Assembly: GCA_902766835.1 (NCBI GenBank)
Contig: CACXFC010000164.1
Location: forward strand, 1-46,753
Source of the DNA: an uncultured Coriobacteriaceae bacterium
GTDB taxonomy: Bacteria > Actinomycetota > Coriobacteriia > Coriobacteriales > Atopobiaceae
Length of the DNA: 46,753 nucleotides
Direction: 5' to 3'
The notes beneath the pieces were generated by a model, which was not told where the DNA came from, did not search any database, and saw only the letters and a list, made by a program, of their open reading frames with translations. The translations under genes were made by a program, and so were the position numbers. Positions 1 through 46,753 of the stretch are shown in pieces. Within the stretch, counting starts at the first letter, position 1. Every line of letters starts with the position of its first letter.

Positions 1-987
1 GCCCTCGCCGAGCGCGCGCTCCTGCCAGTGATCCCCTCCGAGGAGGAGTTCCCCTACACCATTCGCGTGGTCTCCGAGGTCATGGAGTCCAACGGCAGCT
101 CTTCGATGGCTTCCACCTGCGGCTCCACGCTCGCCCTCATGGACGCTGGCGTGCCCATCAAGCGCCCCGTCTCGGGCGTTGCCATGGGCCTCATCCAGGA
201 GGAGGGCAAGACGGTCGTCCTCACCGACATCCAGGGTCTTGAGGACTTCCTGGGCGACATGGACTTCAAGGTCTGCGGCACCACCAAGGGCATCACGGCC
301 ATGCAGCTCGACAACAAGGCCACCGGTCTCACCACCGAGATCTTCCGTCAGGCCTTTGCCCAGAGCCACGAGGGTCGCATGCACATCCTCGACGCCATGA
401 TCGACGCCCTGCCGGCGCCGCGTGAGAACACCAAGGACACCGCGCCGCAGATCATCAGCCTTACCATCCCCACTGATAAGATCCGTGACGTCATCGGTAG
501 CGGCGGCAAGGTCATCCGTGGCATCCAGGACGACACCGGCGCAACCATCGACATTCAGGAAGACGGCACCGTCTTCATCGCTGGTGTCGGCGGCGCTGGC
601 GAGGAGGCTGCCGAGCGCATCCGTGCCATCGTCAAGGTTCCCGAGGTTGGCGAGATCTACACCGGCCGCGTCGTGGGCATCCAGGCATTTGGCGCCTTCG
701 TCGAGCTTCTGCCCGGCAAGGACGGGCTGCTGCACATCTCGCGCGTCGCACAGGGCCGCGTTGACAAGGTTGAGGATGTCCTCTCCATCGGCGACGAGGT
801 CAAGGTGCAGGTGCTTGAGGTCGACGAGAAGGGCAAGATCAGCCTCGACCGCCTCGACAAGCCTGCGGCTCCCGCAAGCTCCGGCAAGGCAGACGACACC
901 CGCAAGCGTCAGGGCACCACGCGTACGCGCAAGCCGGGTGACGGCACGCGCGGCAACCGCCAGCCGAGGCGCCATCACGAGGGATAG
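1..987 (+). CDS. pnp: Polyribonucleotide nucleotidyltransferase (PNPase), 3' part; 5' end outside window
   Basis: The reading frame is open from base 1, so only the C-terminal ~328 residues are present. PNPase is a trimeric phosphorolytic 3'-5' exoribonuclease that degrades mRNA using phosphate. The first half matches the second RNase PH-like core, with [20 protein letters not shown] followed by GVAMGLI. A KH domain follows ([20 protein letters not shown], roughly residues 155-205 of the fragment), then an S1 RNA-binding domain ([20 protein letters not shown] to about residue 280). The tail is basic and low-complexity (Lys/Arg/Thr). A strong rho-independent terminator lies just downstream, so pnp ends its transcription unit here. 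Identification is secure; only the start is missing. Confidence 0.96.
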
Positions 988-1018
988 TCTCACGCGCTAT
1001 CTTCCATAGCTGAAGCAG

Positions 1019-1048
1019 GGGAGGCTCCGATGCGGGGCCTCCCTTTTT
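1019..1048 (+). terminator. Rho-independent terminator of pnp
   Basis: The arms GGGAGGC (1019-1025) and GCCTCCC (1037-1043) form a 7-bp GC-rich stem with an 11-nt loop, directly followed by TTTTT (1044-1048). It begins 32 bases after the pnp stop codon. Confidence 0.88.
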
Positions 1049-1107
1049 GCGATGAAGTCGTTCTCGCGAGGATGGGTTTGTGTGGGGAGCAACCGTGTGA
1101 TGAGGCC

Positions 1108-1274
1108 CCGCGAGGGCGGGGGTGCCTAAGGTCTCCGTTCGGGCTAAACGCTTGCCACAAGCGGCGAAGCAGCTGCGGAAACGCTCGCTTCGCTCGCTTG
1201 GGTCCTCGCTAAACGCTCCGCCGCGTGTGGCAAGCAGCCCTCAAAGGAGCCCGCAGGCACCCCCGCCCTCGCGG
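1108..1274. repeat. ~167-bp imperfect palindrome in the pnp-rnj intergenic region
   Basis: The outer arms 1108-1127 and 1255-1274 are perfect 20-base reverse complements. Inside them, 1150-1159 (GCTTGCCACA) pairs perfectly with 1226-1235 and GCGGCG at 1161-1166 pairs with CGCCGC at 1219-1224. The CTCC..GGGCT segment near 1133-1144 pairs partly with AGCC..GGAG near 1237-1249. The apical ~50 nt hold the self-complementary CGCTCGCTTCGCTCGCTT. As DNA it could extrude a cruciform, and as RNA it would form one long rod. No convincing gene overlaps it. It may be a mobile palindromic element, a non-coding RNA or an extended 3' structure. With the promoter at 1348 it accounts for most of the 452-bp gap between pnp and rnj. 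Confidence 0.75.
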
Positions 1275-1347
1275 AGCCGCTCGCGCGTTCGCGTACTTCA
1301 TTCTTTTCTCGTTAGTACGTCTCATTGCTATGCAACGGGTGCCCTAT

Positions 1348-1376
1348 TTGACTACAATTACAAAGTTAGGAATAAG
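1348..1376 (+). promoter_or_regulatory. Candidate promoter of the rnj-ftsK operon
   Basis: TTGACT at 1348-1353 is separated by 17 bases from AATAAG at 1371-1376. The -35 is close to consensus and the -10 is weaker. It lies 64 bases before the rnj start and after the pnp terminator and palindrome, in the only AT-rich part of this gap. Confidence 0.5.
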
Positions 1377-1439
1377 ACCGCGGAAGAGCCGCGGCAGATA
1401 TATGCAACTAAATCGCACGACGGAAGGAATCTCTACTTC

Positions 1440-3104
1440 ATGGCGAAACAGAAGACGCCGCTGCGGATTATCCCGCTTGGCGGCTTAGACGGCATTGGCA
1501 AAAACATGACGGCCTTCGAATACGGCAACGACATGGTGCTCGTTGACGCAGGCCTCATGTTTCCCGATGACGAGCAGCCCGGCATCGACCTTGTGCTGCC
1601 CGACTACACCTATGTCCTCGAGAACGAGGAGAAACTGCGGGGCATCATCATCACCCACGGCCACGAGGACCACACCGGCTCGCTGCCGTACCTGCTGATG
1701 GACCTTACGCGCAAGGTGCCCATCTACTCCAGCAAGCTGACCCTCGGCTTCATCGAGGGCAAGCTCAGCGAGCACAAGCTCACCTCGCCTAAGCTGCGCG
1801 AGGTAAGCGATGGCACGCACCTCACGCTTGGCGTGTTCAATATCGACTTCTTCTCGATGACCCACTCGATCCCCGCGGCACTGGGCGTGTACATGCGCTG
1901 CCCGGCGGGCTCGGTCATGCACACGGGCGACTTCAAGCTCGACCAGACCCCCATCGATGGGGTCACCCCCAACTACCAGGCCATCAACAAGTTTGCTGGC
2001 ATGGGCGTCGATCTGCTGCTTTCCGACTCCACCAACGCGCTCGAGCCAGGCTTCACGCCCTCCGAGGCGGCTGTGGGGCCGCAGCTGCGCCACATCATCA
2101 AGAATGCGCCGGGCCGTGTCATCGTGGCCTCGTTCTCGAGCCATATCCATCGCTTGCAGCAGGTCTGCGACGCTTCCGTTGCGGTGGGCCGCAAGGTCAT
2201 CGTAACCGGCCGCTCCATGATCACCAACACCAAAGTGGCGCGTGAGCTGGGCTACCTGCACATCGACCAGGAGATGCTCATCGACGCCTTCGACATGGGC
2301 AACATCCCCGACAACCAGATAACCATCCTGTGCACGGGCAGCCAAGGCGAGCCGCTCTCGGCACTCTCGCGCATGGCCAACGGTGCGCACAAGTCGCTCT
2401 ACATCAACGAGGACGACACGGTCATCATCTCGGCCACGCCTGTGCCTGGCAATGAGAAGAGCGTGCAAGGCGTCATCAACGCGCTCTCGAAGATCGGGTG
2501 CACGGTCTATGACAAGTCGAACACGCTGGTGCACGTCTCGGGTCACGGCAGCCAGGAGGAGCTGAAGCTCATGCTGGCCATGGCCAAGCCCACCAACTTC
2601 ATGCCCGTGCATGGCGAGGCCGTGCACCTGCGCGCCCATGCGAAGCTCGCGCGTCAGATGGGCATTGACGAGGACAACATCTTCATCGCCGAGAACGGCG
2701 ATACGCTCGAGATGCGTGACGGCGTGGTGCTGTGGGGAGAGCCTGTCGACTCGGGCGTCGTCTACGTGGACGGCCTCGCCATCACCGATGCCGACCCCTA
2801 TGTCTTCCGCGACCGCAAGAAGCTCGCGAGCGACGGCATTGTCACCTGCGTGGTTACGGTCTCGAAGCGTCGCAGTCGCATCGGCGAGATCGAGATTGCC
2901 AGCAGGGGCGTGTCGTTCTCGGTGAGCGACGAGGTCAACGCCGAGGCAATCGCTGCCGTTCGTGCGGCCCTCGAAGAGCTGCAGGAAGCAGGCAACTCCA
3001 GCGTCGAGCAGCTGCGCAAGGGCGCGCGCAACGCGCTTTCGAGCTACCTGTGGTCGTCCACCAGAACCCGGCCGATGGTCATCCCCATCGTCATGGAGGT
3101 CTAG
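1440..3104 (+). CDS. rnj: Ribonuclease J (metallo-beta-lactamase ribonuclease)
   Basis: This 554-residue protein is a zinc-dependent endo/5'-3' exoribonuclease of RNA maturation and turnover. The metallo-beta-lactamase signature HGHEDHTG lies at residues 73-80, with HTGDFK and a beta-CASP region (SFSSHIHRL, GRSM) downstream. FMPVHGEAVHLRAHA is the typical RNase J motif before the C-terminal domain. The length fits the family. The frame is open further upstream, but the ATG at 1440 has a GGAAGGAA ribosome-binding site and begins where family similarity begins. The gene is followed after 3 bases by ftsK, so the two are probably co-transcribed. Identification is secure. Confidence 0.95.
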   Translation: MAKQKTPLRIIPLGGLDGIGKNMTAFEYGNDMVLVDAGLMFPDDEQPGIDLVLPDYTYVLENEEKLRGIIITHGHEDHTGSLPYLLMDLTRKVPIYSSKLTLGFIEGKLSEHKLTSPKLREVSDGTHLTLGVFNIDFFSMTHSIPAALGVYMRCPAGSVMHTGDFKLDQTPIDGVTPNYQAINKFAGMGVDLLLSDSTNALEPGFTPSEAAVGPQLRHIIKNAPGRVIVASFSSHIHRLQQVCDASVAVGRKVIVTGRSMITNTKVARELGYLHIDQEMLIDAFDMGNIPDNQITILCTGSQGEPLSALSRMANGAHKSLYINEDDTVIISATPVPGNEKSVQGVINALSKIGCTVYDKSNTLVHVSGHGSQEELKLMLAMAKPTNFMPVHGEAVHLRAHAKLARQMGIDEDNIFIAENGDTLEMRDGVVLWGEPVDSGVVYVDGLAITDADPYVFRDRKKLASDGIVTCVVTVSKRRSRIGEIEIASRGVSFSVSDEVNAEAIAAVRAALEELQEAGNSSVEQLRKGARNALSSYLWSSTRTRPMVIPIVMEV

Positions 3105-3107
3105 TCC

Positions 3108-5855
3108 ATGGCGACACGCAAGAAGACGAACAGCGGACGCGCAAAGCGCAATGCGCCACGCGGTGCCAAGGCACAGCGCCAGGCTATAGCCATGCCGCAG
3201 CTCGGCAGCACGGGCAACGACATCGCGGGCCTCGTGCTGGTGGTGCTTGCCGTGGCCATGATGGTCGCGCTGCAGATGCCCAGCTCGGCGCCGGTTACCT
3301 ATGTAACGGGCGAGGCGCTTGAGCTTCTGTTTGGTGCCGGTGCGATGCTCTTTCCCATCGTGCTGCTCGTCTTTGCGCTCACCTTCTTCATCGACAACGA
3401 GGAGCCCCTGTCAGGGCGCCTCGCCTTCGGGCTGACGCTCATCACGGTTTCCGTGCTGAGCATAGTCTCGATCACCTATCCCGGAGCGCAGCAGGACAGC
3501 TCGCTGGTGCTTGACCACAGCATCCTGCGCATGCGCGGAGGATATGTGGGCGGCGGCATCGCCTGGGCGCTGCTGCGCACGGTTGGGCGCGAGGTGGGCA
3601 TCGTCATCCTGGTTGGCGCCATCATCTGCGGCATTGTCATCTGCGGCTTCTCCATCTCCGACACCGTGAGGCGCGTGCGCGAGGGCATGGCGTCAATTGG
3701 CGAGTCCATCCATGGCGCCTCGGAGGACTTTCGCGCCCGTCGCGAGGAGCGCCGCGAGCGCCGCCTGGCCGAGCGCGAGGCCTATGAGGACTACGGGGCC
3801 TATGAGGATGACTACGACTTTGTGGACGAGCGGCCCTACGAGGAGCCGAAGACTACCTACATCGGTGCGCGTACCTCGACGGTTCTGACGCGCAACATTG
3901 CCGCGAAGAGCGAGCGTGCGGAGGCCGTGCAGCCGTCCGAGCCGCGCACCGTGCGCAGGGGCCCCGGAATTGGCGAGGCTGTCACCACGCTGATTCAACG
4001 TCACCTGCCCGTCTTCGACGACTATGACGACGAGTATGACGACTACGACGATTACGACGATGACTATGCGGACGATTTCGACTACGACGAACCCGTCGAG
4101 GAACCCGTGGTCGAGGCGCCGCGTGAGCCCGCCCGCACGCAAGCCGCACCTGCGAAGAAGGAAGAGGCCATCCCCGACTTCCTGCTCAAGAAGGAGCCTG
4201 AGCAGCCTGCGGTGACGCAGCGGAGGAAGACCACGAGGCGCGCCCCGGCAAAGACGGCTGCGGCGGCCTCCGCCTCGACGCAGAATGCGGGGAAGACCAT
4301 CGAGCCTGCGGCACCGCAGAAGATCAAGGACGCCAACGTCAAGGTCAAGAGCAGTGTGGCAACAAGCCGTCCGGGCGACGATGACGAGACCTACGACCTG
4401 CCGCCGCTCTCGATGCTCTCGTCCAACCCCCAGAGCGCCTCGAGTGCCAGCTCAAAGGCCGAGATCGACCAGACGATGGCGCGCCTGCAGGGTACGCTGC
4501 GCGAGTTTGGGCTTACGAGCCGCGTGGTCGACTACGTCTCGGGCCCGCTGGTCACCACCTTCCGCGTGGAGATGGGCGAGGGAGAGCGCGTCAACAAGAT
4601 CCGCAACCTCGAGGACGACATCGCCCTTACGCTTGCCGCCGAAAAGGTGCGTATCTTCGCGCCCATCGCGGGCACCTCGTACGTGGGCATCGAGATTCCT
4701 AACAAGACCAGGCAGAACGTGCATCTGGGCGATGTGCTGCCCTATGCGAAGGGCGGACCGCTCGAGGTTGCCATCGGCCGCGACTCGGCAGGCAAGCCCG
4801 TCATCGCCGACATCGCAAAGATGCCGCACATGCTGGTGGCAGGCACCACGGGTTCGGGCAAGTCGGTCATGATCAACTCCATGATCATGAGCCTGCTCAT
4901 GCGCGCCACCCCCAAGCAGGTGCGCCTGATCATGGTCGACCCAAAGCGCGTCGAGTTCAAGGGCTACAACGGCATCCCGCACCTCTATGTGCCCGTGGTC
5001 ACCGAGCCTCGTCAGGCGGCCAGCGCGCTGCAGTGGGCTGTCTCCGAGATGGAGCGTCGCCTGAAGGTGTTCGAGCGCGCGGGCGCCCGCAATATCACGG
5101 TATACAACGAGATGTGCACCACCGGCAAGCTCTCCGAGATGGACAATCCGCCCGAGCCGATGCCTTACCTTGTCATCGTGATCGACGAGCTCTCCGACCT
5201 TATGATGGTTGCGGGCAAGGATGTCGAGGCGTCAATCGTGCGCATCGCACAGCTGGCTCGTGCGGCGGGCATCCACCTTGTCATCGCAACGCAGCGCCCC
5301 TCGGCAAACGTGGTAACGGGCCTCATCAAGTCCAACATCGACAGTCGCGTGGCGCTGAAGGTCTCATCGGGCATCGATAGCCGCGTCATTCTGGACGAGA
5401 CCGGCGCCGACCGCCTTCTGGGCAACGGCGACATGCTCTTCAAGGACCGCGGCTTGGCTCCCAAGCGCGTGCTGGGTTGCTACACCTCTGACCCCGAGAT
5501 CGAGTCGGTTGTCGACTTCATCCGCGATCAGGGCGAGCCAGACTACCACGAGGAGATCCTCTCTGCCGTGGTTCCCGGCCAGCCCGGTGGCGGGGGAGCG
5601 GCTACGGTGGACGATGCCGATGACCCCCTCATCTGGGAGGCGGCGCAAATAGTCGTGGAATCTCAACTAGGTTCGACATCCGGGCTACAGCGCAGGCTCA
5701 AGGTTGGGTACGCTAGGGCTGGTAGGATAATGGACATGCTAGAGGCGAAGGGCGTAGTGGGCCCTGGCCAAGGTTCAAAGCCACGCGAGGTCCTGCTCGA
5801 CGAAGAGGGTCTTGAGGATCTCCGCGTGCAAGAAGAGAAGTATCGGGAGGTGTAA
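3108..5855 (+). CDS. ftsK: DNA translocase FtsK/SpoIIIE
   Basis: This 915-residue protein is a septum-anchored ATP-driven pump that moves chromosome termini through the closing septum. The N-terminal ~190 residues carry about four hydrophobic membrane segments after a basic start. A long linker follows, rich in Arg/Glu and then in Asp/Tyr repeats (near residues 305-325). The motor has the Walker A GTTGSGKSVM with its Lys at residue 585, the Walker B region LVIVIDELSDLMMV and the FtsK/SpoIIIE signature LARAAGIHLVIATQRPS. The C-terminal ~70 residues are the winged-helix gamma domain that reads polar DNA motifs. The ATG lies 3 bases after the rnj stop, so it is in the same operon. Confidence 0.95.
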   Translation: MATRKKTNSGRAKRNAPRGAKAQRQAIAMPQLGSTGNDIAGLVLVVLAVAMMVALQMPSSAPVTYVTGEALELLFGAGAMLFPIVLLVFALTFFIDNEEPLSGRLAFGLTLITVSVLSIVSITYPGAQQDSSLVLDHSILRMRGGYVGGGIAWALLRTVGREVGIVILVGAIICGIVICGFSISDTVRRVREGMASIGESIHGASEDFRARREERRERRLAEREAYEDYGAYEDDYDFVDERPYEEPKTTYIGARTSTVLTRNIAAKSERAEAVQPSEPRTVRRGPGIGEAVTTLIQRHLPVFDDYDDEYDDYDDYDDDYADDFDYDEPVEEPVVEAPREPARTQAAPAKKEEAIPDFLLKKEPEQPAVTQRRKTTRRAPAKTAAAASASTQNAGKTIEPAAPQKIKDANVKVKSSVATSRPGDDDETYDLPPLSMLSSNPQSASSASSKAEIDQTMARLQGTLREFGLTSRVVDYVSGPLVTTFRVEMGEGERVNKIRNLEDDIALTLAAEKVRIFAPIAGTSYVGIEIPNKTRQNVHLGDVLPYAKGGPLEVAIGRDSAGKPVIADIAKMPHMLVAGTTGSGKSVMINSMIMSLLMRATPKQVRLIMVDPKRVEFKGYNGIPHLYVPVVTEPRQAASALQWAVSEMERRLKVFERAGARNITVYNEMCTTGKLSEMDNPPEPMPYLVIVIDELSDLMMVAGKDVEASIVRIAQLARAAGIHLVIATQRPSANVVTGLIKSNIDSRVALKVSSGIDSRVILDETGADRLLGNGDMLFKDRGLAPKRVLGCYTSDPEIESVVDFIRDQGEPDYHEEILSAVVPGQPGGGGAATVDDADDPLIWEAAQIVVESQLGSTSGLQRRLKVGYARAGRIMDMLEAKGVVGPGQGSKPREVLLDEEGLEDLRVQEEKYREV

Positions 5856-5860
5856 GCCAC

Positions 5861-7477
5861 GTGGATAGGCCACTTTTCAGCGAAATGCTCGTTGATAGGC
5901 GCAGGCAGCTCGGCCTGTCCATCAAGCAGGCCTCCAATGTGCTGCGTCTCAAGGAAGAGGTGCTCGTAGCCTTCGAGGAAGGCGACTTCGACGCCATCCC
6001 CAAGAGCGGCTACGCACAGGGCATGCTCTCGTCGTATGCACGCTACCTCGGCCTCAATGCAAAGACGGTCGTCAATCAGTTCTCGACCGACCTTTTCGAG
6101 CACGAGCGTGGTGCGGGGTCTCATGAGGCGCGCAGGAGGAGCCGCCGCAATCGCGATGCGGACGACGGCCCGCTCTATGAGGTACCCCAGGCAGCCGCTG
6201 TGGGCCAGACGGGCCGGCGTACCTACGTCGAGTCGCATGGCTTTTTGCCCACGTCGGGCGGATTTGCCGGTGACATGGGTGACTTTGCCACCACTTCAAG
6301 CCCGCGTCCGCGCTATAGCGGCTCGTCTCGTTCGGAATCTTCCGACGAGTCGTACCCGCAGGGACGCCCCTACACCTCGCGCGTGCCGATGACCACTTCG
6401 GTGAGCCCCCTGGGGCAGGCGCAGCGCCAGCGCCCGGTCACACGCACCTCGTACGGTGCGCAAGATGCCTACGGGCGCGCGTCGCGCTATGGCGCGGGAG
6501 CCTCATATGGCGCACAGCCGCCACGAGACGAGGTCACCACACGCCGCGTGATGCCGTCGCAATACCGCGATGACATGCGTCTTGACAACGATGGCGGCAC
6601 CTACCAGGCGGCCTCAACGTCAGCCGGCCGCAGGTCTTCGCGCAACATCGCCAACACGCAGCGCCCGAACGTGCGCCGCCGCAACGGTGCCAGCAGCCGG
6701 GGCCGCGGAAGGGCACAGGAGCCCCAATACGGCGGAATCGCCGGCATGCTGCAGACATTCTTCGAGGACCGCACGCGTGTCATCTTCCTGGTGGCCATCG
6801 TCGTCTGCATCGTGCTCACGCTGATCATCACCCTCTCCGTGCGCTCGTGCGTCAACCAGGGCCAGACCAACGATAGGTCGGTCACGGTAACCGAGCAGAA
6901 GGAAGAGGAGCAGACCAGCGAGGAGAGCGCAGTCTCCGAGGAAGAGGAGCGCCGTGCCCGCGAGGAGGCTGCTGCCGCAAAGGCCGCCGAGACCGAGTCC
7001 TCTGCCGCAGAGCGCACCATTGAGGTGACGGTGGCCGAAGGCGAGGTCACCTGGCTCGAGATTGCCTATGACGGCAACAGCGACGTTGCCGAGACCGTCA
7101 CCGGCCCCTGGAACAGGACCTATACCGTCCGCCAGTCCATCTCGATCAACGTGAACGACACCTCTGCCGTCACGGTGACCGAGGCGGGCAAGAAGCTCGA
7201 GTTCGACTCCAAGGCATCGGGCATCGGAACCATCACCATCCAGGTTTCTAAGAAGGGTGAGACCACCGATGCGGCAGCCGAGGGCACCGAGGGCAAGGAT
7301 GGCCAGACGGATGGCACCACGACGCAGGGCGAGGGCCAAGGTGAGACGTCTGAGTCCCAAACCGGCACGGGCAACCTCGGAGAAGAGATCGTCGAGGGCT
7401 ACGAGCTCGCCGAGGATGGCTACTACTACGGCCCCGAGGGCTACTATGACGCAGACGGGACCTTCTACCCGTACTAA
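5861..7477 (+). CDS. RodZ-like (YmfM-type) HTH membrane protein
   Basis: This 538-residue protein begins at GTG 5861, six bases after the ftsK stop, with GGGAGG just upstream. Residues ~1-75 form the RodZ-type helix-turn-helix (SEMLVDRRRQLGLSIKQASN). A long Arg/Ser/Tyr-rich low-complexity region follows, then one transmembrane segment (VIFLVAIVVCIVLTLIITL, ~residue 305-325). An acidic Glu/Ala stretch leads to an extracytoplasmic beta domain of the RodZ C-terminal type (about residues 385-465). The tail is Gly/Tyr-rich, ending in GTFYPY. RodZ proteins link MreB or cell-wall machinery to the membrane. The position between ftsK and the pgsA-cinA-recA group matches ymfM in Bacillus. Function is inferred from domain order and context. 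Confidence 0.8.
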   Translation: MDRPLFSEMLVDRRRQLGLSIKQASNVLRLKEEVLVAFEEGDFDAIPKSGYAQGMLSSYARYLGLNAKTVVNQFSTDLFEHERGAGSHEARRRSRRNRDADDGPLYEVPQAAAVGQTGRRTYVESHGFLPTSGGFAGDMGDFATTSSPRPRYSGSSRSESSDESYPQGRPYTSRVPMTTSVSPLGQAQRQRPVTRTSYGAQDAYGRASRYGAGASYGAQPPRDEVTTRRVMPSQYRDDMRLDNDGGTYQAASTSAGRRSSRNIANTQRPNVRRRNGASSRGRGRAQEPQYGGIAGMLQTFFEDRTRVIFLVAIVVCIVLTLIITLSVRSCVNQGQTNDRSVTVTEQKEEEQTSEESAVSEEEERRAREEAAAAKAAETESSAAERTIEVTVAEGEVTWLEIAYDGNSDVAETVTGPWNRTYTVRQSISINVNDTSAVTVTEAGKKLEFDSKASGIGTITIQVSKKGETTDAAAEGTEGKDGQTDGTTTQGEGQGETSESQTGTGNLGEEIVEGYELAEDGYYYGPEGYYDADGTFYPY

Positions 7478-7523
7478 TACGTAATCATGGCGCGGCACTA
7501 TGGCGCCAGAGAGGAGCGGCCAC

Positions 7524-8021
7524 ATGGCCAAGGAATCGAGCTTCGACGTCGTTTCGACCGTCGACATCCAGGAGGTCGACAACGCCTTCCAGCAGACGGC
7601 GCGAGAGCTGACGCAGCGCTATGACCTGCGCCAGTCGGGGGCTTCTATTGACTTTTCCAAGAAGGATCAGTCCTTTACGGTGTCGGCGCCCTCTGAGTTT
7701 GTGGCCGGCCAGGTAATCGACGTGCTCGGCAGCAAGCTCGTGCGTCGCCAGATCGACCTCTCGGCCATTCGCTGGGACAAGCCGCAGGCAGCCGCTGGTT
7801 CGTCGGTTCGCCAGGTGGGCCGTGTGGTCCAGGGCATCGACCAGGATACGGCCAAGAAGATCGCGAAGGACATCCGCGACCTCAAGCTCAAGTGCAAGGC
7901 TACGGTAGAGGGTGACAAGCTGCGCGTGTCCTCGGCATCGAAGGACGTGTTGCAGCAGGTAATTGCGATGCTAAGGGAGGCAGACTATGGCCAACCCCTC
8001 CAGTTCGTCAACTACCGCTAA
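7524..8021 (+). CDS. yajQ: YajQ family nucleotide-binding protein
   Basis: This 165-residue protein has two ferredoxin-like halves typical of YajQ. It starts MAKESSFDVVSTVDIQEVDN and carries the family's central QGIDQDTAKKIAKDIRD. Family members bind nucleotides, and some bind cyclic di-GMP; the cellular role is unsettled. An earlier ATG at 7500 is in frame, but the ATG at 7524 has GAGAGGAG upstream and matches the usual family start and length. Its 3' end overlaps rimO by 35 bases, which suggests translational coupling. Confidence 0.93.
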   Translation: MAKESSFDVVSTVDIQEVDNAFQQTARELTQRYDLRQSGASIDFSKKDQSFTVSAPSEFVAGQVIDVLGSKLVRRQIDLSAIRWDKPQAAAGSSVRQVGRVVQGIDQDTAKKIAKDIRDLKLKCKATVEGDKLRVSSASKDVLQQVIAMLREADYGQPLQFVNYR

Positions 8022-9339
8022 GGGTACCTTTCTCGTCGTAACGCTGGGATGTGCCAAGAACGAGGTCGACAGCGACCGCATGCGCGCGCTGCTCGTGCAT
8101 GATGGCTTCAGCGAGGTCGATCTGGTCGACGACGCCGACGTCATACTGATCAACACCTGCTCGTTTCTGGCTTCGGCCACGTCCGAGTCGATCGAGACGA
8201 CCCTTGAGCTTGCCGAGGAGGTTGCGCGCGGCGTGCGCACCCGTCCCATCATCATGTGCGGTTGCGTTCCCTCCCGCTACGGAAGCGAGCTTGCTGGCGA
8301 GCTTCCCGAGGTGAGCGCATTCGTGCGTGCCGACGAGGAGGACGGCATCGTCGATGTCGTGCGACAGGTTCTCGGCCTTGGCAGCGAGCCCATTGCCTTG
8401 GGTGACGGGCGCGTGCTCAGGACGGTCGAGGGCACCAGTGCCTACGTCAAGATATCCGACGGCTGCGACCGCTTCTGCTCGTTCTGTGCGATTCCCTACA
8501 TTCGCGGGCGCTACTACTCGCGTCCCGCCAGCGAGATCTGCGACGAGGTCCATAGCCTCATGGAGGGCGGCGTACGCGAGATCGTGTTGATTGGGCAGGA
8601 CACCGGCATCTGGGGATGCGACCTGGGCGAGGGCAACACGCTCGCCAAGCTGCTGCGCCTTGTTGCCGCGGAGGTGCGTCCCTACGGCGGGTGGGTGCGC
8701 GTGCTCTACCTGCAGCCCGAGGGCATGACCGACGAGCTGATCGAGACCATTCGCGACGTCGACGAGGTGCTTCCCTACATCGACATTCCCATCCAGCACT
8801 GCTCGGCGCGCATCCTGGACCGCATGGGACGCTCGGGTTCGGCTGACGAGCTGCGTGCGCTCTTTGCACGCCTGCGTCGGGAGATTCCCGGCATGGTTCT
8901 GCGTACGACCGGCATGGCTGGCTTTCCCGGCGAGACCGACGAGGAGGCCGACGAGCTGGCAGCGTTTCTGGCCGAGCAGGAGTTTGACTACACGTCGGTA
9001 TTTGCCTATTCGGCTGAGGAGGGAACTGCCGCAGCCGAGCTGGACGGGCAGATTGACGAGGATGTCAAGCTGGAGCGTACGCAGCGCCTGATGGACATCG
9101 CCGAGACCATGGGCTTTGCCGCTACGGCTCGCCACGTGGGAGAGCGTGTCAAGGTGATTATCGATGGCGTGGAAGAGGGCGAGGCCGGTCCCGAGCTCAT
9201 TGGCCACGCCTGGTTCCAGGCACCCGACAGTGATGGCGCCATTCACATCGAGGAGGGCGAGGCCTCCGTTGGTGACATCGTCACCTGCGACCTCGTCGAC
9301 TCGTTCTGCTATGAGCTTATTGGCGAAATGGTTGTGTGA
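7987..9339 (+). CDS. rimO: Ribosomal protein S12 methylthiotransferase RimO
   Basis: This 450-residue radical-SAM enzyme methylthiolates an aspartate of ribosomal protein S12. The N-terminal UPF0004 domain has its three cluster cysteines in TLGCAKNEVDSDRM, INTCSF and MCGCVPS. The radical-SAM CxxxCxxC motif is CDRFCSFC, followed by AIPYIRGRYYSR. The last ~65 residues are a TRAM RNA-binding domain. The sequence around the motifs (GQDTGIWG, PIQHCSARIL) separates it from the MiaB paralogue at 15852. The start has GGGAGG upstream, inside the end of yajQ. Confidence 0.95.
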   Translation: MANPSSSSTTAKGTFLVVTLGCAKNEVDSDRMRALLVHDGFSEVDLVDDADVILINTCSFLASATSESIETTLELAEEVARGVRTRPIIMCGCVPSRYGSELAGELPEVSAFVRADEEDGIVDVVRQVLGLGSEPIALGDGRVLRTVEGTSAYVKISDGCDRFCSFCAIPYIRGRYYSRPASEICDEVHSLMEGGVREIVLIGQDTGIWGCDLGEGNTLAKLLRLVAAEVRPYGGWVRVLYLQPEGMTDELIETIRDVDEVLPYIDIPIQHCSARILDRMGRSGSADELRALFARLRREIPGMVLRTTGMAGFPGETDEEADELAAFLAEQEFDYTSVFAYSAEEGTAAAELDGQIDEDVKLERTQRLMDIAETMGFAATARHVGERVKVIIDGVEEGEAGPELIGHAWFQAPDSDGAIHIEEGEASVGDIVTCDLVDSFCYELIGEMVV

Positions 9340-9351
9340 GAGGAGTAGACC

Positions 9352-9966
9352 GTGCAATCGAGAAGGCAAGGGCGCACCGATACCATTTGGACGCCCGCGA
9401 ACGTGGTCACCCTGGTGCGTATCGTGTTGATGCCCGTATGGTTACTCATCGCCGAGGCGGCACGCATCGACGGAGCGCTTGGTGATGGCTCGGCTGTTGC
9501 CTGGACGTCATTCCTCCTGTTTGCTGCCATTGCCCTTACCGACAAGCTCGATGGGTACCTGGCGCGCAGCAGGGGAGAGGTGACGAACTTCGGCAAGTTC
9601 CTCGATCCCATCGCCGACAAGCTCTGCGTGACCTGTGCCATGCTCTACCTGCTGGAGCTCGAGCTGGTCCCCAGCTGGGCGGTCCTGGTCATCCTCGCGC
9701 GCGAGTTCATCGTGTCGGGGCTGCGCATGGTCGTGGCAAGCGAGGGCACGGTCATTGCCGCGAGCAACCTGGGCAAGTGGAAGACGGCCGTGACCATGCT
9801 TGCCATCGGCGGCTTCCTGCTATCCGTCACCATTCCCGCCGGCAAGCTTGCCACGATGCTCGAGCTGCTCTCGCATGCCCTTATGACGGCTGCCGTCGTG
9901 CTTACGGCGTGGTCGGGCATCGACTATCTGGTGAAGTCGTGGCCCGCCGTCGCACACTCGAAGTAG
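9352..9966 (+). CDS. pgsA: CDP-diacylglycerol--glycerol-3-phosphate 3-phosphatidyltransferase
   Basis: This 204-residue integral membrane enzyme makes phosphatidylglycerol phosphate, the first committed step of phosphatidylglycerol synthesis. The CDP-alcohol phosphatidyltransferase signature is clear in DKLDGYLARSRGEV followed by GKFLDPIADK, giving the D-G-A-R-G-D-D pattern. About five hydrophobic segments are visible. It starts at GTG 9352 behind GAGAGGAG, 12 bases after rimO. A more distant paralogue lies at 31396-32202. Confidence 0.92.
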   Translation: MQSRRQGRTDTIWTPANVVTLVRIVLMPVWLLIAEAARIDGALGDGSAVAWTSFLLFAAIALTDKLDGYLARSRGEVTNFGKFLDPIADKLCVTCAMLYLLELELVPSWAVLVILAREFIVSGLRMVVASEGTVIAASNLGKWKTAVTMLAIGGFLLSVTIPAGKLATMLELLSHALMTAAVVLTAWSGIDYLVKSWPAVAHSK

Positions 9967-9976
9967 GCGAGCTGGC

Positions 9977-10483
9977 GTGACAGAAGAGGTACGTGCGCAG
10001 GCCGCGCAGGTCGTGCGGGCAGCCTGCGATGCAGGGCTCACCGTCGGATGCGCCGAATCGTGCACGGGCGGCCTGGTGAGCGGGGCCCTTACGGCAATCC
10101 CTGGGTCGTCGGCAGCGGTGCTTGGCGGCGTCGTGAGCTATGCCATAGAGGTTAAGAAGGCCGTGCTGGGCGTCTCGGGCGCCATCATCGACGATCCAGA
10201 GCTTGGTGTGGTGAGCGATGCCTGCGCCATCCAGATGTGCGAGGGGGCTCGCCGCGTGCTCGGGTGCGACATTGCGGTGTCGGTGACAGGCATTGCAGGG
10301 CCTGGCGGAGCAGAGCCGGGAAAGCCCGTGGGCACGGTTTGGTTTGGCATATCATCCACACGCGGCGCGCAGGCGCACCATCGCTTGTTCCCTGGCAACA
10401 GGGACGAGGTCAGAGAGCAGGCTGTACTGTTCGCTCTTTCCCTTCTGGGTGAAGAAATAGCGGAGCTTTCGCGCGTGCGCTAG
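9977..10483 (+). CDS. cinA: CinA C-terminal domain protein (nicotinamide-nucleotide amidohydrolase type)
   Basis: This 168-residue protein consists only of the CinA C-terminal domain. GCAESCTGGLVSGALTAIPG, VVSYAIEVKKAVLGV and GIAGPGGAEPGKPVGTVWFG are diagnostic. In studied homologues this domain deamidates nicotinamide mononucleotide for pyridine-nucleotide salvage. The N-terminal MoaB-like domain of long CinA proteins is absent, which is common and not evidence of truncation because the GTG at 9977 follows pgsA by only 10 bases. It is the last gene before the SOS promoter of recA. Confidence 0.9.
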   Translation: MTEEVRAQAAQVVRAACDAGLTVGCAESCTGGLVSGALTAIPGSSAAVLGGVVSYAIEVKKAVLGVSGAIIDDPELGVVSDACAIQMCEGARRVLGCDIAVSVTGIAGPGGAEPGKPVGTVWFGISSTRGAQAHHRLFPGNRDEVREQAVLFALSLLGEEIAELSRVR

Positions 10484-10632
10484 GCGCTGCGACCTGCGTG
10501 CGACAGGTGGGATGAACCTGTTTGCCCAGATGGCGGGTGCAAAGGCGCCCGTATGGTGCATGCCGTGCAACCTAGCTGCGACCGGAAGCGTAGTCTCGTG
10601 CAACATGTGCCTGATAGCCTCAATATTAGCGT

Positions 10633-10661
10633 TTGACACACGAACGGTTGTTCGCTATTGT
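10633..10661 (+). promoter_or_regulatory. recA promoter with LexA (SOS) box
   Basis: TTGACA (10633-10638), a 17-base spacer and TATTGT (10656-10661) form a good promoter. The spacer holds CGAACGGTTGTTCG (10641-10654), which fits the Bacillus/actinobacterial SOS box pattern CGAAC-N4-GTTCG exactly. LexA bound here would block RNA polymerase. recA starts 28 bases downstream of the -10. Confidence 0.92.
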
Positions 10662-10689
10662 AAGGACAGTCAATTCGTCTGGGGGTATC

Positions 10690-11808
10690 ATGGCTAGAAG
10701 CAAAAACGTATCGCGCGAGATCCACGAGAAGACCTATGGGGAAGAGCGCGACAAGGTTATCGACAACACCACCAAAGAGATTCTCAAGAAGTTCGGCAAT
10801 GGCGCCATCATGCGCTTTGGCGACTCAGGCCCCGAGCTAGAGATCGAGGCCATTCCCACCGGCTCTATCGCCCTTGATGCCGCCCTAGGCATTGGTGGTG
10901 TACCGCGCGGCCGCATCATCGAGATCTATGGACCCGAATCTTCGGGCAAGACGACGCTTTCGCTCGAGATCCTCGCCGAGGCGCAGGCCATGGGCGGCGT
11001 GGTTGCCTTCATCGACGCCGAGCACGCACTCGACCCCGGCTATGCCGCACGCATTGGTGTCGACATCGACGAGGTGCTCATCTCGCAGCCTGACACCGGC
11101 GAGCAGGCGCTCGAGATCTGCGACATGCTGGTGCGCTCCGGCGCCATCGATGTCGTAGTAATCGACTCCGTGGCGGCACTGGTGCCTCGCGCCGAGATCG
11201 AGGGCGAGATTGGCGACAGCTCCGTTGGCCTTCAGGCACGCCTGATGAGCCAGGCCCTGCGCAAGCTTGCAGGCTCGCTGGCCAAGTCGCGCACCACCTG
11301 CATCTTCATCAACCAGCTGCGCGAGAAGATCGGCATCATGTTCGGCAACCCCGAGACCACCCCTGGCGGCCGTGCCCTCAAGTTCTTCTCTTCGGTACGC
11401 ATGGAAATCCGTCGCACCGACACCATCAAGAAGGATGGCGACATCATCGGCAACCGTGTGCGCGTGAAGGTCGTCAAGAACAAGGTTGCTCCTCCGTTCC
11501 GCCAGGCCGAGTTCGACATCATGTATGGCACCGGCATCTCCAAGGAGGGCTCGCTGCTCGACCTTGCCGTCGATTACGACATCGTCAAGAAGTCTGGCTC
11601 TTGGTACACCTATGGTGAAGAGCGCCTGGGGCAGGGCCGCGAGGCTGCAAAGGAGACTCTTGCCACCACGCCTGACCTCTACGACGAAATCAACCACTTG
11701 GTCCGTGTGGCCTGCGGGCTCGAGTTTGGTGACGAGCCGGTTGGCGAGCCCCTGCTCGATGGTGACGCCGGCGCTTTTGACGCCGCGGCCCCGATGGGCC
11801 TCGAGTAG
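10690..11808 (+). CDS. recA: Recombinase RecA
   Basis: This 372-residue protein forms filaments on single-stranded DNA for strand exchange and stimulates LexA self-cleavage. The Walker A motif GPESSGKTT is at residues 81-89. [18 protein letters not shown] and the DNA-binding loop sequence [17 protein letters not shown] are canonical. The ATG at 10690 is chosen over earlier in-frame starts because it follows GGGGGT and lies downstream of the SOS promoter. Its stop overlaps the recX start by one base. Confidence 0.98.
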
Positions 11809-12497
11809 TGGCCTCTACGAGCGTTTCAAGGCAGGGCGCGCTTGCGTGGGAGGTCATACTTCCCGGCAAGCGCGCCGCGCAGTCTTGGGGCGCAAAGCAA
11901 AGAGGGACAATCGTCATAGGTGCGGACGAGGCCGAACAGGAACGCATCAGCGTGCCCAAGCAGGTGGCAACCATCCTCAACGCAAAGAAGAAGGCCGATG
12001 AGGTGCATCCCGCCTCTCGTGCGGAGCTGCTCTATGTGGTGGGCGAGCTCTCCCGGAGTTGTGCTCGTGCGCGCATCGAGCGTCTCATCAACACCCGTGA
12101 GTACTCATCCAAAGAGGTTGCCGACAAGCTCGCGCAGGATGGCTACAGCAAGCGCGTGGCAGAAGAATGCATCAACAGGGCCTGCGAGGCAGGCCTCATA
12201 AGCGATGCGCGCTTTGCAGACTCATTCATACGCTCCAAGGTCTATGCAGGATGGGGCATGACGCGCATCGTCAAAGAGCTTGCACGCCGCGGCATCGAGG
12301 CCAGCGAGCTTGCAGGGTGGCCCTACGACTATCTTGATCCAGAAGACGAGTACACCCGCGCCATCGAGCTCGCGCAGTCCAAGCATGTGTATGGCAACAA
12401 CGCCTACCAAAAGCTCGTGCGCTATCTCTGTGGTAGGGGATTCTCGCTTGGCGTCGCCACCCGTGCCGCAAAGCAGGTCTTGTCAGATGACGAGTAG
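11808..12497 (+). CDS. recX: Regulatory protein RecX
   Basis: This 229-residue helical-repeat protein resembles RecX, which binds RecA filaments and limits their activity. Recognisable repeats include RARIERLINTREYSSKEVADK, followed by two similar three-helix units (SDARFADSFIRSKVYAGWGM, YGNNAYQKLVRYLCGRGFS). The GTG start at 11808 shares its G with the recA TAG, so the genes are coupled and SOS-induced together. The first ~70 residues are less conserved and the true start could be further downstream. Confidence 0.85.
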   Translation: MASTSVSRQGALAWEVILPGKRAAQSWGAKQRGTIVIGADEAEQERISVPKQVATILNAKKKADEVHPASRAELLYVVGELSRSCARARIERLINTREYSSKEVADKLAQDGYSKRVAEECINRACEAGLISDARFADSFIRSKVYAGWGMTRIVKELARRGIEASELAGWPYDYLDPEDEYTRAIELAQSKHVYGNNAYQKLVRYLCGRGFSLGVATRAAKQVLSDDE

Positions 12498-12559
12498 CAA
12501 TCCCTTGTTGACTTTTGGTGTGGAGTCTTATTTGCCCACGTCGCGGCTTTGACTCATAT

Positions 12560-12588
12560 TTGACAGTTTCAGTTTTCGAACATACGAT
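12560..12588 (+). promoter_or_regulatory. Candidate promoter upstream of rny
   Basis: TTGACA (12560-12565), a 17-base spacer and TACGAT (12583-12588) lie in the 272-bp gap after recX. A hairpin with a T-run follows at 12614-12642, still ~130 bases before rny. Transcripts from here would have to read through it, which could mean attenuation or that another promoter is used. Confidence 0.45.
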
Positions 12589-12613
12589 TGAGTATGCCGT
12601 TTGAGTCATTTCT

Positions 12614-12642
12614 CGTCTGCTGGCTCGCCAGTCGACGTTTTT
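12614..12642 (+). terminator. Rho-independent terminator in the recX-rny gap
   Basis: CGTC..CTGGC-TC-GCCAG..GACG forms a stem with one internal mismatch pair (12614-12637), followed by TTTTT. It probably ends the recA-recX transcript. Between it and rny I see no further clear element. Confidence 0.65.
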
Positions 12643-12769
12643 ATATTTGCACGTAGCCAACAGAGCCCTGCTATGGGGCGCAAATGAGACATACCTCGGA
12701 TGGCGGGTGCCGGTGCTAGTCGTCGGCTTCCAGAACTAACGCATATAGAAGCTCATTCGAGGAGATGGC

Positions 12770-14329
12770 ATGAACAGCAGCGCAATCATTGTAGGCATCT
12801 TATGCCTAGCGGTGGGTGCCTTGATTACCTACCTAGCACTATCCAATAAGAACAACGCCCGCGTCCGCGAGGCAGACCAGCATGTTGCAGACGCTGAGGC
12901 CAAGGCCGAGCGCATCACCTCCGATGCACAACGCGATGCAGACAACGCCCGCAAGACCGCTCTGGTCGAGGCGCGTGAAGAGATTCTGCAGCTTCGCAAG
13001 GAGCAGGAAGCCGAAGAGAAGAAGCGCAAGGGCGAGCTGCAGGTCATGGAGAACCGCATCCTGCAGCGCGAGGAGTCGCTCGACCGTCGCAACGACTCGC
13101 TCGACCGCAAGGAGCACCAGCTTTCGAGCCTGCAGGGCCAGCTCGACCGTCGCAAGAACGAGGTTGACGCCCTGTATGGCAAGCAGATGTCCGAGCTTGA
13201 GCGCATCTCTGCCCTCACGAAGGAAGATGCCCATCGCGAGCTGCTCGATCGCGTTCGTGCCGATGTCGTGCGCGACGAGGCGCAGATTCTGCGTGACTCC
13301 GAGCAGCGCGTTCGTGCGCAGGCCGACAAGACCGCCCGCGAGATCGTATCCACCGCCATCCAGCGTTGCGCAGCCGACCAGGCCGGCGAGATCACCGTCA
13401 CCAGCGTGCACATCCCCTCAGACGACCTCAAGGGCCGCATCATCGGCCGCGAGGGACGCAACATTCGCACCTTCGAGCAGGTGAGTGGCGTGTCGCTCGT
13501 CATCGACGACACCCCCGAGACCGTCGTGCTCTCGAGCTTCGACCCGGTCCGCCGCGAAACCGCCCGTGTGGCCCTCGAGAACCTCATTGCCGACGGCCGC
13601 ATCCATCCCGCCCGCATCGAGGAGATGTACAAGAAGGCGGAACGCCTGGTCAACGAGCGTGTCCAGGAGGCTGGCGAGCAGGCGGCATACGACGCCGGCA
13701 TTCACGACCTCCATCCCGAGCTGATCAAGATCCTGGGCGCCCTGCGCTATCGCACGAGCTTCGGCCAGAACGTCCTGCAGCACTCCGTGCAGGTCTCGGC
13801 GCTGTGCGGCATCATGGCCTCCGAGCTCGGCCTTGACGCCACCCCTGCCAAGCGCGCAGGCCTTCTGCACGACCTTGGCAAAGCCATCGATCACGAGGTC
13901 GAGGGTCCCCATGCTATCCTGGGCGCCGACCTCTGCCGTCGCTACGGCGAGCGTCCCGAGATCGTCCATGCGGTTGAGGCCCACCATGCCGACGTCGAGC
14001 CCGACACCGTGCTGGACGTGCTGGTCCAGGCAGCAGACGCCATTTCGGCCGCACGCCCTGGCGCACGCCGCGAGTCCGCCGAGAACTACATCAACCGCCT
14101 CGAGAAGCTCGAGGAGATCTCCAACGCACACGAGGGCGTCGAGCGCACCTACGCAATGCAGGCCGGCCGCGAGCTTCACGTCATGGTCGAGCCCGAGAAG
14201 ATCTCCGACGCCCAGGCCGTCGTCCTTGCGCATGACATTGCCAAGCAGATCGAGGACGAGATGGAGTACCCCGGCCAGGTGCGCGTGGTGGTCATCCGTG
14301 AGTCCCGCGCCGTCGACATCGCGAAGTAA
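12770..14329 (+). CDS. rny: Ribonuclease Y
   Basis: This 519-residue membrane-anchored endoribonuclease initiates decay of many mRNAs. One N-terminal transmembrane helix (~residues 4-24) is followed by a long charged coiled coil to about residue 200. A KH domain carries GRIIGREGRNIRTFEQ, and the HD domain carries HSVQVSAL and LLHDLGKAIDHE, the metal-binding HD signature. The length is typical of the family. GAGGAG precedes the ATG. With PNPase and RNase J nearby, this block holds three core RNA-decay enzymes. Confidence 0.96.
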   Translation: MNSSAIIVGILCLAVGALITYLALSNKNNARVREADQHVADAEAKAERITSDAQRDADNARKTALVEAREEILQLRKEQEAEEKKRKGELQVMENRILQREESLDRRNDSLDRKEHQLSSLQGQLDRRKNEVDALYGKQMSELERISALTKEDAHRELLDRVRADVVRDEAQILRDSEQRVRAQADKTAREIVSTAIQRCAADQAGEITVTSVHIPSDDLKGRIIGREGRNIRTFEQVSGVSLVIDDTPETVVLSSFDPVRRETARVALENLIADGRIHPARIEEMYKKAERLVNERVQEAGEQAAYDAGIHDLHPELIKILGALRYRTSFGQNVLQHSVQVSALCGIMASELGLDATPAKRAGLLHDLGKAIDHEVEGPHAILGADLCRRYGERPEIVHAVEAHHADVEPDTVLDVLVQAADAISAARPGARRESAENYINRLEKLEEISNAHEGVERTYAMQAGRELHVMVEPEKISDAQAVVLAHDIAKQIEDEMEYPGQVRVVVIRESRAVDIAK

Positions 14330-14332
14330 GCG

Positions 14333-15424
14333 TTGCCGTCGTCCGCCAACACAACTGAAGACCTGACCTCCTTCGTGGCAAAGATGGGAGGGGAGAGAGC
14401 CCTGCGCGTTGAGAAGAATCTCGGGCAGGGCTTTGTCCGTTTGCGCGTGGCCGAGGCGGAGCGCCGCCAGGCCGCCCATGACATCCGTTGCACCGAAGAC
14501 ATTGTCATCGAGATGCTGCGCAATGCGCGCGACGCAGGTGCCCATCACATCTTTGTGGCCACCTCCCGTGAGGGCGATCAGCGCATCATCACCATGCTCG
14601 ATGACGGCTCGGGCATACCGCCCGAGCTCTGGGAGCAGGTGTTCGAGGCGCGCGTGACCTCAAAGCTCGAGAGCGTCCACATGGATCGCTGGGGCGTCCA
14701 CGGGCGTGGCATGGCACTGTATTCGGTTCGCGAGAACACCCTGGAGTCACGCGTCGTGGAGAGCGTCGTAGACGGCGGCACAGCAATCCGCGTGGTCAGC
14801 TCCTGCAGCAAGCTCAAGGAGATATCCGACCAGTCTACGTGGCCCACGGTGGCGCGGGATGAGGACCGCAGGCTTGTCATCGAGCGCGGGCCGCACAACA
14901 TCATCCGCACCTGCTGCGAGTTTGCACTCGAGGAGCGGGGAACGTGCGAGGTGTTCGTGGGCTCGGCGGCTGATGTGGTGGCGACTATACGCACGCGCAT
15001 CAGGCCAAGCGTATCGGGAGCCGAGGTGCTCTTCCTCGACGATCTGAGCTCGCTTCCGGTGCTTGAGCGCTTCAGACTGGCATCTGACGCCAAGGAGCTT
15101 CGCGAGGTCGCCTCAGGGTGCGGGCTCGAGATCTCCGAGCGCACGGCACACCGCATCATAGCTGGGCAGATAAGGCCCATGCGCAACGTGGTCTCGCGGC
15201 TCACGCACACGGCCTCGCCCAAGCAGAAGCGCGAGGTCGACCTAGCCGCCGACCGCAGGGGCCTGCGCGTCTCGCGGGAAGATGCTGACGCATTTCTGCG
15301 TCTGATGGAGCGCGATTTTGCCTTTCTTGCAGATCGGTATTATCTCAACCTGTCGGGGCGGCCGCGCATGCGCGTCTCGGGCAACCGTCTCTCTGTATTT
15401 TTTGAATATGAGGGGGAAGACTAG
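14333..15424 (+). CDS. GHKL-type ATPase domain protein of unknown function
   Basis: This 363-residue protein begins at TTG 14333, three bases after rny, with only a weak ribosome-binding site. An ATG at about codon 18 is a possible alternative. Residues ~50-180 look like a GHKL (gyrase/Hsp90/histidine kinase/MutL) ATP-binding fold. It has the N-box EMLRNARDAG (Glu60, Asn64, Asp67), the G1 box LDDGSGIPPE (90-97) and the G2-like glycine lid GVHGRGMALYSVREN (121-135). No phospho-accepting histidine domain, sensor or membrane segment is visible. The C-terminal half is rich in Arg/Leu and I recognise no domain in it. It is tightly placed between rny and spoVS. A MutL/Hsp90-like conformational ATPase is more likely than a sensor kinase. 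The function is unknown. Confidence 0.8.
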   Translation: MPSSANTTEDLTSFVAKMGGERALRVEKNLGQGFVRLRVAEAERRQAAHDIRCTEDIVIEMLRNARDAGAHHIFVATSREGDQRIITMLDDGSGIPPELWEQVFEARVTSKLESVHMDRWGVHGRGMALYSVRENTLESRVVESVVDGGTAIRVVSSCSKLKEISDQSTWPTVARDEDRRLVIERGPHNIIRTCCEFALEERGTCEVFVGSAADVVATIRTRIRPSVSGAEVLFLDDLSSLPVLERFRLASDAKELREVASGCGLEISERTAHRIIAGQIRPMRNVVSRLTHTASPKQKREVDLAADRRGLRVSREDADAFLRLMERDFAFLADRYYLNLSGRPRMRVSGNRLSVFFEYEGED

Positions 15425-15529
15425 CACGCATTATCTCTTCACATATTTTGAAAATACTGTAACCTTATGCAATCAGTCGTACATTTCAACCAACACTTCC
15501 ATGCAGCATAACTGCGCCAGGAGACACAC

Positions 15530-15850
15530 ATGGATTACCTGAAGGTATCAAGCAAGTCCTCGCCCGCCTCTGTTGCGGGGGCAATTGCCGGTATGGTCAA
15601 GGACGGCGTCCCCGTAAACATTCAGTCGGTAGGCGCTGGGGCAGTTAATCAGGCGATAAAGGCCGTGGCCATTGCCAGGGGATTCCTCATCCCCACCGGT
15701 GTCGACATTTCATGCGCACCCACTTTTGCTGACATCAACATCAATGGCGAGAGCCGCACAGCCATTCGCATTGCTGTGTATGTCCATCGGCTTGTGCCTC
15801 AATCCGCACGCGAAGGAGAAGCCGAGAGCGCTCAGGAGCTGATGTACTAG
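15530..15850 (+). CDS. spoVS: Stage V sporulation protein S (SpoVS) family
   Basis: This 106-residue protein matches SpoVS almost throughout: LKVSSKSSPASVAGAIAGMV, QSVGAGAVNQAIKAVAIARG, PTGVDISCAPTFADININGE. SpoVS is a small Alba-like-fold protein that affects sporulation in Bacillus but is also found in many non-sporulating bacteria. Placement after rny is conserved with Firmicutes. AGGAG lies just before the ATG. The C-terminal ~20 residues extend slightly beyond the usual ~86-residue length. Its presence alone does not imply spore formation. Confidence 0.92.
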   Translation: MDYLKVSSKSSPASVAGAIAGMVKDGVPVNIQSVGAGAVNQAIKAVAIARGFLIPTGVDISCAPTFADININGESRTAIRIAVYVHRLVPQSAREGEAESAQELMY

Positions 15851-15851
15851 C

Positions 15852-17216
15852 ATGCCCCGCAATGCACGTCTGGCCGGCCGCACGTATTGCCTCAAGACGT
15901 TCGGCTGCCAAATGAATCTCCATGACTCTGAGCGCGTCGCAGGATTGCTTGACGACTGCGGGTGCAACGAGGTCGAAACCATCGATGAGGCAGACATCGT
16001 TGTCTTCATGACCTGCTGCGTGCGCGAGAACGCCGACACGCGGCTCTACGGGCAGGCATCTGCCGTGGTCAGCGCTGCCCCCGCGCCTCACGGCAAGAGG
16101 ATCCTTGCCATTGGTGGCTGCATCGCGCAGCGCGACGGAGCCTCCATTCGCAAGAACATCCCCTCGGTCGACGTGGTGTTTGGCACCAGCGCCTTGGCTT
16201 CGCTTCCGCAGCTGCTCGTGCAGGCGCTTGATGGCGCTGCGGGGATTGCCGTCGATACCGCAGAAGAGGGACGTGGCTTCTCAACGGAGCTACCCAGCCA
16301 CCGTGAGCAGGCATTCCATGCATGGGTGCCCATCATGACGGGCTGCAACAACTTCTGCACGTACTGCATCGTTCCCTATGTCCGTGGCCGCGAGAAGAGC
16401 CGCTTGTTCGACCGCATCGTCAGCGAGTGCGCCTCGCTGGTAGGCGAGGGCGTGCGCGAGATCTGCCTGCTGGGGCAAAACGTCAACTCATACGGCCGCG
16501 ACCTCTATGGCGAGCCGAGGTTCCCCGAGCTCATTCGCGCAGTGGGCAAGACCGGCATCGAGCGGCTGCGCTTCACCTCGTCCAACCCCAAGGACCTCTC
16601 CGACGAGGTCATCGCCGCCATGGCCGAGACGCCTGCCGTCATGCCGCATCTGCACCTGGCCGTGCAGAGTGGCTCCACCCGCATCCTGCGCGCCATGAAC
16701 AGGAGCTACACGCGCGAGGAGTATCTCGCGCTTGTGGGCCGCCTCAAGGCCGCCATGCCCGAGCTTGCCCTGTCCACCGACATCATCGTGGGCTTCCCCG
16801 GTGAGACCGAGGAGGACTTTGAGGATACGCTCAGCCTCGTGCGCGAAGCGGCGTTCTCGTCGGCCTACACCTTCATCTACTCGAAGCGCCCCGGCACGCC
16901 GGCCGCAGAGATCGTGGATGACACGCCGCACGAGGTCATTCAGGAGCGCTTCGAGCGACTGGCCGCCCTTGTGGCCCAGCAGGCACATGACGCCAACCAG
17001 AAGGACCTTCACACGATTGCAGAGGTCCTTGTGGAAGGCGCCTCCAAGCGCGACGAGGCCATCATGGTCGGGCACAGCGCCAAGAACCAGACCGTGCACT
17101 TTGCCGTGCCTGCGGGCTGGGAGGCAGAGGCGCTCAATGGCAAGATGGTGGACGTGCGCGTCGAGGAGGCCCGTACGTGGTATCTGCGCGGAGTGTGCGA
17201 GGGCGAGCCTCGATGA
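15852..17216 (+). CDS. miaB: tRNA-2-methylthio-N6-dimethylallyladenosine synthase MiaB
   Basis: This 454-residue radical-SAM methylthiotransferase acts on i6A37 of tRNAs, the product of MiaA. N-terminal cluster cysteines are in KTFGCQMN, MTCCVREN and GGCIAQR. The radical-SAM motif is CNNFCTYC followed by IVPYVRGREKSR. A TRAM domain forms the C-terminus. The usual Asn before the second cysteine (NTC) is replaced by Met (MTC), a minor oddity. The ATG is one base after the spoVS stop, and the 3' end overlaps miaA by four bases. Confidence 0.95.
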   Translation: MPRNARLAGRTYCLKTFGCQMNLHDSERVAGLLDDCGCNEVETIDEADIVVFMTCCVRENADTRLYGQASAVVSAAPAPHGKRILAIGGCIAQRDGASIRKNIPSVDVVFGTSALASLPQLLVQALDGAAGIAVDTAEEGRGFSTELPSHREQAFHAWVPIMTGCNNFCTYCIVPYVRGREKSRLFDRIVSECASLVGEGVREICLLGQNVNSYGRDLYGEPRFPELIRAVGKTGIERLRFTSSNPKDLSDEVIAAMAETPAVMPHLHLAVQSGSTRILRAMNRSYTREEYLALVGRLKAAMPELALSTDIIVGFPGETEEDFEDTLSLVREAAFSSAYTFIYSKRPGTPAAEIVDDTPHEVIQERFERLAALVAQQAHDANQKDLHTIAEVLVEGASKRDEAIMVGHSAKNQTVHFAVPAGWEAEALNGKMVDVRVEEARTWYLRGVCEGEPR

Positions 17217-18157
17217 GCCTGCCAGGGCCCCTGGTGGCCATCGTGGGCCCCACGGCCTCGGGCAAGAGCGCGCTTGCGGAAGCCATCGCCTGCGAGCTTA
17301 GGACTTCTGTGGTCTCCGTCGATGCCATGCAGGTGTATCGCGGGATGGACATTGGTACGGCAAAGGTGCCCGCCAAAGACCGCCGCTGTCCGCTTTTGAT
17401 GGTTGACGTGGCCGACGTTGGTGACGACTACTCCGTCAAGCTCTACCAGCACGATGCGCGCCAGGTTGTGGACGAGCTGCTCGCCCAAAGCAAGACGCCC
17501 ATCCTCTGTGGCGGTACCGGACTCTACCTCAATGCCATCGTGGACGACATGCAGTTCCCCGCAGGCGATGCGAGCAGTGCAACGCGCAAGGCCTATGAGG
17601 AGTTTCTGGCCCGCGAGGGCGAAGAGGCGCTCTACCGGCTGCTTGAGGAGCGCGACCCCAAGAGCGCGGAGCTGATCCATCCTCATAACACGAGACGCGT
17701 CGTGCGTGCCCTCGAGATGCTTGATGAGGGCTCGTCGTACGCCACGCACCATGAGGGGCTGGGTCGCCTGGAGCCGCGCTATGACGTGCGCATCTGGGGC
17801 ATCGACGTCGAGCGCGCCACACTCTACGACAGGATCAACCGCCGTGTTGACGATATGTTCGCGCAAGGGCTCGTCGATGAGGTGGCCGAGCTTCGCAGCA
17901 AGGGCCTTGGGCAGTCTCGCACGGCGTCGCAGGCTATAGGCTACAAGGAGGTCCTCGACGCACTGGAGGGCAGGATGAGCATGGACGAGGCACGTGATGT
18001 GATAAAGATGCGCACGCGCCGCTATGCAAAGCGCCAGCTCTCCTGGTTCCGTCACGACAAGCGGGTGCGTTGGATTGACGTCACAGACATGGACGCGTGC
18101 GCCGCACATATCGTTCTCGACCTGCTTGCGCCAAATCCGTTAGGCGGTGATTGTTGA
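17213..18157 (+). CDS. miaA: tRNA dimethylallyltransferase MiaA
   Basis: This 314-residue enzyme transfers a dimethylallyl group to N6 of A37 in tRNAs reading U-starting codons, providing the substrate of MiaB. The P-loop is GPTASGKSALAEAIA near residue 12. DAMQVYRGMDIGTAKV, ILCGGTGLYLNAIVD and QAIGYKEV are family landmarks. The ATG overlaps the miaB stop (ATGA), so the two steps of one modification are coupled. An earlier in-frame start inside miaB is unnecessary. Confidence 0.95.
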   Translation: MSLPGPLVAIVGPTASGKSALAEAIACELRTSVVSVDAMQVYRGMDIGTAKVPAKDRRCPLLMVDVADVGDDYSVKLYQHDARQVVDELLAQSKTPILCGGTGLYLNAIVDDMQFPAGDASSATRKAYEEFLAREGEEALYRLLEERDPKSAELIHPHNTRRVVRALEMLDEGSSYATHHEGLGRLEPRYDVRIWGIDVERATLYDRINRRVDDMFAQGLVDEVAELRSKGLGQSRTASQAIGYKEVLDALEGRMSMDEARDVIKMRTRRYAKRQLSWFRHDKRVRWIDVTDMDACAAHIVLDLLAPNPLGGDC

Positions 18158-19449
18158 TGGGACGCTTCAAGCCGCACAGCACGGCCCCCGTCAAGGAGCG
18201 AGCCATCCTGGTTGGCGTCGACCAAGGCAAGGGAGCATGGAGCATCGAGGAGTCGCTCGACGAGCTGAGGCGCCTTGCCGAAACCGATGGCGCCGAAGTG
18301 GTGTATGTGGCCACCCAGCGGCTCGACCACCCCGTTCCGAAGACCTACATCGGCAGCGGAAAGGTCGAGGAGATTGCCACGCTAGTCAGAAACCTCGACG
18401 CTGACGTCGTCATCTTCGACGACGAGCTATCCCCCTCCCAGCAGTCAAACCTCGAGCGCGCCTTCAAGGAGCCAACCAAGGTCATCGACCGCACGGCGTT
18501 GATCCTCGACATATTTGGCGTGCACGCCCACACGCGCGAGGGACGCCTCCAGGTGCAGCTCGCACAGCTTCAGTACGTGCTACCGCGCCTGAGGGGCATG
18601 TGGAGCCATCTGGTGGGCGAGCAGACGCGCGGTGGCATTGGCAGCCGCTTTGGTCAGGGTGAGAGCCAGCTGGAGGTCGACAGGCGCCTCATCAGAAACC
18701 GGATTGCGACGCTCAGGGAAGAGCTGCGCCGCCTGGAGCAACGGCGCAACGTGCAGAGCAAGGCTCGCTGGGAGTCGGGCATCTATCGCGTCGCCCTGGT
18801 GGGCTATACGAACGCCGGCAAGTCGACGCTGCTCAATCGCCTGACGGACTCCGATGTGTACGTGCGCGACGAGCTGTTCGCAACACTTGACCCCACCACG
18901 CGCGCCCTCGACCTCGAAGAGGGAAGGAAGATCACCCTCACCGATACGGTCGGCTTCATCCAAAAGCTGCCCACGACGCTCGTGGAGTCGTTCAAGTCGA
19001 CGCTGGCCGAGGCGCTTGCTGCCGACCTGATTCTCAAGGTTGTGGATGCCTCCGACCCACACGCAAAGAAGGAGCTCGCCGCCGTTGACGACGTGCTGCG
19101 CGAGATTGGTGCGGCGGATATTCGCTCGGTTGTCGTGTTCAACAAGTGCGACATGCTCGATGAGGATCAGCGCAGGGCGCTATCGCTGGAACATCCCGAA
19201 GCCGTGCAGATCTCTGCGCTCGAGGGCCTAGGGGTAAGCGGCCTGCTCTATCGCATCGCACAGGAGGCTTCGGAGGGTGACAGCACGATCACCGTGCTCG
19301 TGCCCTACGAGAAGGGCATGCTCATCAAGATGGTGCACGAGCGTTGCCAGATCGTGCGCGAGGAATACGTTCAGGAGGGCCTGAAAGCCACGGTACGGGC
19401 CTCAAAGCGCATGAGTGACTTCCTGGCACCATATGCCTATAACGACTGA
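18157..19449 (+). CDS. hflX: GTPase HflX
   Basis: This 430-residue ribosome-associated GTPase can split stalled ribosomes under stress. The N-terminal HflX domain includes VDQGKGAWSIEESLDELRRL and YIGSGKVEEIA. The glycine-rich GERGIGSRFGQGE-like segment appears as TRGGIGSRFGQGESQLE. The G domain has VGYTNAGKSTLLNRL (G1), DTVGFIQKLPTTLVESFKST (G3) and NKCD (G4). The ATG overlaps the miaA TGA. A TTG six bases earlier is possible but too close to the GGCGG ribosome-binding site. It ends the long + strand block. Confidence 0.94.
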   Translation: MGRFKPHSTAPVKERAILVGVDQGKGAWSIEESLDELRRLAETDGAEVVYVATQRLDHPVPKTYIGSGKVEEIATLVRNLDADVVIFDDELSPSQQSNLERAFKEPTKVIDRTALILDIFGVHAHTREGRLQVQLAQLQYVLPRLRGMWSHLVGEQTRGGIGSRFGQGESQLEVDRRLIRNRIATLREELRRLEQRRNVQSKARWESGIYRVALVGYTNAGKSTLLNRLTDSDVYVRDELFATLDPTTRALDLEEGRKITLTDTVGFIQKLPTTLVESFKSTLAEALAADLILKVVDASDPHAKKELAAVDDVLREIGAADIRSVVVFNKCDMLDEDQRRALSLEHPEAVQISALEGLGVSGLLYRIAQEASEGDSTITVLVPYEKGMLIKMVHERCQIVREEYVQEGLKATVRASKRMSDFLAPYAYND

Positions 19450-19461
19450 TTTAAGGGCTTC

Positions 19462-20241
19462 TCAGAGCGGCCGTATGAGCTGCAGGACAGCAAGCAGGAG
19501 CGGCTGGTGCACAACGTAGATGGGCAGCGCCAGCTTGCCTATGGCCTCGAGTGGCTTGCAGGTGACGCGCGCCATCCATGACGGGTAACCATGCGCGCGC
19601 CAGTAATGTGCGACGGACGTGCCAACGAGGAACATGAAGGTGTAGGGGATGAGCGGGTAGTAGTCACCCGAGGCAAAGTTGGGCCCGGGCAAGCCCAGCC
19701 AAGACAGATACGGCGTGGCGTACCACGATGCGGGAAGGGCGCACCTTAGGCTGCCGATCCCAACATAGCCATGCGGCACGCCCTGCAAAAACAGGAAGCA
19801 GGCAAAGAGCACGCAGGCCGCGACTATGCCCGCGGGCGAACATCCCAGCCGCTGAAGCAGGTACTCGACGAGCGTGCTGCCGCCCATACAGAAGATGATG
19901 CCGAAGCTGATGGGCGTGTCGACGACAGCGATCGTGGTTACGAGGTATACGGCAAGCGCCACGCCCAGATAGCGCAAGGCCCGCTTGAGGCCATTGCGGG
20001 AGAAGGTGCACATGCACCCGGCTATGAACAAGAACGTCCAAGATATCGAGCAGCGCCAGATGTCTTGGAAGGGTGGCTGGAAGAACGCAAGGTTGTAGCC
20101 ATAGAGATACCTGAGGTCGTAGCAGAGGTGAAAGAGGACCATCGAGATGACCGAGAATCCTCGCACGACATCAAAAATGGCCATCCGCCCCGAGGCGGAT
20201 GGCTCGGACTTGCTTGCTGTGGGCGTTGTGGATGTCTGCAT
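19462..20241 (-). CDS. Heparan-alpha-glucosaminide N-acetyltransferase-like (DUF1624) membrane protein
   Basis: This 259-residue polytopic membrane protein has about seven hydrophobic segments. The start of the domain, FDVVRGFSVISMVLFHLCYD, resembles the DUF1624 family, where the conserved His faces acyl-CoA and the protein moves acetyl groups across the membrane. The substrate in bacteria is unknown. The first ATG lies three bases after lexA and has no clear ribosome-binding site. A second ATG at 20184 sits immediately after a strong hairpin. It may be co-transcribed with lexA. Family-level assignment is moderate. Confidence 0.72.
   Translation of the reverse strand: MQTSTTPTASKSEPSASGRMAIFDVVRGFSVISMVLFHLCYDLRYLYGYNLAFFQPPFQDIWRCSISWTFLFIAGCMCTFSRNGLKRALRYLGVALAVYLVTTIAVVDTPISFGIIFCMGGSTLVEYLLQRLGCSPAGIVAACVLFACFLFLQGVPHGYVGIGSLRCALPASWYATPYLSWLGLPGPNFASGDYYPLIPYTFMFLVGTSVAHYWRAHGYPSWMARVTCKPLEAIGKLALPIYVVHQPLLLAVLQLIRPL
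20181..20202 (-). other. Perfect 9-bp hairpin inside the start region of the DUF1624 gene
   Basis: CCATCCGCC (20181-20189) and GGCGGATGG (20194-20202) are perfect reverse complements with a 4-nt loop. Read on the - strand the hairpin is followed by CCATTTTTG, resembling a terminator, and it covers the alternative ATG at 20184. It could end some lexA transcripts or hide a translation start. It may also be chance within coding sequence. Confidence 0.5.
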
Positions 20242-20244
20242 GGG

Positions 20245-20892
20245 CTACGAGATGGATCTGATGAGGGCCGTGACCCTACCAAGGATGACGGGGTCTTTCA
20301 CGTAGATGGGCTCCATCGTGTCGTTCTCGGGCTGGAGGCGCACCATGTCCTTCTCGCGATAGAAGGTCTTGACCGTTGCGGAGTCGTCTATGAGGGCAAC
20401 GACAATCTCGCCATCGTGGGCATCGTGCTGCTCCTTGACCACGATGTAGTCTCCGTCGAAGATGCCGGCGTTGATCATGGACTCACCGCGCACGCGCAAG
20501 ATGAACGAGCTGGAGTCGCCCACGATGCTGGTGGGCAGCGTGAGCGTCTCTTCAACGTTCTGCTCGGCAAGGATGGGCGTGCCTGCGGCGACGCGGCCCA
20601 CCAGGGGCAGGTGCATCTCGTTGCTCGAAGGATCTTGGACCGGGGAGGCCAGGCCCTGTGTGGTGGCGGGGGAGTCCGACACCACCTCGATGGTGCGGGG
20701 CTTCTTGGAGTCGCGCTTGATGAGCCCGCGCTCCTGAAGCACCTTGAGGTGCATGTGCACCGTTGAGGGGGATGCAAGCCCTACCGCAGCGCCAATCTCC
20801 CTGACCGAAGGCGGGTAGCCACGCTCCTTCGTGTAAGAGCAGATGTACTCATAGATAGCCATTTGGCGCTTGCTGAGCTTGTCGCGTGCCAT
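20245..20892 (-). CDS. lexA: SOS repressor LexA
   Basis: This 215-residue repressor/autoprotease switches off SOS genes and cleaves itself when RecA filaments form. The N-terminal winged helix contains KLSKRQMAIYEYICSYTKER and PPSVREIGAAVGLASPSTVH. The cleavage site Ala-Gly lies in VGRVAAGTPILAE. The catalytic serine is in VRGESM and the catalytic lysine in DDSATVKTFYRE. The ATG at 20892 is chosen because GAGGAGG precedes it and it matches the usual MARDKLSKRQ start; an upstream extension is not needed. It is autoregulated through the operators in the divergent promoter region. Confidence 0.97.
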   Translation of the reverse strand: MARDKLSKRQMAIYEYICSYTKERGYPPSVREIGAAVGLASPSTVHMHLKVLQERGLIKRDSKKPRTIEVVSDSPATTQGLASPVQDPSSNEMHLPLVGRVAAGTPILAEQNVEETLTLPTSIVGDSSSFILRVRGESMINAGIFDGDYIVVKEQHDAHDGEIVVALIDDSATVKTFYREKDMVRLQPENDTMEPIYVKDPVILGRVTALIRSIS

Positions 20893-20927
20893 GTTGTCCT
20901 CCTCGCAACGCCCGGGAGCCGCAAATA

Positions 20928-21002
20928 CAAACAAATGTTCCGATTTGGGTTGACCGAACAACTGTTTGAGCATAGTATAGTACGCACGTTCTGCTTTTGC
21001 AA
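20928..21002. promoter_or_regulatory. Overlapping divergent promoters of lexA and the LysM gene with LexA boxes
   Basis: On the - strand, TTGCAA (20997-21002), 17 bases and TATACT (20974-20979) make the lexA promoter. On the + strand, TTGACC (20950-20955), 17 bases and TAGTAT (20973-20978) drive the LysM gene. CGAACAACTGTTTG (20955-20968) differs from the perfect SOS box by one base. It fills the spacer of the + promoter and lies just after the lexA -10. A weaker second box, CAAACAAATGTTCC (20928-20941), lies in the lexA leader. One LexA dimer could therefore control both directions. Confidence 0.88.
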
Positions 21003-21062
21003 CCCAATTAGTGTCGTGGGTGTCCTCTATAACCTAACTGTCGCACACGAGAGGAGCATCAC

Positions 21063-21578
21063 ATGAATAGCAACACCACCGCAGCCCCCGCCTTCGAAGG
21101 TACGCTCGCCCTTGCATCGTCACGTCCTCGTTTCCGCGTCATCGAAGGTGGCCTTAGCAAGCAGGCGCAGAAGGCGCCGGTACATGTGCCTGCCAAGGTT
21201 GCGGTGGCTCGTCCGCGCTCCGCAAGGCGTGTGGCGCCTGCGCAGGCAACGGCTCAGGTTAGGCGCACGAGCACTCAGGCACAGTCCTCCAGCTCCTTCC
21301 TGGTTGTATGCGCGGTAACGCTCATGGTTGCGATCGCCCTGCTGTGGTTTGTTCCTAACGCCCTGGCAAAGAGCCGTGTGAGCCATGCTCTCGAGGGCGT
21401 TACGTACGAGACGGTCACCGTTCATACGGGCGACACGCTTTGGGGCATTGCGGAAGAGCATGCTGTTGAGGGGTGCACCACAGCCGAAGTCGTGCAGCAT
21501 ATCAAGTCTGCCAACGAGCTTGAGGATGCATGCCTGGCACCGGGCATGCGTATAAGCGTTCCCTGCACCCTTGGGTAG
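21063..21578 (+). CDS. LysM membrane protein, probable SOS-induced cell-division inhibitor
   Basis: This 171-residue protein has a basic cytoplasmic N-terminus of ~75 residues, one transmembrane helix (FLVVCAVTLMVAIALLWFV, ~residues 79-97) and an external LysM domain (VTVHTGDTLWGIAEEHAVEG to the C-terminus) that would bind peptidoglycan. It is divergent from lexA and shares its SOS operator. The same arrangement holds for yneA in Bacillus and Rv2719c in Mycobacterium, which restrain division during DNA damage. nrdR follows it, as in Mycobacterium. The function is inferred from architecture, operator and synteny; sequence similarity to those proteins outside LysM is low. GAGAGGAG precedes the ATG. 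Confidence 0.82.
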   Translation: MNSNTTAAPAFEGTLALASSRPRFRVIEGGLSKQAQKAPVHVPAKVAVARPRSARRVAPAQATAQVRRTSTQAQSSSSFLVVCAVTLMVAIALLWFVPNALAKSRVSHALEGVTYETVTVHTGDTLWGIAEEHAVEGCTTAEVVQHIKSANELEDACLAPGMRISVPCTLG

Positions 21579-21631
21579 CAGTACCGTTACGTTGAGTTTC
21601 CCTAGATTCCCTCACAATATCAACGCGGCAG

Positions 21632-21660
21632 GTCACAGATCTTTCGCTTGAGGCTATACT
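21632..21660 (+). promoter_or_regulatory. Candidate promoter of nrdR-dut
   Basis: GTCACA (21632-21637), 17 bases and TATACT (21655-21660). The -10 is good and the -35 has four of six consensus bases. It lies 78 bases before nrdR. Confidence 0.45.
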
Positions 21661-21684
21661 TTCGCTATTGCTTCGAGGTAATAG

Positions 21685-21725
21685 CTCGATAACGGTGATA
21701 GGCACAAGGCATTTTCGTTATCGAG
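21685..21725 (+). promoter_or_regulatory. Inverted repeat in the nrdR leader
   Basis: CTCGATAACG (21685-21694) and CGTTATCGAG (21716-21725) are perfect 10-base reverse complements around a 21-nt loop. The GAGGGAGGA ribosome-binding site starts three bases later. It could be an operator or an mRNA hairpin controlling nrdR translation. It does not match the NrdR box I know. Confidence 0.5.
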
Positions 21726-21738
21726 GTGAGGGAGGAAG

Positions 21739-22185
21739 ATGCGCTGCCCTAAATGTGGTTGTGACGAGTCGAAAGTCGTAGATTCTCGTCCTTCAGAAAA
21801 CAACGACGCCATTAGGCGTCGTCGCGAGTGCATCCAGTGCGGATGCCGATTCACTACGTATGAGCGCCGTGAGGATATGCCCCTCATGGTGGTCAAACGT
21901 GACGGTCGCAAGGAGACCTTCGAGCGTTCGAAGCTCATGCGCGGGCTGCTTACGGCCACCGTCAAGCGCAACGTCCATATTGACGTGCTCGAAAGCCTTA
22001 TCAGCAGCATCGAGTCCGAGCTTCGCGATCGCGGCATCGCCGAGATCTCTTCTCAGGATCTGGGCATGATGGTGCTCCAGCGCCTCGTTGACATCGACAA
22101 GGTGGCGTACGTGCGCTTCGCGTCGGTGTACCGGGACTTCAAGGATGTCGATGAGTTCAGCGAAGAGTTGCGGAGTCTTGTGTAA
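21739..22185 (+). CDS. nrdR: Transcriptional repressor NrdR
   Basis: This 148-residue repressor senses ATP/dATP and controls ribonucleotide reductase genes. The zinc ribbon is [10 protein letters not shown] with [14 protein letters not shown]. The ATP-cone domain follows ([20 protein letters not shown] onwards), with [19 protein letters not shown] near the end. The length is typical. Its stop overlaps the dut ATG by one base, so regulation of dNTP supply and dUTP removal are linked. Confidence 0.96.
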
Positions 22186-22652
22186 TGAGCGAGCACACGT
22201 CCAACAGCGCCACAATCTCCGTACCCATCAAGCGCATCGACCCGACGGTCGAGCTGCCCAGCTATGCCTACGCGGGCGACGCAGGGCTTGACCTGCGTTC
22301 CAGCGAGGATGTCACCCTCGAGCCCTTCGAGCGGCGCCTTATTAGCACGGGGCTTGCCGTGGCCATACCCGAGGGGTATGCGGGCTTTGTACAGCCCCGC
22401 AGCGGCCTTGCCCTCAAGCAGGGGCTCTCTATGGCCAACACGCCAGGTCTCATAGACGCGCACTATCGTGGCGAGCTCAAGATCTGTGCCATCAATCTCG
22501 ACCCCAAGCAGCCCATCGTCATCAAGCGGGGAGACCGCATCGCCCAGCTGGTTATCCAGCAGGTGCCCGTGGTCAACCTCGTGGAAGTGGAAGAGCTCGA
22601 CGAGACCGACCGTGGTGCGGGCGGGTTTGGCTCGAGTGGCGTCTCTCAGTAA
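22185..22652 (+). CDS. dut: Deoxyuridine 5'-triphosphate nucleotidohydrolase (dUTPase)
   Basis: This 155-residue trimeric enzyme hydrolyses dUTP to dUMP and pyrophosphate, keeping uracil out of DNA and feeding thymidylate synthesis. The five dUTPase motifs are visible: [42 protein letters not shown] and the C-terminal lid [11 protein letters not shown]. It is coupled to nrdR and followed by a terminator. Confidence 0.96.
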
Positions 22653-22682
22653 AACACCTACATTTACCTGCTGTTTTATTAT

Positions 22683-22715
22683 GGGTCGGCTGTGGTTTGG
22701 GCAGTCGGCCCTTTT
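22683..22715 (+). terminator. Rho-independent terminator of nrdR-dut
   Basis: GGGTCGGCTG (22683-22692) pairs with CAGTCGGCCC (22702-22711) using two G-U pairs, followed by TTTT. Confidence 0.75.
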
Positions 22716-22739
22716 ATGTGGCAGATTCTCCGGCAATGC

Positions 22740-22768
22740 TTGCGTAAATATGTCTAACACGATAATAT
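22740..22768 (+). promoter_or_regulatory. Candidate trxB promoter
   Basis: TTGCGT (22740-22745), 17 bases and TAATAT (22763-22768), in an AT-rich stretch after the dut terminator and 32 bases before trxB. An alternative -10 register (GATAAT) overlaps it. Confidence 0.5.
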
Positions 22769-22800
22769 TGTGTACAAACTAATAACGAAAGGGGATTGCT

Positions 22801-23751
22801 ATGCTCGACGACAAGGTGTTCGATCTGGTCATCATCGGCGGCGGCCCGGCAGGGCTCTCTGCGGCAATCTATGCGCAGCGCGCGATGCTCGATAGCGTTC
22901 TGCTGGAGCAGGAGGCCGTTGGCGGTCAGGTCATCATCACAAGCGACATCGACAACTATCCTGGCGTACCGCAGACTGATGGATTCTCGCTGATTGAGAC
23001 CATGCAGCGTCAGGCGGAAGGCCTGGGCGCTCGCATCATCCTCTCTAATGCCGAAAAGGTCATTCACGACGAGGAGACTGGCCTGTTTGAGGTTCGCACG
23101 CCTGAGGGCACGATCATGACCAAGACGGTCATCGCCTCGGGAGGCGCCACGCCGCGCCGCGCCGGGTTCAAGGGCGAAAAGGAGTTCGTGGGCCATGGCG
23201 TGTCGTATTGCGCCACTTGCGATGGAATGTTCTATCGCGGCAAGAAGGTCTATGTCATTGGCGGCGGAAACTCTGCCTGCGAGGAGGCGCTCTTCCTGAC
23301 GCGCTTTGCCGACCAGGTCGACGTCATCGTCCGTAAGGACCACCTGCGCGCGCAGGCTGTCGTGGGCAAGCAGCTTGAGGAGAACCCCAAGGTAAACATC
23401 AGGTACCTGACGAGTGTCGTGGCTGTTGACGGCAACACGATGCTGAAGTCGGTCACGCTTCGCAACAACGAGACGGGCGAGACCTACGTTGAGGAGTATG
23501 ACGAGGGCGGCTTTGGCGTCTTCGTCTTCGTGGGGCGCGTTCCCGCATCCCAGCTCCTTGAGGGGCTCGTGGAGCTTGACGATGCTGGCTACGTCATTGC
23601 CAACGAGCGCATGGCCACCAAGACGCCGGGTCTGTATGTTGCCGGCGACATCCGCCAGAAGCCGCTCCGTCAGATTGTAACGGCTGCGGCAGATGGCGCT
23701 GTGGCCGCCACGAGCGTCTCTGCCTATCTCGGGCATCCGGTTGAGGGCTAG
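22801..23751 (+). CDS. trxB: Thioredoxin reductase
   Basis: This 316-residue FAD/NADPH flavoenzyme reduces thioredoxin. The FAD-binding motif is IIGGGPAGLSAAIYA, the redox-active dithiol is CATC within SYCATCDGMFYRGK, and the NADPH-binding motif is VIGGGNSACEEALFL. LYVAGDIRQKPLRQIVTAAADG is the second FAD contact. GAAAGGGG precedes the ATG. It is a single-gene unit; no thioredoxin gene is adjacent in this window. Confidence 0.96.
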   Translation: MLDDKVFDLVIIGGGPAGLSAAIYAQRAMLDSVLLEQEAVGGQVIITSDIDNYPGVPQTDGFSLIETMQRQAEGLGARIILSNAEKVIHDEETGLFEVRTPEGTIMTKTVIASGGATPRRAGFKGEKEFVGHGVSYCATCDGMFYRGKKVYVIGGGNSACEEALFLTRFADQVDVIVRKDHLRAQAVVGKQLEENPKVNIRYLTSVVAVDGNTMLKSVTLRNNETGETYVEEYDEGGFGVFVFVGRVPASQLLEGLVELDDAGYVIANERMATKTPGLYVAGDIRQKPLRQIVTAAADGAVAATSVSAYLGHPVEG

Positions 23752-23781
23752 GCTTAGCAACAAGAAATTCTCGTTTAGCTT

Positions 23782-23831
23782 AAGGGACACGTCCTTTTAG
23801 CCTCTCAAGGCGAAATAGGGCGTGCCCTTTT
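23782..23831. repeat. REP-like inverted repeat, copy 1 (degenerate)
   Basis: AAGGGACACGTCCTTTT (23782-23798) is an imperfect inverse of AAATAGGGCGTGCCCTTTT (23813-23831). It shares the AAGGGACACG core with the copies at 26935, 38651 and 46532. It lies 30 bases after trxB and ends in a T-run, so it may serve as the trxB terminator. Confidence 0.7.
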
Positions 23832-23860
23832 GTCATCGCGCAAAAGATTCGTTCTATATT

Positions 23861-23975
23861 GAGGTATCAGAACCCATTGAGAACCAAAACGGGGCCTTAA
23901 ATCGGCTCTCAGAGCCTCGTAGGGTTTTACCTGCGGTTTTATAGCTACCGCAACGATAAGCCTGTTAGATACCTC
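23861..23975 (+). ncRNA. Candidate structured non-coding RNA (three-way junction)
   Basis: In the gap between convergent trxB and the ClC gene, GAGGTATC (23861-23868) pairs perfectly with GATACCTC (23968-23975). Inside, AGAACCC (23869-23875) pairs with GGGTTTT (23922-23928) with one G-U. TGAGA (23878-23882) pairs with TCTCA (23907-23911), extended by GCC/GGC. TGCGGT (23932-23937) pairs with ACCGCA (23947-23952). Together these give a closing helix and two internal arms. There is no coding potential. I do not recognise it as a known riboswitch, tmRNA, 6S or SRP RNA. Strand is assumed to be +, because pairing is equally possible on both. The remaining bases of the 287-bp gap hold only REP copy 1. 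Confidence 0.5.
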
Positions 23976-24038
23976 TTATAAAACCGTGATAATATATCTT
24001 ATGTAAAGTAAGCATCTCTCATCCCAAAGTGATTCACG

Positions 24039-25673
24039 CTACGCCTTCCCCTCCTGCGCACCGCTTCCAACTCCCGTCGAGAGCCCGCGACACAACCCCG
24101 TGAGCAAAAGCTGTGTGTCGGCTTCGAGATCCGAGTCCATGATGATGAGCAATTGGTCGAGCGCCTGCAGCTGCGTGGTGCCGCGCGGTATGACACGCTG
24201 GCCCGCTCGGTCGATGGTGACCACGAGCGTGTTCTTCGGCCAAGGCACATCCTTGATCTGGCGACCCTCGGCCAGGCTTCCCACACCTACCACATGCGTG
24301 TGCAAGACCTTGCTACCCTCAACCTCAACGTTACTTGAGCCTTCAGGTTCGGGAAGTTTAGCTAGAAGGTCGCTCAGAAGCTTCTCGTAGAACGGCTCAA
24401 CGTCCATGAGGTTTGCCGTCACATAGGCAACAAGCGCCACGGCCGTTGCGGCCAACAACGTGTCGAGCGTACCGGTGAGCTCGAAACACAGGACCACGGC
24501 AGTCACGGGCGCACGCACCGAACCGGCAAACATGCCGGCTACTCCCAGTACGATGAAGTTATTTAGATACGTTAGGGGCACATCTGTTGCACCAACCGCC
24601 GCGAGGCCGCATAAGGTGCCCACCAGAGAGCCCATGATGACCAGCGGCAGCAAGGTGCCGCCCGGGGCTCCCGTGCCAAAGCAGATGCCCGTAAAGAGGT
24701 ATTTGCCCACAAGAAGCGCCCCTACCATGGCAAAGGTCAATCCCCTGCCACTCTCAAGGTACGCAATAATCGCATCGCCACCGCACAGGAGCTGCGGAAA
24801 CGTGAAGGTTGCAACGCCAGCGCACAGGAAGGCAATGAGCAAGACGCCGTCACCCATGCGCTTCCTGAGCCTTCCAAAGACCTGTTCCTGCAGCGCGAAC
24901 ATCCCAAGGTTGTGTAGGGCGCCCAGGATGCCGCAGATGAGGCCCATGAGGAGCACAAAGCCATAGTCAACGTGAGGCAGGTCTCCTACCAGCGAAAAGT
25001 GGAGAACGGGTTCTATGCCAAGCACGTGGGAGCACACGAAGTCGGCCATGGAGGCCGCCGTCATGACAGAGATGACCAGAGGCGCGTTGAACTCCCGGTG
25101 AATCTCCTCCAGGGCAAACAAGACGCCGGTAAGCGGCGCGTGGAAGGCTGCCGACATGCCTGCCGCAGCCCCACAGGTGACCAGAACGTGCTCCTCGCCC
25201 TGCTTCTTGCCAAACAGGCGGCTGACGCCCTTGCCAGCCATGCCGCCCAGCAGCACCGAGGGGCCCTCGCGGCCCAGGGAAAGGCCTGATAGCGTGCAGA
25301 GAACGCCCTCGACGAACTTTATGGCTATCACGCGTGCCCAAGCCATATCAAGGCGACCGGTGACCTCGGCATCAATCTGCGGAATGCCCGATCCGCGCGT
25401 GTCCGGCTCATATTGCATAAGACGTGCTATGACGACAGAGAATACCGCCAACGCGAGAAACCACCCGCCAGCGGCAAGGGCGTGGCCACTCATCATGTCG
25501 ATGAGGCTTCGGAGCGTTCGCTCGGCGGTTGCCAGTGAGAATCGGTAGCCCGTTATGATGAGGCCTACGGCTATGCCCACGAGCGCCCCTTCGCCCACCA
25601 TATCCACCTGGAAGCGACGTGAGAAATGTCGCTCGATGGACTCCCGATCAGACGCCGCATGTTGGCCTACCAC
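24039..25673 (-). CDS. ClC family chloride channel/transporter with TrkA-C domain
   Basis: This 544-residue membrane protein has ~10 hydrophobic segments and the ClC filter motifs GSGIPQ (residues 94-99), GREGPSV (134-140, with the gating glutamate) and GTGAPGGTLLPL. GSGIP with Ser indicates chloride rather than the fluoride-specific branch. The last ~75 residues resemble a cytoplasmic TrkA-C (RCK_C) ligand-binding domain (HVVGVGSLAEGRQIKDVPWP). It starts at GTG 25673 with GGGGAG upstream; an internal ATG at codon 25 is less well supported. It could be an exchanger helping acid or anion balance. It is a single gene with no obvious partner. Confidence 0.92.
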   Translation of the reverse strand: MVGQHAASDRESIERHFSRRFQVDMVGEGALVGIAVGLIITGYRFSLATAERTLRSLIDMMSGHALAAGGWFLALAVFSVVIARLMQYEPDTRGSGIPQIDAEVTGRLDMAWARVIAIKFVEGVLCTLSGLSLGREGPSVLLGGMAGKGVSRLFGKKQGEEHVLVTCGAAAGMSAAFHAPLTGVLFALEEIHREFNAPLVISVMTAASMADFVCSHVLGIEPVLHFSLVGDLPHVDYGFVLLMGLICGILGALHNLGMFALQEQVFGRLRKRMGDGVLLIAFLCAGVATFTFPQLLCGGDAIIAYLESGRGLTFAMVGALLVGKYLFTGICFGTGAPGGTLLPLVIMGSLVGTLCGLAAVGATDVPLTYLNNFIVLGVAGMFAGSVRAPVTAVVLCFELTGTLDTLLAATAVALVAYVTANLMDVEPFYEKLLSDLLAKLPEPEGSSNVEVEGSKVLHTHVVGVGSLAEGRQIKDVPWPKNTLVVTIDRAGQRVIPRGTTQLQALDQLLIIMDSDLEADTQLLLTGLCRGLSTGVGSGAQEGKA

Positions 25674-25712
25674 AACAGACTCCCCTATAACAAACGATCC
25701 TGCAGCCCCGCT

Positions 25713-26816
25713 TTAGAATGTGCCGCCGCCGATGCAAGACCACACCGTGGTGGTGCAGACGGTCCTTCCGGGGGTTGGTGCGTGGATCATCGTGCCGTCG
25801 CCAAGGTAGATGCCCACATGGCCATAGTCGGTGAAGACAAGATCGCCTGCCGAGAGCTCGCTCATGCTCGACTTCCAGCTTCCGTCACTCTGAAGGGAAT
25901 CGATCATGTCGTAGGTCGTGCGCCCACGGCCATAGCCATAGCAATAGCAGACCAGGCCAGAGCAATCGAAGGAGTCAGGGCCGTCGGCGCCATACACATA
26001 GGGGCTGCCGATGGCAGCATAGGCCGTTCCCAGACCGCCTCCGGAAGAGGCCCTGCTGGTAGAGGACGAGCCGCTTGAAGTATTTCCAGAGGTCTCGCTC
26101 TCCCCTTCCTGCGTTTCGCTGGCGACAGCCTCCTCTTGTGTGGCTGCGGGAGCCGCCGGAGCCTCCTGTGGCGTGATGGTTTCCAGCGCCACCGCCACGT
26201 TGGCGTTGGCGGCAGCTGCCTGCTGCTCGGCTACCTGCTGCTTTATCTGGGCATCCAAAGACTCGTAGTAAGCTTTAGCCTCATCGAGCTTTACGGTGTA
26301 ATCATCAACCTGTACCTGAAGGTCATCCACAGCCTTTTGCTCTTCTGCGCGGATTTGCTCAAGTTCGCCCTTCTCGGTCTTAAGCGTCGCCTCAAGATTG
26401 CGCACATTGGCTATTGCCTGCGCATCGCTTGAGGAAACCTTGTCCATGTAGTAGATGCGGCTGACGATGTCGTCGAGGCTATCTGCCCCCAAAAGCACCT
26501 GCAGAAGCGTGGAGGGGCCCGCCTTATAGGAGCTGCGCATGCGGCCTGCCAGTACGTTTTTGGCCACAATGAGCTGCTCTTGGGTGGCGTCAATGGCAGC
26601 CTGCTTCTCGCCGATGTGATACGAGGTCATCTCGAGGTCGGAGGTCTTGGCAGCTAGCTCATCCTGCAAGGCGGCAAGCTCGGAGCCATAGGTCTCTAGA
26701 CGCTGGGAGGCTTCCTCCAAAGAAGCGGCAGGCACTGCCCATGCAACGGGCATGCAAGTGGAAAACGTGAGCGCCGCTGTGAGTCCAGCAGCTACCGCTC
26801 GACTCCTAAGTTTCAT
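25713..26816 (-). CDS. Secreted NlpC/P60 peptidoglycan hydrolase with coiled-coil region
   Basis: This 367-residue protein has a signal peptide ending near AWA-VPAASLEEA. A long coiled coil follows (~residues 35-210), with a small globular insert around SSYKAGPSTLLQVLLGADSL. A Ser/Thr/Glu linker leads to the C-terminal NlpC/P60 domain. Its catalytic Cys is in DSFDCSGLVCY and its His in GHVGIYLGDG. The enzyme would cleave peptide stems of peptidoglycan; the coiled coil resembles that of division-associated RipA/CwlO-type hydrolases. The ATG at 26816 is chosen because GAAGGG is nine bases upstream. Two earlier in-frame starts are too close to, or upstream of, that site. Confidence 0.92.
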   Translation of the reverse strand: MKLRSRAVAAGLTAALTFSTCMPVAWAVPAASLEEASQRLETYGSELAALQDELAAKTSDLEMTSYHIGEKQAAIDATQEQLIVAKNVLAGRMRSSYKAGPSTLLQVLLGADSLDDIVSRIYYMDKVSSSDAQAIANVRNLEATLKTEKGELEQIRAEEQKAVDDLQVQVDDYTVKLDEAKAYYESLDAQIKQQVAEQQAAAANANVAVALETITPQEAPAAPAATQEEAVASETQEGESETSGNTSSGSSSTSRASSGGGLGTAYAAIGSPYVYGADGPDSFDCSGLVCYCYGYGRGRTTYDMIDSLQSDGSWKSSMSELSAGDLVFTDYGHVGIYLGDGTMIHAPTPGRTVCTTTVWSCIGGGTF

Positions 26817-26934
26817 AGCAATCATCCCTTCGAAACGGCTCACGCAATTCTAATGCGCCTGAGGCACCACACAAAGCAGTCCACACAATGGGCATCCAAT
26901 CCTGCCGACGGATAGTTCAAGAATCGAGCATGCG

Positions 26935-26967
26935 GGGGCAATTAAGGGACACGCCCTTTATTGCCCC
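26935..26967. repeat. REP-like hairpin, copy 2
   Basis: GGGGCAATTAAGGG (26935-26948) and CCCTTTATTGCCCC (26954-26967) are reverse complements with one mismatch around ACACG. It has the AATTAAGGGACACGCCCT core of this repeat family. It lies downstream of apt and upstream of the NlpC/P60 gene and could stop apt transcripts. The rest of the 242-bp gap shows nothing clear. Confidence 0.8.
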
Positions 26968-27058
26968 TTGCCTTCTACCACTATCGCATTAAGGCACTGT
27001 GGCCCCAGAAGCACGAGCGCCTTGAGGCCACAGCAAGTCATTGAATGCAAAAGCGCAG

Positions 27059-27592
27059 TTACTCCACCTTGAAGAGCGTGAAGATCTCCTGCTTGAAGTC
27101 CTTGCCGATGATCTCGCGCGGGTTGAGGAAGGCAAGCTCCATCAGGAAGGCAAAGCCTGCGAATTCAGCGCCAGCCTTCTCGATGATCTTTGCGCAGGCC
27201 ACGGCCGTGCCGCCCGTTGCCACTAGGTCGTCGACGACCAGCACGCGATCCTCAGGGGTAAGGGCGTCCTTGTGGATCTGCAGCTCGTCGGTGCCGTACT
27301 CCAGAGCGTAAGACTCAGCGTAAACCTCACGTGGAAGCTTGCCGGGCTTGCGGGCGGGAACAAAGCCGCAGCCCAGACGATACGCGACCGGAGCGCCTAC
27401 GAAGAAGCCGCGTGCCTCGGCGCCAACTACCTTCGTGATGCCCTTGCCCATGAAGTGCTCGGAGATCTCGTCAATGGCGGCAGCAAAGCCCTGAGGGTCG
27501 CCGATGAGGGGCGTGACGTCCTTGAAGATGACTCCAGGCTCCGGATAGTCAGGAATGTCGACAATGAGGCTCTCGTAGTCGAAGTTAGGCAC
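27059..27592 (-). CDS. apt: Adenine phosphoribosyltransferase
   Basis: This 177-residue enzyme salvages adenine to AMP using PRPP. The PRPP-binding motif is VLVVDDLVATGGTAVAC. IPDYPEPGVIFKDVTPL and GAEARGFFVGAPVAYRLG are typical of Apt. It starts at GTG 27592 with GAAGGGA upstream. It follows the MerR gene by 14 bases and is probably in the same transcript. Confidence 0.96.
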   Translation of the reverse strand: MPNFDYESLIVDIPDYPEPGVIFKDVTPLIGDPQGFAAAIDEISEHFMGKGITKVVGAEARGFFVGAPVAYRLGCGFVPARKPGKLPREVYAESYALEYGTDELQIHKDALTPEDRVLVVDDLVATGGTAVACAKIIEKAGAEFAGFAFLMELAFLNPREIIGKDFKQEIFTLFKVE

Positions 27593-27606
27593 GGTCGGTC
27601 CCTTCT

Positions 27607-28374
27607 CTAGTCGCTTTGCGGGTTCTCGCCGTTCTGACGGACCCCCATCTCCTTGAAAGTGGTATCAATCTGACGCCTGATGAGGGCGTCTCGCACCTGA
27701 TTGGTAAGCGCGAGCATCTGGTTGCAGGCCTGGGCAAAGCGCTCGCGCCGCTCGTCGGTGAGCTCGGCTTCCACTCCCCCGCCCTTGCGGGCATACACTA
27801 CGAGTGCCTGCTCGAACATGGCGCTCTCGCGGTTTGCGGCCGTCACGTATTGGCGGAGGTTCCTGGGCCCTATGCCAAAGCGGCTCAGCTCGTGGCAGAC
27901 GCGGATGAGGGCAAGGTCGTGCCCATCAACCAGGTCGCGCCCATGTGGCGAGCGCTTGAGCGGGATGACTCCCACCTCGGCCAGCTGGCGCACGAAGCTC
28001 ACCGGCGCGCCGGCAACCTCGGGCATACGGTCGATGGGATGAAGCCGGTTGGTAGTCTGCTCGTCATCGGATTGGGTGAGGCCAATGGGGAGGTCAGCCG
28101 CTCCCACCGTTTGGCTGGCCACACCAGACTCTCTCCGCTCCAGCTCCTCCTTGATGACCTGAAGGGGCAAAAAGCGGGTCTTCTGCAGATGCAGAATCGT
28201 CTCTAGACGGTTAATGTCGTGCTGGGAATAGAGGCGGTAGCCACCAGGAGTGCGCGAGGGGTTGATGAGCCCCTCGTCCTCGAGGTAGCGAACCTTTGAG
28301 ACCGACAGGTCAGGATAGCGCTGTTGCAGGCGCTTCACGACCTTGCCGATGGTGAGGTATCCCGCGTCAGCCAT
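27607..28374 (-). CDS. MerR family transcriptional regulator (Rv1828-like)
   Basis: This 255-residue regulator has a MerR winged helix-turn-helix at residues ~5-75 (TIGKVVKRLQQRYPDLSVSK, RYLEDEGLINPSRTPGGYRL). A linker and a second helical region of ~130 residues follow, of a kind that fits the longer actinobacterial Rv1828 type. No cysteine pair for metal sensing is evident at the C-terminus. It lies three bases after an FHA-domain gene, the same pairing as Rv1827-Rv1828 in Mycobacterium, which supports that subfamily. The effector and targets are unknown. Confidence 0.88.
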   Translation of the reverse strand: MADAGYLTIGKVVKRLQQRYPDLSVSKVRYLEDEGLINPSRTPGGYRLYSQHDINRLETILHLQKTRFLPLQVIKEELERRESGVASQTVGAADLPIGLTQSDDEQTTNRLHPIDRMPEVAGAPVSFVRQLAEVGVIPLKRSPHGRDLVDGHDLALIRVCHELSRFGIGPRNLRQYVTAANRESAMFEQALVVYARKGGGVEAELTDERRERFAQACNQMLALTNQVRDALIRRQIDTTFKEMGVRQNGENPQSD

Positions 28375-28377
28375 AGG

Positions 28378-28803
28378 CTATGCCCCAGTCTCGATCCTCA
28401 TGGGACGACGGTTGGAATGGAACACCATGCGGAACGTCCCAATCTGAACGGTGGATCCGTCCTTGAGCATCGCCTTGTTGACGATGGCACCGTCCACCCA
28501 GGTGCCGTTGAGTGAGCCGAGGTCCTCGATGGTGGCAAAGCCCGAGGACATGCCGGAAAGGTCTATGCGCGCATGATGGCGCGAGACCGTCATGTCATTC
28601 AGGAACACGCTGTTGGAGGGCTCGCGACCAAGGGTGATGACATTGCCGGTCAGCTCGAACACCGAACCCGTCTGCGGGCCCTTGACAATGGCGAGCGTCG
28701 GGTTGGCAGGATGCTGGCTACCCATGAGGTCGGGAACGGTGGAATCCGCCGAGGGCATACGGAAGATCTCAGTGGATCCCATCGCGTTGTTATTGGGCTG
28801 CAT
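28378..28803 (-). CDS. FHA domain protein (GarA/OdhI-like)
   Basis: This 141-residue protein is mostly one phosphothreonine-binding FHA domain. TLGREPSNSVFLNDMTVSRH carries the GR and SRH signature, and EDLGSLNGTWVDG carries the SLNGT motif. The N-terminal extension contains STEIFR, at the position of the phosphorylated threonine motif (ETTSVF) of GarA/OdhI. Those proteins are phosphorylated by PknB/PknG-type kinases and inhibit 2-oxoglutarate metabolism. The ATG at 28803 is preferred because GGGGAGCC precedes it. The role here is inferred from sequence and from the adjacent MerR gene. Confidence 0.87.
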   Translation of the reverse strand: MQPNNNAMGSTEIFRMPSADSTVPDLMGSQHPANPTLAIVKGPQTGSVFELTGNVITLGREPSNSVFLNDMTVSRHHARIDLSGMSSGFATIEDLGSLNGTWVDGAIVNKAMLKDGSTVQIGTFRMVFHSNRRPMRIETGA

Positions 28804-28846
28804 ATAAGGCTCCCCTCGAAAACTGATTGACTCTCCTATGATAGCG

Positions 28847-29227
28847 CTATCGGCAGGCAACACAGTCCATCTCGATGAACGCCCCCATGGGAAGGCCATC
28901 GACGGCCACGACCGTACGGGCAGGCGCCGGCATGGTGAAGTGTTCTGCGTAGACTTCGTTCATCTCGGGCATGAGCGAGATGTCGGCAAGATAGACGTTG
29001 GTCTGAGCGACGTCATCGAGCGTGCATCCCGTTGCCTCGAGAAGCACTCGGCAGTTATGAATGACCTGCTCGGTCTGCTCGCGTATGCCTCCCTGCACCA
29101 CGTGATGGGGATGGCGCCGGTCGATGGGCAGCTGCCCAGATGCGAAGACGAGCCTTCCCGCAGTGGTTCCCTGCGAGTAGGGGCCTATGGACTCAGGCGC
29201 CTCGGGCGCATTGATGGCATACTTCAT
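28847..29227 (-). CDS. ridA: RidA family enamine/imine deaminase
   Basis: This 126-residue protein hydrolyses reactive enamines/imines released by PLP enzymes. APEAPESIGPYSQGTTAGRL and FASGQLPIDR are typical, and the C-terminal VVAVDGLPMGAFIEMDCVA has the expected ending, where the Glu acts in the active site. The ATG at 29227 has AGGAG seven bases upstream. The 153-bp region upstream (29228-29380) shows no clear gene or element. Confidence 0.92.
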   Translation of the reverse strand: MKYAINAPEAPESIGPYSQGTTAGRLVFASGQLPIDRRHPHHVVQGGIREQTEQVIHNCRVLLEATGCTLDDVAQTNVYLADISLMPEMNEVYAEHFTMPAPARTVVAVDGLPMGAFIEMDCVACR

Positions 29228-29380
29228 TGATGCTCCTAACACCAGCTGCTTGAGGTCAGAGCCTCGTCGGCCTCATTGCTGGCTTTATGGGTACCTGCCA
29301 AGCATAGCAATTGCGCCTTGCTTGTGTTGCGGGATGGCCGTACGGGTGTGCAAGCGGAGCTACAAGGCGCCCCATGCGCG

Positions 29381-30241
29381 CTATGACTCGAGCGCCCGCG
29401 CCCCCACAAATGTGCGCTCGGCACGCGCAAGCTCCCATTCGAGCAGCTCCTCGAGCGTGGCCTCGAAGCGGTCCTGCGACAGCACGCGCTTCATCCAGGG
29501 CATGCTGGCACGCGCCTTGCTACCCAGCTGATGGATGCCCACGGGGGCAACGGAGCCAAAGGAGAGGAAGCTGCGCCAGAGCGTGCGTGCCATGGCCGGC
29601 GGAGCAAACACTACGTAAGCCTCCTCGTCAGCAAGCGGCAGGCATGCGACCAGGCACTCGATGCGGTCGAGGCGGACGTTGCGAATGTGCCCCGCCTCGG
29701 GCAGCGCGTCGATGGTCGGAACGTAGTCGGCCAGAATGGCGCGCGCCTGCGGACCCCAAAGCAGCAGGGGAACCAGCGCGTCGGTCGCGTCCTCCACCTT
29801 GACTGAGGCAAAGGGCTTGAAGCCGTTCTGCTCGATGTTGGCAAGGAACTGAAGCCAGGGCTGCAGCATGAGGCCGCGCTCGGAAGGATCGAGCACGAGG
29901 TATTCGTTATTGCCCGTACGCGCAACGAGCGGCACGGAGGCAATGGAGCCGTCGCCAGTGACCACAGCGCCAAAGGAGCAGGAACCCACGGCCAGCGCCT
30001 CGCATGCGCAGGCGGTGGCAATGAAGCTTTCGGCGCCCTCCCCCGTCACCAGGATGCTGGTCATGCCCGTAAGGTCGCTCAGGGCGCAGCCCTCGGCAAA
30101 GGACTCACGCTCTGCCTGCGGGTTTCCATAGTGCAGCGGCGCCGCGAGAAACGCTTCGAGTTCGCCAAACAGCGCCCCCAGCAGAAGATGCTCCTGATAA
30201 AGTGGTGCCTCAGTCACATTGGACCAAGATGCTGTCTGCAT
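29381..30241 (-). CDS. GcvT-like (aminomethyltransferase folate-binding) protein
   Basis: This 286-residue protein resembles the folate-binding fold of glycine-cleavage T-protein/YgfZ. LHYGNPQAERESFAEGCALS followed by DLTGMTSILVTGEGAESFI is the N-terminal pattern, and the central region keeps the domain layout. No gcvH, gcvP or lpd gene is nearby, so a full glycine cleavage system is not encoded here. It may act as a stand-alone folate-dependent enzyme or a YgfZ-like iron-sulfur helper. AAAGGA precedes the ATG. Family-level confidence is moderate and the function is uncertain. Confidence 0.7.
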   Translation of the reverse strand: MQTASWSNVTEAPLYQEHLLLGALFGELEAFLAAPLHYGNPQAERESFAEGCALSDLTGMTSILVTGEGAESFIATACACEALAVGSCSFGAVVTGDGSIASVPLVARTGNNEYLVLDPSERGLMLQPWLQFLANIEQNGFKPFASVKVEDATDALVPLLLWGPQARAILADYVPTIDALPEAGHIRNVRLDRIECLVACLPLADEEAYVVFAPPAMARTLWRSFLSFGSVAPVGIHQLGSKARASMPWMKRVLSQDRFEATLEELLEWELARAERTFVGARALES

Positions 30242-30275
30242 CAGACCAAGTCCTTTCTAGCTCTGTAGGTAAGTC

Positions 30276-31388
30276 TTAGAACAGTGGTGCCACGATGGGG
30301 TTCCATGCCTTAGCACGGACGGGCGTTGAGGCCGCGCGGTACTCGGCGCTTTGAACCTGACGCCCCTCCTGCGACCAGATGGTGGTCTCGCAGGTCTGCC
30401 CACACTCGACGTAGGCATCGCTCTTCAGGCCGACGGTCTTGTGCTTGAGGTCGCCCTCGCAGAACACCGCGCCCGTCACATCGAGCGTGGAGGATACGGG
30501 GCACTTGAGCCAGAAGCCGTCGGCCCAGGGAGCCATGCGCACGGTCCAGCCGCTGCGGGCAAGCGGACGCAGGTTGTAGAGGCTGAAGCCCCAGTCGAGC
30601 ATGGACTCGGAATCGATGAAGCGCCCCTCCCCCGTCTCGCAGCAGAGCGAGCAGCTGTAGAGCGTCACATTGTTGCGCCGTGCCGCGCCAAGAAACGAGG
30701 CGCCGCTCTCGGTAAGTCCCGTCTTGATGCCCAGAAGTCCGTCATAGTACTCCATCAGCTCGTCGGTCGAGTCGAGCCAGATCGAGTAGCCGCCCACATG
30801 AGCCTCCACCACGCGGGTTTGCACCGCTTCGCGGATGTAGGGATAGTGCTCAAGGGCGTAGCGGCCCATCAGGCACAGGTCTGCCGCGCAGGAGTAGTGC
30901 CCATCCTGCTCGAGGCCATGGGGGTTGGCGAAGTGCGAATGGGTCATGCCGATCTGGGCAGCCTTCTGGTTCATGAGGTCGACGAAGGCGGCCTCGCTGC
31001 CGGCGGTGGCAAGGGCCACGTTGGCCGCGGCGTCGTTACCCGAGAACACCAGCATCACCTTGAGCAGCTCGTCGAAGGTGGGCGTGTCCCCGTTCTTGTA
31101 GCCTGCCAGCTGCGCATCTGCCTGGAACGCGCCCTCGGAGATGGGCACCGGGTCTGAGAGCGACTTGCCCGAGTCCAGCGCGACCATGGCCGTCATGATC
31201 TTGGTGATGGAGGCCAGCGGCATCTCCTGCGTGGCGTTGTAGTCGAACAGGATGTTGCCGGAGGCGTCGGTCACGCAGGCAGCGCTCGACTCTATGAGCT
31301 CGGGCTGCGTGTCGAGGGCATGCGCGGGAGATGCGAAGAGGGTGGTCGCAAGAAGAGCTGCGACCACCATGCGAAAAGCTCGTTTCAT
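30276..31388 (-). CDS. D-alanyl-D-alanine carboxypeptidase (peptidase S11)
   Basis: This 370-residue exported penicillin-binding protein trims the terminal D-Ala from peptidoglycan stems. A signal peptide ends near SPAHA-LDTQP. The catalytic SxxK motif is SITK (Ser60-Lys63), the SxN motif is in LVFSGNDAAAN and the KTG motif is in GIKTGLTESGASF. The C-terminal ~100 residues form the usual beta-rich domain. No membrane-anchoring amphipathic tail is obvious. It is adjacent to a phosphatidyltransferase gene, with only seven bases between them. Confidence 0.93.
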   Translation of the reverse strand: MKRAFRMVVAALLATTLFASPAHALDTQPELIESSAACVTDASGNILFDYNATQEMPLASITKIMTAMVALDSGKSLSDPVPISEGAFQADAQLAGYKNGDTPTFDELLKVMLVFSGNDAAANVALATAGSEAAFVDLMNQKAAQIGMTHSHFANPHGLEQDGHYSCAADLCLMGRYALEHYPYIREAVQTRVVEAHVGGYSIWLDSTDELMEYYDGLLGIKTGLTESGASFLGAARRNNVTLYSCSLCCETGEGRFIDSESMLDWGFSLYNLRPLARSGWTVRMAPWADGFWLKCPVSSTLDVTGAVFCEGDLKHKTVGLKSDAYVECGQTCETTIWSQEGRQVQSAEYRAASTPVRAKAWNPIVAPLF

Positions 31389-31395
31389 AGATGGT

Positions 31396-32202
31396 CTACC
31401 TGCCCTCTACCTGTGGTTGGGCCGTGGGCTGGGCCTTGGCCTGCACCTCGGCCTCGGCCGCCCGCTGGGCCAGGACCTCGTCCTTGATGGCAAAGCCCTG
31501 CTTGTAGTAGGTTACCGCCGTGATCGTGGAGAACACGATGGCGATGTAGACGAGGTAGATGCCCGCCGAGACCGGCTTTCCGTTGAAGCCCGGAAGCCAA
31601 GACCAGTTGGTGAGCGGGAGGCCCATAACCTGGGGAATGTCTAGCAGGAGCAGGCAGAAGCCCGTCATGAACAGCGCCGTGGCCAGCTTTCCGATGAAGA
31701 TGACGTCCACCGGACGCTTCCAGAACTGGCGCAGGTAGATGTTGCCGCCCAGAAGGATGAGGTCGCGCCCCACGACGAAGATGGCCACCCAAAGGGGCAG
31801 ATCGCCGGTAACGACAAGGCCCAGGACGCCGGTGAACAGCAGGACGCGGTCCATGATGGGGTCGCTCACCTTGCCAAACCAGCTTACCGTCTGGGTTGCG
31901 CGCGCCACCCAGCCGTCCAGAAAGTCGGTGATGGCGGCAATCACATAGAACGTGAGGGCAAGATGGCGGTGTGACCTGTTGATGAACAGGACGAGGAAGG
32001 CCATGGTGAGGATGAAGCGGCAGACCGTGATGAAGTTGGCAAGCGTGAGAATCTTGTCAGAGGGATTCTCGGGCGTGCCCACGGGATGCTGCGTGGTTCC
32101 CTCAGACTGGGCACGCACGACATCGGGAGCCACATTCTCCCTCATGGTTGTCTTCAAGCGTTCCTTGACCTTAGCCAAAGCTCTTCCCCTCGACGGCTGC
32201 AT
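31396..32202 (-). CDS. CDP-alcohol phosphatidyltransferase family protein (second PgsA-like)
   Basis: This 268-residue membrane protein carries the family signature in DFLDGWVARATQTVSWFGKV followed by SDPIMDR. It is longer than PgsA at 9352, with a ~45-residue charged N-terminus and an Ala/Glu/Gln-rich tail. It could make phosphatidylglycerol phosphate, cardiolipin or an inositol-type lipid; the sequence does not decide. The first ATG at 32202 lacks a strong ribosome-binding site, so an ATG about 20 codons in (MRENVAPD) may be the true start. Confidence 0.85.
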   Translation of the reverse strand: MQPSRGRALAKVKERLKTTMRENVAPDVVRAQSEGTTQHPVGTPENPSDKILTLANFITVCRFILTMAFLVLFINRSHRHLALTFYVIAAITDFLDGWVARATQTVSWFGKVSDPIMDRVLLFTGVLGLVVTGDLPLWVAIFVVGRDLILLGGNIYLRQFWKRPVDVIFIGKLATALFMTGFCLLLLDIPQVMGLPLTNWSWLPGFNGKPVSAGIYLVYIAIVFSTITAVTYYKQGFAIKDEVLAQRAAEAEVQAKAQPTAQPQVEGR

Positions 32203-32298
32203 ACAAATCGATATCGTACCCTAAACGAGCGTCTGCTATGCAAGTCGACGCCATCTTGGCAGAGGAGTTTCACGGCACGCTTACAAGACCCTGACACA

Positions 32299-32337
32299 AA
32301 CGGCGGCCGCCCAAGACCATCCTGGACGGCCGCCGTT
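32299..32337 (-). terminator. GC-rich hairpin downstream of the GH32 gene
   Basis: AACGGCGGCCG (32299-32309) and CGGCCGCCGTT (32327-32337) are perfect 11-base reverse complements. Read on the - strand it comes 28 bases after the GH32 stop, with a weak TTTGTGT tail. It is likely a transcription end. Confidence 0.6.
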
Positions 32338-32365
32338 GGCAGGTACGTGCGGTGAGCTGCTGATT

Positions 32366-33835
32366 CTAGCGTTCGACGAGGTAGTTGATGGTGACCTCGT
32401 CCATGGGATACCAAACGGCGCTCTCGGCCTCGAAGGTCGACGAGATGGTCAGCTCGTCAGACTCGTCGAAGTAGCGCGTCGAGAAGACCCAGGCGCCATC
32501 GTTGATGAAGATCTCGAGGATGGAGGTGTCGACGACCACGCGGATGTTGCGCACCTCGGGGATGAGCGCGCGGCGGCCCTTGCGGCCCTGTCCCTGCTCG
32601 TCGTTGGTGAAGAGGAGCTCGGCCTTGCCGTTGGCATAGCTGAGGTGCAGGAAGTCGCCAAACTTCAGCTCGCCCTCCCCTTCGATGCCGCTGATGACGA
32701 CGTCTGCGACCTTGGGGCTCAGCGTCACCGAGCCGGCCCATTCGTGCGCCTCGCCGCGCAGGGCGTCAAACTCCTCCGCGGGGTTCTGCAGGATCCTGCC
32801 GCACTTCTCGCACCAGGTCAGCACGCGCGGGGTAGTCAGGGCGCCACGCCAGGTGCTGGTGGGGTTGTCGTAGGCACGGATGTCGTCCTTGTCGTGCGGG
32901 AGGCTCATCCAGCCAATGAGGATGGTGCGGCCCTTCTCGTCAACGAGCGACTGGCAAGCGTAGTAGTCGAAGCCGTAGTCCCAGTCGACGAAGGTGTGCT
33001 CGTCGATGCCCGGGCGCGGAGCCGCGGCGTCCATGCGCTCGGTATCGAGGTGCATGAGGTCGACGATCTTGCCCTCGATGGGGAAATAGCCTGCGGCGTG
33101 CACGTTCTGGGCCGTCACGCGGCTGGGGTCGTCGGGGTCATTCGAGCCCGCCATGCCCTGCGGGCAGGTGGAGAGGAACTCCTTGCCGTCAAGCACGATG
33201 CGGTCGGGGCACTCCCACATGTAGCCGAAGGGCTTCTCTTCCAGGTTGGTGACCGAGCCGGCCATGGTCCAGGTGTAGCCGTCCTCGGAGTCGTACATCA
33301 TGACGCTGCCGCGTGAGTCCGCCAGCGTGCGGGCGCCCAGCATCATGTGCAGCTTGCCGTCCTGCTTCCACACCTTCGGGTCGCGCACGTGGCACGAGCA
33401 GTAGGCGGGATAGCCGGAGTTGTCGAGCACGACCTCCTTGGCGCCCAGGTTGATGCCGTTGTACGACTTCATGAGGGTCTGGTTGGCAAGGCGGCCCGAG
33501 GTGGTGCCGTCACCCTCGCCGTCGCGCACGTTGCCGGTGTAGTAGAGCCACAGCTGGTCGGCTTCCTCGTTGATGTAGGCGCCGCCGGAGTACGAGCCAT
33601 CCTTGTCGGCCGGAGAGTCGGGCATGACATGGCAGCCCAAAAAGACCCAGTTGACCAGATCGCGGCTGGCAAAGTGTCCCCATCCGTGGGGGCTGTCGAA
33701 GTTGCCGGGATACTCGGGGGCGTTCTGGCAGAAGAAGTTGTAGGTGCCCTTGAACTGGCACATGCCGTTGGGGTCGGAGATAGAGCCCTTGTAGGGTGCG
33801 AGGTGCAGCTTGGGACGCCAGGAATCGTTGCTCAC
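32366..33835 (-). CDS. Glycoside hydrolase family 32 (sucrose-6-phosphate hydrolase/invertase-like)
   Basis: This 489-residue enzyme hydrolyses beta-fructosides. The nucleophile motif is SDPNGMCQF (Asp21), the transition-state motif is HVRDPKVW and the acid/base motif is WECPD. The C-terminal ~110 residues are the beta-sandwich domain (VVVDTSILEIFINDGAWVFS). No signal peptide is present, so a cytoplasmic sugar or sugar phosphate is the likely substrate. No sucrose PTS, permease or LacI-type regulator lies next to it, so the exact substrate is unknown. AAGGAGG precedes the ATG, and a TGGCC/GGCCA hairpin lies in its leader (33862-33882). Confidence 0.92.
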   Translation of the reverse strand: MSNDSWRPKLHLAPYKGSISDPNGMCQFKGTYNFFCQNAPEYPGNFDSPHGWGHFASRDLVNWVFLGCHVMPDSPADKDGSYSGGAYINEEADQLWLYYTGNVRDGEGDGTTSGRLANQTLMKSYNGINLGAKEVVLDNSGYPAYCSCHVRDPKVWKQDGKLHMMLGARTLADSRGSVMMYDSEDGYTWTMAGSVTNLEEKPFGYMWECPDRIVLDGKEFLSTCPQGMAGSNDPDDPSRVTAQNVHAAGYFPIEGKIVDLMHLDTERMDAAAPRPGIDEHTFVDWDYGFDYYACQSLVDEKGRTILIGWMSLPHDKDDIRAYDNPTSTWRGALTTPRVLTWCEKCGRILQNPAEEFDALRGEAHEWAGSVTLSPKVADVVISGIEGEGELKFGDFLHLSYANGKAELLFTNDEQGQGRKGRRALIPEVRNIRVVVDTSILEIFINDGAWVFSTRYFDESDELTISSTFEAESAVWYPMDEVTINYLVER

Positions 33836-33960
33836 AGGAAGTCCTCCTTAAGGTTGGTCTGGCCACGCGCGGCGCGGCCACTTGCCCCTCTATCATATGC
33901 GGGAACGATTTCATAACCCCTGCCGCCACGACGAACGGTGCAGATGGGGCGATTGCTGGG

Positions 33961-34518
33961 CTAGGCAGGCGGCAATGGCGCCTGTGGGGACGCGGGGTGT
34001 GTCGCAATGGCCTTTTCCATCCACACCATGTCGTACCAGCGGCCAAACTTGTACCCGCACTTCCTGAACGTGCCACAGAGGGCGTAGCCGATGCGTTCGT
34101 GGAAGTGCACGCTATCGTGCGTAAGGTACTCGTCCTCCAATTGCGCGTAGGCTATGCAGGCATAGAGGTTGATGATGCCCATGCGGCGCAGCTCGGCCTC
34201 AAGCCGCTCGTAGAGCATGCGGCCCACACCCGTGCGACGGCAGCCGGGTGCGACGTAGATGGTGGTCTCGCAGGCCCACTGGTAGGCATCGCGATCCTTG
34301 AAGGTGCCCGCATAGGCATAGCCAACGGCACGTCCGTCCAGACAGGCCACCAGATAGGGGTAGCGCTCCATCGTCTTCGCCATGCGGGCGGCAAATTCGT
34401 CTGCGGTGGGCGCCACATACTCGAAGGTGATGGCCGTGTGGTCTACGTAGTGGGCGTAGATGCCGCTCAGCGCCGGGGCATCTGCAAGCGAGGCGGCCCT
34501 GACCGAGAGCTCTCCCAT
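33961..34518 (-). CDS. GNAT N-acetyltransferase (phosphinothricin acetyltransferase-like)
   Basis: This 185-residue protein has the GNAT fold. GIYAHYVDHTAITFEYVAP is typical of the Pat/Bar branch and the acetyl-CoA loop is GCRRTGVGRMLYERLE. HERIGYALCGTFRKCGYKFG and WYDMVWMEK complete the fold. Such enzymes acetylate small amines such as phosphinothricin or methionine sulfoximine. The start lies four bases after the stop of the phosphatase gene, suggesting one transcript. The actual substrate is unknown. Confidence 0.88.
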   Translation of the reverse strand: MGELSVRAASLADAPALSGIYAHYVDHTAITFEYVAPTADEFAARMAKTMERYPYLVACLDGRAVGYAYAGTFKDRDAYQWACETTIYVAPGCRRTGVGRMLYERLEAELRRMGIINLYACIAYAQLEDEYLTHDSVHFHERIGYALCGTFRKCGYKFGRWYDMVWMEKAIATHPASPQAPLPPA

Positions 34519-34522
34519 GGAA

Positions 34523-35431
34523 TCAGAGGTTCCGCTCGTCGTCGAACCACACGATCAGGTATGTTGCGTCATCGCTCGTCTTGGAGCGGTGCACCTGCCA
34601 GCAGCCGGCATCTGCGTTCTCGGCGTCACGCAGCTTCTGGCCAAGCTGCTCTCCCCTGCCTTCGGCAACGTCACGCGCAAGGCTCTCAAAGCTGCCCGAA
34701 ACACCCATGTCGACGGCATTGGCAAAGCCATCGGTGCACGTGAACATCCAACTGACGTCGGCGCGGAAGAACCCCTTCGACAGCACGTGCGAGAATCCGC
34801 GGCAGGATATGTCGGCGGCCCAGTAGCCACCCGGCTCGTTCATCTTGAGGCGGTTCTCGATGAAGCGGGGGTTGAGCGCGCGCCGCGCCTCGGCCATCGT
34901 CACCTCGTGCTCGGTGGCATAGACGTGCATGCGCTCGTAGTTCATCTCGTCGAGCTTCGTGAGCGTGTCGTCATACATGAGCGCACACGACCCGTTGCGC
35001 AGACCCAACACCACGATGCAGTCACCCAGAATGGAGGCTTCGACGATGTGGTCGTCCCAGCGAAGGGCGGCGACGCTTCCGTTGGGCTCGTCGATGCGCT
35101 CGAGCTCGGACGCGCCCTCGAATTGCCGATAGGCCTCGGCAACCTCGCTGCCTGCCGCCACAAAGGCATCCTCCGCAGAGCGCGAGATGCAGCCGAGCTC
35201 TTTGGCCAGCGACGTGCAGAGGTTGCGCGCATACCAGGCCGCGTCGCTCTCGCCCGCCACGAGGTTTACCTTGGTGAGGCCCGTGGCCCCATCCACCAGC
35301 ACGGCGCACCCCTGCTCCGGCACTACGAGCGCATAGTCCTCGTTGCACCTGCCCGCCCCAGAGCCCGTCCAGGTGTGCGTCTCGAAGCGGCGGGGCGCAG
35401 CCGGCGTTACTTCATCGGTTGGTTCGTGCAT
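34523..35431 (-). CDS. PP2C-like protein phosphatase domain protein
   Basis: This 302-residue protein shows the scattered acidic motifs of metal-dependent PP2C phosphatases: AGRCNEDYALV, AVLVDGATGL, LGDCIVVLGL, MFTCTDGFANAV and SKTSDDATYLIVWFDD. The last supplies the usual DD pair. It is a single catalytic domain with no membrane segment or sensor. It could counteract a Ser/Thr kinase, but none is encoded in the window. The ATG at 35431 has AGAGAGGCAAC before it; the open frame continues upstream without a better start. Confidence 0.82.
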   Translation of the reverse strand: MHEPTDEVTPAAPRRFETHTWTGSGAGRCNEDYALVVPEQGCAVLVDGATGLTKVNLVAGESDAAWYARNLCTSLAKELGCISRSAEDAFVAAGSEVAEAYRQFEGASELERIDEPNGSVAALRWDDHIVEASILGDCIVVLGLRNGSCALMYDDTLTKLDEMNYERMHVYATEHEVTMAEARRALNPRFIENRLKMNEPGGYWAADISCRGFSHVLSKGFFRADVSWMFTCTDGFANAVDMGVSGSFESLARDVAEGRGEQLGQKLRDAENADAGCWQVHRSKTSDDATYLIVWFDDERNL

Positions 35432-35504
35432 GAGTTGCCTCTCTCTGGATGTTTGCCACCGAACATCGTAGCCCTTTTGGCCGCAGGCGCGCGCGGCAGC
35501 CACA

Positions 35505-35669
35505 TTATGGTGTTGGTTGCGAGGCAAAATAGTGCGCCTGCGCGTGCTCGAAGGCGGCGCAGAAGCGCCTCTTTGCAAGTGTCGTCCTGGGACTGCTTGG
35601 TTCGAACAGGTCGAAGCGCACCTGCTCGGTGCTGACATCCAGGCCCCTATCGTTCAGCTTGATGCGCAT
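35505..35669 (-). CDS. Small hypothetical protein (54 residues)
   Basis: The ATG at 35669 is preceded by CAGGAGGCGCCC, one of the best ribosome-binding sites in the region. The 54-residue product is charged (MRIKLNDRGLDVSTEQVRFD at the start) with no membrane segment or recognised motif. It lies 46 bases after the alpha/beta hydrolase gene on the same strand, so it may be the last gene of that unit. It is supported mainly by the ribosome-binding site. Confidence 0.55.
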   Translation of the reverse strand: MRIKLNDRGLDVSTEQVRFDLFEPSSPRTTLAKRRFCAAFEHAQAHYFASQPTP

Positions 35670-35715
35670 GGGCGCCTCCTGCGTGATGGTGAGGCTGCGT
35701 GAGCGGGATCGCTCG

Positions 35716-36534
35716 TCACGAGAGCTGGCCTGCCAGGCCAAGAATCGCCTGCGCGGTCTGCTCCTGTTGCTGTGCGGGCGTAAGAGTTGCCTTCCCGTCG
35801 CCCCTTTGCGGCCCGTAGCTGCCAAAGTAGGCGTGGTTGCCACCCTCCAGGCAGACTTCCGCATGGCCCTGTGGCAGCCTGGACTGTGCCTCGGCATAGA
35901 GCTCGCGGTTGAGGACGCCGTCTTCTGACCCATAGACCGAGCACACCGCAATGCTTTGGTCGATGGGGCCTGGCGCATAGGATGCCAGAAGCACGAGGCC
36001 ATCCGCCTGCTGCGGGTGCGAGGAGACGTAGGATGCCGCAACGAGCCCACCCAGCGAGTGTCCGCCCAAGATCCAGTGGCTGTACTGGTTCTCGCGCAGG
36101 CACTCCTCCATCATGTTCTCTCCCAGAAAGGCCATGTTGGCCGGTGGGCTCACGACGAAGCAGTCGACCCCTCCGCGGGCAACCAGAAGCATCAGGGGCG
36201 CATAGGCACGCGCCTCCACCTTTGCCCCCGGCATGAACAGGAGCGCCGTCTGCTGACCGGGGCCATCGAAGCGCAGGATGTTCCCCGTGCTCGTAACCGA
36301 TACCGTATCGTCGCCCTCCAGGGCCGCGAGGGCATCGTCATTGGCGTGGTAGTAGTTGCCCAGGTACAGCGCACCCGCGCCCACAAGCACAAGGCTGCTG
36401 CACAGAAGCGTCGTGATGATGCGCGCGGCAAGCGACTTGGGGTGCCCGCACGCCTTTCGCAGCAGGCGCGTGGCCAGTATTCCCAGAGCAAGGCAGCCCA
36501 GAAGGGCGAGTAGGGTCAATGCAAGGTACTTCAT
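35716..36534 (-). CDS. Membrane-anchored alpha/beta hydrolase
   Basis: This 272-residue protein has two hydrophobic segments at the N-terminus (MKYLALTLLALLGCLALGIL and about residues 36-57), placing the enzyme domain outside the membrane. The nucleophile elbow is GGHSLGGLVAASY. An acid near VYGSEDGVLN and the histidine in GGNHAYFGSYG complete a plausible triad. The compact cap-less layout resembles dienelactone-hydrolase-like enzymes. The substrate is unknown. GAGGAGG precedes the ATG at 36534. It lies 26 bases after the small DinB-linked gene and may be part of a dinB operon. Confidence 0.83.
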   Translation of the reverse strand: MKYLALTLLALLGCLALGILATRLLRKACGHPKSLAARIITTLLCSSLVLVGAGALYLGNYYHANDDALAALEGDDTVSVTSTGNILRFDGPGQQTALLFMPGAKVEARAYAPLMLLVARGGVDCFVVSPPANMAFLGENMMEECLRENQYSHWILGGHSLGGLVAASYVSSHPQQADGLVLLASYAPGPIDQSIAVCSVYGSEDGVLNRELYAEAQSRLPQGHAEVCLEGGNHAYFGSYGPQRGDGKATLTPAQQQEQTAQAILGLAGQLS

Positions 36535-36560
36535 CGTCTTATCCTCCTCATGCTGCGATA

Positions 36561-36833
36561 CTACCACTCGGGCATGGCCGCGACCTTCGCCTCGACAAAC
36601 CAGCGCGGCCCCTCGTACCACAGGTGCGTCGTCGTGTTGCCCACGCGCACGGTGTAGCGCATGCCCGTGCCGCCGGTTTTGAGGGAGTGCGCCTGCCTGC
36701 GGTCGAGCACGCGGTCTATATGGTAGTGCACGCCGGTGTCCCAGATGATCTCGAGCGGGGTGACGACGCCCTCCTCGGAGGTGTCGGAGACGACCTCGAC
36801 GTACTTCTTTGCCCTTCCTGCGATTCCCTTCAT
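36561..36833 (-). CDS. Small conserved-looking protein downstream of dinB
   Basis: This 90-residue protein begins MKGIAGRAKKYVEVVSDTSE and is beta/aromatic rich (EIIWDTGVHYHIDRVLDRR, RYTVRVGNTTTHLWYEGPRW). Its Trp/Tyr/Val pattern recalls small proteins encoded beside Y-family polymerases in actinobacteria (DUF6504-type), but I cannot confirm family membership. The ATG at 36833 follows GGGTG; a GTG six bases earlier is equally possible. It starts 16 bases after the dinB stop, so co-expression with dinB is likely. Confidence 0.7.
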   Translation of the reverse strand: MKGIAGRAKKYVEVVSDTSEEGVVTPLEIIWDTGVHYHIDRVLDRRQAHSLKTGGTGMRYTVRVGNTTTHLWYEGPRWFVEAKVAAMPEW

Positions 36834-36849
36834 GCCCACTCACCCGACC

Positions 36850-38127
36850 CTAGGCAAAGAAGCTGATGGGATGCACCACGTTGTCGCGCGCGGGGTCGAG
36901 CGCAGAAAGCCGCGGGTTGCTCAGCTCGGACAGGCGCCGCACGGCATGGTTGCCAAAGCGGCCGCGCAGGGCGTCTACGGTCTTGTCGAGGGTGAGCATG
37001 CGCAGGCGCTGCTCCTCGCACCCCCAGAGGTCGAGCTGGACGGCAGAGGCGGCGGGAACGAGATTGGTGGCCCGCACGCCCACGCCGCGCACCTTTGCCC
37101 CATGGGCGAAGTCCCAGTCGGCCGCAAGCAGGTCTGCCGCCGTCGAGCAGATCTCTGAGGTGAGCTGCGTGGGGCGCGCAAGGGTGGTCTGCGTGCTGCG
37201 CGAGGCAAGGGTGGCAAAGTCGCGCCCATAGGCGCTGATGGTGCGCGCGGCAAGCCCCTGGGCACGCAGGCGCTGGGCGACCGACTCCCCCATGAGCCAG
37301 ATGACCTGGCGAGCCGTCTGCTCGTCCTCCACGTCGAAGGGACAGGTGATGCCGTTTCCCACGCCCTTGACCACGTGATGGATGTTGCGGACGGCAGGGT
37401 CATAGGGCCTGACGGGGCTTTCGTCCTCGCCCCGTGCGAAGGCCTGCACCACCGAGCCCATCTTGCCCAGCGTGCGGCGGATGAGCTCGTCGTCTGCCTG
37501 AGCAAGCTGGCCTATGGTGTAGATGCCCAGATGGTTGAGCTTGCGGCCGGTTGCCGGCCCCACATAGAGGAGGTCGCGCACGGGAGCGGGCCAGACTATG
37601 CTGCAGGCATTCTGCGGCGTTATGCAGGTGAGGCCATCGGGCTTGTCGTAGTCGCTGCCAAACTTGGCGAAGATCTTGTTCCAGCTGACGCCCACAGAGA
37701 CCGTGACGCCCAGCTCGCTGACCATGCGCTCGGAAATCTCGCGCGCAAGGAGCAGCGCGTCGCCGCCCTGCAGGTAGACCGACTTCGTCACGTCGAGCCA
37801 GGCCTCGTCTAGGCCAAAGGGCTCGACGAGGTCGGTGTACTGGTTGTAGATGGTGCGCGCCAGATGCGAGTAGCGCATGTACAGGCCGTAATGGGGTGGC
37901 ACGATGATGGCGTCGGGGCAGGCCCTGCGCGCCTCCCAAAGGGCCGAGCCCGTCTTGACGCCACGACGCTTGGCAGGATAGCTGGCAGTGAGCACGATGC
38001 CGTGACGGCTTTCCTCGTCGCCGCCCACAATGACGGGAAGTCCACGAAGCTGGGGGTTTTCGGCCATCTCGACAGAGGCGTAGAAGCAATTCATGTCGAC
38101 GTGAAGCACTACCCTATCGGTGCGCAT
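36850..38127 (-). CDS. dinB: DNA polymerase IV (Y-family, DinB/ImuB-related)
   Basis: This 425-residue translesion polymerase has the first catalytic motif in VVLHVDMNCFYASVEMAENP (Asp11) and the second in EPFGLDEAWLDVT. The helix-hairpin-helix thumb appears as DLLYVGPATGRKLNHLGIYT. The C-terminal little-finger domain is present, so it looks active. The ATG at 38127 has GGAGGAGGG upstream; earlier in-frame starts extend past the SOS box and are rejected. The FGLDEAW variant differs from the more usual YSIDEAF. It is probably SOS-induced. Confidence 0.93.
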   Translation of the reverse strand: MRTDRVVLHVDMNCFYASVEMAENPQLRGLPVIVGGDEESRHGIVLTASYPAKRRGVKTGSALWEARRACPDAIIVPPHYGLYMRYSHLARTIYNQYTDLVEPFGLDEAWLDVTKSVYLQGGDALLLAREISERMVSELGVTVSVGVSWNKIFAKFGSDYDKPDGLTCITPQNACSIVWPAPVRDLLYVGPATGRKLNHLGIYTIGQLAQADDELIRRTLGKMGSVVQAFARGEDESPVRPYDPAVRNIHHVVKGVGNGITCPFDVEDEQTARQVIWLMGESVAQRLRAQGLAARTISAYGRDFATLASRSTQTTLARPTQLTSEICSTAADLLAADWDFAHGAKVRGVGVRATNLVPAASAVQLDLWGCEEQRLRMLTLDKTVDALRGRFGNHAVRRLSELSNPRLSALDPARDNVVHPISFFA

Positions 38128-38145
38128 GAGCCCTCCTCCCCAACT

Positions 38146-38159
38146 AGAACATCTGTTTG
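38146..38159 (-). promoter_or_regulatory. Candidate LexA (SOS) box upstream of dinB
   Basis: On the - strand this reads CAAACAGATGTTCT, differing at two positions from the lexA operator CAAACAGTTGTTCG. A CATACT -10-like hexamer lies two bases upstream, similar to the position of the box relative to the lexA -10. It is 19 bases before the dinB start. The rest of the 195-bp gap to 38323 shows no other element. Confidence 0.7.
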
Positions 38160-38322
38160 GAAGTATGCCACGTTGGGTGGACAGAAATGGGATTGGAAAG
38201 GCGGCTGGCACAAAGCCGCAGGACGCTCACCAATGTTTCACGCTACGTTCGATTTTTGCCAGCGCGGGGCGGCGGTCACTTGCGCTAGGCTTGATAAAAC
38301 AGCGAAACCTAAGGGGGCAACC

Positions 38323-38619
38323 ATGGCACTTGTGGGAACCTATGCGGTCACGGTCGACATGATGGGCAGCACGGCTGACGGCACCGTGAGCATCGAGGAG
38401 CGCAACGGCGTCCTGACGGGCACGGTCGAGGCCGCGGGAATGAAGGCCCAGGTGGAGAACGCCAAGGCCAGCGGCTCGTCGTTTACCGGCTTCATAGAGG
38501 GGCCTACGCCCTTGGGCACCATGCGCTTCAAGGTGAGCGGAACCGTTACGGGCGACACGATCAAGGGCAAGCTGAAGGCCGGCCTCATAAGCGCGAGCTT
38601 CCAGGGCAAGCGCATCTAG
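38323..38619 (+). CDS. Hypothetical small beta-rich protein
   Basis: The 98-residue product begins MALVGTYAVTVDMMGSTADG and is made of short Thr/Gly/Val-rich strands, suggesting a small beta barrel or sandwich. No signal peptide or catalytic motif is visible. AAGGGGGC precedes the ATG. It is a lone + strand gene between dinB and a - strand remnant, whose 3' end it overlaps by 35 bases. The function is unknown. Confidence 0.72.
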   Translation: MALVGTYAVTVDMMGSTADGTVSIEERNGVLTGTVEAAGMKAQVENAKASGSSFTGFIEGPTPLGTMRFKVSGTVTGDTIKGKLKAGLISASFQGKRI

Positions 38620-38926
38620 GGCAAGCAAGCCTGCCAGCAGGACAAACACGGAAATCAAGGGACGCGCCCTCTTTAAAGATCCTGTTGGAGGAAATTCCCC
38701 TGTTGATGGCGTGCCAATCCAAGCGCAAGTAGCGCCGGCCGCCGAGTGCTAGGAAGAAGATCAGCGCGGTAAGAGCGCGGCCGACCATGAGGGCCATCGT
38801 CGCGTCGAGGTTCGCCAGAAGCGCGATGGCAGCGGCCACCTCGCCTGCGACGATGTAATACAAAAGGAAGCACCCAAGGACTAGCAGCATCTTCTTGGTT
38901 CCAGAACCCTTTATGCGCTCACCCAT
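38585..38926 (-). CDS. Short membrane protein, probably a truncated remnant
   Basis: The 113-residue product has two hydrophobic helices in its first ~65 residues (MLLVLGCFLLYYIVAGEVAA and MALMVGRALTALIFFLAL). After about residue 80 the reading runs through a REP-like repeat and becomes Cys/Arg/Pro-rich, unlike a membrane protein. The first part could be the N-terminus of a larger membrane protein cut short by a repeat-associated deletion. GAGGAAGC precedes the ATG. Translation is plausible but a function is doubtful. Confidence 0.45.
   Translation of the reverse strand: MGERIKGSGTKKMLLVLGCFLLYYIVAGEVAAAIALLANLDATMALMVGRALTALIFFLALGGRRYLRLDWHAINRGISSNRIFKEGASLDFRVCPAGRLACPRCACPGSSRL
38651..38680. 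repeat. REP-like sequence, copy 3 (half element)
   Basis: The first 20 bases match the left arm of the copy at 46532 at 18 positions (core AAGGGACGCGCCCT). The second arm is missing or decayed. It falls in the 3' part of the truncated membrane-protein frame. Confidence 0.7.
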
Positions 38927-38949
38927 GGGTGCTTCCTCAGTTCGTGCGC

Positions 38950-41900
38950 CTACGCGGCGTCAGCAAGCTCCTGATCATTCGTTGCGGCGACATCAGCCGT
39001 CTCGCCTGCGTCAGTCTTCTCGCTTGCATCGGTCTTCGTGCCTGCATCGGTCTTCGCGCTTGCGTCGGTCTTCTCTTCGGCAGCAGCCTCGGCGCCCTCG
39101 TCGGCCACCGTCTCGGCAGATGCCCCGTTATCGTACTTCTCGACGATCGTGTAGTACTCGGCGGAGGCGCTGCGGATGTGACGACGCAGCTCGGCAAAGT
39201 CGTAGAGTCCGTCGCCGTTCTTCGTCAGGCCGGCAAACGAGAGCTCCACTGCCTCCGGCTCCTCATCGCCGGTAAGGATGGTCATGTTGCGCAGCTGGTC
39301 GACGTTCTGGTACATGAGCCGCACACGGCCATAGAGCTTGCCCTCGCTGTCAGCCCACTTCTCGAACACCAGCATCGAGCCGATGGGGGTCTTGGCCTCA
39401 ATGGCTCCGGGCAGCTCGTATTCCTCGGCGCCCAGTGCCGCCATCACGCTCAGCAGGTTGGAGTCGTGGCCGCACAGGAACGAGAACTTGCGGTCCGAGC
39501 GGTCAAGCTCGCTGCCGATGGTCTCAAGCAGGGGATGCGCGGCGTTTGCCGCAACCAGGGGCGACCCAAAGAGCAGGTCGCAGTAGGTGTCCTTGATGCT
39601 CGAGATGGTGGCCATCTGCTCGGGCGTGAGGGTGGTGCCAAAGGCGCCCTCTTCGTCAGACTCGTAATACTGAAGCACCAGCGCGTCACTCAGCTGCGTG
39701 GCGGTCTTGAGCGAGCCGGTCAGCGAAGGCTCCTTGCCCTCAACAAGCTCGATCTGGGTGTCATCGGTCACCAGGTCGGTGAGCTTGCCCGTGGCGTAAC
39801 CCGAGGACAGACGGTAGTCGAGCACATCCTCGAGCAGGTCGTAGGCACCGGCAAGGTCCTCGCCCACCGTGGCAATGCTCTGCTTGCCACTCAGCTCCAG
39901 AATCTGCTCCTGCACTGCCGCGTTATAGGAATCGGAGGTGAAGTTGAGGCACGGCAGGAAGACGGGATCCATGGCGTCGAAGGCCGCCTGCGTCTCAATC
40001 TGGACATCTGCTGCGGGCAGCATGCCTGCAGCGAAGTAGCGGGCCGTTGCGCGCGTGCGCTGCTTGCCGTTGGCGTAGAAGCGTGCCTCGCCGGCTGTGG
40101 GCTGCCAGTTCTCGGGGATGAGCTCCTCGGTTTGCAGCCAGGTGCGCACGTACTGGCCAAGCAGGGTCTCGAGCGCGCCGCCCTTGAGCGACAGCTCGCT
40201 GGGCTTGGAGGTCCACTCGATCCACTTGTGCGGGGTGGCAACTTCCAGTGTGGAGCCGCTGCCGGTCAAGGGAGCGCGGATATTGTGGCGCGCAAGCACC
40301 ACCACTTCCTGCAGCTGGTAACCGCTGCCGGGGTTGCCATAGGGTGCGCTGGCGGAGGCGTAGACGGTCGGCCCCTGCGCCGCAGACGTCACGCTTTCGT
40401 CAGTCGTACCCGTCTCGTCTGCTCCGGTGACTTCGGTCGTCTCGCCCGTGGTGTCAGACACGACGCCCGAGGCGTCAGTCGCAGCGTCTGTGGCATCGCC
40501 TTCCGTAGTGGCACCCTCGGCGTCTTCCGCCGCGGCGTCGGCCTTCTCGTCGGCAGCCGCGTCGGCGCTTGCGGTCTGCTTGTCAATGTCGGTCAGCACG
40601 TAGCCGCAGTCGGGGCACTCGGCAGACTTGCCGCCAGGAATGGTGGTCCACTTGGTGAGCTTGTGGGCGCCCTGAACCTCGGCAAGCGGCGATGCGTAAC
40701 CCTTGATGGGAAGGTTGTCGTAGCTCAGCAGGGCACAGTTCTCGCTCCCAGCGGCCAGTGCGGCGGTCTCGTCGGCCCAGTCAACCCACTGGTCCTCGCC
40801 ATAAGAAACGTAGCTCTCACCCTGGTTGACGATGCCCACGCGGTAGATGGCGTCCCTACCCGCAGGATAATCGCCCTTCTCCATGGCCGCCTCGAAAATC
40901 GTGCGGCTGGCGCCCAGGGTATTGACAAGTGCGTACTTGACGCCGTCTGCGGTGCGCACGCGGTTGAGCACCACGATGGAGATGCGCTCTCCTGCGTCAA
41001 GGGCAATGTTGCGCGTAAGGGCGATGCGATGGTAGCCGCCGTACTTGAAGGTCTGAGAGGTACTGTCAAGCAGGATGCCATCCGTGGGGCTCTTAGCATC
41101 TGCCGCCAGCTTGTAGACCGACACGCTCACCTTGGTGTTGAGGTCGCCCGTGAGGCTCGACACCTCTTCGAGCACACAGTCCTCATCCGCCTCGAAGATG
41201 TTGGCCGCATACACGTGATCGTCGAACAGCACCGAGCTGTAGGCATCAACGGGCATGAAGTCGCTTTCCATGATGATGGCATGCTCGGTTGCGGGCTTGT
41301 CCTCGTCCATCACAAACTCGAACGACTCGGCATTCTCCAGCGTCTTGTCGTAATAGGAGAGGTGGAAGTAACCGCTCTCGCCCCAGCTGGTGCCCCAGCT
41401 GTTGCGCACGATCCAAGCGCCATTCTCGGGCGGCTGATGCCCCTCGAGGAAGTTCTCCTTGGGATATGCGTCATCCCAGCCCACGATGGCCACGCAGTGG
41501 TTGGGCATGAGGTCTTCGTCGGTATACTGTGCGTATTCGGTCACATCGCCGTTCTTCACGAAGTTGATGAAGGGGCCATGCTCCTGACCTGAACTCGAAG
41601 CTTCCCTCTCTTCCACATCCTCGACGGGCAATCCGAAGTGCTGCGTATTGATGAGCATGACGAGCTGGTCGCGCGTAAGGCTCTCGACGTCATAGAAATC
41701 ATCCGCAAGGTTGTTCATGCGCATGCGGGCTTCCACCACGCGCTTGAGCTTGCCAAGCGGAATGCTGTCTATCTCCTCGTAGCCGTTCTTGATGCGCAGG
41801 TACAGCAAGACGGCATTGCGGCGAATGCCGGGCAGCCCCTCGACGATGGTGTCGGTCTCCTTCACGATATCTTCCTCAGATGAGATGGGAGTCGACGCAT

Positions 41901-43215
41901 CGGCATAGTAGAGGACGGCAACGGGGCGCCCTTCGAGCAGCTCGCTCTTGATGGCTTCGGTGCCCGCAGGGTTGTAGACGTATTCGCCGTTCTCGTCATG
42001 GGCGGCGGGAACGGGGAGCACGTTTGCGTTCTTGAGGGCGAAGGACTGTACGAAGCGATCCTCCTCAGGCAGGGTCCAGTCGCCGGAACTGACGACCTCG
42101 CCATCACTGTTCTGATAGGGATAATCCTTTTCCAGCGTTACGCCAACGCCCGCAGCCAATGCCGCAGACGAGGAGCCATAGTCGCCGCCACAGTTGTAGA
42201 CAGCGTTTATGTCCGCAGTCTCTTTGGCGGGAAGAACGTAGGAGCCCTCCCCTGCCTGGGACACATCATAGGGGTACTCTCCATCGGGATAGGCGTCCGC
42301 CTCAGGAAGGTGTGTGAGGCCAAACCACGCGAGATGCTTCTCAGAGAGGTCCAGGGCCGCGCCGTTATCCTGCTCATAGCCCTCGACGGTTGTGTTCAGC
42401 GCGCTGAGAATGCTGGTCTCGCAGGCAGACATGGTGGCAAAGCTCCAACAGGTTCCCCAGGGGTCCTGGTCCCTGACGGGGGCGACGACGCCCGCCTCGC
42501 GCAAGTCAAACGCTGCGGGCAGCGAGCTTGCACGGGACTTCCAGTCAAGCTGCGAGTAGAACGCGGCCGAGTAGAAGTTGTCACCCATAAGGCTGCTGGC
42601 AACGGCCTCAAACTTCTCGCCCAGCTTCTTTTGGGCGTCTGCAGCGGAGATCGTTTCGGCGTCGGTTGCAGCGTCGTCGGCAGCTCCGGCCTCATCGGCA
42701 GGCTTGGTCTCGCCATCACCTGCCTTGTCCGCGTTGTCGGAAGTGACGGCCTCGTCCGTGGCGTCCTTGGACTCGTCGGCAGCATCCGCAGTCTTCTCGT
42801 CGCTGGCATCAGCAACGGCTGCGCTGTCATCTGCTGCGGCATCGCCCTGCTCGGACTGGGCCTCCAGCGCCTGCTGGTCGGTGTCAGCGGCGGCAGCCTC
42901 TTCCTCGCTGGCGGCTTCGTCCGCGTTTGCAGCGGCCTCGTCGTCGGCGGCGTTCGCCTCGTCTGCAGGCTCGCCTGCGGCAGTAGCCTCTTCCTCGGCA
43001 GCAGTCTCGTCTGCCGCCTCCCCTTCAGCGGTAGTGTCAGCAGCAGCGTCTTCCTGTGCGGTAGTCTCGTGCTGCTGGGCAGCCTCCTGTTGGGTTGACC
43101 AACCACCTTGCGGCAAGGGTAGCGAAGAGGTATCGCATCCCGAAATGGCTACCACCAGCGCAAGAATCGCGACAAGGCTGAGGGTGAACCGCTGACGTTT
43201 GGCTTTCGCGTCCAT
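38950..43215 (-). CDS. Lipoprotein with fused papain-like (C1) protease and histidine acid phosphatase domains
   Basis: This single 1421-residue frame starts with a lipoprotein signal (lipobox AISGC, Cys27), so it should be anchored outside the membrane. Residues ~40-190 are an Ala/Asp/Glu low-complexity stalk. A C1-type cysteine protease follows (~225-660), with Gln250 and Cys256 in [12 protein letters not shown], His573 in [13 protein letters not shown] and Asn605 in [17 protein letters not shown]. Residues ~660-850 look like the beta-rich lectin-like domain found after such proteases. A short CPDCG segment and a second acidic stalk (~890-950) come next. The C-terminal ~450 residues are a histidine phosphatase of the phytase/glucose-1-phosphatase branch, with His977 in LARHNIRAP and His1250-Asp1251 in [14 protein letters not shown] precedes the ATG. 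All catalytic residues are intact. Substrates are unknown. Confidence 0.9.
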
Positions 43216-43416
43216 GGGTACCTCCTATGATAAACAGTTAAGTTATGTTACCGCATGTGGCACAGATGCGGCCGAGCATCGCCGCAGGCGGTCTTATGTG
43301 CGCCAATGGCCGTAGCCTGTGCGGGGTCGGAAGTCGGCTATACTCTCTTCTCATATGAAAAATCTGCCTGCCTAAGCCCATCGAACTGCTGGGCACAAGA
43401 TAGAACGGAGAGGGCC

Positions 43417-44106
43417 ATGGCCTTCGAAACCGAAACGAACGCGCCCGCAACCATCCACGAGGAGCCCGCCGCAGAGGCGTTTGCGCAGGAGTCCGCGGCC
43501 ACGCAAGATGCGCTGCCCGATGACATCGAGGCCACGCTCCAGCACAAGCGCAAGGCCGCCTTGGGAGTCATATCCGCCTTTGCCGGCGCAAGTGCCGTGG
43601 CAAGCACGCTGCCTCTGCCCATCAAGGATGCCGTGATGCTCTCACCGCTCGAGCTGGCCGAGATAAACGCGCTGGCAGACGTATACGGTATTCCCAAGGA
43701 GGGGTCGGCTCGCAAAATTCTGGGCGCCATTGCCGAGCTGGGCCTTCTCAGCGTGCTCGCACGTGGCTCGGTAAGAATCGTGGAGCGCGGCATTCGCCTC
43801 AAGGCAGCCTCCGCCCTTAAGAGCGCACTCATTGCCTCGAGCATCGTTGCCGTGATGGGTGCCAGTGCCGCATATGCCTTCGAGCAGGTGCTTCGCGGCG
43901 AGCTCGAGGCCGACGAGCTTAGTCTTGCCGCACGACTGAGCAAGTCAGGACAGCTCGATCGCATCATGAGCAGGGCCCAGAGCTTGGCACACAACGTTAC
44001 CGGAAACGTCGAAGGCACCATGCGCACCAAGCTGGGCGATGACGTCACCGAGGGCCTGAAGGCAAGCGCAAAAGAGCTGTTCAACACCGTAGTTGCGCAG
44101 GGGTGA
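43417..44106 (+). CDS. DUF697-like membrane-associated protein
   Basis: This 229-residue protein has an acidic N-terminus of ~40 residues, then a hydrophobic domain with ALGVISAFAGASAVASTLPL and DAVMLSPLELAEINALADVY followed by GIPKEGSA. That pattern resembles the DUF697 domain (YcjF and GTPase-linked proteins). A second hydrophobic helix lies near residue 140 (SALIASSIVAVMGASAAYAF). No GTPase domain is fused or adjacent. GGAGAGGG precedes the ATG at 43417. The function is unknown. Confidence 0.72.
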   Translation: MAFETETNAPATIHEEPAAEAFAQESAATQDALPDDIEATLQHKRKAALGVISAFAGASAVASTLPLPIKDAVMLSPLELAEINALADVYGIPKEGSARKILGAIAELGLLSVLARGSVRIVERGIRLKAASALKSALIASSIVAVMGASAAYAFEQVLRGELEADELSLAARLSKSGQLDRIMSRAQSLAHNVTGNVEGTMRTKLGDDVTEGLKASAKELFNTVVAQG

Positions 44107-44136
44107 CCTGCTAAAAACATTAGGTAACGACAATAC

Positions 44137-44178
44137 GGCCGCGGGGCAGAGGTGTACGAGCGCCTCTGCCCCGCGGCC
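44137..44178. terminator. Bidirectional terminator hairpin
   Basis: A perfect 16-bp stem, with arms 44137-44152 (GGCCGCGGGGCAGAGG) and 44163-44178, has a 10-nt loop. It lies between two convergent genes. T-runs are short on both sides, but stem strength and position support a shared transcription end. Confidence 0.8.
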
Positions 44179-44195
44179 TTGCATTGCAATGCCCG

Positions 44196-44858
44196 CTATT
44201 CGAGCGTGATGGTTACATGATCGGCCCCGTCATCAACGTCAATAAGCGTGCCGGTGCCCGCATGTTCCGCAGACTTCGCCAAACTGGCAAGATCGACGCC
44301 CTCGATGAGGCGGTCGGGGACGTAGGAGAGCACGTTTGCCGCAATGCGCGCCGCCGCAAGAGGCAGCGCAAGGTTCACGGCCTCCCTTCCCTTGCGAATC
44401 ACATGCAGACGGATGCGTGATGCCGTCTCATTGAGGGTTGGTTGAGGGTCATTCTCTGGCTCAACTTGAGGCATTTGAGCATGCTCAACCTCAGATTCCG
44501 GCGCGGACTCAGCCGCCATTGGAATAGGCTCCGCATTTGACGCCACTGACGAATCGGGCTCAGGAGTCGGAATGGGCTCCGTATCTGGCACAACGGATGC
44601 GGCAGGCTCATCCACAGGCACCTGCTCGGTTGGCGCCGCGGCTTTCTGTATGCCCAGCAGTTCGTCTACCGTTACGCCAAAGGTCTCTGCTAAAACTGGG
44701 AGCAACATGATGTCGGGATAGCTTAGATCGTTCTCCCACTTGCTTACCGCCTGTGCACTCACGTTTACGATGTTGGCAAGCCTCTCCTGGGTCATTGCAT
44801 GCTGTAGGCGCAGACGTGCGATTCTACGGCCAAGGGTCTCACCATTCAAGATAGTCAT
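44196..44858 (-). CDS. XRE-type HTH regulator with C-terminal extension
   Basis: This 220-residue protein has a Cro/CI helix-turn-helix at residues ~8-68 (RLRLQHAMTQERLANIVNVS, AVSKWENDLSYPDIMLLPVL). A Pro/Glu-rich linker (~75-145) leads to a C-terminal domain of ~75 residues, ending in an acidic DDGADHVTITLE. No protease or ligand motif is recognised. The ATG at 44858 has GGGAGAG before it; upstream in-frame starts lack such a site. A perfect 13-base palindrome lies 34 bases upstream and may be its own operator. Confidence 0.85.
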   Translation of the reverse strand: MTILNGETLGRRIARLRLQHAMTQERLANIVNVSAQAVSKWENDLSYPDIMLLPVLAETFGVTVDELLGIQKAAAPTEQVPVDEPAASVVPDTEPIPTPEPDSSVASNAEPIPMAAESAPESEVEHAQMPQVEPENDPQPTLNETASRIRLHVIRKGREAVNLALPLAAARIAANVLSYVPDRLIEGVDLASLAKSAEHAGTGTLIDVDDGADHVTITLE

Positions 44859-44891
44859 GGGTCTCTCCCGTTCCTCTGATTGCGCTGTACG

Positions 44892-44904
44892 AAGAGGTCC
44901 TCTT
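44892..44904. promoter_or_regulatory. Candidate operator of the HTH gene
   Basis: AAGAGGTCCTCTT is a perfect 6-1-6 palindrome in the 239-bp gap between the divergent HTH and membrane-protein genes. The rest of the gap (44905-45097) shows a GTTGAG direct repeat near 44947-44966 but no clear promoter. Confidence 0.4.
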
Positions 44905-45097
44905 GTCTGTATCTTGGCGCAGGGATGCAGGTAGCGCCATAACGCATTCGTTGAGTTTTCGGTTGAGTACAAATATAGCCCACAAGCAGGGAAAACAACC
45001 AGCAGTTGAGCGCCAATCCCAAACGCCAAACCCCTATCATGTATTAAGCCAGTTGCGCACCATGAATCTGTCGCCGTGCGGTTGTGGGAGCTTGCCT

Positions 45098-45697
45098 GTG
45101 AAGATTAACCCCAACATATATGACAAGACGTGGCTGAAAGGCTTCGCTAGCTGCGTCTTTCTTCTCGCTGTCTTCATTGCGCTCCTCACGGGAGGACTAG
45201 TCACAAATAAGTCCTACGCCGTCGTCATAGGTGCCGTGGGCACAATGGTATTTGGCATCTTATCCTTTGTTGTGGCACACCCGCGTAGCCACGTGAGCAT
45301 GCAGGCTGCCAAGGGAGCCATGAGCTACCGCCAGATGAGAGACGCGGTTGCCTCGGAGGATTTCGAGCACCCCTTCGCGCCTCTACATGAGACCAAAGAT
45401 CCTTACGACCCCCTGCTCGTCTCTGACAATTGGGTCGTAACTGAGACGGACAACGGGGCTCCCATCTACATCCCCAAGGCCAGGGTCGCAAAGATAGAGA
45501 TTCGCAAAACAGGCGCTGGGCGCCAAGACAGCCACCCAACCTACGACCGCGCTCGTAACGGGTGCTACGTGCTCACGTTCGTCTGCAACGCGGACCAATC
45601 GTATACATCGGGCCGCATCTCAACCTACGACCGTGACGAGATCTGGCCTTTCCTGAAGGAGCACTTCCCCAACACCGAGTGGAACGTCACCTCGTAA
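45098..45697 (+). CDS. Hypothetical two-helix membrane protein
   Basis: This 199-residue protein has two adjacent transmembrane segments near the N-terminus (FASCVFLLAVFIALLTGGLV and VVIGAVGTMVFGILSFVVA). A soluble ~130-residue domain follows, rich in Tyr/Asp/Arg (PIYIPKARVAKIEIRKTGAG). It could be a small PH-like domain facing the cytoplasm. The GTG at 45098 is chosen because GGGAG lies seven bases upstream; the in-frame ATG at 45062 lacks such a site. The function is unknown. Confidence 0.7.
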   Translation: MKINPNIYDKTWLKGFASCVFLLAVFIALLTGGLVTNKSYAVVIGAVGTMVFGILSFVVAHPRSHVSMQAAKGAMSYRQMRDAVASEDFEHPFAPLHETKDPYDPLLVSDNWVVTETDNGAPIYIPKARVAKIEIRKTGAGRQDSHPTYDRARNGCYVLTFVCNADQSYTSGRISTYDRDEIWPFLKEHFPNTEWNVTS

Positions 45698-45838
45698 GGA
45701 ATGGCGGGCAAAGCAGCATTATTTGAGCCTCCTGCGCAATGCGAGCCGCATGAGTCCCGTGCTACCATCCAGTTGATCAGGGACGTAATGGGGCGTTACG
45801 ACGGCCATGTTGGCCGTGTTAAGGGAGGACGAGTGACC

Positions 45839-46417
45839 ATGAGCGACCGTCCGCAAGATTGGGTCATAGGGATGCTGCTCGAAAGCACGTCCGTCTCACC
45901 AACCGACCTTCTTGAGGAGGTCATGGCAGACCCTCGTTGCCCTGCGTTTGGCCCCATCCATCACTTCATCGTTGGTGCGGTGCTGCTTGCGTGCTGGCGT
46001 AACGCAGAGGCAGATGCGGGGCGCAAGGCGTTGCTTCACAGCGATCTGGAGGAGATGGTTGCCCGTTCGTCTTGCGTGCCCGGCGCAACGTGCGCTCGTT
46101 GGGGCGTATGCGGTGCGGCTGCCTCAGCGGGTATGGCGTATGCCATCGTACGAGGCAACGCGCCGCTTCGCAACGAGGGGTGGCAAGATGGTCAGCTCAT
46201 GGTGAGCGACCTTCTGCAGTTGATAGCTCGTGCAGGTAGCCCGCGTTGCTGCAAGCGCGACACGCGCGTAGCCATGGCGGCAGCAGTCCCCTACTTCAAT
46301 GCGCTGGGCGGCCCTCAGTTGGTTGAGCGGAAAGGCATGCCCATCTGCGAAACCCACGTCCAAAACAGCGTGTGCATGGGTGCAAGTTGCCCCTTCTTTC
46401 CCGCGGGACAAGCATAA
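45839..46417 (+). CDS. Cys-rich hypothetical protein (possibly DUF5714-like)
   Basis: The ~192-residue product has about ten cysteines arranged as CVPGATCARWGVC, CC and CETHVQNSVCMGASCPFF, suggesting an iron-sulfur or metal-binding protein. The helical central part includes HHFIVGAVLLACWRNAEADAG. The pattern recalls the DUF5714 family, but this is a recollection and not a verified match. The ATG at 45839 has AAGGGAGG ten bases upstream. The frame is open back to an ATG at 45701, so the protein could be 46 residues longer. The function is unknown. Confidence 0.65.
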   Translation: MSDRPQDWVIGMLLESTSVSPTDLLEEVMADPRCPAFGPIHHFIVGAVLLACWRNAEADAGRKALLHSDLEEMVARSSCVPGATCARWGVCGAAASAGMAYAIVRGNAPLRNEGWQDGQLMVSDLLQLIARAGSPRCCKRDTRVAMAAAVPYFNALGGPQLVERKGMPICETHVQNSVCMGASCPFFPAGQA

Positions 46418-46531
46418 CTACCAGCCTGATGCATACAATGCGTCAAGAGGAGCGTTATTCGAAAGAGACTGCTCCTTGCGGGTATTGCCTGCCTACGCGC
46501 GAGACTTCAAAGCTCTAGAATTAGGCAGTGC

Positions 46532-46593
46532 GAAATTAAGGGACACGCCCTATTTTGCCCCAAGGGGCAAAATAGGGCGTGTCCCTTAATTTC
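46532..46593. repeat. REP-like element, copy 4: perfect 30-bp inverted repeat
   Basis: Bases 46532-46561 and 46564-46593 are perfect 30-base reverse complements separated by AA. The left arm begins GAAATTAAGGGACACG and ends TTTTGCCCC. It is the most complete copy of the family. Bases 46418-46531 before it hold nothing recognisable. Confidence 0.92.
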
Positions 46594-46633
46594 TTATGGG
46601 TGCTTATGGGTTTAAGTAAGTGCATAAAAAGAA

Positions 46634-46659
46634 TTGGGGAGGGTTTTACCCCTCCCCAA
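46634..46659 (-). terminator. Terminator downstream of the tRNA sequence
   Basis: TTGGGGAGGG (46634-46643) and CCCTCCCCAA (46650-46659) form a perfect 10-bp stem. On the - strand it is followed by TTCTTTTTAT, the correct orientation to end a tRNA transcript reading leftwards. Confidence 0.85.
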
Positions 46660-46670
46660 CTGCTATTTTC

Positions 46671-46715
46671 TGGTCGGGTGGACTGGATTCGAACCAGCGA
46701 CCCCTTGACCCCCAG
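46671..46715 (-). tRNA. 3' part of tRNA-Pro(GGG), from anticodon loop to CCA
   Basis: On the - strand, an anticodon loop CTGGGGG is followed by the stem half TCAAG, the variable loop GGGTC, a T-arm (GCTGG-TTCGAAT-CCAGT), the acceptor half CCACCCG, A73 and an encoded CCA. GGG anticodon with G37 indicates proline. The expected upstream partner halves (stem CTTGA, D-arm, acceptor CGGGTGG) are absent from 46716-46753. The gene is therefore either a duplicated 3' fragment, as left by an integrated element, or interrupted in the anticodon loop. Its terminator is retained at 46634-46659. Confidence 0.75.
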
Positions 46716-46753
46716 CGGGACACGCTGGGCAAACTTCCTCGCCAGGCGTGAAC

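Follow-up and report, generated by a model that had tools for sequence, protein, structure and literature searches.

A conserved sequence element near dif in Coriobacteriia, tentatively read as a protein-binding DNA site

To our knowledge, the chromosomal dif site, at which joined sister chromosomes are separated, is usually described as a 28-bp site that is governed by FtsK and has no accessory DNA. Replication-terminus systems built on short, protein-bound DNA sites include matS with MatP, Ter with Tus, and the ter sites of RTP. The element described here differs from these in being essentially single-copy at dif, and proteins of the RTP, MatP, and Tus types were each found in 0 of 30 relatives, with positive controls. 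It resembles the accessory sequences of the cer (ColE1) and psi (pSC101) sites, in which DNA adjoining the XerCD site is bound by host proteins, but it lies beside chromosomal dif rather than at a plasmid site, and its spacing of 44–882 bp contrasts with the fixed spacing of about 180 bp in cer and psi. According to an excerpt of PMC5357621, cer also encodes a 70-nt RNA, Rcd. The IS1202-family insertion sequences, which target dif, similarly lie near its XerC side (PMC10132070, in excerpt), but they are 1.5-kb transposons with terminal repeats, whereas the element covers 65–85 bp and has no transposase. Literature searches on dif or XerC in Eggerthella or Coriobacteri- had nothing on the element among the papers listed, and those on structured RNA in Eggerthella listed nothing fitting; the element could be among the thousands of candidates of PMC8040213.

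The window, meaning the whole stretch of 46,753 nucleotides that was analysed, carries the following features at this locus.

22801–23751, + strand: trxB, thioredoxin reductase type (Pyr_redox_2), the upstream convergent neighbour
23857–23921, + strand: the conserved element (S1, spacer, and core), as matched by the sequence-only model R1
23861–23877, + strand: S1, a pseudo-palindromic sub-site, GAGGTATCAGAACCCAT, aligned with relatives
23861–23975, + strand: the fold of the first-pass annotation, with its outer helix at 23861–23868 / 23968–23975
23892–23920, + strand: the 29-bp core, GGGCCTTAAATCGGCTCTCAGAGCCTCGT, used for pattern searches in relatives
23927–23944, + strand: the 18-mer TTACCTGCGGTTTTATAG, identical to an 18-mer directly 3′ of the core in the phage copy L257/L292
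23934–23986, no strand: a 10-bp inverted repeat, CGGTTTTATA (23934–23943) and TATAAAACCG (23977–23986), the right arm of which overlaps the XerC side of dif
23982–24009 (about), + strand: chromosomal dif, with XerC arm AACCGTGATAA, centre TATATC, and XerD arm TTATGTAAAGT, the arm borders following what we take to be the usual dif layout
24039–25673, − strand: a ClC-type channel gene with a TrkA_C domain (Voltage_CLC), the downstream convergent neighbour

The first-pass annotation had proposed an undescribed structured RNA at 23861–23975. It placed this feature correctly between the convergent trxB and ClC genes, and an undescribed conserved feature without an Rfam match does exist at this spot; it overlooked the dif site directly downstream. 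We read 23857–23921 instead as a cis-acting, putative protein-binding DNA element acting at the chromosome terminus together with Xer/dif, to which we assign a probability of about 45%. This reading draws on sequence conservation, linkage to dif, constraint within a gene, and the lack of a shared fold. A sequence-specific host protein would occupy S1 in dimeric form and the core as a phased array. The resulting complex might act with Xer/dif at the terminus, where it would anchor, order, or restrain the region ahead of dimer resolution or while it takes place. The element would be an accessory part of dif rather than a required one, since several lineages keep dif without it, and some phages and plasmid-like elements carrying a variant may use the same host protein. 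We consider it unlikely that the element goes further and forms a dedicated accessory nucleoprotein site for the terminus, beside chromosomal dif, that can overlap a protein gene and has been copied by phages and plasmids for the same host protein. A conserved companion of dif in an order of common gut bacteria, constrained even within a gene and shared with mobile DNA, would open a tractable question on terminus handling in Actinomycetota, and the element supplies an exact bait sequence for finding its protein.

What is conserved at 23857–23921 is primary sequence, namely the pseudo-palindrome S1, a spacer of 14–15 bp, and the 29-bp core, and 68 elements could be aligned in this order. This set was hand-chosen at about one element per genome, omitting most copies in FAD genes and the weakest copies. 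The forms of S1 in relatives include ATGAGTATTTACTCAT, ATGACCTAGGAGTCAT, and ATGGGTAAATACTCAT. The core can be read as 10-bp units, CTTAAATCGG / CTCTCAGAGC / CTCGT, but this repeat idea was only partly borne out; the 10-bp phasing was evident in variants only, and over all 68 elements the value at lag 12 (0.427) exceeded that at lag 10 (0.392). The inner 15 bp of the 18-mer 3′ of the core are the reverse complement of TATAAAACCGCAGGT, which is found 3′ of the core in several Eggerthellaceae. The remaining stretches of the same intergenic region were not conserved. Model R1, which was built from the window and 67 relatives, so that their scores are partly by construction, gave a single match in its own genome (E 1.3e-14).

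When the whole intergenic region was the query, most relatives matched at dif and a few at the core. The 29-bp core was present in 13 of 140 family genomes, and of 347 genomes from the order, 63 carried a match to a 25-mer pattern with up to 2 mismatches (0 when the pattern was reversed); core patterns read backwards likewise gave 0 matches. An exact scan with one genome per species returned 21 stretches, 16 of which carried names from Coriobacteriia (Atopobiaceae, Coriobacteriaceae, Eggerthella, Gordonibacter, Adlercreutzia, Denitrobacterium, and kin), the other five being two Candidatus Aphodovivens, two with vaguer names, and one labelled Bacillota. In Eggerthellaceae the match was gap-free over about 80 bp, and a position-weight scan near dif revealed weaker forms in further Atopobiaceae. 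The element is kept in Eggerthellaceae and part of Atopobiaceae; these two group names rest on named matching records, and we infer the other group names. R1 matched in 107 of 297 genomes, although many of the weak matches may be chance. No conserved non-coding block was found near dif in the Atopobiaceae lineages g4, g54, g7, g19, g45, g50, and g16/17, in which dif is present.

The identity of dif itself was supported by a 23-bp pattern, GATAATATATCTTATGTAAAGTA, which allowing up to 2 mismatches occurred in 109 of 140 family genomes, nearly always as one copy (two of the 109 had two dif places), and which when reversed had 0 matches in the same 140 genomes. The site at 23982–24009 occurs at about one copy per chromosome, and XerC, XerD, and FtsK-gamma are all encoded in this genome, the last inside the window at 5616–5798. 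It resembles a suggested Frankia dif quoted in an excerpt of PMC3025954. The gap from the conserved 25-mer to dif is 92 bp in the window. Across the order, the 25-mer pattern found 67 places, 64 of which were taken for the linkage count, and 47 of these 64 strict core copies had a dif-like site (up to 4 mismatches) within 1.45 kb. Core and dif-like site agreed in strand in 47/47 cases, and the core lay upstream, on the XerC side, in 46/47, at distances of 44–882 bp, with one at −117; no dif-like sites occurred in 365 kb of reversed sequence. In two further strict copies dif lay at +134 and +570 with 5 mismatches, in another at +2405 with 3 mismatches, and no dif-like site was found near the remaining 14; the 17 copies not among the 47 also include apparent chance coding matches as well as unexplained ones. 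As the distance varies from 44 to 882 bp, there is no fixed geometry between element and dif. Linkage to dif also held where the element sits on the opposite side of the site (L178, L082), where it is inverted in the trxB–dif interval (L169, L171), and where the neighbouring genes differ (L062). There are also second copies a long way from dif. In genome G008, two dif-like sites lie 719 bp apart with an element between them (L175, 299–321 and 1018–1040).

The element is found between genes, within 5′ leaders, and also in a gene for a FAD enzyme. The core lies antisense inside a FAD_binding_2-type gene in eight genomes (L173, L174, L175, L011, L013, L017, L020, and L047), and in those loci the FAD genes adjoin dif. 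The same-codon fraction among the eight genes was 0.906 at the core and 0.474 over the whole gene, and only 2 of 144 windows reached the core value. Of 12 loci, 8 entered the test; in the remaining 4, no FAD-type ORF spans the core. Because the codons at the core are unusually fixed in the FAD gene, we interpret the core as a DNA site that is under selection.

Concerning its possible partner, S1 resembles in length and spacing what we take to be the ARG box. ArgR was present in 116 of 140 family genomes and was not found in the element carriers G103 and G078, both incomplete assemblies; by presence and absence, ArgR does not appear to be required as a partner.

The fold that had suggested an RNA is real in this genome. 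Its 8-bp outer helix is perfect, GAGGTATC (23861–23868) being fully complementary to GATACCTC (23968–23975), and the + strand of 23861–23975 folds at −37.8 kcal/mol with a z of −3.44 (0 of 200 shuffles as good), the − strand giving a z of −2.44 (3 of 200). A z of −3.4 or below was reached in 22 of 1556 115-nt windows over the whole stretch, or about 1 in 70, in a scan with 30 shuffles in which the target itself scored −3.25. At least one perfect 8-bp inverted repeat arose in 40% of shuffles of the intergenic region, and four inverted-repeat seeds, the observed number, in 2%. The minimum free energy structure is multibranched and includes the outer helix, but a conserved three-way junction was not confirmed: the outer helix was found in 1 of 68, this genome only, and the outer helices of the others were at chance level, with a mean of 5.0 bp vs 4.8 bp in shuffles. 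RNAalifold gave no consensus structure for the 68-sequence alignment, so the structured-RNA reading was not supported; with 20 of these relatives it gave 14 pairs, of which one was compensatory, and the covariation term was unfavourable. The mean folding z was −1.25 (+) and −1.02 (−) in the 43 Eggerthellaceae-type relatives and −0.61 (+) and −0.53 (−) in the 25 others, with values below −2 in 11/68 relatives on the + strand and 10/68 on the − strand. Since the means were near-identical for + and − in both groups, both strands fold almost equally.

The covariance analysis of relatives that the first-pass annotation had suggested thus found no consensus fold, yet it did show that two short palindromes, in S1 and in the core hairpin, covary symmetrically above the level of shuffles (0.183 vs 0.149; 0 of 500 shuffles as high). 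Such covariation would be expected for RNA hairpins and for dimer-binding DNA sites alike, and because some of it exists, an RNA function for the element is only weakened. The element is better read as a cis-acting DNA site than as a gene for a folded RNA. The suggested Rfam search found 0 families at gathering score in the window, and none at that level in 40 relative loci except one tRNA. The best sub-threshold match, drum RNA (RF02958), was a weak full-length likeness on the right strand at 16.8 bits against a cut-off of 43 bits; it was rejected, being below the cut-off with no relative at the gathering threshold.

A fairly unlikely alternative is that the element is an sRNA or RNA leader conserved mainly in sequence, possibly an attenuator or the 3′ end of an sRNA, in which the core hairpin GGCTC-TCA-GAGCC followed by TCGTTT would form a weak terminator and GGGCC/GGCTC an alternative hairpin. 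In 89.9% of cells the core hairpin is paired, and 2 of its 5 pairs show both-sided changes, as do 5 of 6 pairs in S1; the alternative hairpin pairs in 87.2%, but its covariation was not above that of shuffles. Against this alternative, there is no consensus fold, z is near −1 and equal on both strands, and the core hairpin is lost in variants such as L169, L171, L062, and L184. The look of an intrinsic terminator comes from a 5-bp hairpin followed by just 3–4 T at most loci, the T run being long in few only (L074, L075, and L019). A promoter is suggested by a TTGTCA-19-TATATT pair read from the sequence directly 5′ of S1 in the window and by an extended −10 box at a fixed distance of −75 to −85 upstream in 11 of 20 Eggerthellaceae loci, but by eye no promoter was seen outside Eggerthellaceae. 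A promoter-driven RNA was disfavoured, as in Eggerthellaceae the −10 box tracks a small ORF and not the element: the box is missing in all 4 loci without this small membrane-protein ORF (L094, L095, L096, and L116), where the element is retained, and in 5 of the 20 loci the ORF is present and the box absent. The ORF itself, membrane-protein-like and ending in ..WG, lies between element and dif in many Eggerthellaceae (L097 1578–2051 and equivalents) and had no Pfam match.

We regard it as improbable that the element is instead what remains of an ancient mobile element, or its attachment site, for example of a phage family that integrates near dif, which became fixed in the chromosome and is decaying. 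The first-pass annotation had named a match to a mobile-element end as evidence against its RNA, and related copies on phages and plasmid-like DNA bear on this point. Among 40 further R1 loci, dif lay within the locus in 7. Prophages, phages, and plasmid-like DNA bear weaker copies, found beside a phage integrase (L251 and L282, by Pfam), an endolysin-type amidase (L257 by Pfam, L282 by eye), or ParA (L252, by Pfam), and within a prim-pol gene (L269, by Pfam). The IMG/VR contigs L291 and L292 carry the variant in which the second unit is CTTAGAACGG or CTTACAACGG; in L291 it precedes, by our reading, holin- and lysozyme-like genes, and L293 carries a partial copy. In two genomes of one genus the element also lies in frame within rsmG, and in a genome from a different genus it lies just 3′ of that gene; parS or parA genes are nearby. 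A remnant is argued against by the frozen codons of the FAD gene and the retention beside dif in two families, which point to a host function. Furthermore, the contexts of the loci examined showed no identical direct repeats flanking a prophage, and the main chromosomal form with part of its context was not found in two scans of viral contigs; no plasmid records matched the phage-type copy.

The first viral scan gave six core-like matches judged to be chance or unrelated. An exact 24-bp core match in 11 related Mycobacterium phage records (E 9e-3), located in phage Bongo (L294 1501–1524) in unannotated DNA near the genome end, was also probably chance, S1 being absent by eye. The rsmG loci L031, L079, and L034 are second copies of the element, the first two with an inverted partial core upstream (by eye). 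L271 and L272 (G106, contig C138) are identical stretches of about 3 kb separated by 47 kb, and so may belong to a circular phage or plasmid that carries the element.

That the locus is an ordinary intergenic stretch, folded by chance and conserved through inherited gene order, is very improbable: equally good folds arise in about 1 in 70 windows, yet the borders of the fold were picked by the first-pass annotation, and the trxB/dut–dif–ClC order is widely kept, but the rest of the intergenic region is unconserved, neighbouring genera that share this gene order lack any conserved block at that place, the backward pattern controls gave 0 matches, and the occurrence of the core across the order, its linkage to dif, and the frozen codons contradict it.

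Readings as CRISPR/tracr or as a MITE were also weighed on the basis of the sequence; no further copy of the element was found in this genome. Upstream of the element, 23780–23829 is an inverted, terminator-like and REP-like repeat that occurs at about 40 places in this genome, with 77 one-strand matches besides the window's own, and it was set aside as a separate repeat.

Follow-up and report, generated by a model that had tools for sequence, protein, structure and literature searches.

The window, the 46,753-nucleotide stretch of DNA from an uncultured Coriobacteriaceae bacterium that we analyzed, carries on its minus strand, at 38950–43215, a single stop-free frame of 1421 amino acids. Within this one frame, Pfam detects Peptidase_C1 (5.6e-20), Lectin_like (1.6e-15) and His_Phos_2 (7.8e-14), all above the curated cut-offs. 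An earlier note on this DNA had described an uninterrupted lipoprotein frame joining a papain-like protease to a histidine acid phosphatase (HAP), and this was borne out: the domains are homologous to known ones, and the join recurs in a second species, G127. The C1 protease and the histidine phosphatase of that description both stand, the latter as a branch-2 enzyme; it had missed the lectin-like domain and the glucose-1-phosphatase subfamily of the phosphatase. Since an antisense frame of 887 amino acids overlaps the 1421-residue frame, frame length is weak evidence, and it is homology and conservation that carry the case. The features of the locus are as follows.

38950..43215, minus strand: whole fused gene, 1421 amino acids (frame and profile matches)
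43135..43215, minus strand: lipoprotein signal, residues 1–27, lipobox ISGC27 (sequence; LGGC in the G127 relative)
42601..43134, minus strand: N-terminal acidic low-complexity stalk, residues 28–205, about 31% Ala and 30% Asp+Glu
41308..42522, minus strand: C1A papain-like peptidase domain, about residues 232–636, with Gln250, Cys256, His573 and Asn605 (PF00112, Cwp84 4d59, alignment)
41593..41877, minus strand: helical insert, about residues 447–541 (alignment and predicted model)
40768..41223, minus strand: lectin-like domain, residues 665–816 (PF18560, 1.6e-15; same domain in Cwp84)
40582..40671, minus strand: H...CPDCG motif, residues 849–878 (natural C-terminus of the unfused orthologue)
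40342..40581, minus strand: inter-domain acidic Ala/Thr/Asp/Glu linker, residues 879–958, 80 residues (poorly conserved, 31% identical)
39133..40341, minus strand: predicted Agp-like HAP domain, residues 959–1361, with His977, Glu1162 and His1250-Asp1251
38953..39132, minus strand: acidic C-terminal extension, residues 1362–1421, with a conserved ELADAA end
38323..38619, plus strand: small convergent gene, 98 amino acids, a syntenic marker outside the enzyme (same place and orientation in G127)

The N-terminal signal reads VVAISGC27 in the window and, in the second species, LALVLGGC, in agreement with the lipobox first reported, and from this lipobox, read by eye, we infer a surface location for the protein. 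Acidic low-complexity sequence occupies three stretches (residues 28–205, 879–958 and 1362–1415) rather than the two long stalks originally proposed, and the N-terminal stalk is longer in the G127 relative. The lectin-like domain and an H...CxxC motif (residues 851–870) sit between the protease and the linker. An internal start for a separate phosphatase was considered and rejected: the linker holds only GTG and TTG codons, without a good Shine-Dalgarno sequence.

Two catalytic domains

Gln250, Cys256, His573 and Asn605, which match PF00112 in this order on a papain fold, had been numbered correctly in the earlier note and are invariant in an alignment of 15 peptidases. The best solved relatives of the peptidase are Cwp84 structures from Clostridioides difficile (1.6e-22). 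A model built from 15 relatives, of moderate confidence (mean pLDDT 80), aligns with Cwp84 4d59 at Z 29.1 and 2.8 Å over 395 residues spanning the protease and lectin-like domains, and with plant and animal papains and cathepsins at Z of about 19–20. The stretch before residue 228 is of low complexity and poorly modelled. PF18560 scores 58.1 bits against a cut-off of 27. By sequence and predicted structure, the protease is of the Cwp84-like papain type, its C1 domain being followed immediately by a lectin-like domain. An insert of ~95 residues, predicted to be helical, lies between the Cys and His parts and is found, among the 15 aligned sequences, only in four orthologues: those of the window, G125, G126 and G127.

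His977 (in RHNIRAP) and His1250-Asp1251 (in CGHD), also numbered correctly at the outset, are invariant in an alignment of 25 phosphatases. PF00328 (His_Phos_2, branch 2) scores 52.3 bits against a cut-off of 23.6, with H977, R980, P982 and H1250-D1251 conserved. The NCBIfam glucose-1-phosphatase family PRK10173 matches at 6.9e-91 and 305 bits, below its equivalog cut-off of 425, and the AppA phytase family PRK10172 at 171.3 bits, below its cut-off of 585. Escherichia coli Agp matches in sequence at ~1e-65, and a model of the HAP domain (mean pLDDT 90) aligns with Agp structures at TM 0.84–0.91 and 33% identity, with phytases ranking after. Glu1162, invariant in the 25 HAPs, aligns with Agp Glu196, the residue gating the active site. 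The counterparts of His977 and Asp1251 in Agp are His18 and Asp290, identified by experiment as the nucleophile and the general acid, respectively (PMC8938923).

These comparisons of sequence and model indicate that the phosphatase domain is Agp-like, closer to the glucose-1-phosphatase Agp than to AppA-type phytases. Of the phytase/glucose-1-phosphatase type assigned in the earlier note, the second half (305 bits, and the Glu196 gate) is thus the closer fit than the first (171 bits to AppA phytase). As the curated cut-off is missed (305 of 425 bits), naming the domain Agp goes too far, and its substrates may differ from those of Agp. Given the closer Agp match, phytate would be a weaker guess as substrate than sugar or inositol phosphates. 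A 12-residue EF-hand-like stretch after the phosphatase, with weak calmodulin-type matches, was rejected as a feature: by reading, it coincides with the conserved C-terminal end of Agp and AppA.

Inheritance and origin of the join

Could the frame be an assembly join, or a chance read-through of two genes? The window belongs to a draft MAG of 291 contigs, and the orthologous peptidase of G125 is unfused, two points in favor of such an artifact. However, a second fusion of 1539 amino acids, 57% identical, is present in G127 (JAGAVX010000170.1, Atopobiaceae bacterium RGIG8822, from water deer ileum), a MAG that comes from another sample, was assembled independently and represents a different species of the genus. 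Its parts are in the same order, and the 98-amino-acid convergent gene (60% identical) adjoins the fusion downstream in both species. Since both the join and the downstream gene recur in an independently assembled second species, misassembly is effectively excluded, and we regard either artifact as highly improbable. The earlier note had set the fusion against homologues always encoded separately, with a stop in the linker at residues 890–960; the second species is fused, and its linker, which differs in sequence, has no stop. We conclude that the join is genuine and has been inherited, rather than created by the assembly.

Between the window and G127, the enzyme parts are 58% and 69% identical, the linker 31% and the tail 38%, and changes in the enzyme parts fall mostly at third codon positions. 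Both enzyme parts are more strongly conserved than linker and tail.

In G133, a member of the same genus, the surrounding block is kept (an acetyltransferase-like gene, a 371-amino-acid gene, an alpha/beta hydrolase, dinB and the small gene), and the fusion gene is missing from it. The family of the small protein, which has no Pfam match, occurs in 11 of the 18 genomes of the genus; in the window, G133 and G131 it is encoded close to dinB. The window also has, immediately downstream of the fusion, a short membrane-protein-like frame (38585–38926, minus strand) that has no match in the second species and looks like a truncated gene remnant.

The fusion is carried by 2 of the 18 genomes of the genus that were searched, both from related bacteria of ruminant guts, and was found nowhere else; among the Coriobacteriia genomes searched, the domain pair thus appeared in one species besides that of the window, G127. 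Of 397 genomes searched in the order, 33 had HAP matches, as did 19 of the 398 taken from across the class, and a search of 396 genomes across the phylum added one further, weak match, with at most four candidates per genome scored in each search. Apart from the two fused copies, every HAP of the order and class searches falls in a frame of ~600 codons or less, and those found in the order are all separate genes. No second HAP was found in either fused genome. A plasmid collection contained HAPs alone, with no fusion and no record covering 80% of the query. Since only two of the searched genomes of the genus carry the fusion, and none was found elsewhere, it is not an essential pairing.

In a phylogenetic tree, the fused HAPs form one branch (support 100/100), to which the genus's stand-alone HAPs do not belong. 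In G125 (JAFUBJ010000201.1, from roe deer jejunum), the only genome in which an orthologous peptidase could be read to its end, the protein stops right after CxxCG, where the linker of the fusions begins; a HAP is encoded separately, on another contig. The long peptidase of G126 is interrupted by a contig end. These sequences are most simply explained by one fusion event; the fusion is rare and of one origin. In the unfused G125 peptidase, moreover, a TAG codon lies in frame before the catalytic Cys (L061, 128–130); the gene may have decayed, or the TAG may be a base error in the draft assembly.

A search of the open-access literature found no earlier description of a C1 peptidase paired with a HAP, in keeping with the earlier note, whose author knew of none. 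The protein is a new combination of two well-known enzyme domains, and the fusion is real, rare and vertically shared.

Proposed activity and a shared C-terminal motif

Proteases and acid phosphatases are nutrient-scavenging activities in the gut, where phytate and sugar phosphates occur alongside dietary protein. We think it likely that the gene encodes one lipid-anchored extracytoplasmic protein, born of the joining of two ordinary Atopobiaceae surface enzymes, in which a Cwp84-like protease and an Agp-like HAP both act as surface enzymes, releasing peptides and phosphate. Signal peptidase II would lipidate Cys27, and the acidic stalk (~180 residues) would keep the protease/lectin unit away from the membrane. 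The protease would cut proteins by the Cys256/His573 mechanism, while the phosphatase, on its flexible acidic tether, would attack small phosphomonoesters, such as glucose-1-phosphate and inositol phosphates, by a phospho-histidine mechanism at His977 with Asp1251 as the acid. Peptides and phosphate would then become available for uptake at one and the same cell surface. Activities, substrates, surface location and the benefit of fusion are what we infer from the parts.

If both enzymes work, what is gained by joining them? The gain is probably shared anchoring, a fixed 1:1 stoichiometry and co-localization, rather than direct channelling of substrate; direct coupling on phosphoproteins or phytate-protein complexes is possible. 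It is conceivable, if rather unlikely, that only the phosphatase benefits, having swapped its own lipoprotein signal for a longer surface module, made up of stalk, peptidase and lectin-like domain, that places it beyond the cell wall, with protease activity incidental. Most stand-alone HAPs have their own short lipoprotein signal and stalk, which would make for a simple replacement, and the linker is long and unconserved. However, both fused species keep the protease under constraint, with its catalytic residues unchanged, so it has not decayed to a mere anchor. We give still less weight to the idea that the fusion is a co-secretion precursor, in which the linker is cut in cis by the peptidase, or by another protease, to leave a bound protease and a shed phosphatase. 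A long, acidic, low-complexity linker is typical of protease-accessible tethers, and Cwp84 has a cleavable propeptide and itself cleaves the S-layer precursor SlpA (PMC4089489), yet no cleavage motif is kept in the linker between the two species.

A surface protein with two working enzymes, the reading we prefer, would be a natural single-chain protease-phosphatase, a new domain combination and a ready-made scaffold for a bifunctional feed enzyme. It would also be a test case for whether an advantage arises when two unrelated hydrolases are tethered to a single surface anchor, a question made testable by the close species with and without the fusion.

The extreme C terminus has a pattern of its own. 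L-x-x-A-A ends 25 of 27 distinct HAP C-termini, the fused ones included; in the fusion, ELADAA (window 38953–38970) is kept last, with the acidic tail before it. When the pattern ELxxAA-stop was searched in eight genomes, most real proteins ending in this way were membrane-anchored phosphatases of other folds: beyond HAPs, the carriers were HAD-type (DxDGT) proteins and one PGA_cap/CapA-like protein, together with a few membrane proteins of unassigned function. Across the family, relatives of the HAD proteins end in AA in 28 of 28 cases, with L fifth from the end in 19 and V in 7; because all of them belong to a single family, the motif has few independent cases. Loci with a [LV]-x-x-A-A end are L146:747-1970, L181-L193 and L197-L226. 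In L188 (G129), 1685–4123 holds a tandem pair of HAD-type anchored phosphatases, both ending in ELADAA. Genome-wide counts of ELxxAA were near those of the backward control, so that the motif, rather than being a general signal, is confined largely to a few anchored proteins.

We tentatively suggest, as an idea more apt to fail than to hold, that the last five residues, [LV]-x-x-A-A, may be an undescribed signal that marks membrane-anchored extracytoplasmic phosphatases of unrelated folds for a common sorting, processing or turnover step, kept at the extreme end of the fusion despite an acidic insertion of ~50–70 residues. A copy of the ssrA tag was considered and rejected: at the genome's tmRNA match, the tag, read by eye, ends in MALAA, with its leucine elsewhere. 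ARAGORN found no tmRNA gene at that match.

Comparison with known systems

The peptidase half resembles Cwp84 of C. difficile (PDB 4ci7, 4d59; PMC4089489) in having the same lectin-like domain after a papain fold, in its Gln/Cys/His set and in a surface location, which for the fusion protein the lipobox suggests. Whereas Cwp84 has cell-wall-binding domains and no phosphatase, the fusion combines a lipobox and acidic stalk with a C-terminal phosphatase, and its Pfam matches up to E = 1 include no cell-wall-binding (CWB2) repeats.

With E. coli Agp (PDB 1nt4, 6rmr; PMC8938923), the phosphatase half shares the fold, the RHN[LI]RAP and GHDSN motifs, and the Glu196 gate, and the two are 33% identical over 395 columns. 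Agp, with ~390 residues, is free in the periplasm, whereas the HAP of the window is tethered to a protease and does not reach the equivalog cut-off of NCBIfam. AppA-type phytases (PDB 1dkp, 4aro) share the branch-2 histidine phosphatase fold and the catalytic His/Asp, but the match is clearly weaker (171 of 585 bits; 28–30% identity), and the HAP of the window has the Agp gate glutamate.

Further counterparts are the stand-alone HAPs of Atopobiaceae and its sister family (e.g., L033, L051, L052), whose homologous domain is 55–61% identical and has the same C-terminal LxxAA; they differ in being separate genes of ~480–520 amino acids with their own signal or anchor and a short stalk. One stand-alone HAP lipoprotein (L077 in G074) adjoins a lipoprotein that resembles, by eye, a DHH-type pyrophosphatase, and a further C1 plus lectin-like peptidase lies ~2.5 kb from it (4968–6425, 6596–7792 and 8958–11183); this is possibly a surface cluster for scavenging phosphate and peptides.
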